From Gracilaria domingensis (taxonomy: Eukaryota > Rhodophyta > Florideophyceae > Gracilariales > Gracilariaceae): a stretch of DNA of 64,000 nucleotides. Shown here piece by piece: positions 1-64,000 of this stretch (the first letter of the stretch is position 1; each line of letters begins with the position of its first letter). The stretch lies in assembly GCA_022539475.1 (NCBI GenBank), contig VCMS01000051.1, forward strand, positions 124,001-188,000, given 5' to 3'. The position numbers were made by a program, and so were the translations under genes. The notes beneath the pieces are model-generated. The model was given only the letters and a program-made list of their open reading frames with translations, had not been told where the DNA came from and searched no databases.

Positions 1-1392
1 GAAAGCTGTTTGATGGGGCATTTTTGGATCTTTGATTCTGGGCTGCAATGCGCCGATGGGTTTTGGAGAAGTGGCGAGACTTGCCAATGATGAGCCTTGG
101 CACGGATTCACAAGCTGTATTCATGAAAATGGATGTTTCTTGTGCGAGAAAAGAGAGATGCTTGTCAAAGCTTCTTTGAGCTTTGAGATTTGAGCCTTGA
201 GGAAAAAGGGTTTTCAGCACAACTTGGAAGTGCAGGTTTTGTCCTTTATGATAGATGACTAAAGAGTGGAGCTTGGTCTCATAATGTGCGAGTACGCGAA
301 ATGTGCATCACATAGTTAAGCCGACAAAGATCTACAAAAGAGTCGAAGCAAGTATCTTGGCCTCTTCAGACAGAAGCTTCTCCACACTTCATTGAATAAG
401 AGCTCTTCTTGCCAAAGAAGGAAATGTATGGATACATGGATACATTGTCTTTTGAGCCAAGTAAATTGAGAATTCTCCCTCCTTCAGTGAGACCTGTCAT
501 AATCTAGGTTTCGATTCAATGCTTGTCACATCTTTGAAGAATACTCGCACACTGAAAATAATGGATTCCGTTTCTCCCCATTTGTCTGAAGATATTTTTG
601 TCCCATTGTTGGTTCTTGTCGTTCCACTACGCTTATAGCATTTTTCTAAAGCAGTATTTCTATGCTAGTCTACTTATAAAGTAATTCGCTCCTGCTCCAG
701 CTCCTTACGTATTCCTGTGAAGCAGCAGAATTAGAATAAGAGCATTATTGTCACGATGAACTGCTTTTGTAATTTGCTGCGCCTTAAACATGAAATTATG
801 AATCGACAAGCTATCGGGGACAATGGGAGATATGGCGGGAGATTGTACGGGGTTCTGGTTTGTCTCTGTTAGAGAGGTATTTATTGTGCGACGGGTTGAG
901 TCGTGACTGCTGTTGATGGTCAGAGTTTTCAGAAGGTCGATATTACCATCGTGATCTCATTCTGCAGTGAACGCTTCTCGTGAGGTCGTTCGGCGCGTGT
1001 GCGCTGTTCTAACTGCCACCCCTCGTATGAGTGCTGTTCTACGACTCTGACGACCCCGCCAGGGCCGTCAGCGCCCGCCTACCGCGGGAGTTGGAGCCGC
1101 TACTCTACGCAATAAACACCGTCTCTTGCTCGCGTCTCTACTGAAATACAGCGCTCATAGGCACGGCTCAAGAAGTAACAATCTTCCTCCACGACATTCG
1201 AATTGAAATTTAGTGCGTGCATCTCTTATCAAAGGGCGGATGATTCCATTAGGCATAATGCGAAGTGCTTTAAAGTTGAGAATGTTGCAGACTCTCTCGT
1301 AACGCTTTCCTCGTTCTGAGTTGAAATGTCAACCGTACTACTGCAAGCTTAGAAGGCGAACACATAGAGACAACCTTAACAAAATGGATTAT
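1..1392. other. No gene recognised
   Basis: AT-rich sequence with no open frame of useful length on either strand and no recognisable repeat or RNA gene. It may be an intergenic region or the degraded edge of a mobile element; nothing in it decides between these. Confidence 0.6.
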
Positions 1393-1821
1393 TTACCCCG
1401 GTGTCTCTTGTCCATGCCCATGTTGCCGAGCTCGCCTGTGTGTCGGAGACCTTCTTTCCAACTCTTCGAAATACTCTATCAACTCCCTCACACCTAAACT
1501 CCTCCAGTCCTTCATCCCACCATGTATATCAATCTCATCCCCATTGCTGTCAATACATTCGTCCCTGTTCAGTGGACCGTTCATCAGGTTCACTTGCCAT
1601 ATAGGGTCTTTATGCAGCCGCTTCGTCTTTTTCCGTTGCACTTGCACACTGCTTGTCTTTTCCGCTGTGCTGTTGGACTGGCTGTCATCGGACCATCGTT
1701 GCTTAAGTTTCTTCCATGCGCCTGACAGCTTGAAGATCTTTCTCGGCCTCGTATGTTGTCGAAGACTTGATGCCGTTGCTGAGAAATTGGTGAAACGAAG
1801 GCAGCTGAAAATGATACCCAT
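1393..1821 (-). CDS. Small hypothetical protein, 142 aa
   Basis: Family not recognised. From the ATG at 1821 the frame gives 142 residues: a short hydrophobic start, a strongly basic middle (residues about 25-75, many Lys/Arg), then a more ordered stretch with KDPIWQVNLMNGPLN and an acidic helix-like end (VRELIEYFEELERR). The frame stays open 45 codons upstream, starting at a GTG, and that extension contains a very hydrophobic segment (FLVLLIVFVFV) that would act as a signal anchor if translation began earlier or the extension were spliced on. The composition is protein-like, but nothing independent confirms expression. It lies about 2.1 kb from the next gene, which is on the opposite strand. 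Confidence 0.4.
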   Translation of the reverse strand: MGIIFSCLRFTNFSATASSLRQHTRPRKIFKLSGAWKKLKQRWSDDSQSNSTAEKTSSVQVQRKKTKRLHKDPIWQVNLMNGPLNRDECIDSNGDEIDIHGGMKDWRSLGVRELIEYFEELERRSPTHRRARQHGHGQETPG

Positions 1822-3352
1822 AACGATTTTGTTTCGTATTTTCGTAAACACGGATTTCAAAGTGAAAGATATGGGTCTCGGGGAGAAATTACTGACAAAG
1901 ACGAAAACGATGAGAAGAACCAAGAACCGCAAGGAAAAAGCAGGGCACAAGCTCACAGGGAGTGATGGTTACGTTGTTACAACGTTGTACTCAGCAAGGA
2001 GGATGGGATAGAAGAGCTGAGTGGGAAGGACTGTTGGACCTCTTGGAGCTTCCGTCCAGCTTTTATAGTCTCTCAGGCGATCCAAAAATGGGTACAGGTC
2101 ACTGCTAGTAGTGCCGAATTCATTTGAACACAGTTCTAATGAATTTGGTATTGTGCAGCCGAACGCAGGAAATCTATCTGCCAAGTCCATTCATTTACAT
2201 TCAGATCATGTTTTGATTCATAATGAGAGAACTAGTAGGTATTCAACCCAAAAGCAGAGCTGGACTCCGTGACCTAGAACGACAATTCAAACATTGGCTT
2301 CAAAGACATTTGCATGCAACATTTATAAGTTAAGGTATTAGCTTTTCTGAGGCTCTTTAAAGTATCAGAAAGGAGAATCTTGAACATGCAGCTTTGAATG
2401 TTTAAATTTGGAAGAAAATCGAAGCAGTAATGACACCGTCAACTTGACTTCGGTGGGCTCACCTTCTCCTTTAGCTTAAAACAGCCGTGTGATTAAAGTT
2501 GGTAGCTTGGGTGTTTTGGGCATTTTGCAGTGTTTCTGTTGGTAAGAAACTTGCCCATCATGTTAACAGAGTCGATAATTTTGTCAATTCGACAAGAGTG
2601 TTTCGAAGAATCGTCACCCTTCCGGCAGAATTCACATGGTTGACATCCAAGACAATTGCATTGCTGGAGGGCAGTTACGAACCAATCAAAGATTCTCATA
2701 GATGATCATGTGTCCTCAACAGGACTCTTCTACACGTACGTTTGGGAGAACAGATACAGCCAATCAGCATCGCACTCAACAAGCAAACGTGATTCGGTTT
2801 CGTCGGCACTGTCACCTTCCGCGTGCACGCAGTTGAACTGCACCCGTAGTACGGGTGCATCGTACGGGTCCCGTACCCGTACGATAGATCGCACCCAAGC
2901 TGTGCCTTCTTGGGATCCGCTATCCACTCGTCTTCCTCAGCCCTCGCTTGTATGCCGCCTCGTGTAAAGCTCTGCAACGGGAGCGATAGACAAGCGCTTA
3001 CCTGATGGCAACCTCTTTGACTACCCTTGCACCCTTGGTAAGCCATCGTCGATTTGACATTCGATTTTTCAAAACGAGAGATGGCTTCCAGGACAAGCAG
3101 TAGATGCTCTATGTTTTTGTGAAAACGGAACCATTCTTCACGATGATAAACAATCGCACGCTTATAATGTCGCATGTGGGGACTGGGACTGGAGAGTACT
3201 CTCTTGCTGCGCGTCGGAGGCGTAGCGATGAGATCTCTGTGAGCAGCCGCTTGTATTGGCTGTCGCGGCCACGATGCGGACGCAGGTAGTACAAAGTTGA
3301 GCCCTCTGTTTGTTCCGGATGCACCGTGAGCTTGCAGGCCGTGTAAGGCGAG

Positions 3353-3381
3353 GTGAACACTGTTCAGTGAACAGTGTTCAC
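3353..3381. repeat. 29-bp palindrome
   Basis: The sequence starting GTGAACACTGTTCA is followed by its own inverted complement, symmetrical except for the centre base. It could form a cruciform, be the footprint of a foldback element, or bind a dimeric regulator; no evidence separates these. Confidence 0.7.
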
Positions 3382-3735
3382 GAGCTCACAGTCAGCCCAC
3401 AGTACAGTAATGGGGGGCTAGCGAGTACCCTTGTATTGGCCGCTAGTACAAGGGTAGCGGCCCGCTACACGTAATTTGTATCAAAACTGTGCACTGTGCC
3501 TTGGGCACATGCAACTGTCCCCTTCGTCAAACTCTTTTATGAAACATGCAGCATATCCTTCAGGATACGTAATTCTCCGATACGAAGCGCATTAAATGTT
3601 CTTCATATCGAAGAATTACGCAAATTTCGCGCTTGACATCATTCCAATAATGTTGGATATTATCGTAACTTGCTAATAATGGGCACGTGTAGGAATGGCC
3701 TGCACGCGCAAAACATACGAAGATTTTCTATGTGT

Positions 3736-3795
3736 TACGACACACTCTCCCACGGAGCTCTAGATATCTAGAACTCCATGGGAGAGCTTGTCGTA
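3736..3795. repeat. 60-bp imperfect palindrome
   Basis: The outer arms TACGACA / TGTCGTA and inner arms CTCTCCCA / TGGGAGAG surround a TCTAGATATCTAGA core. It lies 165 bp before the ATG of the secreted-protein gene, so it falls in the likely promoter or 5' leader. The partial sequence TTCTCCCACTGAGCTC near 3822 resembles one arm again. Confidence 0.7.
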
Positions 3796-3959
3796 GAAAC
3801 ACGAAAACCTCATTAGGAGATTCTCCCACTGAGCTCAGAAAAACGCGAAGTTTATCGACAACCCTATACCACTGCAGAACAATCATTCATTTGAGGTCCA
3901 CACTTAAGGAGTACGATTTCACCTCTTTCAATCTATACGTCTGTAACTCAACCACCAGA

Positions 3960-4760
3960 ATGGCCACTCGACTTTGGCGCATGACAATCCCCTCAGCTCT
4001 TCTGGTGTTCACAATGCTTGTGGCAGGACAAACGTTTCTCCCTAATGCGTTGACCGCAATGACTTTTTCTGAAAAGGGTTGTAGGATGGACTTGAACAGA
4101 ATTGTAATATCCCAGAATAGACATGTCTGGGTTTGCAGATGCATTGATGATGAAGGAAATGAAAACGTTGTCGGTCGCGTTGAGCAAGACCTGGGACCGT
4201 TTCAAAACACTATAGGTCATGAGCAAGCCATTTTGCGCTGTCAGCGTCGCAATCAGCAACGCCTCTTGGACGCTTGCCAGATGGGAACAGAACAGTATCA
4301 GATAACTGCCTCAGCAATTATTGAAACATGCGTCGCAACTAGGTTAAATCTAGAAGAGAAGGCAATGGATCAACCCTTCTCATTTGACACAGACAGATGC
4401 GGGGCAAGATTTGTGCGATTCATAAGCCCTAGAACAGGCGGGGTATGGATATGCGAATGTGTTCAGGAGATCCAGACAGAACGTGCTTACTTTGTTGTTA
4501 GCGGTCGTTCTGCCTTTCTCACGGACTTCTCTCCATTAGGAGCTGAGGAGGAAGTAGCTGTTTTGGGGACATGCACAACAAACGCAGCACCGCGAATTGA
4601 TCGAGTTTGTCGAATCACGCCGGGAGATTTTCAGTTGCTATCTCTACAGATGCTCGAGGTGTGTTGTAAACGCGCCAGAGTGGATGTGGAGCAGAAATTC
4701 CAATGCAGAACGGCAGTTCCAGATGATGTTTCTTCCCTCAAAGCGCCTTTCTTGATATAG
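3960..4760 (+). CDS. Cysteine-rich secreted protein with two internal repeats, 266 aa
   Basis: Start chosen at the ATG at 3960 because it begins a classic signal peptide (basic MATRLWR, then a hydrophobic core SALLVFTMLVAG, cleavage likely around residue 23); the frame is open further upstream but without signal-like sequence. The mature part is two tandem modules of about 95-100 residues. Each starts with a Cys and a VWVCRC or VWICEC motif, then has spaced cysteines (AILRC, LLDAC, IIETC in the first; VLGTC, RVC, MLEVCC in the second). The matched Cys spacing implies disulfide-bonded domains in the secretory pathway or cell wall. No named family was recognised. It ends with a normal TAG, and the 255 bp to the end of the next, convergent gene contain no other ORF of note. 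Confidence 0.7.
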   Translation: MATRLWRMTIPSALLVFTMLVAGQTFLPNALTAMTFSEKGCRMDLNRIVISQNRHVWVCRCIDDEGNENVVGRVEQDLGPFQNTIGHEQAILRCQRRNQQRLLDACQMGTEQYQITASAIIETCVATRLNLEEKAMDQPFSFDTDRCGARFVRFISPRTGGVWICECVQEIQTERAYFVVSGRSAFLTDFSPLGAEEEVAVLGTCTTNAAPRIDRVCRITPGDFQLLSLQMLEVCCKRARVDVEQKFQCRTAVPDDVSSLKAPFLI

Positions 4761-5015
4761 ATGTCTGAAGCGACTTTGCGTAGCAATCGGGGATCTTCCG
4801 CTATGCAAACCAAGCGTTCACACGACACGGTGTGGGATGCGTCGTATAATTCATGAACGGGGTAATAATTCAGTATACACCGCTCGTGGTCGTCCCTTCC
4901 CAATATCGGAACGACCCCCCTCCCCCCTCCCTTTGCCCCCTCAACAGTTGGCCTTTCGTTTTTCAAAAGGTCGCCTCCTTGTCAAGAAACAGTGCGAAAC
5001 AAGAGTGACACCAAC

Positions 5016-6587
5016 CTATTCATTAAAAAGAGTCCGAATATCTTCATGGGAGATGTTGAGCTTTCTCACGTCAGAGGCGCCAAATCCCCCAGGCGCAAAG
5101 TGGAACAAGTCTGCACGCAACAACTGTTGGGACGGAGGCAACAACACAGTACATATTCTACCCACGGATTGACTCACCTTCGAAAAATGCGATACGCGTT
5201 CTAAAGTGGCTCTTAACACACGAGCTCGTTCATGACAAAAAAGTAATTCACCCTCAGAGCCAGATTGTCTAAAGTCCCACTTTGCTGTACAGGGTTTGCG
5301 CGCTTGTATCAAGCTCAGACGTTCTTGATCTGCTTCAGTAAATTTCGGGAGTTCAGCAAGAAGACTGTGACACTTCGCAAGAATTGCATCCCATGCTTTC
5401 AACTCATTCTCTAAATCGACAGTGACGGTTTTCTTAGACGCGGGTTTGCGCTCCATATTACGCTCAAATATATCAAGCTGGGAAGCGGAAGCAGTGGCGA
5501 TTCTTAGAGCGGCCATAAGGTCGTCGTCGAGCTTGTCCATATGAAATCCAAACACGTTATCTTTGTTTGCGAGTCCTACACGCCGGAGAGTGGCAAGCTT
5601 TCGATCCCACAAAGAGGAGTCGTGGCGGTGCGCTATTTGCAATATCCACTCTCGAAAGTCAGTTATAGTGACTGTATTTGACGGATTGTCCCCTTCAACG
5701 TATCCGTAGAAGAACATGAAATCATCATTCGATTTAGACCCATATGACACATAAACTTGTTCTCCCGGTGAAAAAGAAGCACCTGTCACTACTCGAAAAC
5801 AATCATTTGCGTTATCATATAGTATTCTGGTAGGAACATGAACGGATCCATTTGCCATATCTAACATTGGAAACATAGCGAAATCGACTGGTTTTCTCGA
5901 AGATGAGGATACTGCAGGTATGCCAAACGCTCGACTCACGACATTTGAAGAAGCCCAGCAAAATTGTTGTAACGATACAAGAGGACGTAATCGTTCAGGC
6001 AGAGACTTCTGAAACGACTGAAACTTTGATTTGATCCTACGGAGATATAAGTCAGCCGAATCCATCATGCGATAAGGAGAAAGTTGTGAAGCAAGAGAAG
6101 CACGTCCAAAACAACGATACGCCCATAACACAGACGTAGGTTCACTCGGTAGAGTCTTTACGTACGTAGAAAAGTAGGAATCGGTCCCAGCAAGACATTG
6201 ATCCAAAAGCAGAACAGCTAGTCGGATATGCCATGAGGCCCCTTTCCAAAACGACGGATCTAGATTCTCAAGCACGTGCATTGGAGGTGGTTGACGATCG
6301 GTTGCGTTTACCTGCAATGCCGTAGAGCGTGGGATACAAAAGAGTTCATCCCCGGCACGAATATGTTGCGTTGCGTATAGCCCGCGTAGTCCGTCTTCTT
6401 CACGGACCGTTAGCAAAGGAGATGAAATTCCGACATGTTCACACCAGGTTATCAGGTCGCGAATGCTTCGATCTGGAAGATGAGGCGCTGATGAACACTT
6501 CCATCGGGGTTTGGACGCTAACTGTCTGCGAGTGGCGCGTGGGAGAAGTGGATGGGTTGCAACAAAGCCGCACTGGAGACCGTCCAT
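5016..6587 (-). CDS. SET-domain protein lysine methyltransferase, Rubisco-LSMT/SETD3 type, 523 aa
   Basis: Predicted to transfer methyl groups from S-adenosylmethionine to lysine (or histidine) of a non-histone protein. The split SET domain shows: an early strand with GLRGLYATQHIRAGDELFCIP (about residues 70-90), an inserted helical iSET region, the FPMLDMANGS segment (equivalent of the DxxNHS motif, here with Ala in place of Asn-His), FSPGEQVYVSYGSKSNDDFMFFYGYV (about 285-310; catalytic Tyr and NxxL/YGF equivalents), then a helical substrate-binding C-terminal half. The length is typical of the family. The Ser/Arg/Ala-rich first 45 residues look like a plastid transit peptide, suggesting a stromal substrate. 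The start is the ATG at 6587; the open frame reaches 6638 without another ATG. The exact substrate cannot be told from sequence. Confidence 0.85.
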   Translation of the reverse strand: MDGLQCGFVATHPLLPRATRRQLASKPRWKCSSAPHLPDRSIRDLITWCEHVGISSPLLTVREEDGLRGLYATQHIRAGDELFCIPRSTALQVNATDRQPPPMHVLENLDPSFWKGASWHIRLAVLLLDQCLAGTDSYFSTYVKTLPSEPTSVLWAYRCFGRASLASQLSPYRMMDSADLYLRRIKSKFQSFQKSLPERLRPLVSLQQFCWASSNVVSRAFGIPAVSSSSRKPVDFAMFPMLDMANGSVHVPTRILYDNANDCFRVVTGASFSPGEQVYVSYGSKSNDDFMFFYGYVEGDNPSNTVTITDFREWILQIAHRHDSSLWDRKLATLRRVGLANKDNVFGFHMDKLDDDLMAALRIATASASQLDIFERNMERKPASKKTVTVDLENELKAWDAILAKCHSLLAELPKFTEADQERLSLIQARKPCTAKWDFRQSGSEGELLFCHERARVLRATLERVSHFSKVSQSVGRICTVLLPPSQQLLRADLFHFAPGGFGASDVRKLNISHEDIRTLFNE

Positions 6588-8065
6588 GGCGTGTCGTATT
6601 GGCGGGCAAAGGCGCAGCACCTGCTGATGATCTCTTTCTCAATTCTTTCGCCGGTTGGGATTTTTAAAGGCTTTTTGATTGCGAACCGTCAAATACAACG
6701 CGCAAATATCTGCGACGAAATCTGGACAAGGGCAAGTCACGTGTCTCTCGGTGCAAGTGCTCTGGACCATTGAACCTAAACGAAGTCTACCTTCGCATTA
6801 GGTCTATTGAATGAGCGGCCGTGCGCAATGGGGACAACGTCAGCACAAGATACGACAAGAGAATCTCTTGGAGGTGGAATTCGTTTTTGTCCTATGGTTC
6901 GCTGAATTGGAAATCTCTTATCATATTTTCCTGATGAAGGTCCCACCTCAAGCGAATTTCTCACTTTTTGCAACCTGAAAGTGTTTCGGACGTAACGTGT
7001 AGATAAAAGATCTTCGCAAACGATAGCACCCGAGAAATAACCTCTCGCTCGAACCCCTTCCCATCGAAAAATCATGGTCTTCTGGACTCAGTCATTCGAG
7101 GATTGTACTTCGTAAAGAAGAATGTATGCATCGTTCCAGTCCCCATGCTGATGGCATTGTGACCAAAAATGCCAAAGCACGCATTCAAATAATTGCACAG
7201 GGAAGGAAACCAGACAAATTAGGGAGGGCTGTGAGAATCGTGATTTCGTTGGGTCTATTGAGGAGTAGTACGTCTCTGGCCATAGCCGTTACCGTATTCA
7301 CACAAACTATAGCATGAGGACAACTCCACATTTTTTTTGAGGACATCATACCGTATGTGGTACTAACAGGTTCAAGAGTATTTATCTGGTTCAAGATGCT
7401 CAGTCAGAATGACTTGGAGGGCAAGCGTTGCATGAGCACATTGAATGATACACGTAGGTGACCACTAGGCTACAAAAGTGTCCAGCCAAAAAACTGATGT
7501 ACCTAGACGGCGGTACCTTTGGTACTTCTAGGGAGCTCCCACGATGCTCGTGATCTTCAGTGAGCAGGTGCGTGTCTTTAGGTGGCATTTCTAGTGAAGA
7601 TTTCTTGTCAAGTTAATGCCGGACGACAAAGCAGAGCAGCAAAAGCAACTCTTCTTATTTCTCTCTCTCTCTCTTCGCACATCTTTTCTTGAGACCTCGT
7701 GCGAAACGAGGCAGTTTACCAGCGATCATGAGATGATCCTATCTATTTTCATGCAGATCTGGATGCCCTGGCAAGATGTACAACATGGGCGTGGGAGAGT
7801 CCGCTTTAGATAGTGACATCTTCTATTGATTATGATGCTCTTTCTAGTAGCATTTGCTGCATCTTTTCAGACGAGGATGTAGGGGAAACTACGAAAGGCT
7901 GTCTCGACAAACAATCAGCTCGCACTTCACAAGACGAGATGTTTTGCGTTTATACGATCGTGAGAAGACAATATACAGGATGTTAGTTTTTTGGGGAGTC
8001 ACAAAATGTTGGTGTGTTTCATATCTAGAAAGAACGAGGTGGGGTGAATGAGGAAGGCAACCCTG
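6588..8065. other. Intergenic region between SET and CNNM genes
   Basis: Contains one weak small ORF (6776-7075, annotated) and a CT microsatellite near 7660. No RNA gene or repeat was recognised. The 5' flank of the SET gene and the 3' flank of the CNNM gene must both lie here. Confidence 0.5.
6776..7075 (-). CDS. Possible small ORF, 99 aa
   Basis: Begins with an ATG at 7075 and runs to a stop at 6776. The product is basic and has no recognisable domain, signal peptide or membrane segment. It is co-oriented with the SET gene and ends 189 bp upstream of its ATG, so it could also be an upstream exon or leader sequence. Listed because the frame is clean, not because a function is visible. Confidence 0.25.
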   Translation of the reverse strand: MIFRWEGVRARGYFSGAIVCEDLLSTRYVRNTFRLQKVRNSLEVGPSSGKYDKRFPIQRTIGQKRIPPPRDSLVVSCADVVPIAHGRSFNRPNAKVDFV

Positions 8066-10612
8066 CTATCTTTCATCGTCACTTCTAAGATGTGAAGAAT
8101 GTTGTGGAGAGGAATCTCCTTTAATCCCAGCAGATGTAGATTCAATTCTGGCGTTAAGCTCAAACTTGTCAGTTTCGGACACATCCTGCAAAATATCTGG
8201 GGAACTCCGCGCCTTGCGGGACCCTGGATTTGATTGCAGGAAATGGGATACGCTGGGCCCCATTTCGCTCCATTCAATAGATTGACCATCTGGACGAGAG
8301 CGTGCTTTCCTAACAACCGTCGTCTCCGCAGTGCCGGATAGAGATGGTCTTTGTTCACCGCTCTTCGGCGCCCCAACTGCGACAGCCGTGGCTGCAGCAG
8401 CCAGAGCAAGCGAAGAAGAGGGAGGATCATTGGATGCACTAGCAAGGCGACGCGTCGATTGCGATAGGGTGGATCTTAGGGGTGGAAGGGCGCGGTCGTT
8501 GAGGCTTCCTTTCTTAGAAGACGTCCAGGTTGTTCCGGTGACCGTATACTGCTTCATAACGCGGTACAACTTGCGTGATATTCGTAGTAATCTTGCTGGG
8601 CGTTCGATGACCCTTGCAGTGAAGTCTGGGGCATAGATGTCGTCAGTTAAAGCACGAATTCCAAGAAATGTCCATGGACCAGCTTCGGACTTAAAGCCGT
8701 CATTTCCTGCGCTGATTTCAAGCCTTCCATTAATAATGAGAAATGCATTCTTTGTGGGAACCCCTCTGGTGTAGATTGTGGCATCAGGGACAACATGCGA
8801 CCGTCCCGTGACAACCACCTGACTAGAGGCATCCAGGGAAGCAATATCAGGAGCAGCTCCTCCAGGGATCGCGTCACCACTCTTTCCCACGACTAGGTCA
8901 CCAGAAAGGGCAGCAGCGGTTGTTGCCAAACCTGTGTTTCCAAGTATTGTTGAGCGGCTCATACTTTGGTCCTCTGAAGTATACTTGACTATTGGAATCT
9001 CGGCGAGCACCTGTCTCAATACATTGGTGTCGATGATGTTACCAGCAAACTCATCTGTATTGTTCGACAAGTACGACGCAACAACGAGAACTTCCTTCTC
9101 GGAAAGCAGTTCTTCATCATGTTTGGAGTCAAACATTTTCAAAACCTCAGGATGGATTGAACGTACACGCTTGACTCGCTGTTTGGATTTGTTGTCTGTA
9201 TACACATCGGTTTCATCCACGATATCCTTTCCTATGATTTCCTCAATAAGATCTTCCAGTGTAACGATTCCAATGGTGTCTGGGTCGTGTTGAGACCCTT
9301 CTTCTTTTCTCTGCACAATAGCCATATGACCACCCCCTTGGCGGAAAATATTGAGCATTTTGTTAAGAGTAGTGTCGAAAAAGACAAGCAGGACAGTTCT
9401 TCCGAAGAAGAGCAGAACAGTCTTAATTGGAACGGAATCCTCGGGATCTAATAAAATGAGATCTTTGGCAAAAAGCACACCAATGATGTTGTGCCTGCTC
9501 CTATCATAGACCGGGATGCGCGAGTGACCAGACTGAAACACAAGAAGCATAACCTCAAAGTTGAGAGAAAGGGACGCCTCGAGCATGAAAACGTCATTCA
9601 AGGGCGTCATAACCTCACACACGGTCTTCTGACTGAAGTCAAAAGCGCCGCCCAGCATGGTGATCTCGTCTTTTGTCAGCGGAGGATTGGAGGTCTCGGA
9701 TTCTCGTTCGCGATCTTTCTTGTCATGCTTCCGGCGCGTGAATTTCGAACGTGCGCTTCGCAGCAAACGGGAAGGAAGCGCCTTCTTGCTCCGAGATGTA
9801 TCTGAGGTGTTCTGCTGAATGGAAGAGGAGTTAGTGTCGGGGGCATTTGATGATTGACTGGAAACGTTGGGTTGCGGTGCAGGAGCAGCAAAAGCGCGCG
9901 TAGAGGTTTGGAGCGTTTGGTCTTTTGCGGATGGTTCTCTGGATTCGGGTTGGTACGGATGGATAGAGATTTGTTGCAGCTCGACAACGGCAACTTGGTC
10001 ATGACTGTTAGCGCGAGTGGCATCGACGTGTGAGTCGATAGGTTGCGCAGACGGTTCGCGCGACTGCGGCTTGCTGCTGGAAGAGGTGGCCTCATGGTGC
10101 ACAGTGCCGTGAATGGAAAGCAAGCTCTTCAACTGAGACTTGTTGTAGCGCGTGGCAGGCTCTCCGCCAAGGAAGAAGTCGAGCGCCTTGGCCGTCGTGA
10201 ACGAAAGCGGGGCGCTTATAAACATGATGGCACGAATGAACGGAACCGCATACGCACCGACAACAAGGCCGAAGCGGTGGCATACAGCCTGTGGTATGAT
10301 CTCGCCAATATACAGAATGGTAAAAGTAGAGGCAATAAAACCGGCAATGCCTCCAAACAGATCGGCGGTGACAATAGCCAGCGCGGAATTGACGGCTGTA
10401 TTGCCGATGAGCAAGGTGCACAGCAGCCAGTTGCCGTGCTTTCGCACGGGCAGAATGCGGCGAGCATACCACTTTTCCTTATCGGTACCAGACTCCGTGA
10501 GCACACGAAGGTCGATAATATCGAGCGACATGAGACCGAGCGTGAGGCCGGAAAAGGTGCCGGAAAGCACGACGCAAACAACGGTGACGACGACCTGCCA
10601 CCACAGCACCAT
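8066..10612 (-). CDS. CNNM/CorC-type divalent metal transporter (DUF21 + CBS pair + cNMP-like domain), 848 aa
   Basis: Members of this family move Mg2+ and related divalent cations across the plasma membrane or organelle membranes. Residues 1-165 are a DUF21 membrane domain (LSGTFSGLTLGLMSLD signature, then LLIGNTAVNSALAIVTADL and LYIGEIIPQAVCHRFGL). A Ser/Gln-rich linker follows to about 310. The CBS pair (about 315-475) includes VCEVMTPLNDVFML, HSRIPVYDRSRHNIIGVLFAKD and IGIVTLEDLIEEIIGKDIVDETD, all typical of CNNMs. At about 600-720 a cyclic-nucleotide-binding-homology fold is suggested by NAFLIINGRLEI...GPWTFLGIRAL. The tail is disordered and Ser-rich. The ATG at 10612 opens directly on the first membrane helix; no earlier in-frame ATG is needed. 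Some CNNMs have an extracellular N-terminal domain; it is absent here. Confidence 0.93.
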   Translation of the reverse strand: MVLWWQVVVTVVCVVLSGTFSGLTLGLMSLDIIDLRVLTESGTDKEKWYARRILPVRKHGNWLLCTLLIGNTAVNSALAIVTADLFGGIAGFIASTFTILYIGEIIPQAVCHRFGLVVGAYAVPFIRAIMFISAPLSFTTAKALDFFLGGEPATRYNKSQLKSLLSIHGTVHHEATSSSSKPQSREPSAQPIDSHVDATRANSHDQVAVVELQQISIHPYQPESREPSAKDQTLQTSTRAFAAPAPQPNVSSQSSNAPDTNSSSIQQNTSDTSRSKKALPSRLLRSARSKFTRRKHDKKDRERESETSNPPLTKDEITMLGGAFDFSQKTVCEVMTPLNDVFMLEASLSLNFEVMLLVFQSGHSRIPVYDRSRHNIIGVLFAKDLILLDPEDSVPIKTVLLFFGRTVLLVFFDTTLNKMLNIFRQGGGHMAIVQRKEEGSQHDPDTIGIVTLEDLIEEIIGKDIVDETDVYTDNKSKQRVKRVRSIHPEVLKMFDSKHDEELLSEKEVLVVASYLSNNTDEFAGNIIDTNVLRQVLAEIPIVKYTSEDQSMSRSTILGNTGLATTAAALSGDLVVGKSGDAIPGGAAPDIASLDASSQVVVTGRSHVVPDATIYTRGVPTKNAFLIINGRLEISAGNDGFKSEAGPWTFLGIRALTDDIYAPDFTARVIERPARLLRISRKLYRVMKQYTVTGTTWTSSKKGSLNDRALPPLRSTLSQSTRRLASASNDPPSSSLALAAAATAVAVGAPKSGEQRPSLSGTAETTVVRKARSRPDGQSIEWSEMGPSVSHFLQSNPGSRKARSSPDILQDVSETDKFELNARIESTSAGIKGDSSPQHSSHLRSDDER

Positions 10613-10675
10613 GATGCGGCGGGGACGAGCGCGCGCTCAAGCGAGGCAAGCGCCACGGCACCGAGCGGTGTGGGG

Positions 10676-10725
10676 CGGGGGGGAAGGGGGGGGGAGGGGG
10701 GGGGGAGGGGGGGATAGGGGGGTGG
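10676..10725 (+). repeat. G-rich tract with G-quadruplex potential
   Basis: Several runs of 5-12 G separated by single A, AA or ATA. It lies 65-115 bp upstream of the CNNM ATG, so on the template for that gene it is a C-rich promoter tract. It may form a quadruplex or i-motif; it may equally be simple slippage. Confidence 0.7.
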
Positions 10726-11091
10726 AAGAGGGCGCGGCTGCGGTGGAGCCGCAGCCAAAAAAAGCCGCGAAGATGCGGTCGTTGAGGCGCAGCTGCGGTT
10801 GTTGCATCGCGCGCAGCGCGCGCAGATCGAAACGTCGCCGTTGGCAGGCGGTAGCCTAGCGCGCGTGCGGAGCGCTTCGCGCTGCGCGCCAATGGCTGCG
10901 CGCCACGCGTATGGTACGCGCCGCCGCGCCAGCGCGGCACGACGCGACGGCGCCGTCACGCCTCTCATACGCGCCCCGCTGCTGCGCCGTCGTTCCTGCG
11001 CTTCGCGCCCGCAGGCGGCGGAGCGCTCGCAGTTCGGGGCGACATGCGAATCATCACTTTTATGCGCCGGAGCCGCGACGGGGTGATAGCC

Positions 11092-11092
<1 letters not shown>

Positions 11093-11123
<31 letters not shown>
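11093..11123 (-). repeat. 31-base homopolymer C run directly after the histidinol dehydrogenase stop
   Basis: In the mRNA sense this is G31 beginning one base after the TGA (11127-11125). A homopolymer this long is unusual next to a coding end and would be prone to slippage and to sequencing error; its true length is therefore uncertain. Confidence 0.75.
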
Positions 11124-11124
11124 T

Positions 11125-12651
11125 TCAGCTGCCGTCCGCCTCGAACTGCCTCCGCAGCTTCGCCGCGTTCGCGTGCGCGTCCAGCCCTTCCGACCGCGCG
11201 ATGGTCTCCGCCGCCGCCGCAATCCCCCGCACCGAGCGCCCGTCCAGACCCACCACGCTGACGATCTTCACAAAGTCCACCACGCTCAGCGGCGACGAGA
11301 ACCTCGCGCTCCCTCCGGTCGGCATCACGTGGCTCGGCCCGGCCACGTAGTCGCCCAGCACCTCGCAGCTCCCCTCTCCCAGGAACAGCCCGCCGGCGTT
11401 CTTCATCTTCCCAACCACGTCCCACGGCTTCTCCACCGACAGAGACACGTGCTCTGTGGCGAACTCGTTCGCCAGATGCACGCATTCGTCCAGACTTTCC
11501 GCCACTACCAGGCCGCCCTGATGCTCCATTGCGTGCTTCGCCACCTCCTTGCGATCCAGCTTTTCAATCTGAACGTCCACGGCCTTCTGAACCTCTTCCG
11601 CCAACTTTTTCGAGTCAGTCAGCAGTATAGGCACCGCCATAAAGTCATGCTCCGCCTGCGCGAGCAAATCGGCCGCCACCAGCTCCGCGTTCGCGTGCTC
11701 ATCAGCGACCACCACCGCCTCAGTCGGGCCGTAAATACCATCAATACCCACCACTCCGTACACCTCCTTCTTCGCAATCGCCACGAAAATATTGCCCGGT
11801 CCCACAATCTTGTCCACACGCGGTATTGTCGCCGTTCCATACGCCAGAGCACCGACAGCCTGTGAGCCACCCACCGTGAACACGCGCACCTTAACGCCCT
11901 CCATTTCGTTTATTACTGCGCAGGCCGCCAGCGTGACGCTCGCAATTGTAGCGCTTTCGCGATCGGGCGGGGATACCACAATCAACTGCTCGCAACCTGC
12001 CACCACGGCGGGCAAAACGGACATTAGCACAGTCGAAGGCAATGGCGCCGTGCCGCCGGGCACGTAGAATCCCACCCGTTCGATGGGGCGAATGGCCTGA
12101 CCTACAGTTCCACCAAGATCGTTGGTAAACCAGCTGGTGACAGGCTGTTTCTTGTGATACGACACAACGCGATCCCTTGCAAGGCGCAGCGCATCAACGA
12201 CGTGAGCAGGCACCTGCTGCAAGGAGGCCTGCACAGTGTCGTAAGAAATCTCTGCGCCGGATGAAACGTCAACGCCGTCAATGGTTTTGGTCCAGTATTG
12301 CACTGCCTTGTCGCCCTTTTCCCTCACGGACCGCAGGATGTTCTGCACACATTGCACAGGCGTAGTAGGCTCTCCAAACATCTGATCGATCCTGGCCTGA
12401 ACGTGTGGCGGAACGCTGGTGTCCTCGATCAAGCCGCGCTTCAAAATGGTACGCTGCGCCTCGGCGGAGGTGTAGATTCGGGCGCTGGATGTGGCCATGT
12501 CGGGAAGCGGCTGTTGCAGCGTGAGACGTACTGGTGCGGCGTAAGCCGGCTTGCGTGGTCGCGAGGCCCTGAGCGGAAGAACGTGTCTGGGAAGGAGTTG
12601 GAGTGGGCGCGCCGGGGTGGTGAACGCGGACGAGCGCACTGACGGCGCCAT
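11125..12651 (-). CDS. HDH: Histidinol dehydrogenase, plastid-targeted, 508 aa
   Basis: Catalyses the last two steps of histidine biosynthesis: NAD+-dependent oxidation of L-histidinol to L-histidine, with a bound Zn2+. The catalytic body starts at about residue 55 and is collinear with plant/bacterial HisD: IRPIERVGFYVPGGTAPLPS (substrate/NAD region), RVDKIVGPGN, DLLAQAEHD (metal-ligand Gln and His), NEFATEHVSL (Glu-His general acid/base pair), LGDYVAGPSHVMPT (metal-ligand Asp and conserved GPxHxxPT) and a helical dimer tail. It is stand-alone, not the fungal multifunctional HIS4 form. The ATG at 12651 was chosen because it opens a Ser/Arg/Pro-rich transit-like peptide; the frame continues 55 codons upstream but in arginine-rich, unlikely sequence. 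No break is seen. Confidence 0.96.
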   Translation of the reverse strand: MAPSVRSSAFTTPARPLQLLPRHVLPLRASRPRKPAYAAPVRLTLQQPLPDMATSSARIYTSAEAQRTILKRGLIEDTSVPPHVQARIDQMFGEPTTPVQCVQNILRSVREKGDKAVQYWTKTIDGVDVSSGAEISYDTVQASLQQVPAHVVDALRLARDRVVSYHKKQPVTSWFTNDLGGTVGQAIRPIERVGFYVPGGTAPLPSTVLMSVLPAVVAGCEQLIVVSPPDRESATIASVTLAACAVINEMEGVKVRVFTVGGSQAVGALAYGTATIPRVDKIVGPGNIFVAIAKKEVYGVVGIDGIYGPTEAVVVADEHANAELVAADLLAQAEHDFMAVPILLTDSKKLAEEVQKAVDVQIEKLDRKEVAKHAMEHQGGLVVAESLDECVHLANEFATEHVSLSVEKPWDVVGKMKNAGGLFLGEGSCEVLGDYVAGPSHVMPTGGSARFSSPLSVVDFVKIVSVVGLDGRSVRGIAAAAETIARSEGLDAHANAAKLRRQFEADGS

Positions 12652-13216
12652 GGTGTGAAGATGGGAGCGAGGGATCCCGCGACCGCGATGGGGCGCGCTT
12701 CGTGTGGCGCGGGACGGAGCGGCGCTCCGCGGCGAGATGCAGCAATTCGTGCGCTGGCCACCACGCAAACAAGGCTCTCCACGTGATGTGGTCACACGTT
12801 GCCAGCAGACACACACTGTAACGGACGATAACCAATAAGAGCGCAGCAGACAAGTCCGTCAGCGAGCATCTCGCCGCCCAGATTGTTCTCTGATCAATTA
12901 TCGCCGCCGGGAAGGAGCAGGTGGCGGAGGTATTGCTTGCGCGCGGCGCGCGTGTATGCAGCAGGAATATTGGCGGAAACCCCGCGATGCACCTCGCGGC
13001 GAGGCGCAGTGGCACAAAGATGGTGAAGGTATTATGGCATCCCGGCGCTGATCCCCATCTGGAAGCGAGCTTGAACATCGCATGCTCCTGATGCACGGTC
13101 GCCTGCCTTCCGTCATCGCCAATGGGCATGCCAACGTGCCCCAAAAGACTGCCCCGCCTGGGCGCCGTGGCGCCCATGCTCCCCGGCACTCAGGCGCCGC
13201 CTCGAGGTGTGGCTGA
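12652..13216. other. Upstream region of histidinol dehydrogenase
   Basis: GC-rich, with overlapping low-quality frames on both strands (for example an Arg/Pro-rich minus frame ending at 12898). None has convincing protein character. It should hold the promoter of the histidinol dehydrogenase gene; the hAT remnant begins at its right edge. Confidence 0.5.
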
Positions 13217-15109
13217 AGCCGTGGCCAACGTCGCACGGGACGCTTATACAACGGCAGCACGCGCCGTTCCACATCCTCTTCAGCCATCCTCCTGCGCGTT
13301 GTGGAACACGCGTTTACCTCCGTTGTGTGTGATCTGGTGCGATTGCTAGATCCGAATTTTGTGAAAGCAGTCCCTAGTATTGCCAGGATGGCTGGTAAAA
13401 ACATTCAGGCCATGTATAAAAAACGGCTGAAAGAAGTGAACTCCGAAATAGTAGCCGCATTGAAACAGACCTATGGGACCTTGATTTTTGACGGTTAGAC
13501 TGACGCGAGTTCTGAGAACGTCATCAACGTATTGCTGACTATAACGGGAGTTTCGAAGTCTAGGAAGACCTTTTTTCTACGCTCTATCTACACCGGATCA
13601 GCGAGTTGTGACGCTAATCTTTGTGCAAACACCTTGGAGTCCGCTTTTGCAGGGTTCGGAAATATGAATCGTGTGTGCGCCGTCGTAAGTGACAATGCAA
13701 GTTCGTGCGTGAAGGCCAAAGAGCAGCTATCCGCTAAGTACAACCATGTGGTGTCTAGTCCGGATCAAACACATGTTGCCAATCTACTCATGCAAGATGT
13801 GGGCGAGTTGGAATGCGTGAAGGAAATATTGGGTACAGTATCTGGTGTGATGAATGATTTAAGAAAGCACCCAAAGCTTTAATTTCGTGTAAAGCAATTG
13901 AAAGACCAATATAACTGCCAGTTGCAGAATCAAGGCTACACTACAACTAACAGAGAGCTGGATGAATATAGTAGATTGCGACCTTTGCGCACAGCCGTGC
14001 TGCCTGTTTGAATGGCATCGACTCGTTTCGCGACTTCGGAAGGAATGTTGCAGTCTTTTCTCAGGAGCACGGTGGTTTATCAGAGACTTGTTGGGCGTTC
14101 CGACTTTGTTACAGCTTTGTACAGTGGGTGCGTAGACCAAAGACGCGATACATTCGAGGCTACCATTCGGGATGATTCTGTGTATGAGGAGAGCTTAGAC
14201 ATATATCATGTACTGCGAGTAATTAGACACTATCTTCGAATATTCGATGATGATAGTTCGGTTATTTCCGAAGTGTATCCGGCAACGAGACAACTAGAAG
14301 AAAAGCTCCGGGCCCTGCCATTGACATCTTTCTTTACAGAGGAGCGGAAGTCAGAGGTGTTAAACACGTTTCATGGACGCCTAACGGGCTCAAGCTAGAG
14401 AGTGAGGGTGCCATTTCTGAATTCATTGCATTATATGGCCTACTTCCTGGATATCCGGAGCCTCAATGAAAATTGCATGCCATTACATCCTCAAATATTG
14501 ACGCACATACCTGCATACGTGCAGTCCGACGCTTTTCCGAGAACGCAGAAACTTCAAAGCTCAGGTGGAGAGGACGGGGCAGTGCATAAACTATTTGAAG
14601 AGTTTAACTTCACGAGGTTCTCATGGACGTCCCAAGCAGACCGTCCGGGTCAGCGAGAAGTTCTCATGGCCTTCAAGAACATTCCAATTGTTTATTGGAT
14701 ACAGTCGAAGGAAAGACCTTGGTTACTGTCCGTGAGTCCCTCATACTCGAGTGTAGAGAGGAGTTTCAGTCAACAGGGGAGAATTCGCACACCCACGAGA
14801 AACCGACTTCATCCGACGAAAGTCGAAATGATGATGTTCTGCGCCTTCAATCGGGCCTTGACATCACGCTCGCGTGCACGAAGGACAGCGATTACGAGGA
14901 CTCCTGTAGCACCAAATGCTTTCATGACATCTGACAGTGGCGCTGAAGCGGGCTCAACTAATTTGGTCTCTTACTTTGATGTGGATAAAAACATGGGAGT
15001 TGATAATGACGAAGTAGGCAACGAAGACCAGTTATTGGACTGGGAGCATGTACAGGAAGACAGCGAGGGACTACCGGAAACTGACATCATGCGCTCGCTA
15101 TTTGATTAG
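13217..15109 (+). pseudogene. hAT-superfamily transposase (DUF659 type), inactivated by in-frame stops
   Basis: One reading frame runs about 630 codons and is interrupted only by stop codons: TAG 13496-13498, TAA 13880-13882, TGA 14009-14011, TAG 14396-14398. Around the first stop the sequence reads TLIFDG-stop-TDASSENVI, exactly where DUF659 proteins have DGWTD, so a Trp codon became TAG. VCAVVSDNASSCVKAKEQL matches the conserved VTDNA...A block, and VANLLMQDVG the nLmleDig block, although the usual Cys/His before it are lost. The C-terminal hAT dimerisation domain is clear (SVERSFSQQGRIRTPTRNRLHP). The N-terminal BED finger is not visible and terminal inverted repeats were not found. It cannot encode an active transposase. 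Confidence 0.88.
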
Positions 15110-15440
15110 AGTACGCGATGGGATGGAGGTTTTGGTTTCTTGTGATATAGACAATGCGTTTCAGTTTTAGATAGAGAGAAGAGGATTGATAAGAGCGGTT
15201 GAGGGCTCGTCGCGTTGATTCGTGCGGGACAGCAACCCTGACATTTTTATGAACCTGCGCCATCTTGTTCACAGATATAGAATGAGCGCAGCGGAGAGGC
15301 GGTGAGTGGGAGATATGCTTGTTGTTGCAAGTTACTCTGATGATTACAACGATAGTTACTCATACAAGGACGGTTCTGAACAGCCTGGACGAAGCTGTGG
15401 TTGTTGCTAAAGGTTCTGTTGATACGAACAAAGACAAAGA

Positions 15441-15896
15441 ATGAGCATCTGCATCATATGCTTCTGCAAGAAGTCTGATGGCGTTTATTCGTTTGCTGTG
15501 GCTTCAGCTCTTGCCTCTGTGGAAGGCAAAATGGAAGTAGAGAGTAAGGATGATGATGGGTTAGCTAGTAGTTCCATGGCCGTCGGTCGCCATGTTGTCT
15601 CAAAGGTTTCAACGGCAATGAAAGAGAGAGAGGAGGAGATGAGAGGACCTTGCGAGGCACAGATATATTCGTACTTCAGGTATGCTGTTCAATTTCTGGT
15701 CTCTTTGTTTGCTGTCCTTCTCAATTCACTCGCTGGGTTCAAAGGCCCTGGAAGCTCATATATATCTCCGGCGGCGAAGCAAGTTACAGATCATTAACTC
15801 GATGACATTTGCAAGGCGGTGACTGAGAAAGGTGATCTGTCAGAAATTATTGATGAGTTTCGTCGTTCCTCGGCAACGACTCCATCAGATAGTTGA
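15441..15896 (+). pseudogene. Unknown ORF, one in-frame stop
   Basis: From the ATG at 15441 a 118-residue frame ends in TAA (15795-15797), but the same frame continues with LDDICKAVTEKGDLSEIIDEF to a TGA at 15894-15896. It contains an acidic/Ser segment and one hydrophobic stretch (AVQFLVSLFAVLLNSLAG). No family was recognised. It follows the hAT remnant by about 330 bp in a different frame and may be part of the same or another element. Confidence 0.35.
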
Positions 15897-16041
15897 CGGT
15901 CAGCCCCATGTTACTTGCATGCACGCTCCACTTCGAAAGCGGTTCGTGTGGTTTACCCTGTACTATGCTTGTTTGAATAAACGTTTGTTAGCTAGGCAAA
16001 AGGATTGTTGTGTAAAAGGCAAGAGACATCAGTGTTTAGTA

Positions 16042-18022
16042 CTAGCTTGTTAAGGTCTTAAAGTTAAGTGTTTTACATATCGTGCTTGAACCAGCTGTGT
16101 ACTGCGCTGCCACCAAGGATTGACGCTTGTTCTGGAATGACCTCATCGCAACAATCGGATTAACGTAGAAAGGATGTTTATCCCCCTGATCCGCCCTATC
16201 AAGCACACTCAATAATTGGTGTCGTTTAAACCTCAACTTCATAGTGGAGACAATTCCGCATTCCATGGGAAAAGTCTTCGCAATAAATGATGCCGGTAGG
16301 AAGAGTATCTCAACGTTTTTCAAGGCAGGTACAGTCCCATGAGCAGTACATGAGTCCCAAACCAACAGCACTCTTCTTTCACGATTCCTACCAATATACG
16401 AATCGAAAGCATGCAGCCACGAAAAGAAAAGCTTGGCTGTGACCCATGTGTGATGCAATCCCACGAGTGGGCAAACAAGAGCCGCGTCGCGGAAAGCGCA
16501 CCTACACGGTGTTCGAGCCCCGCTCCCTATAGGGATAGGGTCGGTGGTAGAACCCTCCGGTAGGGCTGACACAGGCCGGGTGTAAATCCGGGCAGCCCCG
16601 TCCTCGGCGTGCAGCCGGAGGTTGGGGTGCGTAGAATCGGCGTAGAATCCGGGTAGTTCTGGCGAGCCACAGCGAGTGGAGATAGCCGAACCAACGGTGT
16701 TGGGCAAAACGGACAACCAACGAGCCGCGCGACGGTGCACTGACTCGCGAGATCGAGAAATATTCCCAGACAATGTGGGTCAAACCTGTATAACAGGGCA
16801 GAGCGATAGGAGCCGTATGACGGAAATAATAACAATAAGAGAACAGAAAAGATGCCGTGACGACGGTCTAGAACTCCTCAGTGGTAGAAGTCGGATGACT
16901 AGCCCGGAATTGTGGCGGCTTGCCCGATTAAGGACGAAAACCGTTCACAAGCGGCAAGAAAGTCAGAGCCAGAAGCCTCCTTGAGGTTTACTTCTCGTAC
17001 AGTGGCGGCAAGTGCCGCCACTTATATACGGCACTTGAAAATATCAATTGAAATATCTAACTATCCGGCGATGCCGGCCAATACACTACAGGTGTGCCCT
17101 CGTGGCAGGCTTGCCACGGCGCACCCGCTATCGGGCCAACTTGGCACACGTGTGCAGAAATACTACCTTTCCTAGGCATACCCCAAAATAGGGCCACTAC
17201 CACAGTAGCCTCTCATAACCTGAGGTGTCGAAGCCGGTAACGGATGAACAAAACTATGAAAAATACCTCGGTGCATCCCCAGAAAGGGCGTTTTGCTCTA
17301 CACCATGCGCTAATGTTGGACAGGTACTCGAAATCAACGTTTTTGGTGGTTTGGTCGTCAATAGAAAGTTTAGCAGAACTCTTCCCTACCATGGTGAGAG
17401 GATATCTCTCTGGTCCAGTCCTGTTACAACAACCCAATACAGTGAGCTTGCTTTCATCATGCGCAGAAGCGTCAGAATTCACACGATACTGAACACCAAA
17501 TTCAGCTGCCGTCCAGATATCGTCATCCTTGAAGGTGGAGAGTTTTCGAACAAACGCTGGGTAACTTTCGTCGAACACATTTCCATCGTTCTCCTCTTCC
17601 GTTACCTCATTCACTCTCCAGAATTTAAGTCCGTATCTCTTCTTATACTTCTCCACCCAACCATTTGAAGAACGGAACTCTAAATGTCTACCACCCGGAA
17701 GTCGTTCGTTGACATGTCTCAACAGGAGTCTCCCAAATTCTCTAACAGTGCCACTTGTGACACGATCCCGTCGAAGCTTCTGATCCACTACCCACGAGAA
17801 AAGTGCATCCTCTAGCGCCGGTTGTCTGGGAACGGTAGCACTCTTCGCAGTGTCTGGCGTCCTGGACTTGGAGAATGTAATTCTGTTCTTGAGCAGTCTC
17901 CAAATGGTAGTTTGACTGGGTTTCTGCGCGAAGTTGAAGGTCTGGGCGGCCCATTCGGCGAGTGCATTTTGCGAAGACAGTTTGTCAGCATTTGAGCGAC
18001 GAAGATATTCTTTAATAAGTGG
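16042..18022 (-). pseudogene. pogo/Tigger-type (CENP-B-like, DDE_1) transposase, split and mutated
   Basis: The N-terminal part (about 18022-17290) has a Psq-like helix-turn-helix (ALAEWAAQTFNFAQKPSQTTIWRLLKN), a CENP-B-type second HTH (ALEDALFSWVVDQKLRRDRVTSG) and the start of the DDE_1 domain (GRHLEFRSSNGWVEKYKKRYGL; LTVLGCCNRTGPERYPLTMVGKS). The C-terminal part (about 16475-16042) resumes at TWVTAKLFFSWLHAFDSYIG with VLLVWDSCTAHG and FPMECGIVSTMK. Between them lies about 0.8 kb of unrelated DNA. Family members have NADETG at the first catalytic Asp; here it is TAAEFG, and the third site PLDQG is PMECG, so two of three acidic residues are altered. The gene is dead even without the split. 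Confidence 0.8.
16490..17290. mobile_element. Foreign segment splitting the pogo transposase, possibly a solo LTR
   Basis: Interrupts the DDE_1 domain. On the minus strand it carries a TATA-like GTATATAAGTGG near 17025 and ends in a GC-rich block with CTCGAACA near 16508. A related block (GCCGGGTGTAA followed by ACCGGG-like sequence, and a GTCGAACAC/CCTATA pair) recurs at about 20660-20880. The size and promoter-like features suit a solo LTR, but the termini and target duplication could not be fixed. Confidence 0.4.
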
Positions 18023-18049
18023 TCATGAGTCCAAAACTAACAGCGACGT

Positions 18050-18568
18050 CTACTTCTTATTCTCTGTTGCAGCCGGTAAAAAGATGGGACTGTCCAGCGG
18101 AATAAAGTTGCGGGTTTTGCACAAAAGCCTTGTCCTGCTTTTTCGCGGCACACAAATCGGTTGTGCTCTGCGCTGAAGTGCAACATCGGTTGTTGGCTTG
18201 TGTTTGGTAGATGTATTGGTTTCGGCTTTGTTACGGTTTAACGTTGATGGCTCATCTTCGATCTGTACGTTGCTCATTATCACATCATACAGACAACCAT
18301 TTTGTGCATGACACAATGAAGAAAACGCTCCGTGTTCGCACCTGCAGTTGTTATTTGTTACAAAGCCTGGAAGGTATAACGGACTGTTCGGCGGAACAAG
18401 TTTGCTCGTAGTACGCAGAAGTCGTGACCTGTTTTTGCGAACCATTGGGATCGGTACGAGGATGCTCAGGTGTGTATGTGAGTTTCGTTGGAAAGAATGA
18501 GGGCTGCTGGGAAAGAGAGGTAATTTGCCGAATCGGCAGTGCCGACTTAAGCTGCTTGTTTCGGCCAT
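18050..18568 (-). CDS. Hypothetical protein, 172 aa, with an internal duplication
   Basis: Starts at an ATG at 18568 and ends at a TAA at 18050. A motif occurs twice: RKNRSRLLRTTSKLVPPNSPLYLP (about residues 44-67) and RKSRTRLLCKTRNFIPLDSPIFLP (about 142-165), i.e. R-x-S/T-R-x-L-L-x3-T/R then V/I-P-x2-S-P-x-Y/F-L-P. Between the copies is a Cys-containing region and a Thr/Lys-rich stretch. No known family was recognised. It lies immediately upstream of the pogo remnant on the same strand, so it may be an accessory ORF of that element, or a chance frame preserved by an old duplication. Confidence 0.4.
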   Translation of the reverse strand: MAETSSLSRHCRFGKLPLFPSSPHSFQRNSHTHLSILVPIPMVRKNRSRLLRTTSKLVPPNSPLYLPGFVTNNNCRCEHGAFSSLCHAQNGCLYDVIMSNVQIEDEPSTLNRNKAETNTSTKHKPTTDVALQRRAQPICVPRKSRTRLLCKTRNFIPLDSPIFLPAATENKK

Positions 18569-18726
18569 ATGGCCCTGGAATGTTGTGCGGCATAAGCGTG
18601 GTATTGGGCTGGATTGGCCAATAATTTTGACGCAAGTCGTAGGTTGGGTTGCAGGCTCAGCCTTCCAGCCTCAGTCTCGCAGGCTGGCAGCCGCAGGCTG
18701 CAACGCAGACACTTGCAGACGTCGAG

Positions 18727-18781
18727 GTTCGAAAGGCACGTCAGATGTGCTGCAGAAGCACATCTGACGTGCCTTTCGAAC
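18727..18781. repeat. Perfect 25-bp inverted repeat with a 5-base loop
   Basis: The left arm starting GTTCGAAAGGCACG is exactly complementary to the right arm; the loop is GCAGA. Preceded by a short tandem of GCAGGCT-like words. It could fold as a hairpin RNA or be a foldback MITE. Confidence 0.85.
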
Positions 18782-19240
18782 TTTGCATACTTTCGCATTG
18801 CATAGAACTTGAAATCGTTTTTGGATTTCAAATTTATTTAAAAACGCTGAAAGTGGGTGACAGGAGGCCACCACTGGCAAAAACTTTGCACTTCAGCGGG
18901 TGACGGGAGGGTCACGGAGAAAATTTTTGCAGATCGTTCAACACTGCTTGTCACTGAATATAAGCACCATCGCGCCACAGCGCAATACAACAACCCCCCA
19001 ACGGGCGATCCGCGGTACAAGCCTTGCTCTTGTGTCTTTTAAACGACGGTTTACCACGTTACGCCGCATATCCTCACATCCAAACCGTTTTTAACGGTTT
19101 TATTACCGCCTAACGAAAGATATTTGGCTCCAATTGTGGCAAAACATTAAACAAGAGCTTGCAATTGAATCTCTTAAAAAACCGAATATGGAATCTCAAT
19201 CCCAACATCATGCATAGCCCATGTCTGCATTTTCGGCATG
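18782..19240. other. AT-rich spacer before the copia fragment
   Basis: No gene seen. It contains a GTGAC-rich direct repeat (GGGTGACAGGAGG / GGGTGACGGGAGG at about 18855 and 18899) and a short perfect inverted repeat AACCGTTTTTAACGGTT near 19083. It could include the leader of the copia element. Confidence 0.4.
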
Positions 19241-20575
19241 AAGATTAACTACAGAACTGGTCGAGCACACCACCGATAATTTTAACCAATGGTATCAGAA
19301 TCTCCAATATATTCTCACTGAACATGAGTACGACCAATTAATAAACACAACTTTGAGCCAACCACTACGAAACATCACAAAGCCGTAGAAAGTCTCCGGC
19401 GCATAATTACGAATGGCATCACACAAGATATCAATAATCGCATTGCTGATCCAACTTTATTCACGAAGATGCGGGCCAGAATAGTTACTGCAATGCAGGA
19501 TACCCTTGAGTCACAGGCAACTAAGAATTATTAGAGCCTAACCACCGACGCCTTTATTTTGCGAAGAACTGAAGCAATATCAAAACACATAAAGCAACAC
19601 TTGGCACTTCGCAGCAAAAAAATAACCGCTCAGACCCCAGAAATTTCAAGTACACGTGTTACAGTCAACTGCATACTTCAAGATCTCGTGCGGGACGAAC
19701 GTTTTTCTGAACGAGCCATCAACATTATGATTGACAACCGCCCTAGAACAATCCAAGACGCCAAACTCCGCTTCCAGCAGTTTGAAAATCTCCTAGCACA
19801 GCAACCTCCTCCCTCTCAGATCCTTACCAACCCCGAGCTACCCACCAACGCAGTCACGGACAACACTTTTATCGCGGAGGTCGCGGCCGCGGCCGCGATC
19901 AGTATAGAGGAGCAAGCAATCTCAGTCTTCGAAATGCGATTCAGGACCTAACCAAAAAGGTTGACGACATAGCCGCCAGCAAATCTCGTTGTGGATGGGC
20001 CGGCTCCTCAGCAAAACAAGCAACAGCGAGAGATGACGCTTTGACGGCAGAGTTTCTCCAGGCTATGCACGCACTGGAATCTGCCACTTCCCCAGACGAG
20101 ACGCCCCAGGCGCAGTGTACGTGCACTTTGGATTCTGGAGCGCACCCCAGTATCATAGCCCACAGCACTACTGATCAAACTAACCTTCGTCATCCTATAA
20201 TCACAGACACTGCTTCTACAAACACGCTTCAGACCAAGAAGACGGGAATGCTACATCTGATCAGTAGTACAGGTCATAAGCTGACTCTGCCAACCTTGAT
20301 CAACAGAAATGTACAGAGGAACCTCATATCTGTACATTCGGTAACCGAAAGCCTCGGTCCCGTCATATTCACACCCCGTACTGCCTACATCCTTAGTCGC
20401 ACAGTGCTCATTAAATTATTGGGCACCGCTACCTGGCAAAACAACAGCTACACGCTAGATCTCGCGACGCGAAACTCCCAAGCAAAACCGGCCTACTCAG
20501 AAACCGTAACAACACACATCCCAATTGCATCGGCTCACAAAGCAACCAATCCTCCTCCCCTCCCGAAAACATCGT
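19241..20575 (+). pseudogene. Ty1/copia retrotransposon fragment: gag and protease
   Basis: The frame around 19260 reads TTDNFNQWYQNLQYILTEHEYDQL, the start of a copia-type (UBN2) gag. It then passes several stops and frame changes to a 130-residue gag stretch (19559-19951), and to a protease region (20041 onward) with TLDSGAHPSII, the copia aspartic-protease DSG motif, followed by the usual spacer. Integrase, RT and RNase H are absent: the sequence is cut near 20575, where unrelated DNA begins. No LTR pair was found, so only an internal fragment remains. Confidence 0.75.
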
Positions 20576-20933
20576 GTAGCGCAATGCCTGCGAGCAGGAA
20601 ACACCACGAAGATGTTCGGGATCTTCCTCTACTGAGGGCAACCCTGTGAACAGAGCCTCTCTGGACTGGCGCGACTAGCCGGGTGTAAGACCGGGGCCAG
20701 ACCGTCAAGACGCGGCGTTGAGAGTTGAGTTGGGAAGGGTGACTCACACGTGAGTGTAGCAGCCTCGAAAGAGGGACGAAACCACAGATTGGGGAAAGGA
20801 AAAGAATGGGAAAGAGAGAGAGGTACGGCGTATCGCCAGGGTATTCCCTATACAGGGTCGAACACAAACAACAAAGGTGAAACGCTCACAAGGTTGGTTT
20901 CTGCGGGGAAGCTCGCGTTCTATGGCAGCTAGA
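20576..20933. other. Junction segment, LTR-like
   Basis: A purine-rich stretch (AAAGAGGGACGAAACC...GGGAAAGGAAAAG) and blocks shared with the insert at 16490-17290 suggest a partial LTR from a related element. No ORF is supported here. Confidence 0.3.
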
Positions 20934-23240
20934 ATTGCGTTTGTATGGTTGAAAAGTTGGGTGCGTATCGTTTGAAATGAACGCAATGCAGATGTTCCTA
21001 TTGTGGTGCACAGGGTGTCTGACTGCAGTCTCTCGATTGTGGCCGTTTTTATCAGCTTCGAGATGCCGAGATGCAAGTTGGGTAACGGTTCGAATGAGAT
21101 CAGACTATATGGAGACAATCCCGGGATCATTCCAAGGCTTACGGAAGTTTCGAGGAACGAAGGAATGAGAGATATGGAATTTGAACGCATCAGAGTATCC
21201 GCCTGAGATCTCCTCTCCCTCGCACGACGTGGACGTCTTTCCTCCTCGTGTCTTTGTGCATGTTGTAAGATAGCTGTGTATGTCTTTCGGATGCTTTTCG
21301 TGTACTTCTGAGAACGTCCGTTGAATGAGGTAGGAACAGGACTGCATAAAGATGAGCGAGGGGCTTTGCATCTATGACACGCGCTTTCCGTTTTGGTCCC
21401 ATGAAGAATGGACAGAATGTACTAAGCCTCAGGAATATTCGCACAATAAATTGCAAGCAGAGGATGGCATTCTCGACTTAGTTTGTCTTCGCCGATGAAC
21501 CGAAAACCTTTCTGCGTGAGATTTAGAATGGGCTCCAGGACTTGACGAAGAGATTCTTGACGGATTTGCATCCTGGACTCACGTAGAGACTTGCTAGAAA
21601 CGAATGGCATTGCGTCTGCTTCAGATGCGGAAACCTCGATCAGTGTGGTAGGGAAGTATTCCACTACTGTGAGGTCATCACGGATGCACTTACGGCGTAG
21701 CTCGTCGGAGAAGTTGAGAAATATGAGGTGAAGAGAATAGGCGGTAACCGATGTTTGCTTTAGAGTTGTTGAAGACTTATCGGTGTATACCGCCCGAAGA
21801 CCTACGAAAGATTCACTGTAACTTATTTCTTGGGAGTACCACACTATTCTACTATCCAAAGAGCCCATGACCATTTCCTTAAGTTTTGAGGTGGCGTCTC
21901 TTGCGAGAGAGCCGGACATGGGGTGAGATATTTTCGTGGAGTGGGTCTGAGGTATAGGGTGGAAGAATGTGTTTTCGTTGTTAGCCAACTGGAGCTGTTT
22001 CACAAGTGTCTGAACGGGGTCTCTCGTGTAGAGTGTGGCGCGGAACTTACATCCTTCTGGCGAGACAGTTCTTCGATTGAAACCGTTTTTTGAGGCGTAT
22101 CGTTCGAAAATGGCATTCTTCAGTTCTGTACAGCGCTTGGAACTTGTTATGGTCTCGTTGAATCGCTTTTGCGAGAATTGCGGGTCCCGAAATAGCCCAA
22201 TTAGCTCGTCTGCTTCACGATGACCAAGGTTAAAAGCTACTGAAGCCAGACAAACCGTGAGATAATCCATATGCAAATCACCGAGGGCCTCCTCAGAATG
22301 CACTGGGCGTGAACTGCTTCCGTGTTATCGCTCTAATGACGAGGGACCCGGGGAAGGAGAAACACAATGCGAAGTGTCTGGAATGGGGGGGGGGCGCACG
22401 GGGTAGGGTCAACAATGTCCTCGGACACCGGAGGCTCAGGAAGGCGACAAGGGGCAGTGACCGTTTCGGAAGTTGCAGGCGCGGGCGCGGAAAGCTTGAG
22501 ATGCTTACTTCTTCGAATGGACCCCCTATTGTCGTCTTCCAGCGCGGCCTTCAGACGAAACGGGCAATGGTTGACATGCTGTTGAAGAGATAACACTCCT
22601 CTGCGAGTGACGAACGGGCACCGACGCTTCTTATGTGTACAGTAGTAGACCATGGGAAGACAAAATGAAGGAGAAACGACGACAAGGACGGCAAAAGAAG
22701 GTCGTCCGAAGGGAGAAGGAGGTCAAGCGACAGTCAAGATCGACGTCAAGCTGAGAACGGAGAATATATTTTGAGTTCAAATCACGTGCTTTCGTTCAAA
22801 AAGGAACGTAGGTACACGTCGACCTCAAAACAAGGGTGTACCTCTCGAATTATTTAACACTGGTTATAAACCTGTGGTTTCGCAACGTTGTACGCTGTAC
22901 ACCTGTCCAATCTCGCACAGAAAAATAAATCTCTACCCTCCTCCGCCGCCGCCGCGCCTCCGAGGTCCGACCTTCCGTTACCGTCGTGATCCGTGCCGTC
23001 TGCATCCTCGCGTTATACTCCGCTCCGTCCTTCTTTTTTCCTCCCTCTACTTTATGGAGGCTCCATAAAGTAGAGGGCGGAAAAAAGTAGAACAGAGTCA
23101 TCCGTATCTCATGGATGTATTCCGTGCAGTCTTTTCGTACGTTCTCCCATATCCTTCCACGTATCTTTGCTCTAAACTAACCAACCCTCATCGCGTTTCT
23201 TCACGCTCTGCGACATGTAAACGGCAGGAAATAAGCTAAT
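20934..23240. repeat. Duplicated segment, copy 1 (left part); matches 59.70-62.07 kb
   Basis: Collinear with the later segment over its whole length: the 3' flank of the transposase gene, the gene itself, its promoter region (ATAAACCTGTGGTTTCGCAACG block) and about 350 bp beyond. It includes a near-perfect hairpin at about 23046-23074 (CTCTACTTTATGGAG / CTCCATAAAGTAGAG). See the findings for the relation to the rightward part at 32.09-32.73 kb. Confidence 0.85.
21190..22653 (-). pseudogene. Plavaka-like transposase, copy 1
   Basis: Starts with MVYYCTHKKRRCPF, a C2H2-like finger (Cys-x5-Cys ... His-x3-Cys: CPFVTRRGVLSLQQHVNHC), then a Pro/Ser-rich linker. A run of ten G near 22386 (GGGAGGGG in copy 2) shifts the frame; the rest continues from 22303. 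The core resembles Plavaka (CACTA-related) transposases: a VYTDKSSTTLKQTSVTAYSLHLIFLN stretch corresponds to the DKTTV...YPLYLSIGN block, followed by RRKCIRDDLTVVEYFPTT and GEDKLSRECHPLLAIYCANIPEA, the equivalent of the IADYPEQ block. It stops at 21422, with a related frame continuing to 21190. Similarity was judged from family memory, not a search. Confidence 0.65.
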
Positions 23241-23387
23241 CACTCTCAACTTCTTCTATTTCTTCAAGATATAGAACGAGTTGAAGGGTGAAAACGGGAG
23301 CCCGGTAACCCCAAGCGAGGACTGTAAGTACGCCACCAATGGTTCATTTCCTTGCGCCATAGGCTCTAGCTTCGCCTCTTGCGCTAC
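23241..23387. other. Left flank of the LTR element, including one arm of a palindrome
   Basis: From 23352 (TTGCGCCATAGGCTCTAGC ... TTGCGCTAC) this is the left arm of an inverted repeat whose right arm is 31357-31403. The last five bases, GCTAC (23383-23387), are the target-site duplication of the LTR element. Confidence 0.85.
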
Positions 23388-23815
23388 AGTAGTGCAGTGA
23401 GAGGCACCGCCCTGACGGGTGCATAATGTTAGTTTATTTAGTTAGTGCGCACAGGGTGCACTTCGGGGTCCCACACGTGTTGCGTTGTGACAGTTGTCGT
23501 GTCGCCCTTCGGGACCCCCCTTATAGGTAGATAGTTTATTATTTTTCGACACGTGGCTGCTGCCCGTGGGAGGTGCACTTAAGCATCTCCCGCTGGGCAG
23601 AGCTCACCGTGGTAAACCTCAAGCACCCCCTAGCCGATTCTTTCATCTTCTAGTTTCCCACAAGGATCATCCTACCGTCACTACCGGTGCTGCGCGGCTA
23701 TCTCGCGCCCCGTTGTTAGCGTCCGTTGAGTGCTCCTTCGTCCCCGCTTGGGTGCTGCGCAATTTGTTCCTTTATCAGGGCATAGTACGTTGTCACGGCC
23801 TGAGGCTGTGCTACA
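23388..23815 (+). repeat. 5' LTR
   Basis: 428 bp, nearly identical to 30925-31351. Ends ...GCTGTGCTACA, directly before the primer-binding site. Contains CCCTTCGGGACC and TATAGGTAGATAG blocks. Confidence 0.92.
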
Positions 23816-23817
23816 AC

Positions 23818-23830
23818 TGGTCTCCCGACC
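23818..23830 (+). other. Putative tRNA primer-binding site
   Basis: TGGTCTCCCGACC begins with the TGG expected to pair with the CCA end of a tRNA primer and lies 2 bp inside the left LTR. The tRNA was not identified. Confidence 0.6.
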
Positions 23831-24049
23831 TAGAATAACCCTCTCGGGTCTTTTCTAGTTAATTCGACCCTTACGGGATTCGCTTCGTCGCTTTCGAATC
23901 ATTTCTTCCCTCTCGGGCCTTTTTGACCCGTCGCGGATCATTTGGTTTCATCGCTCCGTCGCTTTTTCCCTCTAGGGTTTTCTCGAACTTGCCCGCATTT
24001 GGGTTCAACTTGTTGCAAGCCGGACGAAAAATCCTTTCCGCCTACCGTT

Positions 24050-24958
24050 ATGGCCACCCCACCGGGAACTTCCGATGGACACGCCGGTCCTGCTCCACCC
24101 CATCGGGATAACGGCACTGACGAAGTGCCTCCTGCTCCCGGTTCAGGGGCTCCGAGCACCCGAAGTACCCATGGAGGGATTCTACCACGTGTGGAGGACC
24201 CGGAGCGCATACTCTGTCAGTCCTCCCCGACCGACTTTCGGAACCGTCTCGAGGCCATGCGCCAGCATGCCTCTCGAGAAGCGACTCCGCAGCCGCAGAC
24301 CCCCAGGGCAGCAGCGCCCGAGACCCTCGTTGGGACTCCGCAACGACCCGCAGGGAGTGAGGTTCAACCCGTTACGGGAGAACTACTCATAGCCCTGAGG
24401 CCACTCGTGGAGTCTATGGTGACACTCGAGGTCAAGCGCCGTATTCCCCACACGGTTAATGCTGAAGTGGAGGGCCTGTTGGATACCCTTGTCTAGCGGG
24501 TCGCTTCTAAGATGACCGTCACCGGAATTCTGGACGGCGCTATTGCCACCAGTGTGCACACTGAGGTACAGCGCCGTCTCCAGCTCGCTCCCATTGAGTA
24601 CGAGCAAACTGTCAACCGTCAGCCGGCCGTCTCGGTATGGCACCCGACCACTATCCCTGCCGAACATGAAGCATATTCCAGACCCGGCAGGGACCCCAGT
24701 AGTGATAGACCCGACTTGGAAACTCCTCCTCTAAAGAAACAGAAGAGTACCGGTTGCGTCACCCAATTGGGACGCGACAAAAGGAGAAGAAGGAGACGCC
24801 CACGCCGAAGTCGGAACCGGAGGAAGTCATCTCTTTTGGGTCCTGACTTTTCCGACTCGGACGACTCTCACTCAAGCTCAGATATGCCCGAGTGGAGCGA
24901 CTCGGACTGCTCCAACCGTGAGCTGGACGAATTGCGACTTGCGAGGCATTCTACCTAA
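24050..24958 (+). pseudogene. gag-like protein, one in-frame stop
   Basis: The ATG at 24050 opens a 303-codon frame broken once by TAG (24494-24496), after LLDTLV; the frame then continues unshifted with RVASKMTVTGILDGAI. The first half is Pro/Ala/Thr-rich with a short helical segment (FRNRLEAMRQHASRE). The second half has a helical capsid-like piece, then a very basic block (DKRRRRRRPRRSRNRRK) and an acidic Ser/Asp tail, suggesting a nucleic-acid-binding gag without a CCHC knuckle. Assigned by position after the LTR and primer site; the sequence alone would not identify it. Confidence 0.55.
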
Positions 24959-25809
24959 ACACGGGAACTAATTGAAGGCGTTTAGCTCCAAGCTCTGCTC
25001 TTCGAAATGCAGAAGTATCAAATGTATGCTTCTGTACCTCCCCCTTAATCTTACTCCTGACAAATCTAACATGACCTAATCAGGACGTTGTCACCATCTT
25101 TCTGGAACATGGATCGGTTCGGAACCCACATGGGACAAAAACTGGTCCTACACCTCCTAACGTGTCTCGCGCAGGTATCCTCATATGGGAATCATTTACA
25201 GTTGTTCCACAAGTTAATCGAATCCCCATGTCATTCTGGGATCACCCTTTACGGGATACTCGCCCATCACTAACTGCTTTATTATGTTCTCGACAACGTT
25301 TTCCGGTTGCGAGAAACACCCCTCTCTGTGAACGTGCTTGTCCACCACTTGTTCCTTAAAGGAAAAAAACCCTGGCTGGGACAGTTTGTCTTCTTCGCTG
25401 GACACCGTACACGTTTTCACAGTCTTGACTACTCTCACGGGACTCTTTCTATGCTCTAGTCTACTTCTATTGGATTCGTGCAGGATTTTTCGCACTGTGT
25501 CCTTTCTGTCGGTTCCGCTCACGCAGTGCGCTCGCCCAAGAAGAAGAGGGGTTGGTTGAGCATGCGTTACGGTCGTGAAATAACCGAAACGGTTCAAGCC
25601 CCAGTTTGGGAATCGAACTAATCTCAACCTGTTTTTCGGGTCCCTTCCGGGATTTAATCTCTTTTCCTTGACTTTCTTGTCGGGAAACGCGGTTATTCTT
25701 TTCCGTTTTCCCTGGTAGTCTTTCCTTTTATCTATGACGAACCTTTTTGGGACACCTCAGAAATTACGTGTCTGAGCACGAGCAAGACTAGCATGATTTC
25801 TTCCAGCCC

Positions 25810-26330
25810 TTGGTCTTCGCGTACAACTTCCAGGTTCATGGAACCACAAGGACGACACCTTTTGACTGGGTGCTAACGCCACACCCACCTGGGATCGTCG
25901 TGGACGTCCCAACTACCGATATCTCCCCAGCTGGGTCTGATCATCCGAATTCGGTCGCAGTGAAACGTCGGACACGCGCGCGAATTCGGTATCCCCTTTC
26001 GAAGGCCGAAGCGACAATGGACCGTGTCCAGCGGGGCTACAAGGCCGACTTCGATTCCCGTGTACGGGCTCAGCTCTCATTTTCCCCTGGCAACTACGTT
26101 TTTTTAGACCGCCCTCCACGGAATGCAACGTAGACTGCGGAAGAAGAAGGTGTCTCCCGCAAGCTCCTTCCTAGGACAACTGCTCCCTTTCGGGTTGTCA
26201 AAGCTACAGATACAACCGTGACCATCTTGGACGGCGACCTGCAAGACACGGTTTCCATCGACCGTATCACGAAAGCCCCACGGGGTCTTGACGTGGCCGA
26301 GTCACCGACGACACAGCCGGAGTCGCCTTA
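25810..26330 (+). pseudogene. Integrase C-terminal region, Ty3/gypsy
   Basis: The frame reads VFAYNFQVHGTTRTTPFDWVL, the conserved AYN-x2-H-x2-T-x2-PF block after the integrase core, then ATMDRVQRGYKADFDSRVRAQLSFSPGNYVFLDRPP and, past a TAG, KLLPRTTAPFRVVKATDTTVTILDGDLQDTVSIDRITKAP, matching the GPY/F-like end of gypsy integrases. The catalytic core upstream (24960-25800) could not be recovered; a CERAC near 25340 may be the remains of its zinc-binding domain. Confidence 0.75.
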
Positions 26331-26334
26331 ACCC

Positions 26335-29300
26335 GCATCAGCCCCACAGGGAACGCCGACGCCGGTTTCCGAGCCGTCTAACCCCACTGGGAACGCTCCT
26401 TCTGAGCCACAGTCTACTGGCCCTAAACAGGTTTCGGTCGCTCCTAAGACCTTGCCTGAATCCTCTGGGACACCACTCCCAGACGTGGAACTGCCGTCTG
26501 AACTCCTCGAAGAGGAAGGCGACGACTACCGCGAATGGGTCGTAGAAAAAGTCCTCAACGAGGGTGTGACCCCTGGTGGATCTGCAGTCGTCAAAGTCCG
26601 ATGATACGGTTCCGAGAGACACCTGGGAGCCCCTCGACAACATTCTCTTTAACTTTGTCGCCGGCTTTCGCGCGCGACGCGACCGCGCACGCTCGCGCAA
26701 CTGAACGCAACCTCTTTCGAGGACTTTAGAGTGCTTTTCCCCTCTCGGGTAAGAAACATTTTGGCATAGTCTCCCTCCGGCCATGGCGGCCACATTTTTT
26801 GCCGGCGGGATAGCGCGCTTTCAAAAATTCCTATGGGTCTCGCGAAGGCCTTCGGAAGGCTTCGCAACGTTTTCGGAGAAGTTTAGAACCCTTGGGGACG
26901 ATCTAGGACGACTTGGAACGTCGGCAGTACCGAGCGGCCGACCTTTTGAGGACTGTGCACACAAGCCGCAGCGCATCACACTGCTGGCATGCGCCGTTGC
27001 AGGCACGGGACACCTGCGTTGGCTACGCGCGCGCCGTTGCACGCTCGAATCACCCACGTGGGACACGCGCGCACCATGCACAAGCGCGCGCGCCGCTATG
27101 CGCCGTTGCAAGGATGCCAAATGCCCCGTGGCCCACGCCTATGGGTAGCCGATTGGGTATACAGTACTGCCCGTAGGGACGCGGTCTGGCACGATCAAAA
27201 AATCCAAAGTATTTTGATGTGCCGAGCACCCCAAATCGGGCATTGCGAGCCGCTGAAACGCCCGCGTTCCCGAGCTACGGGCAAAACAAAGAATAGAGCT
27301 TTTCGACCTCATCTGGGAGGGTAATTTTCGGCACGAATTTTTTGATTCGCCTTGCAAGTAACCCTTTGGGAAATCAGCCAGTTTTGGCCTATTCACCTAT
27401 CGAGAACATGCCTATTTGGCCGACACGCGTACTGTGCACCCCCTTGCCTTGCTGGCACGTGCCGCGCGGGCGCGCGCAGTGCCGTGCACGCGCGCGCGTC
27501 CCAGCAACGTCGCTCCGGCTCAACCGGCGGGGAACTCTCGGCGCTTGGAGTCCAAGCGCAAGCCAAGAAGGGGAGGGGACCCAAGCAAGGCTCAATTTGC
27601 GACAAAAGCGCAGTGTCGTACGCTGCGCACCCCGCGCGCACCGCTGAGGTGCACGTGCTGGCCCTCGAGAGGGATGAACACACAGCAACCGCGCCGCGCA
27701 CACGCGTCCTGCAAAGGCAAAGTGGAGATGCTGAAGCTCTTTATTGACTCAAACGAGCGGAAGCGCGCTACGCATTCCCACCACCGGTACCAAGACGGTG
27801 ACGGACCGCACTGGCGGGAACGTCCATGTTCGATTCGGAAGACGCCTTAGAGGACTCATCCTCCGCAGGTGCTGGCAGCGAGCAAACCCCACCGGGACCA
27901 CCAACCCCCAGGGAACTTGGAACCTTCTCGAAATGCCCCTCCTCAGGGTTGTACGCGTCAAGAAGAGTACCCGTTGCGGGAATGGCAACCTTTGGAAGGC
28001 AAAAACGATACGAACCGTCCGGGACATGTGAGAAGTCCTTCGACCGCTGCTAGCAGGTGGTTGGACGCCTGCGATTCGTAGCTCCCACCAGGGTCAATGA
28101 AAGTTTTCCCTCTGTCCACGGCGTAGCTCTGTTCGTACAGAAAGCGAACGTCTGTCACTAGGACATGTGTCCCCTTGGGAAAAAACTTCGAGGGCCTCTC
28201 TCTCTCATGTTGTACGACCCTGGGAAGGAAACTATACCCATTGGGAACAAACGTTTGTCGTCGACGCGCGTCATTTCAGCACAATGCGTAATCGGAAAGA
28301 CCCTACGGAGGGATACAGAAGAAACTGAAGCGCTTGCATAGGAATCTTGATGAGTGAAACGGACCCACACGGGATTGAATGTACAATTATTCGTACTATG
28401 TCTCAGACCCTCCCCGGGATGGGAGAGCTTCTCAGCTCGAACTGTGTACTGGTCACAGGTGCGTCAACCCTCCATGTGGTACATCAAGACCCATTCTATT
28501 TTCGATAGATCAATCCCATGGTGGGCAATATGAAGTAATAGAGATGGTATCTGTGCCACATGAACGCCCTGTTGGAACTGCTTTTCTACAGATACATCAC
28601 AAGTGCGCAGAGTGACATCTATGCAGGATAAGCAGCGTCCCTATGGGATAACTGGAGAAGGCGACGCTTGCCCTTTCGGAAATTGACTCCTCTACAGAAG
28701 CTGCGCAGGTCAGCCGGCATTACGGACCCAGCTGGGAATCACTGCCTCGCTGCCTCGGAGCGTCCTCACCGTACCTTTAGTGACCTAAGAGGAAAGTGAT
28801 GCGCCCCGTAATGCGGTTTGCGCCTACTAGTTTCTCCTGAAAAGGACAGTCTGTTACACAACCACGGGCTCTACTCATGATTCCAGGCATGGCATATCAC
28901 CCCCTCTGGGACGCTCGAGCTTGGTTAATTCTTGTTCTTTCTCTCCTGGCGTCCCTGGACCCTGCTTGGGATCCTCGCATTAGGGACGGACTGAAAACCT
29001 GGTTTCGGTCGCATTGTGCCCAAATGAGATCCTGGGTAGCTTGGAGCTAGCTTCTGGTCACGCTTATCGGACTGTTGACCCAAACGGGATTTTTCCGTTC
29101 TGACGCTCGCGATGGCGCATCGCTCGCTCGCGTTTTGCAGGGATTGTAGGAGTCGAAATTCCAGCACTTCCATGTGTCGGCAGCCGGTTCCGAATCGGTC
29201 GGACGACCCGCCATGGGACTGCTGTGATCTCTACCTCGCTGTTCGCGGTCGCACTCGTTCGTGACCCTCTCGGGACTTCTTCCTTCGGTTATTCGTCTCT

Positions 29301-30924
29301 CGCCGTGTCGGTCAGCCGCAGCGCTCGTGCGCTCGTGTGTCACTCGGATGTGACTTCGAGTAAGGCAAAACGTGGTTCGCCCTTTTGATTTCCGGTGCTA
29401 GTCTTGTTCTCGTCTGGGTACTCCGTGGCGCTTATTCATGCGTCTTTTCGCTTGTGATATTCACCCGCATGGGATTCTTTCGAGAACTACACCGTTGCGA
29501 ACAGTTTCGTTTCCGTCGCTTCCAACCTGTACGGGATTCTCGGCGATTTGAACCTCGTCATCTCGCCGTGCCTGTTGATAGGCACTGAATAACGGAACCG
29601 CCTTTTGGGTGGGACTCGCGCATTGCTTCCACCGTTGCCGTTTTGGTGCACTCGCTCGTTGCCCAAATGGGATTGTGCTGGTATGGAATTGAGTGTCTCG
29701 CCGTGCTACGCTCGCGTTCGCTTTCCGCATGGCACTTGGCCGAACTCAGAGGTCAGGCCTAAGAAGGAGAGTTGGTAGTGTAATTGGATGCACTGCCCTG
29801 AGAGGTACAATCAACTGACCATGGAGAGCAATCTAAACGACTACTCTCAGGAGCCTACAGCGCTCGCGTTTGCAATGGACAGTGACCCGTTGGGGAGGTG
29901 GGAGCGTCATCGGCGTGTTGCGTGCTCCCCAGAAGGAATTCAACGATCTCAACTGAGAAGCCTGGTACGTACTGTTGTCTCACTCACTCTATACGTTTAC
30001 CCAACCGGGAAGGGTCGTATTGCTCTGTCCACGACACTACTTCGTACGAGCGACAACCCGGTTGGGAATGCAGGGCCCCCATCTTGCTACAGTCGTCTTA
30101 CTTTCTGGGAAGGCCGTTCGGCACCATTGGGCGCCACGCGCGTGCTTAATATCGCACTGGTTGCCCCATTCGGGATTTGATGCTTGGGAAAGCACTGTGC
30201 CTTCTTGTACTTGGCGTTTTTGTGCCTGCAGAGACTGCTTCGGCAGTTTGTGCTTCTGTGACCGGGTTTAGTGTTGTTACTTTCCATGCTCGGGGTTATT
30301 GTCGTGCAACGCATGCGCGTGCCGTGACCTCGACCCATTGGAAGGCATCTCTGCTGGCTGAGACGTGTTGGTCGCTGAACGGGTGACACATTCGCCCATA
30401 GGGATTTCGGCGGCTTACGAATTATAGGGCGCGCTGCCAATGGTCGTGGTGCCCCAACCGGGAAGTCAGCGACAGGCCGCACATCTCCGCGGCCCGTGGG
30501 GGAATCGACGGTGATATCCTGGGGCACGAATGCCCTCGTTGGGAAGATTCTTTTGAGTTCTTTGGCCAACCCAGTGGGACTTATTTGATATGAGGCGAAC
30601 GCACCCCCTGGGCCCTTCGGAGCTCCAATTACCGGTAATTCGCAGTGTCGGTCAGCCGCAGCATTCGCGCGCTGACTCGCCACCCAATCGGAAATTCTAA
30701 GGAAGACAGGACGTGGGTCGCCGTGTTGCACGCCACATCGGTAACGTTCCCACCGCGGGCGCTGTGCGCCGCTCCCTTGCGCGTTGCGTGGCGTACGATT
30801 GTCACGCAAATTGGATCTTGGTGGACTGGAAATTGTTGTTCAGTGAAGGCCGAAATCGCGGTCGCTCCCCGAATGAGAATGTTTGGCCAGCCTCGGGACG
30901 AGACCAGGCCTAAGAAGGGGAGTC
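26335..30924 (+). other. Non-coding interior of the LTR element
   Basis: After the integrase remnant the first 250 bp still read as a Pro/Ser-rich tail. From about 26,640 the sequence becomes GC-rich with GCGCGC blocks (about 26,990-27,110 and 27,470-27,640), then a long motif-studded stretch. Open frames here are short, arginine/proline-rich and inconsistent. No second gene is supported. Confidence 0.6.
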
Positions 30925-31351
30925 TGTAGTGCAGTGATAGGCACCGCCCTGACGGGTGCATAATGTTAGTTTATTTAGTTAGTGCGCACAGGGTGCACCT
31001 CGGGGTCCCACACGTGTTGCGTTGTGACAGTTGTCGTGTCGCCCTTCGGGAACCCCTTATAGGTAGATAGTTTATTATTTTTCGACACGTGGCTGCTTCC
31101 CGTGGGAGGTGCAGTTAAGCATCTCCCGCTGGGCAGAGCTCACCGTGGTAAACCTCAAGCACCCCCTAGCCGATTCTTTCATCTTCTAGTTTCCCACAAG
31201 GGTCATCCTACCGTCACTACCGGTGCTGCGCGGTTATCTCGCGCCCCGTTGTTAGCGTCCGTTGAGTGCTCCTTCGTCCCCGCTTGGGTGCTGCGCAATT
31301 TGTTCCTTTATTAGAGCATAGTACGTTGTCACGGCCTGTGGCTGTACTACA
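30925..31351 (+). repeat. 3' LTR
   Basis: 427 bp, begins TGTAGTGCAG and ends GTACTACA, forming the short terminal inverted repeat typical of LTRs. Preceded by a purine-rich tract. Confidence 0.92.
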
Positions 31352-31403
31352 GCTACTTTTCAAAAGTAGCGCAATACGCGAGATGCTAGAGCCTATGGCG
31401 CAA
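31352..31403. repeat. Target duplication and right arm of the interrupted palindrome
   Basis: GCTAC (31352-31356) repeats the left flank. The sequence to 31403, ending GCTAGAGCCTATGGCGCAA, is the inverted complement of 23352 onward. Without the LTR element the two arms would form a hairpin of about 80 bases with a TTTTCAAAAG centre. Confidence 0.85.
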
Positions 31404-31439
31404 CAAACCAAGTTGGTTTCTTGGCGATCTTGGATCTCG

Positions 31440-32090
31440 GACTGTTCGGAATAGGCGATTCTGGCACTTGGTTGGGACATAGGCTGCTCGCCCGTTTATC
31501 GCATCTTGGGGTATTTTTGCTGCATGGGCATTCTCGTTGTCGTTGCTTGTGAGTTCCCGCTTCGAGACCTTTCGCGTTGTACTATGAATGGATTGCTGGT
31601 AATCTAACCGATCCCTTTCCTTCTTCTTCTTCCTTTTGCCATTTACTAGGTCCCTCGACTTTTCTAGCGCAACGTTCCTGTTTTGGTTTATCAATGGTAA
31701 GTTCCATCGCATTTCAAATTTATCCAACGGAGCATTGACTAACTTGATCTTGAGAGAGGAAATAAAATTGGTCCTTTACCTGTCTGACTGTTCGGGATAC
31801 GCGATTCTGGTACTTGGTTGGGACATAGGCTGCATTCTCATTTATCGCAACTTGCGGTATGTTTGCTGCATGGGCATTCTTGGTGTCCTTGCTTGTGATT
31901 TCTCGCTTTAAGACCTTTCGCGTCTTACGATGAATGGATTGCTGGTAATCTAACCGATCCCTTACATTCTTCTTCTTCCTCTTGCGAGTTACTCGGTCCG
32001 TCGACTTTTCTAGCGCAACGTTTCTGTTTTGCTTCATCGATGGTACGTTCCCTCGCATTTCAAATGTATCCAACGGATCATTGACTAAGT
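31440..32090 (+). repeat. Two tandem copies of a roughly 346-bp unit
   Basis: The block from GACTGTTCGGAATAGGCGATTCTGG (about 31440) to CATTTCAAATTTATCCAACGG (about 31728) recurs from about 31787 to 32075 at high identity (shared ACTTGGTTGGGACATAGGCTGC, TGCATGGGCATTCT and TCTAGCGCAACGTT words). The end of the unit recurs a third time at about 62090-62180. Weak minus-strand frames are shared by the copies but show no domain. Confidence 0.85.
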
Positions 32091-32728
32091 TATGGATACT
32101 TTCTGCTTGCGTATGCAGGTAAATGACTTTTGATGCGGACGTAGCTCACGAGTTGCAGGTGCAGGTTCTTCAAGTAGGGAACCATGCATCTGGGCATGGT
32201 TCCCTACTTGAGGAACGGAGAGGATGAGGCGCTTCGCGCCTCATCCTCTCGGAGTGCGTATGTGTTCTACCGATAACGGACTTTGGTGGAGGTGCAGTCT
32301 GCGGCATCTGCCGCAGATTGCGCCTACACCCGTTTTATCATGGGGAAATGGTACATGTAATATAGCGAAGTAGTGGTTAGCAAAAGCGGTCGATAGAAGA
32401 ATAGATACGAATAAAACGGTATGATTTCATAATGGGCATCACCTGTACTAGCACCAGTATTCCATGCGTTGCAGGGTATCATTCCGCAGAAGGTATCGTG
32501 TAATGTGCCCCTTAATGGAAACTGAACCTCGACTTCGCGGAATACCGTTCAGGTAGGCCTCGACTAAAGAACTAGCACGAGCGGAGAACCCACCAGTATT
32601 TACAGCACAGCGATTCTGGACGACCCAAGCAATTATCTCCAAATTTTGAAATAATTGATCTCGATATTTTTTCAAAAACTACTAGACGACCCTTGCCACT
32701 TCCTGGACGACCCTCGCCAAAAACTAGC
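32090..32728. repeat. Duplicated segment, copy 1 (right part); matches 62.20-62.85 kb
   Basis: About 640 bp collinear with the later locus, ending at GCATCTGCAAGAGA in both places, after which the flanks differ. It holds three successive hairpins (annotated) and a conserved ATCATGGGGAAATGGTACATG block. At 32728 it abuts, and appears to truncate, the gypsy RT. Confidence 0.85.
32171..32317. repeat. Cassette of three consecutive perfect hairpins
   Basis: Stem 1: 17 bp, 32171-32187 with 32194-32210. Stem 2: 15 bp, 32218-32232 with 32236-32250, loop TTC. Stem 3: 9 bp core, 32298-32306 with 32309-32317, extendable with mismatches. All three recur at about 62276-62414. They could be structured RNA or transposon-end structures. 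Confidence 0.85.
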
Positions 32729-35050
32729 ATCTGCAAGAGACAGACGTGACGGTTTCGGTGAAGAACTCACACTTCTTGAGCTTGATCGTGATGCCTGCAT
32801 CGCGTAGAATTCGCATCACATCCCGTACGTGGTTCAAGTGCTCGTCGAGGTTGCTGCAGTAGACAATGAAGTCGTCCAGGTAAACCAGGCAAGTCTTGCA
32901 CTTGAAGCGGGCGAGCAAAATATCCACAGCTCTCTGAAATGTGGCTAGCGCGTTTGTTAACCCAAAGGGCATCCGGTTGAATCCGTTCAATCCTTCATGG
33001 CAAACGAAGGCTGTCTTGTCAGAATCTTTGGCCCTCACGGGAACTTGCCAATAGCCCCAATTCGCGTCTACGGTTGTGAACACTTTCGCATCGTCGAACG
33101 AATCGATTCATTCATCCATTCGTGGGATAGGATATACATCCTTGACCGTGGCCGCGTTCAGCTTGCCGTAATCGATGCAAAATCGCCAAGACCTATCAGC
33201 TCTGGGCGCAAGCACCCCGGGCGATGCCCAAAGTGACTGAGCGGGCTCAATAACTCCAGAACAGCGCATTTTCTCAACTTGAGCTTTCTCCTCTTGCCGA
33301 GCTGTCGGTCCTGCCCTGTAAGGGTGCTGTGAGACTGGCCACGTGCTCGGCATTAGATCGATCCGATGTTCAGTTATTCCAATCTTACCAAGTGTGCCAT
33401 CCCACATGGGCGTGAACTCTTCGAGCGTGTGCCGCAACTTATCGCGGTTGAGTCTCTGGAACATGTTCAAGATCCAGAGACTCCAGTTCCTGTACTGCCT
33501 TATCCTTCGTGTCAGCAGCACTCAGGTCCTTCTTATTATTGTCGGACGAGGTCGCGATTGCTTCCTTAGACAGGCTGCGGTCGTTCGCATCCGAAGTCGG
33601 CGTAGCATCTCCCGACAAACTGTCCGGCCCAGTATTCGGTTCGGAATTGTTCCGTTCCGCCTCTTCCTCCTCAGCTTCGAGGATTCCGAGACTTTCGGCC
33701 ATAGAAACCTGAGTAGGCACTATAGCCGTAGGGTGCGGAAGCAATGAACCAATAACTTGGCTCCTGACCAACCGTTGAGGAAACCGGCTAAAGTTTGCAA
33801 CCAACACCTGAAAAGACTTCTCGGGTCCAACAAAAAAATCCCATTAGCTAGGGCGAGCTGATGCTGCTCCTGTAACGCAGACAACGGTTGCACCGTTTTT
33901 AAGCGACGTTGTAGAGATGTTACAGTAACCCAGACCTGCGATTCAGGCGGAATGCGAATAGACCGAGCAGCTCGGAGCTTCGTAGACTTCCGTTCATCAG
34001 AGGAAGGCTCTTGCGCAGCAGGCAAGGGAACCTGCTTCTTCAAAGCCCGTCAAAAGGGAAGCCGAACGATCGGTAGAGTGGTCCCATCTTCCATTTCGAT
34101 GGTTCTTAGCCGCGGTCGAATTGATTCGACGAAGCCACCACAGAAGTCACACCCAAGTATAACCGGCGCCGAGAACTGCTTGCAAACCAAGAAATCGAGC
34201 TTCACCACGTAGCGGCCAAGCCTGACAAGCAGGTCTATCACTCCCACTGTCGAAAGTTGCCGATTATTCGCATCCGCGACATCAATATGCGGCGCCGCAC
34301 GAAGGCGAGACTACAAGTGCGGCGGAAGCATAGATTCCACCAAAAAGTTTGGCCCAGCTCCTGTATCGAGGACGGACAACTGCCGAACCATATACTGGTC
34401 GGAAACCTCTAGGTTGGCCTAAACTCCGTAGTTACGTTTCGCCATGACCAGGACTCTATCCGGGGACAGGCTGTTCCTAGAGTGTATCCACGGGCGACGC
34501 AAGACACCAAGGTGCTCAGAGTCCACGTCCGTAGTAGCCATCTTCCTCGAAAGGATTGTGACCCGCAAGCGAGGCTTCTCAGCCTCAGACAAACTATACC
34601 CCGTGGCTGGAGGCGCCTCTTCATTGCTGGAGGCTCCCATGCTCAGTTTCTCTGAGCTTCGCCGCCAATCTGCGGAGGTTGCGATTCCGCAGGAGGGGTT
34701 ACAGATCCACAATTCGATTGCATCGTTTCCTGGCTTCCAGGCTGAGGAACGATTTGTCGGGAACACTTCTCCGTTCGGCGGGCGTCAACGACTTGTACTG
34801 GGGCACGAATTTTTCCATATCCCGTGTGAGCATCAAACATTTCGGAGCGATGTGTCCATGCCTGTAAGAGGTGTGGCAAATAAGGAGACGAAGAAGATCC
34901 GTGTTGGGCGGCCGGCGCTCCTGTCGAGGAGGATACGGATCCCCCAATGTAATGCCTATAGAACTCCAACATTGGGATGTTTACCCTCCAACAGTATTCC
35001 GATTGTACGCCCTTCGCGTTCAAATGTTACAACTATGGCAGGGCCTTTTA
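32729..35050 (-). pseudogene. Truncated Ty3/gypsy element: nucleocapsid, protease and RT
   Basis: Read on the minus strand: a nucleocapsid-like ICHTSYRHGHIAPKC (about 34880; CCHC knuckle with the second Cys replaced), a protease with VLDTGAGPNFLVESM (about 34360) and VILGCDFCGGFVESIRP (about 34170), a linker, then RT from about 33520 with FCIDYGKLNAATVKDVYPIPRMDE, a TGA at 33108-33110, VFTTVDANWGYWQVPV, RMPFGLTNA and VYLDDFIVY. The RT catalytic YLDD is intact, but the gene is cut at 32728 by the duplicated segment, so RNase H and integrase are missing. Several stops and frame changes lie between protease and RT. It is a different lineage from the chromovirus at 38-46 kb (DTG rather than DNG protease; no chromodomain seen). 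Confidence 0.82.
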
Positions 35051-36076
35051 GTTTTTTCAAAAGTTTATTTCATTCTTGTGCGTGCGCATGGAGTGCGAGA
35101 TGATATCACTGGGGGCCAAGTACGGACAATGTTGGAGCAGATACATTTCATCATGTATCACCTGCACTCCAAGTGCGCTCCATCTGCGTAGCGGGTGTCC
35201 TCCAATGTGACACCAAGAAATTAGGTTGCATTCGCACGTTGCACGCACTCCATGCGCGGTCCATTTGGCATCCATGTTCAATCTATTCGTTGCATCTGAC
35301 CTCAAATTGCACTCCGCGTTTTCCAAAATTTCTCCTTGGGAGAGAGGAGGCCTAATAGGAAACAAATAGATAGTGACACCAAGCAACGGAGAAAATTAAT
35401 ATGTCTATTCGGATACCGATATGATCAGGGCAAAAGTCGACATTGAGGAGAGAGACCTGTTATCTAGTAGGCTTTTTAATTAGGTAAAATAAGGTTTATT
35501 ATCAAACCAAGGTCCAAGTCACCCATACTCCGGATTTAGTTAATGACACTTACATTTTTAGATTTGGAGCCTGTCTCGAAGCAATGGGAGCTTTAAGACT
35601 CTGTTACACCCGCTGCTCCTTAAATACTATGCTTACGTTGCCGTCTGAGCTCTTCTGCAATTCGAACTTCAGCATTGCGACTCTTTGCATAAAGACTCCT
35701 CACCTGAGCTCCAACATGCTCCCAACCAATCGAAAACTTTTGAACTCCGCCCAGTTTCCCATTGCGCACAGCATACACATGGAGCTTCACAAGTCTGCCG
35801 TGGAAGTACTCAACCTATCCCAGCATATCAGTTCATTCGTGGGTCTAGATCGCACGGCTAGGTAAATCTCGAAATTGTTCAACGCTCTATTTCAAACAAA
35901 GTTGAGGTGAAATGGCTCTTTCATCACCTTCTTGCAGAAGATGCATCTCTACAAAAGCAGAAAAGTTTAGAAAAAACGCCACCGCTGTCGCGAAAAGCTG
36001 GCAGACAAGGCATATTCTTGATGCTGCCATCTTCTCAGAGCAAATGGTGTATGGCATGAACTGGAAAAGCGATTAA

Positions 36077-36334
36077 ATGAAACGCAAAACGACTGAGAAC
36101 GCTAAACATCCGATCAGTTCTGGTCCAGAAATGGCAAAAGAGGTTCAGATAGAATCTGAGGAAAAGGCGGAAGAGAGTGATGGTCCTGTTGCAGTTCCTT
36201 CTTTTAAGGAAAATGAGGCTCAACAAATACTCGAGCAAGCAGTTTTAGATTACAGCAATGATGCCGCGAAGAGGTCGTTGACAAATGATGAAGAAGCTGC
36301 ACACGCGCTTTCATGCAACAGAGAATCTCACTGA
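36077..36334 (+). CDS. Possible small acidic protein, 85 aa
   Basis: ATG-started and rich in Glu, Lys and Ala (MAKEVQIESEEKAEESDG), probably helical or disordered. No signal peptide, membrane segment or known domain. Related-looking frames before and after it, in other frames, suggest it may be one surviving piece of a degraded longer gene. Confidence 0.25.
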   Translation: MKRKTTENAKHPISSGPEMAKEVQIESEEKAEESDGPVAVPSFKENEAQQILEQAVLDYSNDAAKRSLTNDEEAAHALSCNRESH

Positions 36335-38175
36335 GAGAAGCAAAAGCGTGGAAGGAAACGTAGGGAAACATTCGGCGGAAACAGACGAATACGAGAAGAA
36401 GAACGTGAAGTAGAAGTGCGGTGGAGTCACAAAATCTGCAAGCGGAGACCCGCATTGTGAAAGTTGGCAGTGCACTTGTTGCTTTTCAAGGCCGCCTAAG
36501 CGACCAGTTAGGTATTTTCGTCGTATTTTTCACCGAAAGCAACTATTTACAAGTGATCCAACCAGATACACCGACACAGCCTGAGCTTCCTTCTAAGTCA
36601 CTGGAAATGGATGCTGAACTTGTTCGGCTTTCCGAAGGACACGTTTCATTTCCTGTTGTCGAAGAAACGGCGGAGCGTGGTCGTATCAGTTCTTTCGTCG
36701 GTGTAGAAACCGCTCACGCTTCTATGCACGAGTCATCAAGAAATAGTGCATCTGGAAATGAGAGGTCTTTCAATCTCGCATAAACTGGTATGGACCGCTT
36801 TCGAGTCTCTTGGAGCGGTTCGCGCGAAGTACTTCGCTCCGGTCTCATTGACTTCCGTCGTTGCAGACTTTGCCCTCGCCTCTGGGTCAACAGCAAAAGA
36901 AAGGAATCGATTTATTTTCAAGCAAATCTACCTCTTTTGACAGACGAGCATGACTTTCCAGCCTCTCCTCATATCATGGTCGTAGTTGTACGGCGTAGCC
37001 AAGACTGCAAAATAGCCAGTTCGATATGAAAGCTGCCGTATTGTACGCGACAGGGAATAAGCATTTCTCGCAGTGCCATTTTCATAGAAACAAATGGTAG
37101 CGATTATTGATGAAACCTATGCACCACCCATTAACCTTCATTTGCTTCCATATATATCTGTTTTGTAAAGAGCAATACACCCAACTTGTGCTTCCATTGC
37201 GTTTATATGACAAAACAAGTGCTCCCTTCCACGCGAAGCCCATGTCCGCCATGCCGTGCAGCTCTCCAAATGAAAACAATTCTGGGTAACGATACACTTC
37301 CGAAGTCGTGCATATGTTTCTGTCACTCTCACCTCCTTTAGCGTAGATTTAAAATCGGATGAATGTACCATAAAAATCGTAATACACAAGAATAGACCAT
37401 TCGTGTGTGTTCTTGTACCCATCATATGTTCTTTCTTGTTTCTCTTCGTCGCCTGCTTACCATCTTTTCTTTTTATGGACATCTACAAAATAGTTTCAGT
37501 TTGGAAACCAGATGATACTATTTTCCATCGTACTACTTTATTCTTCACTTGGCCATTCTATCAGTTTAAACTAATTGAATCTTGGCATATATACGAAGAA
37601 TACAACAAATGCCAAAAATAATTTGAAGCAGTGCGGATAGATATTCCATGGCAATGACCCACTTTCTCTACGCCCACACGTCCTTCGTTCGATCCACCTA
37701 GTACGTCGAAGGACATGAAAACCATTTCTCGTGTTCCGAATCTCTGTTTGCCAGGATTTCGGAATTTTCCAGTGTTTTGATGCCTTATATACATTTTTGT
37801 TTCCACGATATCACATACAAGCGTATATGGATCGCCGAACTCATCTCTTGTGAGATGTATAGCTTCTCCAAACAAAGATATATCTGAATAAATGTTTCTC
37901 CTATCGTTCTAAATACGCTGGACTAATCGTTTGATATAGGATGCAGTTGAGACCGTGATGTAACTACCGCTATTTGAACCATCCTACTCAGTGAGGTTTT
38001 TCTATTCGAACAGTTTCTTCTCCTTCAGAAATTAGTGTGGCGCTCAGAACAAGATACATGTTGAATGAAAGTCTCTGCGTTGGCGGCTCTTTGATTCATT
38101 TGCTGAAAAAAGAGGAAAAGAAGCAGAGATTCTTCGACGAACCCCATATTTGCAAAGTTTTAGTCAGTCATGCTT

Positions 38176-38180
38176 GAAGC
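38176..38180. repeat. Target-site duplication GAAGC (left)
   Basis: GAAGC directly before the left LTR is repeated at 45955-45959 directly after the right LTR: the 5-bp duplication expected for Ty3/gypsy integrases. Confidence 0.93.
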
Positions 38181-38697
38181 TGTTAGAACACTGGGTCTGA
38201 GGTTGAGAACGTGAACGATGGTGACTGCCCAGGAGAGGTCGGGCAGTCGACCAGGGTTTATATGGAGAACCGGACCTTCGAAAATAAGGTCGCTAACGCA
38301 GCTTTCTAGAATATCCCTCGAACTAATGTGTCTATGAGTACTGGCCCTTGCGTCGGAATTAGTGTAGAAACTGTGCGTAGAAATCGACAGTAGAGTGTTC
38401 TAGAAGCTTCTAAAAGTTTCTGTAACGTGTCCATTTGTAGAAGTTCCAGCAAGGCACCGAAACTATGAAGTCAGTCATGACGTCAACTGACGAGGCAGAC
38501 ATCACACGTGACATGTCTTGGTAACATTATGACAACTAATGTCAAACAAAGACTCTGAGGATCATTAGGGTATCAAATTGAATCGCTAGATCACGGGGAA
38601 TTCAAAGAAAGCATCAAAACATTAAATGACTAATTAAAAGCATAGCAATATAACAAATTCAAATAAAAACATGACCAGAATTAACGAAATCCTAACA
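38181..38697 (-). repeat. 3' LTR of the chromovirus, 517 bp
   Basis: Same sequence as 45438-45954 apart from a few substitutions. Begins TGTTAG and ends CTAACA on both strands. A TATA-like CCATATAAACC (minus strand, near 38260) is a candidate promoter. Confidence 0.95.
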
Positions 38698-38710
38698 TCA
38701 CTTCCCCTAT
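38698..38710 (-). other. Polypurine tract
   Basis: On the minus strand AGGGGAAGTGA lies immediately before the 3' LTR, the position where plus-strand DNA synthesis is primed. Confidence 0.7.
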
Positions 38711-38732
38711 TAAGGAGAGTCGTCCCGACTCG

Positions 38733-39246
38733 TTAGTTGTTGGGCGTACCATTCGGAATAGGATGATTTTGAAACTGTCCTGGAGGGTTAGGGAAGAGAA
38801 CCATATCGGAACGTTGTTCAAACGTTATGGAAAGATCAGTATTATCTCCAAATTTCTCGATGTGTAGAATAGCACTTTCAATTGTATTCAAGAATGTATC
38901 TCCGGGGTCCGGCGAGAGGTGACCAAACTGAGATACCAGGTAAGAGAATAGGAATAGAACGAACTCTTCATGAATATCTTCAAGTGTGCCATCTTCATTA
39001 AGCTTTGAATAGCTTTCTTAGCATGATCGCATTCTCTGGGGTTAGAAATGGTCCTCGAACTTGCAGAAAGGCAAAGCAAATATGACATGAGGCCCATGCA
39101 AGACGAAATCTCTCGAAAAGTTCATCGGTAATACCATCAAACCAGGTAAGCATCCTTCTTCCCCCAAGAACTATACGACTGTAGAACTGACTGGCGTTGT
39201 CGAGTTGCAGATTGTTCGCGATGTTCGGCTGTCCGTTTTTCGTCAT
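38733..39246 (-). pseudogene. Extra ORF between pol and the 3' LTR, about 170 codons, one frameshift
   Basis: The ATG at 39246 lies 35 bp after the pol/chromodomain stop. The first 82 codons (MTKNGQPNIANNLQLDNASQ..., TPENAIMLRKLFK) end in TAA at 39000, but skipping one base near 39002 continues an acidic open frame (LNEDGTLEDIHEEFVLFLFSYL ... PNGTPNN) to TAA at 38733-38735. The join makes one protein-like sequence of about 170 residues. It occupies the env position but has no signal peptide or membrane anchor. No family was recognised. The clean codons on both sides of the shift suggest it was functional until recently. Confidence 0.6.
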
Positions 39247-41859
39247 TGTTGGTGATGGGTGGTTACTGGGCCCGGGAATGTTCAGAGGTTGTGGCTTCTT
39301 TTATACTGCTCGAGGAGGTCAAAACAGTTCTTGAGTTCGGATTCAGGGAGCCACATATTTTCGTGATCGGGATAACCAAGCCATTTGACAAGGTATTCTG
39401 ACTTGCGTTTCCGTTTTCGATGATTAAGAATTGCTTCCACATCATATTCTTCTGTTCCACCAGATAATTGGATGACTGTTGGCTTGGGCTGGGGTCTTCT
39501 GAAGTTATTGTCTTCATAGTATCTTCTGAGTAGTTGGCAATGAAACACGTCATGTATTTTTCACTGCTTCATGACAGTCCCTATATCAAGTCGAAAGGTT
39601 ACTGGGCTTACTTGTTCCGTGATTCTGAATGGACCACAGTACTTGATTCCGAGTTTGTTCCGTGGGCCTGTTTCGTCCATCTTGAGATTCTTCGTCGATA
39701 GCATGACGTAGTCACCAACTTTTAAGTCGCAAGGCGTTCGTTTCCGATTATAGTAGCTTTCTGAGTACTTGCTTATCTTGCTGATTTGGCTCCTAGCAAG
39801 CTTGACAGCATCTGAAATACTTGTCAGAAACTCAGAGGCGGCTTGATTCTGGGAAGTGATTGCATCCATTGGTAAAACAAGTGGTTCTTCTCCGTATGCG
39901 AGAAAGAATGGAGTAAATGACGTGGTAGAATTGACTGAAGAATTGTAAGCAACTTCGAATTGAATGAGGTGTTCATCCCAATTATTCTGCCTTTGGTTGA
40001 CAAAACATTTGATCATCTCTTCAATCTTCTTATTCATTACTTCGGTTTGTCCATCTGTCTGTGGGTGATATGCTGATGATGGCTTTAATTTTGTGCCAAG
40101 TGATCGAAATACTTCCTTCCAGAACTTACTCATAAATATTGAATCTCTATCGAATACTATGGAATCAGAAAGTCCATGATGACGATAGATATTCTCCAGA
40201 TATAACTTGGCTGTTTCTACAGCAGTGACATTCTTGGTTGTGGGAATGATGCGTACAAGTTTCGAAAGGCGATCGACTACTGCATATATGGCACTGTTTC
40301 CAGACTTAGTTCGTGGAAGCGGAGTAATGAAATCCATTGTGATCTGAGACCACTTCTTCAATGGGGGTTCTACTGGCTGGAGATATCCATGCGGCTTCTT
40401 GGTAATTGGCTTCGTCTCCTGACACTTCTGGCATGTCTTCGTGGAGGTGTACACGTCCTTCCTCAGGTTCTTCCAAAAGTAAGATTTCCAAATCCTTCTT
40501 AATGTCTTCTTAAATGCCATATGTCCTGATGAACGGAGATCATGATTCTCGAATAAAATCTTAGTTCTGATTTCTCCACTCGGTATACATAACTTATTCT
40601 TGTAGTAGAGAAGATTTCCTTTTCGTTCAAAGGGAAGTTCGGGATTCAGGTAAGCAGCTGAAAATTCGTTGTCCTTCTTATATCCATCAGTAAATGCGCG
40701 CATATCCTTCTTGGATATTTCACAAATAAGAGATAAAGAGTTCAACGGGTTGGTTCTGGAGACTGCTTCATCTAATAGAGAGAGGTTACTAGCCAGCGGA
40801 TCTTCAACATGCTTAGGATATCTTGAGAGAGCATCTGCAACTATGTGGGATTTCCTTTGATTGGTTCGAAAGTGAAATCAAACTCAACCATCCTTTCGAG
40901 CCATCTTACTTGACGTTGGGAAAGATTTGGCTGTGTTTGCAGATACTTCAGTGGAAAATGATCTGTACGCACTTTGAAGCGTTGTCCATGTAAGTAGACT
41001 CTCCAAACTCTTAACGTGTCTACAACTGCAAGAAGTTCTCGCTCGTGGGCGGCGTAGCGTTGCTCGGCTGGGTTCAAGGTTCTTGAATGAAATGCAACAG
41101 GTCGGGCAATACCGTTTTCTACTTGTTCCAATATTGCTCCTAGAGCATACTGAGATGCGTCAGTGGTTACGATGATAGGCAGTTTTGGGTCAAAATGACG
41201 GAGCACTGGTGTACTTGAAACTGCTTCTTTCAGATTTTTGAAGGCGTTTTCTTGATCCCCTCCCCACTTGAATGGGTTATTTCCACACAGAGCGGTTAGT
41301 GGTTTTGATATTTCGGAGCAGTTCTTAATAAATCGTCGGTAGTAATTAACAAGTCCAAGAAAAGCTTGAACACCGGTCTTATTCTTCGGTGTTTCCCAAT
41401 TTGTGATGGCTTTCACTTTTTGTTTCTCTACTGATATTCCTTCGGGTGTAACCACATGCCCGAGGTATTCAACCTCCTTCTTTAGAAATTCACTCTTTGA
41501 AAGCTTCCCATACAGCTTGTGTGCACGACGTTGGTCGAATACTTTTCTAATGTGTTCCATATGCTCCTCTACAGTTTTGCTGTAAATAAGAATGCCGTCG
41601 AGATACACCAGGACAAATTTATCCAAATGATGCTTCAGTACATTGTTCATTAAGCTCATGAAACTTGCGGGTGCGTTGGTGAGGCCGAGAGGTAGGACAA
41701 GAAACTCAAAATGACCATATCTAGTTCTGAAAGCGGTCAGTGGAATGGAGGTATGAGAGATTCAAATTTGGTGGTAACCCCACCTTAAATCGATTTTTGA
41801 AAATACTTTTGCGCCACGGAGTTGGTCAAAAATATCATCAATCCTTGTAATAGGGTACC

Positions 41860-42320
41860 CTTTGATATAAAGTGATGCGCAATGGATGTCCATCTAATGA
41901 AAAATTGGGACATCTATGGGACATTAGTTTGATATCTTCTGCGCATCCAGGATATCCGAATGATATACCGTGGTACCCCGTTGGATGCGCCTAATTGATG
42001 CCCTTTACATGTCCTTGGGATGTACAGAAACTATTCCGATGATATTCATATGATGCACGAAGATATGTCCCATGGATATCCGGAAATCCGCTGTGCATTA
42101 CTTGGACATCACAAAATCCAATGGACATCTCTTCGTACATCATATGCGTACCAGGTGATTATCATTTGGATATACTTCATGCATCATCTGAGCATCATTT
42201 ACGTGTATCATATGGACATCTTAAGGAGATCAAATGGACATCTTCAGGTTTCGTAATTCTAATATGGGTTATCTGAAGGATATCATCCGGACATCAATTC
42301 ACCTCTCTGGGGTAACTATT
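41860..42320. mobile_element. GGACATC/GATATCC-rich insertion inside RT
   Basis: Splits the RT between LTIK and YPITRIDD. It is built from degenerate repeats of GATGTCC, GATATCC and ATATGATG-like words, mostly in both orientations. ATCAAA occurs at both edges on the RT strand and may be a short target duplication. Similar sequence makes up about 63400-63950. No ORF; probably a small non-autonomous element. Confidence 0.6.
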
Positions 42321-43337
42321 TTTTGATGGTCAACTTATTGAGGGCTCGGTAATCAATGCAAAGTCTTAGGCTCCCATCCTTCTTTGCTGCGAAAAGAACA
42401 GGGGCACCCCAAGGGCTTGAACTAGGTCGAATAAAACCTTGTTCCAAAAGTTCTTGGAGTTGCTTCTTTAGCTCTTTCAACTCTTTATCGGACATTCAAT
42501 ATACGCCTTTCTTCTGAGGTGTTGCTTCAGGGGATAACTCGATATGAAAATCTTGTTCTCGGTGAGGGGGTAATCCTTTTGGTAATTTCTCTGGAAATAG
42601 GTCCTTGTATTCTTCAAGTAGTTCTTTGAGTTTATGATCATTCGCTGGTTCATAGGTTTCTTCTTTTGAGGGCCAAAGTGCTACAACAAATACAGGTAGC
42701 TTCCTTCGAATTGACTTCTTGATTGTGTTCACAGAAATTAACTTCTCGTTCTTCTTAATGTTTGCTTTGATGAAAATGGTTCTGGAATTGTGAACAAGAG
42801 CAATTTCATTGGTTCGGTGGTTGATATAGGGGTTGTATTCATATAGCCAGTCTTTTCCTAAAATGACGTCATATCCGTATAATACACATATTGCAAAGCG
42901 TCTCTTTTCTCGTAGTTCTTCAATCTGGATATCTACTCCATCTTCTCGGGTTTCCTGGAGCACAGTAATGGAACCGTTGGCCATTTCCGCTTCATAACTA
43001 CTGTCAATGGTTGGGATCTTCATGCTTTTGCAGATGGCTTTGGACAAATAACTGATTTCGGAACCGTTATCGAACACAGCCGTACATTTTCTGCCATCGA
43101 TGAATACATATGCAAGAAGTAGTCCAACAGAGGGGGTTTCAAATGGTGACGCTAAGCGTGAGGTAAGAAGTTTATGTCTTCCATTGCTTAATATTTTTTC
43201 TTGCGTACGATGTTTATCTGCCGATTCAATGGGTACGGGGTTTACTGGCTTAATCAATGGTTGCGATTCGATGGAATTCAGTAGGATGCAATGATGGTCC
43301 GGTGGAACTGACGTGGGTTCTTCAGATGACCCTGGAG

Positions 43338-44210
43338 TCAGTTCCTCTGGGAGTTTTTTGGGCACTGTTTATCGCGTGCCATGTGTCCAGGTTGTCGACA
43401 GCTGAAACAGAGTCCCAACTTTCGACAGTTCTCGCGCTCTTCCTTGGTTAACTTCTTCAGCTTCATATTTCCAATATCCATGGGTATCGGTCCTTGAGAT
43501 GATCCAGAGCCGGCAGATTGCCTGCCAAATCGCGCCTGTCCACCGCTTCGGAACGCACATTCCACCCGCTCAGCGTCTTTCATGGCATCAGTCAAAGATT
43601 TGTACTCATTGGTGCAAAGCTCTTTCCAGATATAACTTTTCAAGCCTCTGGTATATCTGTCGATTTGCTCTTCCATACTGATGTTGGGGATTTCCAGCAC
43701 AATCTTGAGGAAGTCTTCATTCAACTGTTGAACATCTTTGTACTGCTTCCACTTGCTCAGTTTGTCCCGAGCAAGTTTCTCTTTGTTGACAATAGTAAAT
43801 CGTTTCTGAAGATGTTCAAAGAGTTCCTCAAGGGTTTGCAGCTCCAGTCCATTTCTTTGCTGCGCGAGATACCACTCATGAGCAGCTCCACTGATGTAAC
43901 TAAGCGCAATCGTTAATGCTTTGTCGTCGGGGGTTCCATCAAGATAATTGCGAATATGAGTGATCCAACTGTCAATGTTTTGCCTTCCAGTGAACGTTGG
44001 GGGCTTGTTGATCTTTAGATTCGTGGCTGGGCTGTCCTTATTGGCTAGGGCACTGAGTGAGGTCTCGAGAGCGGATATCTTCGTTTGCGCTTCTTGCTTC
44101 AACAATTCCATCTGAGCCCGTGTTTCATCAAGCGCGCGAGCCATGCTTTGGATCATTTGGCCTGCACGCACCTGTGGGGGTGTTCCTGGGTTGCCTTGAG
44201 GGGTCGTCAT
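43338..44210 (-). CDS. Chromovirus gag, 290 aa
   Basis: Structural protein of the retrotransposon particle. The ATG at 44210 (MTTPQGNPGTPPQ) is used because the frame's upstream part lacks an ATG. Residues about 15-65 are helical/coiled (TRAQMELLKQEAQTKISALETSL); 75-215 is the capsid-like Retrotrans_gag domain (PPTFTGRQNIDSWITHIRNYL ... SYISGAAHEWYLAQ ... FTIVNKEKLARDKLSKWKQ ... DRYTRGLKSYIWKEL). A nucleocapsid knuckle near the end reads CFSCRQPGHMARDKQC, i.e. C-x2-C-x4-H-x6-C, two residues longer than the usual x4. It ends in TGA at 43340-43338, 13 nt after the slippery site. The frame is intact, in contrast to pol. Confidence 0.92.
   Translation of the reverse strand: MTTPQGNPGTPPQVRAGQMIQSMARALDETRAQMELLKQEAQTKISALETSLSALANKDSPATNLKINKPPTFTGRQNIDSWITHIRNYLDGTPDDKALTIALSYISGAAHEWYLAQQRNGLELQTLEELFEHLQKRFTIVNKEKLARDKLSKWKQYKDVQQLNEDFLKIVLEIPNISMEEQIDRYTRGLKSYIWKELCTNEYKSLTDAMKDAERVECAFRSGGQARFGRQSAGSGSSQGPIPMDIGNMKLKKLTKEERENCRKLGLCFSCRQPGHMARDKQCPKNSQRN
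43353..43359 (-). promoter_or_regulatory. -1 ribosomal frameshift site A AAA AAC
   Basis: In the gag frame the codons are CCA AAA AAC, giving the canonical X XXY YYZ heptamer in the correct phase. Slipping back one base joins gag to the protease frame (K-K-L-P-E-E-L). The gag TGA follows 13 nt later. A downstream pseudoknot was not worked out. Confidence 0.85.
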
Positions 44211-44359
44211 GGTATGAGCTGCGCGAACGGAGAACCTTTGAAATTGGCTCAAATCAGGGGGTTGCCAAAATAAATTGTCTAATTTTTTGAAAAGTGCAAA
44301 TCAAGCCTTGCGCTGCTACTTTAAAAAATTTCAATTTGCAGGTTGCAGGCAAGCAGTGC

Positions 44360-44425
44360 CCCGCGCCTGGCCTAGTGGGTAGGCGGCGCCGGTGCAATTT
44401 CAGAGGTTCTAGGTTCGATTCCCTT
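44360..44425 (+). other. tRNA-like A-box/B-box sequence (SINE-head candidate)
   Basis: TGGCCTAGTGGGTAGG fits a Pol III A box and GGTTCGATTCC, about 43 bp later, is a perfect B box. The T-stem and acceptor do not pair well, so it is not a functional tRNA; a tRNA-derived SINE head is more likely. It lies on the strand opposite to the retrotransposon, in the spacer between its zinc-finger ORF and gag. Confidence 0.4.
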
Positions 44426-44656
44426 CGCTGTAAGTTGTAATTGCAGCCGGAGTGGTTCAATTAAGGTTTCTTCAGTTCAATTACAAAGCGTAAAGCGACT
44501 GGGAAGATAGTAAGCCCTGTACGGCGACTTCTTCCTTGACAATGCTAAGCAATACGAACGTAGCGGAAACTGGAACACAACCACAAACGGTAGCTTAAAG
44601 GGTAGAATAACCGATTCTTGGAAACTTTTGTCAGCACAAGGTGTTTACGTTATAAT

Positions 44657-45422
44657 TTACTTGAAATAACGCTGTTGACGTCGGTTTTCCTTGTTGACAG
44701 CTGCTTGGTGCTTGCGTCCACCTCGGTGATCCTCGTAATGCTTCCAATTAATGAACGAGAGTATACCACATTCGTAACAGCCCGGTGGGGAGCGCTTGTT
44801 CTGGAGCTTGTTGCGGTGTCGGCTACCAGACAAATGTTCGCGAAGTTGCACTCGGCTATTGAAACGGAGTTCACAGTCGTCACACCTGGGGGTCTTCAAG
44901 CGACGTCGAAGGTTACGTATACGCCGTCGCTTGATTCGATCGGTGGCCACGCGAAGGATATGGATATTAGCCGCGTCGTCTATGCGGAGCAGATGACGTG
45001 GAGTACCCTCGGTAGCCCCGGTAACTGATCGGTTCCTTGAAATCGGATTGCTGTCAACAGGATCGGGTTGTTGACGAGCTGGTGACGACGGTGGTGACGG
45101 TGTGTATGAAGGTGGTGTACTCGGTTCCAAGGTGGACACGGCAGCGGAAACAGGGGTTTCGGTGGTGTTGACAGGGGGTGGCGGCGGTGGCGGCGATGAC
45201 GGCGGTTCGGTGGATATTTCCGTGTTCGTATAGAACGACGGCGATGACGGCGGTACTTGGGATCGGCGTATTGAGCTCACTGGAAACACCCAAATTGGGT
45301 CAGAAATCAACAGTCAGTAAAGAGCTGGACGTCTGTGGCTCATCCAAACCTAGGAAATTTTGTATAGCAAAATCCACTAGGGCTGGATGGTCACTCAGTT
45401 TCAAATGAGCGCAATACTTACT
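44657..45422 (-). CDS. Chromovirus 5' ORF: protein with two U1-type C2H2 zinc fingers, 207 aa, spliced
   Basis: The exon 44657-45279 has no ATG of its own. On the minus strand a good donor (GCAA|GTAAGT, intron starts 45421), a branch-point-like TTTACTGACTG (near 45320) and acceptor TTTCCAG (45280) define a 142-nt intron. Joining base 45422 (A) to 45279 (TG...) makes ATG in frame with the exon; the coding total is 624 nt (207 codons plus stop). Residues about 10-75 are Pro/Ser/Thr-rich. Two fingers follow: CDDCELRFNSRVQLREHLSGSRH (C-x2-C-x12-H-x5-H) and CYECGILSFINWKHYEDHRGGRKH (C-x2-C-x13-H-x5-H), the spacing of U1/matrin-type fingers that usually bind structured RNA or DNA. A basic linker and tail surround them. 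Structure is seen; splicing and function are inferred. Confidence 0.75.
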
Positions 45423-45437
45423 TGCGATGGCTACCAA
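45421..45437 (-). other. Putative primer-binding site overlapping the splice donor
   Basis: Directly inside the 5' LTR the minus strand reads T-TGGTAGCCATCGCAAG. TGGTAGCC would pair with a tRNA ending GGCTACCA. Its last bases are the splice donor of the zinc-finger transcript, so primer binding and splicing use the same sequence. Confidence 0.6.
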
Positions 45438-45954
45438 TGTTAGAACACTGCGTCTGAGGTTGAGAACGTGAACGATGGTGACTGCCGAGGAGAGGTCGGG
45501 CAGTCGACCAGGGTTTATATGGAGAACCGAACCTTCGAAAATAAGGTCGCTAACGCAGCTTTCTAGAATATCCCTCGAACTAATGTGTCTATGAGTACTG
45601 GCCCTTGCGTCGGAATTAGTGTAGAAACTGTGCGTAGAAATCGACAGTAGAGTGTTCTAGAAGCTTCTAAAAGTTTCTGTAACGTGTCCATTTGTAGAAG
45701 TTCCAGCAAGGCACCGAAACTATGAAGTCAGTCATGACGTCAACTGACGAGGCAGACATCACACGTGACATGTCTTGGTAACATTATGACTACTAATGTC
45801 AAACAAAGACTCTGAGGATCATTAGGGTATCAAATTGAATCGCTAGATCACGGGAAATTCAAAGAAAGCATCAAAACATTAAATGACTAACTAAAAGCAT
45901 AGCAATACAACAAATTCAAATAAAAACATGACCAGAATTAACGAAATCCTAACA
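45438..45954 (-). repeat. 5' LTR of the chromovirus, 517 bp
   Basis: Partner of 38181-38697. Transcription of the element should start here and run toward lower coordinates. Confidence 0.95.
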
Positions 45955-45959
45955 GAAGC
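45955..45959. repeat. Target-site duplication GAAGC (right)
   Basis: Matches 38176-38180 exactly. Confidence 0.93.
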
Positions 45960-45966
45960 TAATCGT

Positions 45967-46329
45967 TTACATGTAATAAGGAACTCTATTTGATTCCAAA
46001 ATTAGAAATAGCCTAGATTCGGGGGCTAACCACATAAAGAAGAAATCTATAATTAAAAGGTGGTAGTAGATGCTATTGGTCTTACTCCCAACTTTCGCAC
46101 GATGACGGCGGCTTCTACAGTAAACGAGAAGATAGCGAGCTTTGTAGAATCGGATATCACAAACCAAGCAGTGAATGTCATGCTCAATGTATCTGACGCA
46201 ACGCAAGGCTCTACGATGGCGGTGAACTGGTTGGTGAACCTCAAGCAGACCTTGGATTTTTACCCTGAGGTCACAGAGGCAGCGGCGGCTGAGAAATCGC
46301 TTCCAACGCGGAAGACTAGGACATTTTTT
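45967..46329 (-). pseudogene. Remnant of a zinc-finger gene related to the chromovirus 5' ORF
   Basis: One minus-strand frame (open from 46329 after a TAG) reads CLCDLRVKIQGLLEVHQPVHRHR and, 12 residues later, CLVCDIRFYKARYLLVYCRSRRHRAKV. Both align with the finger of the adjacent element (CDDCELRF ... SGSRHRNKL): the Cys pair, D/E-L/I-R-F and R-H-R-x-K are shared, while one His and one Cys spacing have decayed. No ATG begins the frame. It lies 12 bp beyond the right target duplication, on the same strand. It could be a host relative or part of an older copy of the element. Confidence 0.55.
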
Positions 46330-46339
46330 CTATTCCGGT

Positions 46340-48350
46340 TGGCTACACGGATGATTTGACGCTCGCGTGGGTCATCTAGATTCTAGATTCTGGAAACTCG
46401 AGTTCTCTTTCTGCGGTACATGGTCAGAACTTTCAACAAATGCTCGTCCGGATCTTTGGCGCACGAGGATACGATGTATAAAACTGCACATCTTTGCTCT
46501 TTATTGCAGACGAACCAAAGGTTAGCAGTAACACAAAACTACAGAAGATCAGCTTTAGAGAATTTAGTCTTTGACGATTTCCTCACGATCGTATGTAGAG
46601 AAGAGCCTTCCGCCATATCAAACTGTCTTTCTAGCAGTACCGAATGCAAATCGGCATAATGTGAGTGACGGAATCGCAACACGAAAGATCTAGAGCAAGG
46701 AGGGACTGAAACCGAAACCGAAAGCAAGACGGCGAATGATGACCACAACAGCTCACAAAAGATCGTAGGAATGTGAAAACATCAACAGAAGAACCGAAGG
46801 GAGAGTAGAAAAACAACAACGAGAACGACAGCGATGAAAGAGACGAGGCGGAGAAATAACCGAGAATAATGCCGGCGTTTAACACGACAAACCCAACAGC
46901 AAGAGTAGTGCGACCGCTACGCTAAGCCACAAAAGAGGAACCCAACACGAAAGGACATTGTGGCTGGCGGTAGCAGAAGAGCAGTGAAACCAAATCGCGA
47001 ACAGGGGGAGGTGGGAAACAAGAAAGATTGAGACGAAGAGAGACGACTAAGGTGAGCAATAGATAGTTCGCGTTTAACATGATGCGTCAGTCTGCTGAAA
47101 ATCGTAACTTTGCCACACCGGGACATATATAAGAGGCCTTGCGGGCAACGGTCTTCTACTATATCCCTTGGGCAAGAACACGGTTCTATCTTCGAGACCG
47201 TTCTCTCGACCTCCAACAAGAGTCAAACCAACCTATTCCAAACATCCGGAACCAGCTCAATCAGTCTTTGGATGGTATGATGTTGGACATCATCCAACGA
47301 GTAATAGAGACAAACTTGAATTGTTCACAAATTCACTTCGTCTCCGAGGCGGCTCCGAGTATGGGTATCGGCAACCCGAATATCCATCCCCCGACACCAG
47401 AAAATGCTAATGATAGTGAGTAGGTTTCTGCAAGGTTCTGGATTCGTTATGTTGCTGGGTACTCGCTAGTGTTTAGGAAGTGTTCGTCATCAAATAATAC
47501 AACAACCCTTCTCGTCCCTGTACTTTCGTCTCTTTGTTTCTAAGCGACTGTATGCTTTATCAACGATATTCACAACTATCTATTTCACAAGCTAAGTTGT
47601 CCACGTTGTCCAAACTCCCCTTTCCTACTAAATACCACTTCACTACCACCACTTGCACATTTCTACAGTCTCCCACCCTCCCCTGTACACTCTCGTTCTC
47701 TGTAACTTCTATCTCCGTACGTTCCAACAAAGTTTTCAAACTGCTTTTCAATGTGCTCGATTTCACTTCCCAACTTCATGTAGTCCTTCAACATCATACT
47801 GTTTCCATTTCCATTCTCAACAGCCAACCGAACAATAGGCGCCTGCCGTAAATGCTCCATAACCAACCTTGGCTTCTTCTTTCGTTAACTTCCACTACTC
47901 TAATTCCGAAGAATTATCTCTTTTTGATACATCCTGTACAATCTCCTCAACGTCCATCGCAGCATGGCTTTTTTCCACTTATTTCTTCCATAGCTACCTT
48001 CGACGCCACTCCTCTCCTCTTCCCAACCCGATGCCGCTGCTCGCATACTTGTGTTCTGGTTTTTGTTGCTTCCTCGACTTCGTTGTTCTTGCCAGTAGTG
48101 GAGCGAGGCAAATATCGTCCTTGAGAACCGCCATTCTTCCTTTCCATTCGGCCCTTGTAATGTTCTTTATAATGTACAGAACAAAGCAGTCGCGTATTTC
48201 TGTCATTCAAAACGATATTTGAGAATACTTTGAACGCAGTTCATGTGAACTGCTCTCTTGCATACACAACACTTGTGCCCGTACGTACTTCCATTACTTG
48301 GGTCTAGGCACCCATCTATGGCATAGCCCATGGGGGTTTTCTCGAGATAA
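46340..48350. other. About 2 kb without a clear gene
   Basis: A TATA-like ACATATATAAGAGG at about 47105 on the plus strand is followed by a short frame (about 47139-47423) containing LNQSLDGMMLDIIQRVIETN and, in another frame, an FGWYDVGHHP-type reading; neither was recognised. Between 47560 and 48210 minus-strand frames with protein-like pieces (ELLERTEIEVTENES; IIKNITRAEWKGRMAVLKDD) shift repeatedly and may be the decayed end of the pseudogene at 48492-50075. Confidence 0.4.
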
Positions 48351-48491
48351 TTTTAGCGATCCTGCGCGGGAGTTGAGCCCGGGTCTTGTCCAGAGTTCTC
48401 CGGGGGGGATTCGACATCATCTACGGAGCAGTCCTGCGGCGGGCTTTCCGGTATTACTACTGGTCCTTCCTCTCCATCAGTTTGCGTGTGC

Positions 48492-50075
48492 TCAAAAATT
48501 GGTTTCTTCATCATTCTCGTCCTCTTTTCGTGTGGTTGTTCGTCTCGGGACCGCAGGTAAATGTTCAATTTCGTCATTTACTTCGTCTTGCGCCTCGGGC
48601 ACTGTCCTCCCGCGGATTTTAAGTAGAGATTTTAGCAGACGCCCTTTCAGTTCTTCCGTGAGTAAAGGCGCAATGCTCAATTCCCTACTTTGGGTCTGTT
48701 GGCTTCCTGACCCAGATTGGATTCTTAAACATTCCTGGATTCCACGCTAAATTTCCCTTTCTTCCTCCCCATCCAAGACAAAGTTGTTTCGAGAGTTGGG
48801 AGGCGGAGTATTTGTAAGATTCCGCAGTAGCTGCGAAGGAACTCTTGGGTCCCTTCGAAGTGAGAAAAGTGATCGCGTACGAGAGAGAAGCTCCATCCCT
48901 TCCGGCCCAGAGGTTGTGTCCTGAATATCTTCGGTTTCACAATATTTCTTGAACTTCTCGATAACTTCCTTCTCGCTGGAGTTTTGAACTGATTTCGTGA
49001 TTTCCAAAATTCTTTCGACGAGATTTCTTTCATCCGGAAGACCGTAATCGGAGCACAGAGCAATGTAACTTAGCGTTACGTCTTCTACTTTCATAGGATT
49101 TCCACGATCTGTTTCCACTATGTGCAAGGCTTTCTTGAGAGCACCGACATCAGAAAACATCTGTCGACATACACTCTGGTAGAATAACTGATTGAAAGCA
49201 ACCTTCCTGTTCTGTTTTTCCATTTCTTTAACGACTATCACACCACCAGCTTGTGTCAATCGTTGTATTGCCGAAAGCCACAAACGTTCGTAGGCTTCGC
49301 GAACAAACTGTATAGATTCGTTCCCATGGCGGCACGACCGTAACATTTCAAACTGTCTCCCGAAGATTGCTTGCTCCACGAACGTCAATGTCAACGGACG
49401 AGGCGTGGATCTCTGCGTTAATCCGAACACTTCATCTACCCTTCGCCACATCATCGGTAGCATATTTTTCAGCTCCTGAATTTAATCGAGCAAAGAAAAA
49501 GGTTCTCCTATCGGTTTTCTTCTCTCTACGAAGAAGCCAATGTAGGATAGTGTATCGCTTGTTACCGCCATATACGAAGGAAAGAGACCAATCATGGCTG
49601 GACTAGTCTTCTGGTGAACAAGTTTGGCGCCCACGGCACGATGATTTCCTTCCAACACAAAGCGAAAAGATCTCTAACTTTTGATATCAATTGGTTCAAG
49701 CTCTTGTAATCCCTTGTTGCATACCATTTCTCAAATCTTTCTGCTTGCATGTATTGGGACAATATTTCTTCTCTGTTCCGTAAGAATTAAAGGGCCTTTG
49801 TTGACTGATTGTAATTTGCTGTTATCTCCATACATGTTGTGCACAATCTTGTCAACGATGTCATGCCGAACATTCGGAGGCACATGCCCCGATTCCATGG
49901 CGGAGGTTGTCGGTGACGGGGGTGGCGGCCCAGGTTCATTCACACTCTCAACCTCAGGCGGTAACTCAGACCCACTGGTTTCTTGGGAACTTTGACTTGA
50001 GGGTGAAGTGTTCCCAGCCCGGGTCCGCGGTACTGTAGTGGAATCCGTTCAGACTTGCATTACACGCGGTGGCAT
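48492..50075 (-). pseudogene. Unknown protein gene, 528 codons in one frame, five in-frame stops
   Basis: From an ATG at 50075 a single frame runs to 48492, interrupted by TGA 50049-50051, TGA 49731-49733, TAG 49674-49676, TAA 49482-49484 and TAG 48747-48749, with no frameshift needed. N-terminus: Ser/Thr/Pro-rich (GNTSPSSQSSQETSGSELPP). Middle: VRHDIVDKIVHNMYGDNSKL, AVGAKLVHQKTSPAMIGLFP and a helical domain (FGRQFEMLRSCRHGNESIQFVREAYERLWLSAIQRL; KVAFNQLFYQSVCRQMFSDVGALKKAL). C-terminus: acidic/basic charged tail. No family was recognised; a gag or other transposon structural protein is possible. The stops are all reachable from CGA, CAG, CAA or TGG by one transition. Confidence 0.6.
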
Positions 50076-50334
50076 GCAAACTTCCCAAATACTGCGACTA
50101 GCCGACACCGAACGGTGGGTTCGAACCTTGTTGACGAGTTTGAACTGCTACCAAAAAGGTTATTTTCACTTGGGAAGCGGAGAACAAACCCAGCTTAGTG
50201 CCGGTAGCGTAGTGGCTAGTGCCGCGAAAGAAGTAGACTTTAGCACTTGGTTGACGAGCGCGGCGGCGGAGTCCGCCGTGCAATTCGCTTATGTACTGTT
50301 CAGCGCAACGTTCGAAACTGCCGTCGTAGAATTA

Positions 50335-50530
50335 CAAATTTTCGTATTTACACTGAGCACGGGCGACCAGCCTGAACAGGTCTGCTACGTCCTAGACCTG
50401 TACTTTCTCCATGCCTGCTCTAAATACAAAAACTGCTTGCCAAACAGTTTTTGTATTTATTGTAGCCATGGCCCACAAGCCTGGCCAGGTCTGCCACGTG
50501 CGAGGACTGGCGTCTGTGTTCTGCAAAGTG
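50335..50530 (+). repeat. Two degenerate units of the 108-bp hairpin satellite
   Basis: CTAAATACAAAAACTGCTTGCC / AACAGTTTTTGTATTTA (about 50420-50461) forms a hairpin, followed by AGCCTGGCCAGGTCTGCCACGTG. A weaker unit precedes it (TATTTACACTGAGCA ... CCAGCCTGAACAGGTCTGC, about 50344-50395). Same family as 62855-63145. Confidence 0.8.
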
Positions 50531-50978
50531 GAATATAGTCTGTTCCCTTTGGAAACAAGGCTAGTTTTTTGGCTATTTGGGGCGCGCGAGGGGTTGGCAG
50601 AGGCTGGCACTCAAAAAATTAAGAAATTTTGGAATATTAAATATCATCTCGCGCAGTTTAATTCTTGAGTCTCCTAGTTTTTGTAGAGGTTCTACTTCGC
50701 CGCACGACCCCATCCATTCTTTACCGCGACCCTCTCTCAAATATGCGCTCGTGCTAGTTTGCGTTTCCATTTTCTCCCATGTTGCAATGCCAATCGCAAC
50801 TCATCCCACCTCAATCATGCCATCACTTCTTCCCAGTCTACACCATCCGGGCTATTTACCCATTTCTCGCCCATCACGCGTTCGCATTCTCCCTCTCTGT
50901 CTCCGCAAACGTCATTTTGTAGAAGTCAAGTCGGCAACTCTCCCCATTCTCGTATGCCCGCCTCGCCCTAAAACGGCT

Positions 50979-52400
50979 TCACATCCCTCCCATCCTTCTC
51001 TCCTCTTGTCCCCTCAGAATCCCCTTCGCCGTCGGCGCTACCTCCGCCGCACTCTTAAACTCAGTGAACATCGGAGCCCCGACTCCTTCCCGCGGCACCT
51101 CCACCACCACCTTCTTCACCTCCTTACGCCTCTTCTTCAGACCGCTCTTCCCATCCCCAACCCCACCACCCTTTGTCTTCGGGTTCACAGGGGACCCCTT
51201 CTGCACCGCCACCCTCCCCGCACTTCCCTTCTCCGTCTTCCTCTCCACACCTCCTTTCACCGTCTTCTCTTCCACCAATCTTTGCCTCTTGCCCAGCTCC
51301 TTATCCTCCTTCTCCAGCACATCCAACCTCTCGTTCAGAACCCTATTCTCTTCCGGCAACTATCCAACTTCCCTTCCAGCACAGTCCACTATCCAATACA
51401 CATGATTCCTTATCTCCACTTCCAGTACCGACAACGAATTCCGCAGGCTCGAAATCGTCTCAACCGAAACGCCACCACCACCCCCACTCAGCACCACATC
51501 GCCCATTTCCGTTACAATCTATACAATGCAATCGTCCAGTCGCTTTTTCATCACCAATCTCAAAATCCCCACCCTCGCCTTCATCTCCCCCACAAAGCGC
51601 ATCTCCCTGTCACCCTCTCCGCCCCCACTCTCTATCTGGTCTCCAATCTCTAAATGACTCAAATGTACCGCACTCCTTCTCGCCATTGCGACCCCCTCCA
51701 CCTCCAATTCTACACCCTTCTCCACCTCATGACCATCCCCTCTCCTCGCCTCACACCTTTTTCCTTCATCGGCCACTTCCTTCTTCGACCGGCCGCCGTA
51801 ATCACGTCTTCTTCTCGCCTTGGTGACAGCATTTCGGAAACGCATTTACAAGGTCATTTCTCCGCCAGCGTCGCAAATCGTGGCGCGCAAGGAAACATAG
51901 TTTGTACTGGCGGCGATAGCGTTAATAGCGACATTTGCATACACAAGACTTTGGAAATGACTTAGTCGTGGCTCCGGATGGTGGAGCGTGCCAGCTCGCT
52001 GAAGCACTTTATCAACAATTATGGATGGTGAACAGCTACTACTACTCACCAAAAATACTCGGTTTTTATGCGACAGTCTCTCGTTGCGGTTTATCGTACA
52101 TTGTATTGCGAGCGCTCTCCAATCTGGACTCTCTAACGTTCGGAAGTGCGCCGCCATCTTCGAAAGGTTGGTCTGATACGACCGAAATGTCCGCAGCGGC
52201 AAGAGCATCTTCAAAGTCTTGCTGGTAGGTGACTTGGCCAAGACAATGATGATGATTGACATAAGCTTTAGTTTGATCCATTCTAGCCAAGTATTCTCCT
52301 GCAGTTCAAAGGTTTGTGTGCAGAAGATTCGGCCGTCCTGGCGATCATCCAGAAGCTGGATCATCTTCTTAAGAAGATTGACTTGATCGGGAATGATCAT
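50979..52400 (-). pseudogene. Unknown coiled-coil protein gene, in-frame stops only
   Basis: The frame starts at an ATG at 52400 and stays in register to 50979, broken by TAA 51846-51848, TAG 51519-51521 and TAG 51360-51362. The central and C-terminal parts are charged and helical: HLEIGDQIESGGGEGDREMRFVGEMKARV and LPEENRVLNERLDVLEKEDKELGKRQRLVEEK (coiled coil), then a very basic tail (KSGLKKRRKEVKKVVVEV). In the first 110 codons another frame (DQTKAYVNHHHCLGQVTYQQDFEDALAAADISVV, near 52200) looks equally protein-like, so a frameshift may be hidden there. No family was recognised. Long Pro/Ser-rich plus-strand frames here are mirror images of the Lys/Glu-rich minus strand. Confidence 0.45.
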
Positions 52401-52449
52401 GAAGCTACCACTAAAGTAAATGTGAGTGTACAGTCTTTGATCGGGTGGC

Positions 52450-53565
52450 TCAAAGTTTTTGATGTCTGCTTGGACGACGGAAAGAAGGCCGCTTAAAGAA
52501 CAATCTTTCTAGAGAGTATCTACGTGTAGTATCACAAATGTAAACTCGCAATAGACATATAGAGTCGGGCTCGCCGAGCCCCACGTCGTGGCGGACGAAG
52601 ATGCCATCCATGCCCAGAAAGTTCTTGCCCACGGGCGAGATCTCGCTCTTCTTGCCCACAAAATGCCTCACGTAACCGCGCCGCTCTAGCAGCTTCTCCA
52701 CGTTCTCAAAGCAGTGCGTCACCTCCACGTGGATCACGTCCCCACGCGTATGCTCCCAGTCCAGCCCATGCAGTACGGCCAGCTCGTGGCCCTCCAAGTT
52801 CAGGCTGAGAAAGTCCACACGCTCAATGCCCGCGCGCCGCAGCATCGTCTGCAGCGTCTTGCAGCGCAGTAGCATGGAACCTTTGTCGTTGGCCATCCAG
52901 CTGTTGGTGCCAAACTTGTACGAGTCATCGGCCACGCCGCCGCGCTCGCCGTTCTGCACAAATGAAATCTGCTCGCCGTCCGTCGCCCTCGCGCACGTCG
53001 GCACCAGCAGGCAGCTGCGCTCGCGGAACGTGCGCTCGTAGTAAATGGGGCTGATCTCGATGCACATGCCCTTCCAGCCAAGGCAGCGGTGGAAGAAGAA
53101 CGAGTTGGACAGCCTGATTGCGTCGTTGGACGCAACGTCCACGTACACGCCGTGCAGCTGCATGTGCGTGATGTCGCGCGTGAACAGGTACGCGTCCTGC
53201 CCAAACTGCGACAAAATCCACACCGAGCCCAGCTTGAACGAGACCCAGTCCGGCTGCCGGTAGCAGCTGCCGCCGTGGCTGGCGTGTTGGCCGCACAGCA
53301 TGCGCGCGTTAGCCAGCTTGCGGAAGATGGGCACGCACTCCTCTGCGCTCTCGCCCGGCGGCCAGTCGTGGGGCAGTGGCGTGCTGACACTGCCCAGATG
53401 CCTGTCGAGCCACTCGCGCCCCGCGGGCGGGAGCGATAGCGTCGGGGCGTGATGCACCAGCAGCACCATCAGCGCGACGGCGGCGGTGGTGAGCATGGCT
53501 GCGGCCGGCACGGACGCGCGCGCGGCGCTCGGCAAGCGCGGCTTGTAGATGACGGGGGATGTCAT
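52450..53565 (-). CDS. FkbM-type methyltransferase, single-pass membrane protein, 371 aa
   Basis: The FkbM family transfers methyl groups from S-adenosylmethionine, often to sugar hydroxyls. The ATG at 53565 was chosen because it is followed by a basic segment and a membrane helix (MLTTAAVALMVLLVHHAP, about residues 24-41), making a type II membrane protein, probably Golgi; the frame is open for another 248 codons upstream but in Arg/Pro-rich sequence overlapping another fragment. Lumenal domain: WILSQFGQDAYLF, GVYVDVASNDAIRLSNSFFFHRCLGWKGMCIEISPIYY (SAM-binding strand and the typical N-S-x-F-x5-GW-x-G motif), and VDFLSLNLEGHELAVLHGLDW. Several Cys could form disulfides. It ends in TAA at 52450. 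Unlike its neighbours it has no internal stop. A role in methylating cell-wall or glycoprotein sugars is inference. Confidence 0.87.
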   Translation of the reverse strand: MTSPVIYKPRLPSAARASVPAAAMLTTAAVALMVLLVHHAPTLSLPPAGREWLDRHLGSVSTPLPHDWPPGESAEECVPIFRKLANARMLCGQHASHGGSCYRQPDWVSFKLGSVWILSQFGQDAYLFTRDITHMQLHGVYVDVASNDAIRLSNSFFFHRCLGWKGMCIEISPIYYERTFRERSCLLVPTCARATDGEQISFVQNGERGGVADDSYKFGTNSWMANDKGSMLLRCKTLQTMLRRAGIERVDFLSLNLEGHELAVLHGLDWEHTRGDVIHVEVTHCFENVEKLLERRGYVRHFVGKKSEISPVGKNFLGMDGIFVRHDVGLGEPDSICLLRVYICDTTRRYSLERLFFKRPSFRRPSRHQKL

Positions 53566-53689
53566 GGGGTGCGTCTTCAGCGCGGGGGACGCGGCGCCCG
53601 GGGGAGCGTCCTGTCGGGTGGGAAGGGGCGGCGGCGGCGTGCGCGATATAAGGCGGCACGGCAGCGGTTGGCGAGGTGCGGTTAGTCGG

Positions 53690-54115
53690 CGGCGACGGGG
53701 GGCGCGCCGTGCGCGCTGTGTCGCAGGCAGACTTGCGGCGCGGAGCGCGTACTGCGGCGGCGCGGAGCGCGTGCTGCGGCGGCACGGAGACGGTTGGTGG
53801 CTCGCTGCGCGCCGCGAGAGACGGCCCTTAACTGCACTTGCTGTATGTTTTGTATGTTTTGTTTGCAGGCGTTGACGTAGGCTTGGTCGTAGTCGACGCC
53901 GAGAAGGGTGATGTTCTTGACACGAAGGATGTTTGTATTCGCAATTAGCATGGCGCTGGTGCCGATGCCGAATTCTAAGAGGTGGCTGTTTTCCAGGGCG
54001 CGCTCTAGTACCCGTCTTTACCACGTCCCTGTGAACGACACAACTGACGTGTCGTAAAGCAGAGAGCGGGCGCGGTTCCACGCCGTCGTCATTCCGTCCC
54101 ACAGCGAGAATGCCG
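53690..54115 (-). pseudogene. Class I SAM-methyltransferase fragment
   Basis: The minus frame reads SLWDGMTTAWNRARSLLYDTSVVSFTGTW, a TAA at about 54031, then RRVLERALENSHLLEFGIGTSAMLIANTNI and VKNITLLGVDYDQAYVNACKQNIQ. LLEFGIGTSAM is a SAM-binding motif I and VDYDQAYV the acidic end of strand 2. Nothing downstream of the third strand is present. It lies just upstream of, and on the same strand as, the FkbM gene, but in another frame. Confidence 0.6.
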
Positions 54116-54324
54116 CTTAGTGTCACTTCCATCATAATTTCCTGAGTAAACGCTTTCCCTTTCAGCCTCGCTTTGCACCCTGCACAAAAACAGTAGCCGC
54201 GTGCGCATTCGACCACATCTTGGCTCGGTTCCGACAAAGTGCCAGAAACGTCTTCGTTACATGGTGCAACATATAAACGTACATGGAACGCCATCCCACA
54301 ATGACGCATGTGTTTCTCAAGCCA

Positions 54325-54840
54325 TTACTTCCTCCAAGTCAACATCATTCTTGCGAGACGATCCTCTTCTCCTGAAAAACATGTTGGCTGCCTTCGCGTC
54401 GCCATGTATCAAAGTTCGCTCTCTTTGCTCCTCATGCACTCCGTATCTGTCTATGATCTCTGCGCTTCCCATCGCATATCAAGCAAGCATCTTGCCAAAA
54501 TTCACCGCATCAATGACGTTTGAAACCACCGCCACATCATCAAGAGCGCCTGCAAACCGCTGACGATGTGCTTCCCAGTATTGCGCCAGTTTCTCGAAGC
54601 AGTCGCTTGCCTGAAGACTGGGCAACCAATATGTTGCTTGACCCCATAGGCTTTTGTTCACATTGTCGTACCCAACCATTTCACACACGTTACAAAAGTA
54701 CGCATGAAAACTTGCCAGCGCATCTATTGGCGCCATTCTTTCATCATAATTAAGTAGCCCACTTTGATACCATCCATCTTCCAGTCCAAAAGTCTTCCAA
54801 CAAGAACAGAAAACGACTGAACATCGCAGGCACATTTTCC
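54325..54840 (-). pseudogene. Small-molecule kinase fragment, APH/ecdysteroid-kinase-like fold
   Basis: VPAMFSRFLFLLEDF (one frame) continues after a one-base shift near 54790 with GLEDGWYQSGLLNYDERMAPIDALASFHAYF, then a helical region, TGA at 54479-54481, and in register RERTLIHGDAKAANMFF. HGDAKAANMFF matches the catalytic HGDxxxxN loop of aminoglycoside-phosphotransferase-like kinases, and ALASFHA is typical of the DUF1679/CHK-kinase branch. The DFG-like metal-binding segment that should follow is missing. Confidence 0.62.
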
Positions 54841-54854
54841 GGCGCTGCGTTGGA

Positions 54855-54901
54855 TTCGATGTAGTATGCGGTCACAACTTGTGACCGCATACTACGTCGA
54901 A
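54855..54901. repeat. 23-bp inverted repeat, one mismatch, 1-base centre
   Basis: Left arm TTCGATGTAGTATGCGGTCA-CAA; the right arm is its complement except one base. Sits at the upstream edge of the kinase fragment. Confidence 0.85.
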
Positions 54902-54984
54902 TGCCCTTCGAGCTCGGCGCGTACGTCGCGCCGCAGTAGCCGCACACTTCGCGCGCCGCGCCGCCGTACACAGCGGCGTCATCG

Positions 54985-57092
54985 ACTCGCAGTGCACCAC
55001 CAGCTCACGCCGATCGTCATAGTCCGCCTCATCGCGGTTGCGCTGGTTGCGGTCGCACAGCTAGATCACCTGCCGCACCTTGCTGGCCAGCGCGGCAGCC
55101 GACTTTAGCTCCAGCGGCCGTCGAGCAAAGCCGAAGCCGCACGGGCAGGGCGCGCTGCACCACTGCGCTCACGCGCGCGAGCGCCCCGTCAAACTCACAC
55201 TCAAACTCACCGCCCGCCGACGCTGCTGCCGCCGGGCGGACAGCGTGCCGGCGTGCGCGCAGCGCACGCGCCCGTTGGGCAGCTGCGAGAACGTCGCGGC
55301 GACGCTGCCGCTCGCGTACACCGACACGCGCGTCGCGTAACAGCCGCCGGCGCTGGCTTGGGAGCGCACCAGCGCGATGCTGCCGTGCCGCGCTACCTGC
55401 CGCAACACGCTCACGTTCACATTGCGGGCCGCCCAACGTGTCGCCCCCCGCGCTGTCCTCCAGCAAGTTATGCTGCTCAACGAACGACAAAACGAATATG
55501 CTTCCGTTTTCGTCCAGTTGCTGCTCCTCGTCATCCTCGTCCGGCGCGTACTCCTGTACCGTTTCCGGCTGCGGCGTCAGTCACCTGATTTGACCTGCGT
55601 AACAGCCCACTCCCATCCGATAGTCGTCAAACGCCTTCAAGCCCTCGCGTTCCTCGCTGCCTTCCACCCCGACCATCCCGCTCACGTCCAAGCGCTCGCT
55701 GTCCACCACTCCGCACGTCCGCCCCACCGACAGTACCAGCGGCATCGTTTGCGCCACCGACCGCCTCGTTCGATCCGCAATCACGCGCACATCCTCGTCC
55801 ACCACCCCGCCACCGCCCGCGCGCCTCCGCGCCATGTCGTACACCGATCTCGTCGCCGTGCCATAAAACTCTCGCAGCGGCTGCCGAAGATGAAAGACAG
55901 GAGAGCCGGACCAAATGCTTTGTTTCACAGCCATGTCGATGATGCCCACCGTGTTTTCCACGCTTGTCGAGTTGAGCACGTCAAAGCTCAGGACAATTGC
56001 GCCCGCTTTCACGTACTGCGTGCACTGCAGCGCGTTCACCGCGGGCCCGGACACGATGCGTTTCACCGTGCTCGTCAGCAGATGAGCCACAGCTCCGTCG
56101 AGACAAATACCACTGCTCTGAATGGACAGCAGCGAATCCACAAACTTGGACTCATCGCGATACAGCAGCGTGCTGTTCAGCACCTCCACAATGCTTGTGT
56201 TCAGTGCTTGTATCTCTTCTTCCCCGCGGCTGCCCGTCACAGTGATGGTCGAGTTGGACGTCTCCGACCCCAGTAGATAGGACCCGCTCGGGTCGTAGAT
56301 CTCCACCACAATTCGGTATTGTCCTGCGCGAGCAACAGTGAAGCTCACCGCAGCTTTGCCTTTGCATCCATTGAGGCACTTGAGAGAGCCCGAAAGCACT
56401 AAATTCTCCCCCGCGCCTTCAGCCGATGTGGACGCCTCATCGGCGTGAAGCATGAATGCGAACAGGTTCTCGAACGATGGTAGCGAGTACGCAGCCGTGT
56501 GGAAAACAGTTTGGTTGGCGCTGTCAGTCGTAATTGGCAGATTGCCAACCACCAGCGTCGAGCATGGCTGAACGCTAAACCGCCAGCTTGTTCCCATGCC
56601 TGGCCCTGCTGTTTTTTTCACCGCCCCGTGAAGCGTGTATCTTTCAGCAGCGAGAAGGGATACGGAGACGGCTAAGAACCGACCAAAAGGTCGCTTCTTT
56701 GCCTAGTATCCGTCATAGGAGATTATCAGGCCATCCGTTGCATTAGCAAGAATTTCCGCTTCCTGCCCCTCGCCTAAAAGCTTGAAATCCATTTCTTTGG
56801 AAACGGTCTGCTTCCAAGACAGAATGATGAACTCAAAGCACCTATAGCTCGACTCTTCGTAACTGACGGGACCACGGATCGATTTTGACGTCCCACGAAG
56901 CATTCCATTGGATGGGAACACAAGCCTATCGCTCTGCGGCGCAACGTGCAGAGTGAGATTGAGCCGCTGAGTAGCAAACGTTTCATGCAGCACGAGCACG
57001 GTGTACTCCACACGAGTTCCTGCTTCTATGCCCACAGTTGAAATCTCAAAGCTAGAAGTCTGAGAGTTCTCGGTGGCCAGCCACGGCAACAA
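54985..57092 (-). pseudogene. Extracellular-type protein remnant, one frame with stops
   Basis: From 57092 the minus frame reads GTRVEYTVLVLHETFATQRLNLTLHVAPQ ..., TAG at 56703-56705, then AKKRPFGRFLAVSVSLLAAERYTLHGAV ... FTVARAGQYRIVVEIYDPSGSYLLGSETSNSTITVTGSRG ..., TGA at 55581-55583, and on in register with an acidic segment (EYAPDEDDEEQQLDENGS); a frame change near 55440 leads to NVNVSVLRQVARHGSIALVRSQASAGGCYATRVSVYASG. Beta-rich, N-glycosylation-site-rich repeats of this kind occur in REJ/PKD-type and other large surface proteins; the family is not certain. The 3' 400 bp are GC-rich with unreliable frames. Confidence 0.5.
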
Positions 57093-57510
57093 CAGCTGCG
57101 ATGGGCAAGCCGACCCGAGATAGCAAACAGCCGGACCACGAACTCAGGTGAAGTATATAGGCTGCTGAAGAGTTGACAAGATTCCACTGTCGCCGTTGGG
57201 CATGCAATACTTAAGATGATTCAGAGTCAGGTACAGGAACACACCTGAATCGTCCCAAGCCGCAGATTTCACACGGATTGTTTCATGGACTGTGGCAAGA
57301 TGATCGAGCTTTGAGGTGCGCAGAACAATAACATGGATGCCCAGCAAGGCAACTCTCTTGTTGTCCTCGGACCATACTGCATAGTTCGCATGCGCAGCTA
57401 CGTCTGAAACCTGCTTCCTTTGTTGGAGGTCCACCAAGACAACTTTGCCGTCGGAGCGAACAAGCACGTAGCCAGAACCAGCTCCAAACAGCCAGTCGGG
57501 CGGGGGGGCG
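57093..57510 (-). pseudogene. Coatomer subunit alpha (COPI) WD40 fragment
   Basis: The minus frame reads YVLVRSDGKVVLVDLQQRKQV, YAVWSEDNKRVALLGIHVIVL, HETIRVKSAAWDDSGVF and LTLNHLKYCMPNGDSGI followed by PIYFT. Coatomer-alpha proteins contain HETIRVKSGAWDD and TLNHIKYCLPNGDSGII in this order, so the identity is strong. The fragment covers only about 130 residues from the end of the WD40/middle region. After PIYFT comes TGA (57144-57146) and then VRGPAVCYLG in register, resembling the VKGNTVFCLD that follows in coatomer alpha; beyond that the sequence is unrelated. A real coatomer gene is over 3.5 kb, so this is an isolated fragment. Confidence 0.82.
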
Positions 57511-57729
57511 CGGAAAAGGAGGGAGGCGGAAGTGCATGGACTAGGAGGGAGAAAAAACGCGGGTTGCGCATCGAACCCAAAGAACGTACGCGGTGACCGC
57601 GCGGTCGATCAGCACGGGGAAGCGACGCGGCGCCGAAGGGAGCTGGTGGCCGAGTGCTGCGTTTAAATGGAGAGCAAGACATGTCAAATTGACATTTTGT
57701 CATACTGGTAGCGGGCAAGGTGGTACAGT

Positions 57730-58130
57730 TTTTTGTTAGGGTCGTTACCCTAACACAACTGGACCCCCTGCCCGCGGGCACGTTTTGGCTGGCGTTGTGT
57801 GTTTTGGAAAATCTGTGGAAGCTATCAGAATGGCACTAAAACGTGCCCACGGGGGGGGTCGGTTGTGTTAGGGTGGCTACCCTAACACAACCGGATCCTC
57901 CCGCCCGCGGGCATAAAATCGCACATTTTTCAAAACATCGCCCAAAACGTGCCCGCGGGCGGGGGGGTCTAGTTGTGTTAGGGTACCTACCCTAACTCGA
58001 CCGACCCCCCCCCCCCCTCCGCCCGCCCGCGGGCATAAAAAAGCACATTTTTTAAAACTTCGGCTAAAACGTGCCCGCGGGCGGGGGGATCCGGTTGTGT
58101 TAGGGTAGCCACCCTAACACAACCGACCCC
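57730..58130. repeat. Satellite of TTAGGGT-N3-ACCCTAA palindromes
   Basis: Four units at about 57732, 57861, 57971 and 58092 (spacing 129, 110 and 121). Each has TTGTGTTAGGGT, three or four bases, ACCCTAACACAA, then a C-run and a GCCCGCGGGC palindrome, usually with AAAACGTGCCCGCGGGC before the next unit. TTAGGG is a telomere-type word but occurs here once per arm, not in tandem. Confidence 0.88.
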
Positions 58131-58189
58131 ATCCCCCCCCCCACACCCCCGCCGGCGGGCACGTTCTGGCCACATTTTGGCATCATGCC

Positions 58190-59699
58190 GAGACCTCCCA
58201 AAACACCTTCCTCGACACTTCCCGCACACATTACGATGCACCCGCCCACTACCACGTTGGCACCGCTGTCCAAGTTGATTGGCGAGGAAGCAAAGGGCTG
58301 TACATAAATGAGAATGTACCTTAAGTATTAGAAGCGCTTAAAAATGCACGACCGAAGAGCGCGATTATTGCTTTCATAAATCTAAATCCAGTAAAAACTC
58401 CCCTATAGCCGGCACATTTCCAGGCCATTTTCCACCGTCCCAACACCTCCCAAAATCCACTCTGCTCCATTCCTTGCAGTCGTTTTCTTGCGAGCTAACT
58501 ATACATCCATTCAATGGATGTATAGTTAGCCTAAGTTAGGCAAGATTCAACTCGTCTCTATCATCCAATTGTTCCTCAACTAGGAACACAATACATAAAC
58601 TTGTGTTCGCTACAATTTGTGTACTTACTGACACACTACATTATTCAAACTGGCCAAGGCAGCGAAGAGGCGAAATAAAAAAGCGCGCCAAGACCCGCTC
58701 GCACAAAAGTGATAACCTGCAGAAAACCAGAGTGACGACAGTAGGTGGCTACTTAAATACTCACCACCATTGTTTCCGGTGATGATACAAATTCTACCGA
58801 TGATGAAGATGAGGTATTATCTTATAGCATCAGCGCTTTGGCTCTGGCGTTTCATGTATATATCTAAATTTAATTGGTTCGTTCAAACATGCTGGCAATC
58901 AGCGATGATAGCCTTCAACGACAATAGAATACCAAATTTATAGGGGTAGTGGAGCTCTCTGCGGAACACGAAAAAGAACTAAATAGAGTTTGATTGGCTA
59001 ACTACTCTATGATCCTCAGCGCTTTAGAGAACGGGGTTGGACAGCTCGAATATGCTCGATTCATTCAGTATAAAACTCTATGGAAGGAAAAAGTGACGAG
59101 AGTCGTAGTTGAAAGCAAAACAGATGGTGCTCAAGAAAACCGTTCAGCCCGGCTTACTTCAGCTCGTAGCACATGACAATAGTTCCAATGTTGAAATCGT
59201 ATCAATTTATCTTCCGTTACCAAGGCCAGTCATCAACAATACAATAGAAGACATAAGTCGAACTTTGTGGAGATGCCGACACCTGCACCCAATGGTGTTA
59301 GTTCTTCTTCTGTTAAGAGCCATGATAGAACTTCAGAGTTCTACTTCCGCAGCTTTGAACTGCAGCCGACGTCTTTGTCGAAGGGCGTTTAAATGCTTCA
59401 ATCTGCGACCGAAGAGACGGAATAAAGGATTTTATTACATCATGCGTCACGATTGCATCTTTAAATAGTCCAAGCGGCGTCTGAGTACTGACAGAAAATT
59501 GTTCTCATTGGGGCCGTATCCGGCGCTCCCCATCATATTTCAAAGACTTCCGTCATGAAAGAAAGAACATGTCAAGGTCTTTTTATCCTTTGGCCTCCAT
59601 CATTTCAAGGAGATCTACTTTGGTGAAGGTTCTATTCAGTGACCTGCCTATCTTCGGCGTGGACAAATCTAGATACAAACCTCTGGCAGAAAAATTGCA
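58190..59699. other. About 1.5 kb without a clear gene; includes an 18-bp palindrome
   Basis: 58494-58530 is a perfect inverted repeat (GCTAACTATACATCCATT, one base, complement). Remaining frames are short (a 119-codon frame from 59109 lacks an ATG and domain character). The right end leads into the duplicated segment. Confidence 0.5.
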
Positions 59700-62600
59700 T
59701 TGAATGGGGGATAGATTTGCGTTTGTGAAGTTGAGGAGTTGAGTACGTATCGTTCGAAATGGACGTGACGAGGATAATTCTATTGCGATGCTTAGGGTCT
59801 CTGACTACAGGTTCTCGATTTGTGGAGTATTAATCAGCTTCAATATGCCGAGATGCAAATTGCATAACTCCTCGAAAAGAGCTCTCCTTGTTCCCAACAC
59901 ACTGCACAGAAACAACTTCTGGATCAATCCTACGGTCAAGGAGGTTTTGATGAACGACAGAAAAAGAGATATGTAATCAGAAGAACGCTTGAGAGTATCC
60001 GCCTGGGATATAATCTCCCTCGCACGACATATACTTCTTCCTACCTCGTCTTTATTGGCATATTCTAGAATAAATGAGTATGTATTTCTAACGCTTTGCT
60101 GTGGTTTTGAGAGGGTCCAGTGAATAAGGTAAGAATATTACTGCATAAAAATGAGGGAGGAGCTTTGAATATATGAAAGACGCTCCCCGTTCTGGTCCCA
60201 AGAAGAATAGATAGAATGTTCTTAGCCTCAAGAAAATCCGCACAAAAACTTGCAGAGGATGGCACACTTGACTTAGTTTGTATTCGCCAAAGAACGGAAA
60301 ACCTTTCTGCATTAGATTTAGAATGGGCTGCAGAATTTAACGAAGAGATTCTTGAAGGACTTGCATCCTGGACTCACGTAGAGACTTGCTAGAAACGAAT
60401 GGCATTTCGTCTGCTTCAGATGCGGAAACCTCGATCACTGTGGTAGGGAAGTATGCCACTACTGAGAGGTCATCACGGATTCACTTACGGCGTAGCTCGT
60501 CGGAGAAGTTGAGAAATATGAGGTGAAGAGGATAGGCTGTGGCCGATGTTTGTTTTACAGTTGTTGAAGACTTATCGGTGTTTACCTGCAGAAGACCTAC
60601 GAAAGATTCACTGTAACTTATTTCTTCGGAGTACCACACTATTCTACTATCCAAAGAGCCCATGACCATTTCCTTAAGTTCTGAGGTGGCGTCTCTTGCG
60701 AGAGAGCAGGACATGGGGTGAGATATTTTCGTGAAGTGGGTCTGAGGTATAGGGTGGAAGAATGTGTTTTCGTTGTTAGCCAACTGAAGCTGTTTCACAG
60801 GTGTCTGAACGGGGTCTCTCGTGTAGAGGGTGGCGCTGAACTTACATCCTTCTGGCGAGACAGTTCTTCGATTGAAACCGTCTTTTGAGGCGTATCGTTC
60901 GAAAATAGCGTTCTTCAGTTCTGTACAGCGCTTGGAACTTGTTATGGTCTCGTTGAATTGCTTTTGCGAGACTTGCGGGTCCCGAAATAGCCCAATTAGC
61001 TCGTCTGCTTCACGATGACCAAGGTTGGAAGCTACTGAAGCCAGACAAACCGTGAGATAATCCATATGCAAATCACCGAGGGCCTTCTCAGAAGGCACTG
61101 GGCGTGAACTGCTTCCGTGTTCTCGCTCTAATGACGAGGGACCCGGGGAAGGAGAAACACAATGCGAAGTGTCTGGAATGGGAGGGGCGCACGGAGTGGG
61201 GTCAACGTTGTCCTCGGACACCGGAGGCTCGGGAAGGCCACAAGGGGCAGTGACCGTTTCGGAAGTTGCAGGCGCGGGCGCGGAAAGCTTGAGACGCTGG
61301 CTTCTTCGAATGGGCCGCCTATTGTCGTCTTCCAGCGCGGCTTTCAGACGAAACGGGCAAGGGTTTACGTGCTGTTGAAGAGATAAGACTCCTCGGCGAG
61401 TAACGAACGGGCACCGACGCTTCTTATGTGTACAGTAGTAGACCATGGGAAGACGAAATGAAGGAGAAACGAAGACAAAGACGGCAAAAGAAGGTCGTCC
61501 GAAGGGAGAAGCAGGTCTTGTGACAGTCAAGTTCGACGTCAAGCTGAGAGCGGAGAATACGTTTTGAGTTTAAACCACGTGCTTTCGTTCAAAAAGGAAC
61601 GTAGGTGCACGTCGACCTCAACACAAGGGTGTACTTCTCGTATTATCTACCATTGGTTATAAACCTGTGGTTTCGCAACGTTGTACGCTGTACACCTGTC
61701 CAATCTCGCACAGAAAAATAAATCTGTTCCATCCGCCGCCGCCGCCGCCCGTCCGACGTCCGACCTACCGTTACCATCGTGATCCGTGCCATCCACATCC
61801 TCGCGTTCTACTCCACTTCGTCGTACCTTTCTCCGCCCTTGCACTCCCTACGAAGTAGAGAGCGGGGAAGAGAATGAGGTACGCTTCATGTCCGCCTAAT
61901 GGACGCCTCCATAAAGCGGACATCATCCGTATCTCACGGATGTATTCCGTGCAGTCTTTCCGTGCAGTCTTTTCGTACTTTCTTCCATATCCTTCTACGT
62001 ATATTTGTTCTAAACTAACCAATCTTCTCCACGTCTCTTCGCGCTCCGCGACATGTAAACGGCAGGAAATAAGCTTTGGGTTACTTTTGCGAGTTACTAG
62101 GTCCCTCGACTTTTCTAGCGCAACGTTTCTGTTTTGCTTTATCAATGGTACGTTCCATCGCATTTCAGATATATCGAACGGAGCACTTACTTACTTATGG
62201 ATACTTTCTGCTTGCGTATACAGGTAAATGACTTTTGATGCAGACGTAGCTCACGAGTTGCAGCTGCAGGTTCATCAAGTAGGGAACCATGAATCTGGGC
62301 ATGGTTCCCTACTTGAGGAACCAAGAGGATGAGGCGCTTCGCGCCTCATCCTCTCAGGGTGCGTATTTGTTCTACCGATAACGCACTTTGGTGCACGTGC
62401 AGTCTGCGGCAGCTGCCGCAGATTGCACCTACTCCCGTTTTATCATGGGGAAATGGTACATGTAATATAGCGAAGTAGTAGTTAGCAAAAGCGGTCGATA
62501 GAAGAATAGATACGAATAAAACGGTATGATTTCATAATGGGCATCACCTGTACTAGCACCAGTATTCCATGCGTTGCAGGGTATCATTCCAAAGAATGTA

Positions 62601-62851
62601 TCGTGTAATGTGCACCCTAATGGAAACTGAACCTAGACTTCGCGAAATACCGTTCAGGTAGCCCTCGGTTAAAGAATTGGCACGAGTGTAAAACCCACCA
62701 GTATTTACTGCACAGCGATTCTGGACGACGCAAGCAATTATCTCCAAATTTCGAAATAATTGATCTCGATATTTTTTCAAAAAAATTACTGCACGACCCT
62801 TGCCGCTTTCTGGACGAACCTCGCCAAAAACCAGCATCTGCAAGAGATAGC
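59700..62851. repeat. Duplicated segment, copy 2, lacking the LTR element
   Basis: The left 2.37 kb matches 20.93-23.24 kb; from about 62085 the sequence continues directly into material that in copy 1 lies at 31.98-32.73 kb. The 8.7 kb in between in copy 1 (palindrome, LTR element, most of the 346-bp repeats) is absent. It ends at GCATCTGCAAGAGATAG, like copy 1. The three hairpins are retained at about 62276-62414. Confidence 0.85.
60065..61446 (-). pseudogene. Plavaka-like transposase, copy 2
   Basis: The ATG at 61446 opens a 321-codon frame that, unlike copy 1, is continuous through the G-rich tract: finger CPFVTRRGVLSLQQHVNPC, Pro-rich linker, then the conserved region (GDLHMDYLTVCLASVASNLGHREADELIGLF; GLLQVNTDKSSTTVKQTSATAYPLHLIFLN). 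It ends at RRK with TGA where copy 1 has TGC (Cys), and the same frame continues with IRDDLSVVAYFPTT. A further frame (60312-60088) continues FFLGPERGASFIYSKLLPHFYAVIFLPYS. Both copies are therefore inactive but broken at different places, so they became defective independently after duplication, at least in part. Confidence 0.65.
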
Positions 62852-62854
62852 CGG

Positions 62855-63145
62855 GCTGTTATCTCTGCCCACTGTGAATACAAAACTGCTTGCCAAGTAG
62901 TTTTTGTATTTACAGTGGCCATGTTCCACCAGCCTGGCCAGGTCTGCCATAGGCCAGGACTGGCTGCTATCCCTGCCCACTGTAAATAAAAAACTGCTAG
63001 CAAAGCAGTTTTTGTATTTACAGTGGCCAGGTTAGACCAGCCGGGCTAGGTTTGCCACGTGCCAGAACTGGCCGTTATCCCTGCCCACTTTAAATACAAA
63101 AATTGCTTGGCGAGCAGTTCTTTTATTTGTAGTGGCCGCGTCAGG
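62855..63145 (+). repeat. 108-bp tandem satellite, three units, each with a hairpin
   Basis: Units begin at 62855, 62963 and 63071 (exact 108-bp steps). Each contains an inverted repeat around ACTGTAAATACAAAAACTGC ... GCAGTTTTTGTATTTACAGT, followed by CAGCCTGGCCAGGTCTGCCA. The third unit is incomplete. The hairpin arms differ between units. Confidence 0.92.
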
Positions 63146-63149
63146 CTCC

Positions 63150-64000
63150 GCATGAGGGCCATCAACGTAAAAGGTGTTCAGCGAATGTAACGGACCAAGC
63201 AAGGGGGAGGGGAAAAGTAGAGGCCGTTTCGCGGCGCATTTAGTCGCAGAGTAGGGGGTTCACTAGATAATTTGCTTTAGTTTGCGATGGAGAGGAGGAG
63301 GTCGTCGAAGGGGAGTTTTCTGACCGAAGTCCAGTCGAAAGCGATGGCTCCTGACTTCTTGTACACGGACCCACTGCTTTCATTATGACCTGGATACCGA
63401 AGGATTTATACGCATTATGTAGTAATGGAGTGGTATTTCTCGACTGAAGTTTCTACTTACCGTGAGAATTGGTCAAATGTCAGGCTGGCATGTGATTTCT
63501 GTCACACTCAGCCAACACCTATGGATACATGATGATGCACGGATGATATCCCTTTGACATCCCATTGATGTTCACTCGATTCTATGAGTTTCCTCCTAAG
63601 ATTTAGAATGGTATATACGATTGATGTTTCAATGTTATCCATTACTGCATATGAAATCTATTACGAAAGAAGCCCTTCAGATTTCTGGATATTCGAATGA
63701 TACGCGAGAATTCATGAGAATGCACATTCGGATTTTGAAATCACTCGTCATATCAATCGTTACATATGCTGTTACAATCAGTGTATGTCTCAAGGGCATC
63801 AAGGGAGCAACATTTCGTATATCACTTGTCAAACCTTCTGAAGATCTATCGGATATCGCGGATGTCCGTATGACACCCTGATGATATCCACATGACATGC
63901 GAATTCAAGATCTTTAGGACATCATTCGGACATCCTTTTACATCTCTGGGTCATGAGAGCCCCACTAGGACGATAAAAGGGGAGCAGAGTTCTCTCGCGA
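63150..64000. repeat. GGACATC/GATATCC-rich repeat region
   Basis: From about 63,500 the sequence is full of GATATCC, GGACATC, GATGATG and ATATGA-like words in both orientations, closely similar in style to the insertion at 41860-42320; both contain a GGACATC...ACATCTCTGGG / ACCTCTCTGGGG boundary block (63937 and 42300). Before that, 63150-63500 shows nothing recognisable. No gene supported. Confidence 0.6.

Follow-up and report, generated by a model that had tools for sequence, protein, structure and literature searches.

A chromovirus of the red alga Gracilaria domingensis carrying a zinc-finger gene with a start codon predicted to be made by splicing

The element in the window

The window analysed here is a stretch of 64,000 nucleotides from the red alga Gracilaria domingensis, and the element described below lies on its minus strand. 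The 5′ LTR (45438–45954, 517 bp, ending ...TAACA) pairs as a direct repeat with the 3′ LTR (38181–38697), the two being 98.6% identical over 517 bp with 7 mismatches. The gag ORF (43338–44210) starts with an ATG at position 44210 in the context ACCATGA and shows a Ty3_capsid match above the cut-off (E = 3.2e-9), and a zf-CCHC knuckle in the Gag sequence scores just under the cut-off (E = 6.2e-4, 20.2 bits against 20.8). A protease region (42496–43365; RVP_2, E = 4e-6), the C-terminal part of reverse transcriptase with RNase H (40841–41659; RT_RNaseH, E = 8.7e-36), integrase (39561–40745; Integrase_H2C2, E = 2.9e-16; rve, E = 8.4e-8) and, after integrase, a chromodomain (39282–39548; Chromo, E = 1.1e-18) are also present. 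The pol order of protease, reverse transcriptase, RNase H and integrase is that of Ty3/Gypsy. Judged by its LTRs and by these Pfam matches to capsid, RT/RNase H, integrase and chromodomain, the element is a Ty3/Gypsy chromovirus, as the original prediction had called it. In the reverse transcriptase region, positions 41761–42499, the list of frames of at least 180 codons shows no long open frame; thus the pol of the window copy is interrupted, though the zinc-finger and gag ORFs are open.

A TATA-like ATATAAA is read in the 5′ LTR at 45514–45520, and transcription would start near position 45490. The LTR is adjoined by the primer-binding-site-like sequence TGGTAGCCATCGCAA (45422–45436, by sequence reading), and on the minus strand the order is LTR (45954–45438), then TTGGTAGCCATCGCAA, then GTAAGT. 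Among copies of the element the primer-binding site is found in two forms, GTAGCCATCGC and, one C shorter, GTAGCATCGC.

Copies were sought in the same red-algal genome, 77.9 Mb in 680 contigs. Table 1 of PMC10388701 gives introns in 23–29% of the genes of four Gracilaria species, and on these figures spliceosomal introns are ordinary there. A nearby gene of the window, annotated here as a CNNM metal transporter (8069–10612, minus strand), is 71% identical to its counterpart in Gracilariopsis chorda and 78% to a transcript with the prefix GEZJ, which places the host among the Gracilariaceae or near them.

A predicted start codon at the exon junction

Exon 1 ends ...GCAA with its last base, A, at position 45422, and the predicted intron starts at the next base. 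This intron (45280–45421, 142 nt) lies just 3′ of the primer-binding site, displays an A/GTAAGT donor and a TTTCCAG acceptor, and contains CTGAC twice, at 45303–45299 and 45317–45313. When A (45422) and TG (45279) are brought together across the intron, an in-frame ATG results (ATG AGC TCA), with a total of 624 nt, or 207 codons and a TAA. The zinc-finger frame of the window copy has no in-frame ATG when the splice is left out. Intron boundaries, CTGAC, frame and lengths had all been given in the original prediction, and every coordinate is correct on the minus strand; its statement that the zinc-finger exon is devoid of an ATG, which is made only by joining, holds as well for the zinc-finger frame.

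Exon 2 (44657–45279) encodes a finger of the zf-met/U1-like C2H2 type (44816–44887; PF12874, E = 1.2e-7). Downstream, sequence reading shows a second C2H2-like finger of the form CYEC...H...H (44708–44779), which is unmatched by Pfam in the window copy and aligns with finger 2 of the families B and C described below.

Conservation among family A copies

The 766-bp segment comprising the exon-1 A, the predicted intron and exon 2 is found in at least 40 genomic copies at 96–99% identity (40 of the 57 candidates scored). Family A was aligned as 55 rows, the window and 54 other genomic places, divergent ones included. The exon-1 A, the GT, the AG and the TG are all kept together in 48 of the 55. 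The seven exceptions consist of two incomplete rows (L024, L064), one with the donor lost (L051), three with the acceptor lost (L050, L060, L062) and one rearranged (L065). Counting only rows with letters at the position concerned, 52 of 53 have the GT and 50 of 54 the AG.

In 34 of the 55 rows no stop interrupts the ORF between the joined ATG and its natural end. Copies with a normal ATG, or without GT/AG, had been named beforehand as one observation that would count against a splice-made start. Among the 34 full-ORF rows, both splice dinucleotides, GT and AG, are present in 33, all of which lack any other Met in the ORF; L060 is the sole row that keeps the full ORF and has lost the AG.

Genome-wide, the acceptor pattern, with up to three mismatches, is found at 51 family A places with AG intact in 49. 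The donor pattern is found at only 17 family A places, with GT intact in 16; the number is small because the primer-binding site is one base shorter in many copies. Mismatches to the window at splice-critical positions amount to 9 of 576 in all 54 other rows, against 244 of 7046 in the rest of the intron. Close rows show 1 of 433 against 100 of 5342, but in the 13 divergent rows they are 8 of 143 against 144 of 1704, which is hardly better conserved. The comparison of splice sites with the intron background is thus mixed, and since the aligned rows are related to each other no P value is claimed for it.

The window intron folds better than its shuffles (z = −3.2, 1 of 200 as good) and forms a long stem after the donor. 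A common fold for 32 of the 37 distinct introns, with five decayed or incomplete rows left out (L024, L051, L065, L066, L067), is weak at −15.4 kcal/mol, and only 1 of its 33 pairs shows a change on both sides. The intron as a packaging signal acting through RNA structure was therefore set aside, as the common fold is weak and shows no covariation support.

Families B and C

A protein search of the genome yielded about 80 places of a second type, family B, most with a 175 amino acid open frame, and the two family B fingers are related to those of family A (E = 9e-5). Five loci were read (L053–L057). These display A/GTAAGT, CTACTAAC, which by its consensus we take to be a textbook signal, and TTTCACATCAAG/TG, and there is no ATG in the ORF of any of the five; in one, L055, the donor is lost (CTAAGT). 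Removal of a 69-nt intron from L057 gives ATG CCA and 143 codons. The family B donor pattern is present at 134 places genome-wide; 99 of the 100 listed keep the GT, and 22 read GTAGGT. The acceptor pattern is present at 122 places, and the 100 listed all retain AG, with TG kept in 99. The pair L053–L056 shows dS 0.62 and dN 0.059.

It was considered that the family B zinc-finger ORF lies 3′ of the primer-binding site as in family A, and this was rejected as the ORF was found inside the LTR. The LTR, its end reading ...TTTTCA ahead of TGGTACTCTCGCC, encloses the zinc-finger ORF, the intron and the first gag codons; thus the genome-wide place counts above 100 are of LTRs and not of whole elements. 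A 3′ LTR of family B was sought in two short stretches (L076, L077), with no match. Solo LTRs of this family (seen from L057:1600–2400 and from L053, L055 and L056) could carry the zinc-finger gene together with its own promoter.

Family C is intact in one copy, L071. Here (L071:644–914) an ATG and 19 nt are followed by a 252-nt GT-AG interval containing a stop, and then by the zinc-finger ORF. The sequence reads ATG GCG CAA CGC ATT ACA G/GTACGC ... CTACAG/TA, in phase with that ORF, and the ATG sits within a TGGCGC primer-binding-site-like stretch. L074 is a family C copy with a broken donor. An earlier out-of-frame ATG is found 3′ of the TATA box, so that family C supports the theme less cleanly. 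Three further loci (L072, L073, L075) had no clear zinc-finger start and were left out of the comparison.

The coincidence of a donor with an AG/TG that together start the ORF with an in-frame ATG was sought in dinucleotide shuffles, a test defined after the feature was seen. In 5000 shuffles it arose in 0.08% (AGTAAGT) to 0.6% (AGTRAG) for family A, and in 0.24–1.9% of 5000 for family B. As the fingers of the two families are related, these results do not count as proofs independent of each other; if the arrangement was inherited from a common ancestor, that would itself imply long conservation.

The joined exons of family A match no genomic place, either exactly with a gap of 0–30 or with up to three mismatches, and those of family B match none with up to three mismatches. 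There are thus 0 intronless places, compared with 51 (A) and 122 (B) that bear the acceptor, and spliced RNA is either not reverse-transcribed or not made. The absence fits exclusion of spliced RNA from packaging, as in retroviruses, and equally fits no splicing.

The leader before gag

Between the start of exon 2 and that of gag, the window leader contains 1 ATG where 10.3 are expected. The family B copy L057 has 0 between its predicted transcription start and gag, where 12.0 are expected. ATG is the most depleted of the 64 trinucleotides before gag in both; in five controls taken from gag, pol and flanks its rank is 12th, 17th, 23rd, 48th and 58th of 64, and a sixth control, the family A LTR, has too few expected ATGs to be ranked. 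The approximately 880 nt of leader hold 0–3 ATGs in 54 of the 55 rows, and L062 has 6. In dinucleotide shuffles, the leader ATG count was reached in 0 of 2000 cases for family A, and gave P = 0.0005 for family B (exon 2 to gag).

The non-coding spacer between the zinc-finger stop and gag (44211–44656) is free of ATG, with 4.15 expected over 44656–44215 (P = 0.0045); the family B spacer likewise has 0 against 3.84 (P = 0.0095). When the ORFs alone are considered and their amino acids and codon usage are kept constant, the depletion does not reach significance (A, P = 0.065; B, P = 0.16), so most of the signal stems from the remainder of the leader.

Two mini-ORFs precede gag in the unspliced window RNA, one of 9 codons (45343) and one of 7 codons (44771). 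The base at −3 is G or A for the spliced AUGs and A for the gag AUGs, and a pyrimidine, T or C, for the mini-ORF ATGs. An ATG-poor leader is needed if splicing is to choose between zinc-finger protein and Gag; as a refinement of the proposal that gag is the first large ORF of the unspliced RNA, the path to gag is not ATG-free. The depletion, which the original prediction does not mention, is to be expected if ribosomes scan unspliced RNA all the way from the cap to gag. It also implies that the splice-made codon would be the first AUG of the spliced RNA.

Versions of exon 2

Exon 2 is found in at least three strongly diverged versions among the copies (dS 0.5–1.0). The window copy compared with L052, L059, L060, L061, L062 and L063 shows dS 0.6–0.85 and dN/dS 0.21–0.25, and the finger half of exon 2 in the same six comparisons shows dN/dS 0.10–0.15. 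L068 against L060 or L061 gives dS 0.93–1.03 with dN/dS 0.18–0.20. Other pairs are less constrained, e.g. the window with L068, L069 and L047 (0.27–0.41) and L059 with L060 (0.37). Within one ORF version the ratio is nearly neutral (L060–L061, 0.71; L061–L063, 0.93), as expected from decay after insertion, and the decayed rows L065 and L066 show 0.73 and 0.98. The ORF start at the junction reads M.S..RSQ in all nine versions compared. By the comparison of the window with its six diverged copies, the element has an extra conserved ORF besides gag-pol.

L059–L063 differ from the window by 7–11% in gag and 6–11% in the intron, and by 23–32% in the N-terminal half of exon 2. As the backbone differs far less than exon 2, exon 2 behaves as an exchanged cassette. 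The substitution pattern suggests an old cassette under purifying selection, with the splice arrangement kept around it. The exchange of exon 2 (window 44657–45279; L052, L059–L063) looks as if it had come about by template switching.

What the zinc-finger protein may do

The family A protein displays one finger above the Pfam cut-off, zf-met, and zf-C2H2_jaz falls below it (E = 0.0013). In families B and C both models are above cut-off with two stretches each, and zf-C2H2_jaz reaches 3.2e-9 in B and 2.2e-10 in C. In the PDB the family B protein matches best to ZFa, which binds RNA (1zu1, E = 0.0025), and to ZNF622, a factor of ribosome biogenesis (E = 0.0035); the DNA-binding fingers of ZBTB7A and CTCF match more weakly (E = 0.2–0.8). 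The family A protein has no useful PDB match, the best being a ribosomal protein at E = 0.033. From the finger models the product is probably of RNA-binding type.

C2H2 fingers in general are able to bind DNA, and a protein with DNA as its target, such as a factor that regulates transcription or brings about silencing at the LTR, would go with the ZBTB7A and CTCF fingers among the weaker family B matches and with a family A protein that resembles nothing useful in the PDB. We consider this unlikely, since the best models are zf-met and the double-stranded-RNA-binding zf-C2H2_jaz and since ZFa and ZNF622 head the family B matches, though the family A fingers by themselves give a weak zf-C2H2_jaz score. 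An RNA-binding protein may act on the element's own RNA, e.g. in export, stability or packaging of the unspliced form. Our preferred guess, by analogy with the Cer1 protein CERV taken up below, is that the protein serves the unspliced RNA of its own element in a Rev-like role.

A set of 5.8 billion predicted proteins yielded no homologue at E ≤ 1 for family A (829 candidates) or family B (18 candidates), in one search each that needs shared 5-residue words. The start is thus unconfirmed by any transcript-derived protein. Annotation may miss such genes, as the ATG is absent from the genomic ORF.

Proposed switch and alternatives

The arrangement suggests a red-algal chromovirus with an accessory zinc-finger gene between the primer-binding site and gag, the start codon of which is made by a splice, and which would switch to Gag when unspliced. 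We give this reading a probability of roughly 75%. The LTR promoter would produce one RNA. Removal of the 142-nt intron would join A to TG as the first AUG, and the zinc-finger protein would be made. If the intron is retained, scanning ribosomes would encounter no AUG ahead of that of gag except those of the two weak mini-ORFs, and this RNA would also be the genome for packaging. We infer both that splicing occurs and that it switches translation. Of the splice switch between zinc-finger protein and Gag that had been put forward, the part that can be read in sequence stands, i.e. the start assembled across GT-AG in 48 of 55 rows and again in family B, and the ATG-poor leader; splicing, the regulatory role and the inability of unspliced RNA to give the zinc-finger protein remain predicted, since translation might conceivably begin at a GUG in the same codon position.

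The ATG-depleted leader up to gag implies translation of unspliced RNA, and 0 intronless places against 51 and 122 acceptor-bearing ones imply that unspliced RNA gets copied. Both make it somewhat unlikely that splicing is constitutive and unregulated, with an ordinary 5′ intron, Gag coming from a minority of unspliced RNA and no regulatory switch, even though the donor match is strong and introns are found in 23–29% of the genes of the four species in Table 1 of PMC10388701.

Quite improbable is a zinc-finger ORF that starts without splicing at a non-AUG codon, the splice-like signals being coincidence or relics: a GTG does stand in frame exactly at the junction in families A and B (AG/TG itself reads GTG), intronless places are absent for both, and L060 has a full ORF despite its lost AG, but the coincidence would be needed in two families, at 0.08–1.9% each in shuffles (shared descent is possible, the fingers being related), the family B intron carries CTACTAAC, family C has a GT-AG interval with an internal stop between ATG and ORF, and the −3 base of the GUG would be C in family A, a poor context.

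Returning to the splice-made start, a wider form of the proposal would be an old switch common to red-algal LTR retrotransposons, in which the start of an RNA-binding regulator is assembled by splicing, the leader is purged of strong AUGs, the regulator acts in a Rev-like way and the conserved intron marks the RNA for packaging. This wider form is doubtful at present. If true, it would represent a further origin of control in the style of complex retroviruses, in algae.

Comparison with known systems

Splice-dependent expression in LTR elements is already known from copia, BARE1, Ogre, CRR and Bagy2, as listed in PMC3735527. In the barley Copia element BARE1, a 104-nt facultative intron sets what one nearly full-length RNA encodes (PMC3735527). 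The element described here is similar in that a short intron is predicted to decide the coding of one RNA. However, by the account given there the BARE1 splice creates a stop and raises Gag, whereas here it would create a start upstream of gag.

The closest known function appears to be that of CERV, a regulator made from a spliced mRNA of the C. elegans LTR retrotransposon Cer1. According to the description in PMC10309623, CERV is required for export of the unspliced RNA; it consists of 517 aa encoded by a five-exon mRNA, the first three exons having their frame and N-terminus in common with gag, and may contain a zinc-finger loop. As compared by that description, both elements would have an extra protein from a spliced mRNA (predicted here) and an unspliced RNA that is genome and gag-pol mRNA. 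Unlike CERV, the red-algal protein has a separate ORF upstream of gag with its start made by the splice. Spliced and unspliced RNAs that use different start codons are also described for GCR1 of yeast (PMC7826247), but GCR1 is a host gene and both of its starts are present without any splicing, the first in exon 1 and the other in the intron (PMC7826247).

In the open-access literature searched, no report was found of a splice-made start codon in an LTR retrotransposon, or of these red-algal elements. The question addressed is an old one, i.e. how one retroelement RNA serves as message for several proteins and as genome. If the proposal is true, a start codon absent until the RNA is spliced, in a leader where no other strong AUGs remain, would solve it very economically. 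To our knowledge, regulatory proteins from spliced RNA have been demonstrated in few groups outside vertebrate retroviruses.

In complex retroviruses such as HIV-1 the major splice donor lies shortly 3′ of the primer-binding site, and in HIV-1 the unspliced RNA gives Gag and is packaged, and spliced RNA gives regulatory proteins. The predicted donor of the window copy is likewise found just 3′ of the primer-binding site, the regulatory role here being putative. In the env mRNA of avian sarcoma/leukosis virus, splicing links a start codon with a few further codons, all 5′ of the donor, to a distant ORF. Family C resembles this arrangement, whereas families A and B are without the upstream ATG and the codon itself would be assembled by the splice.
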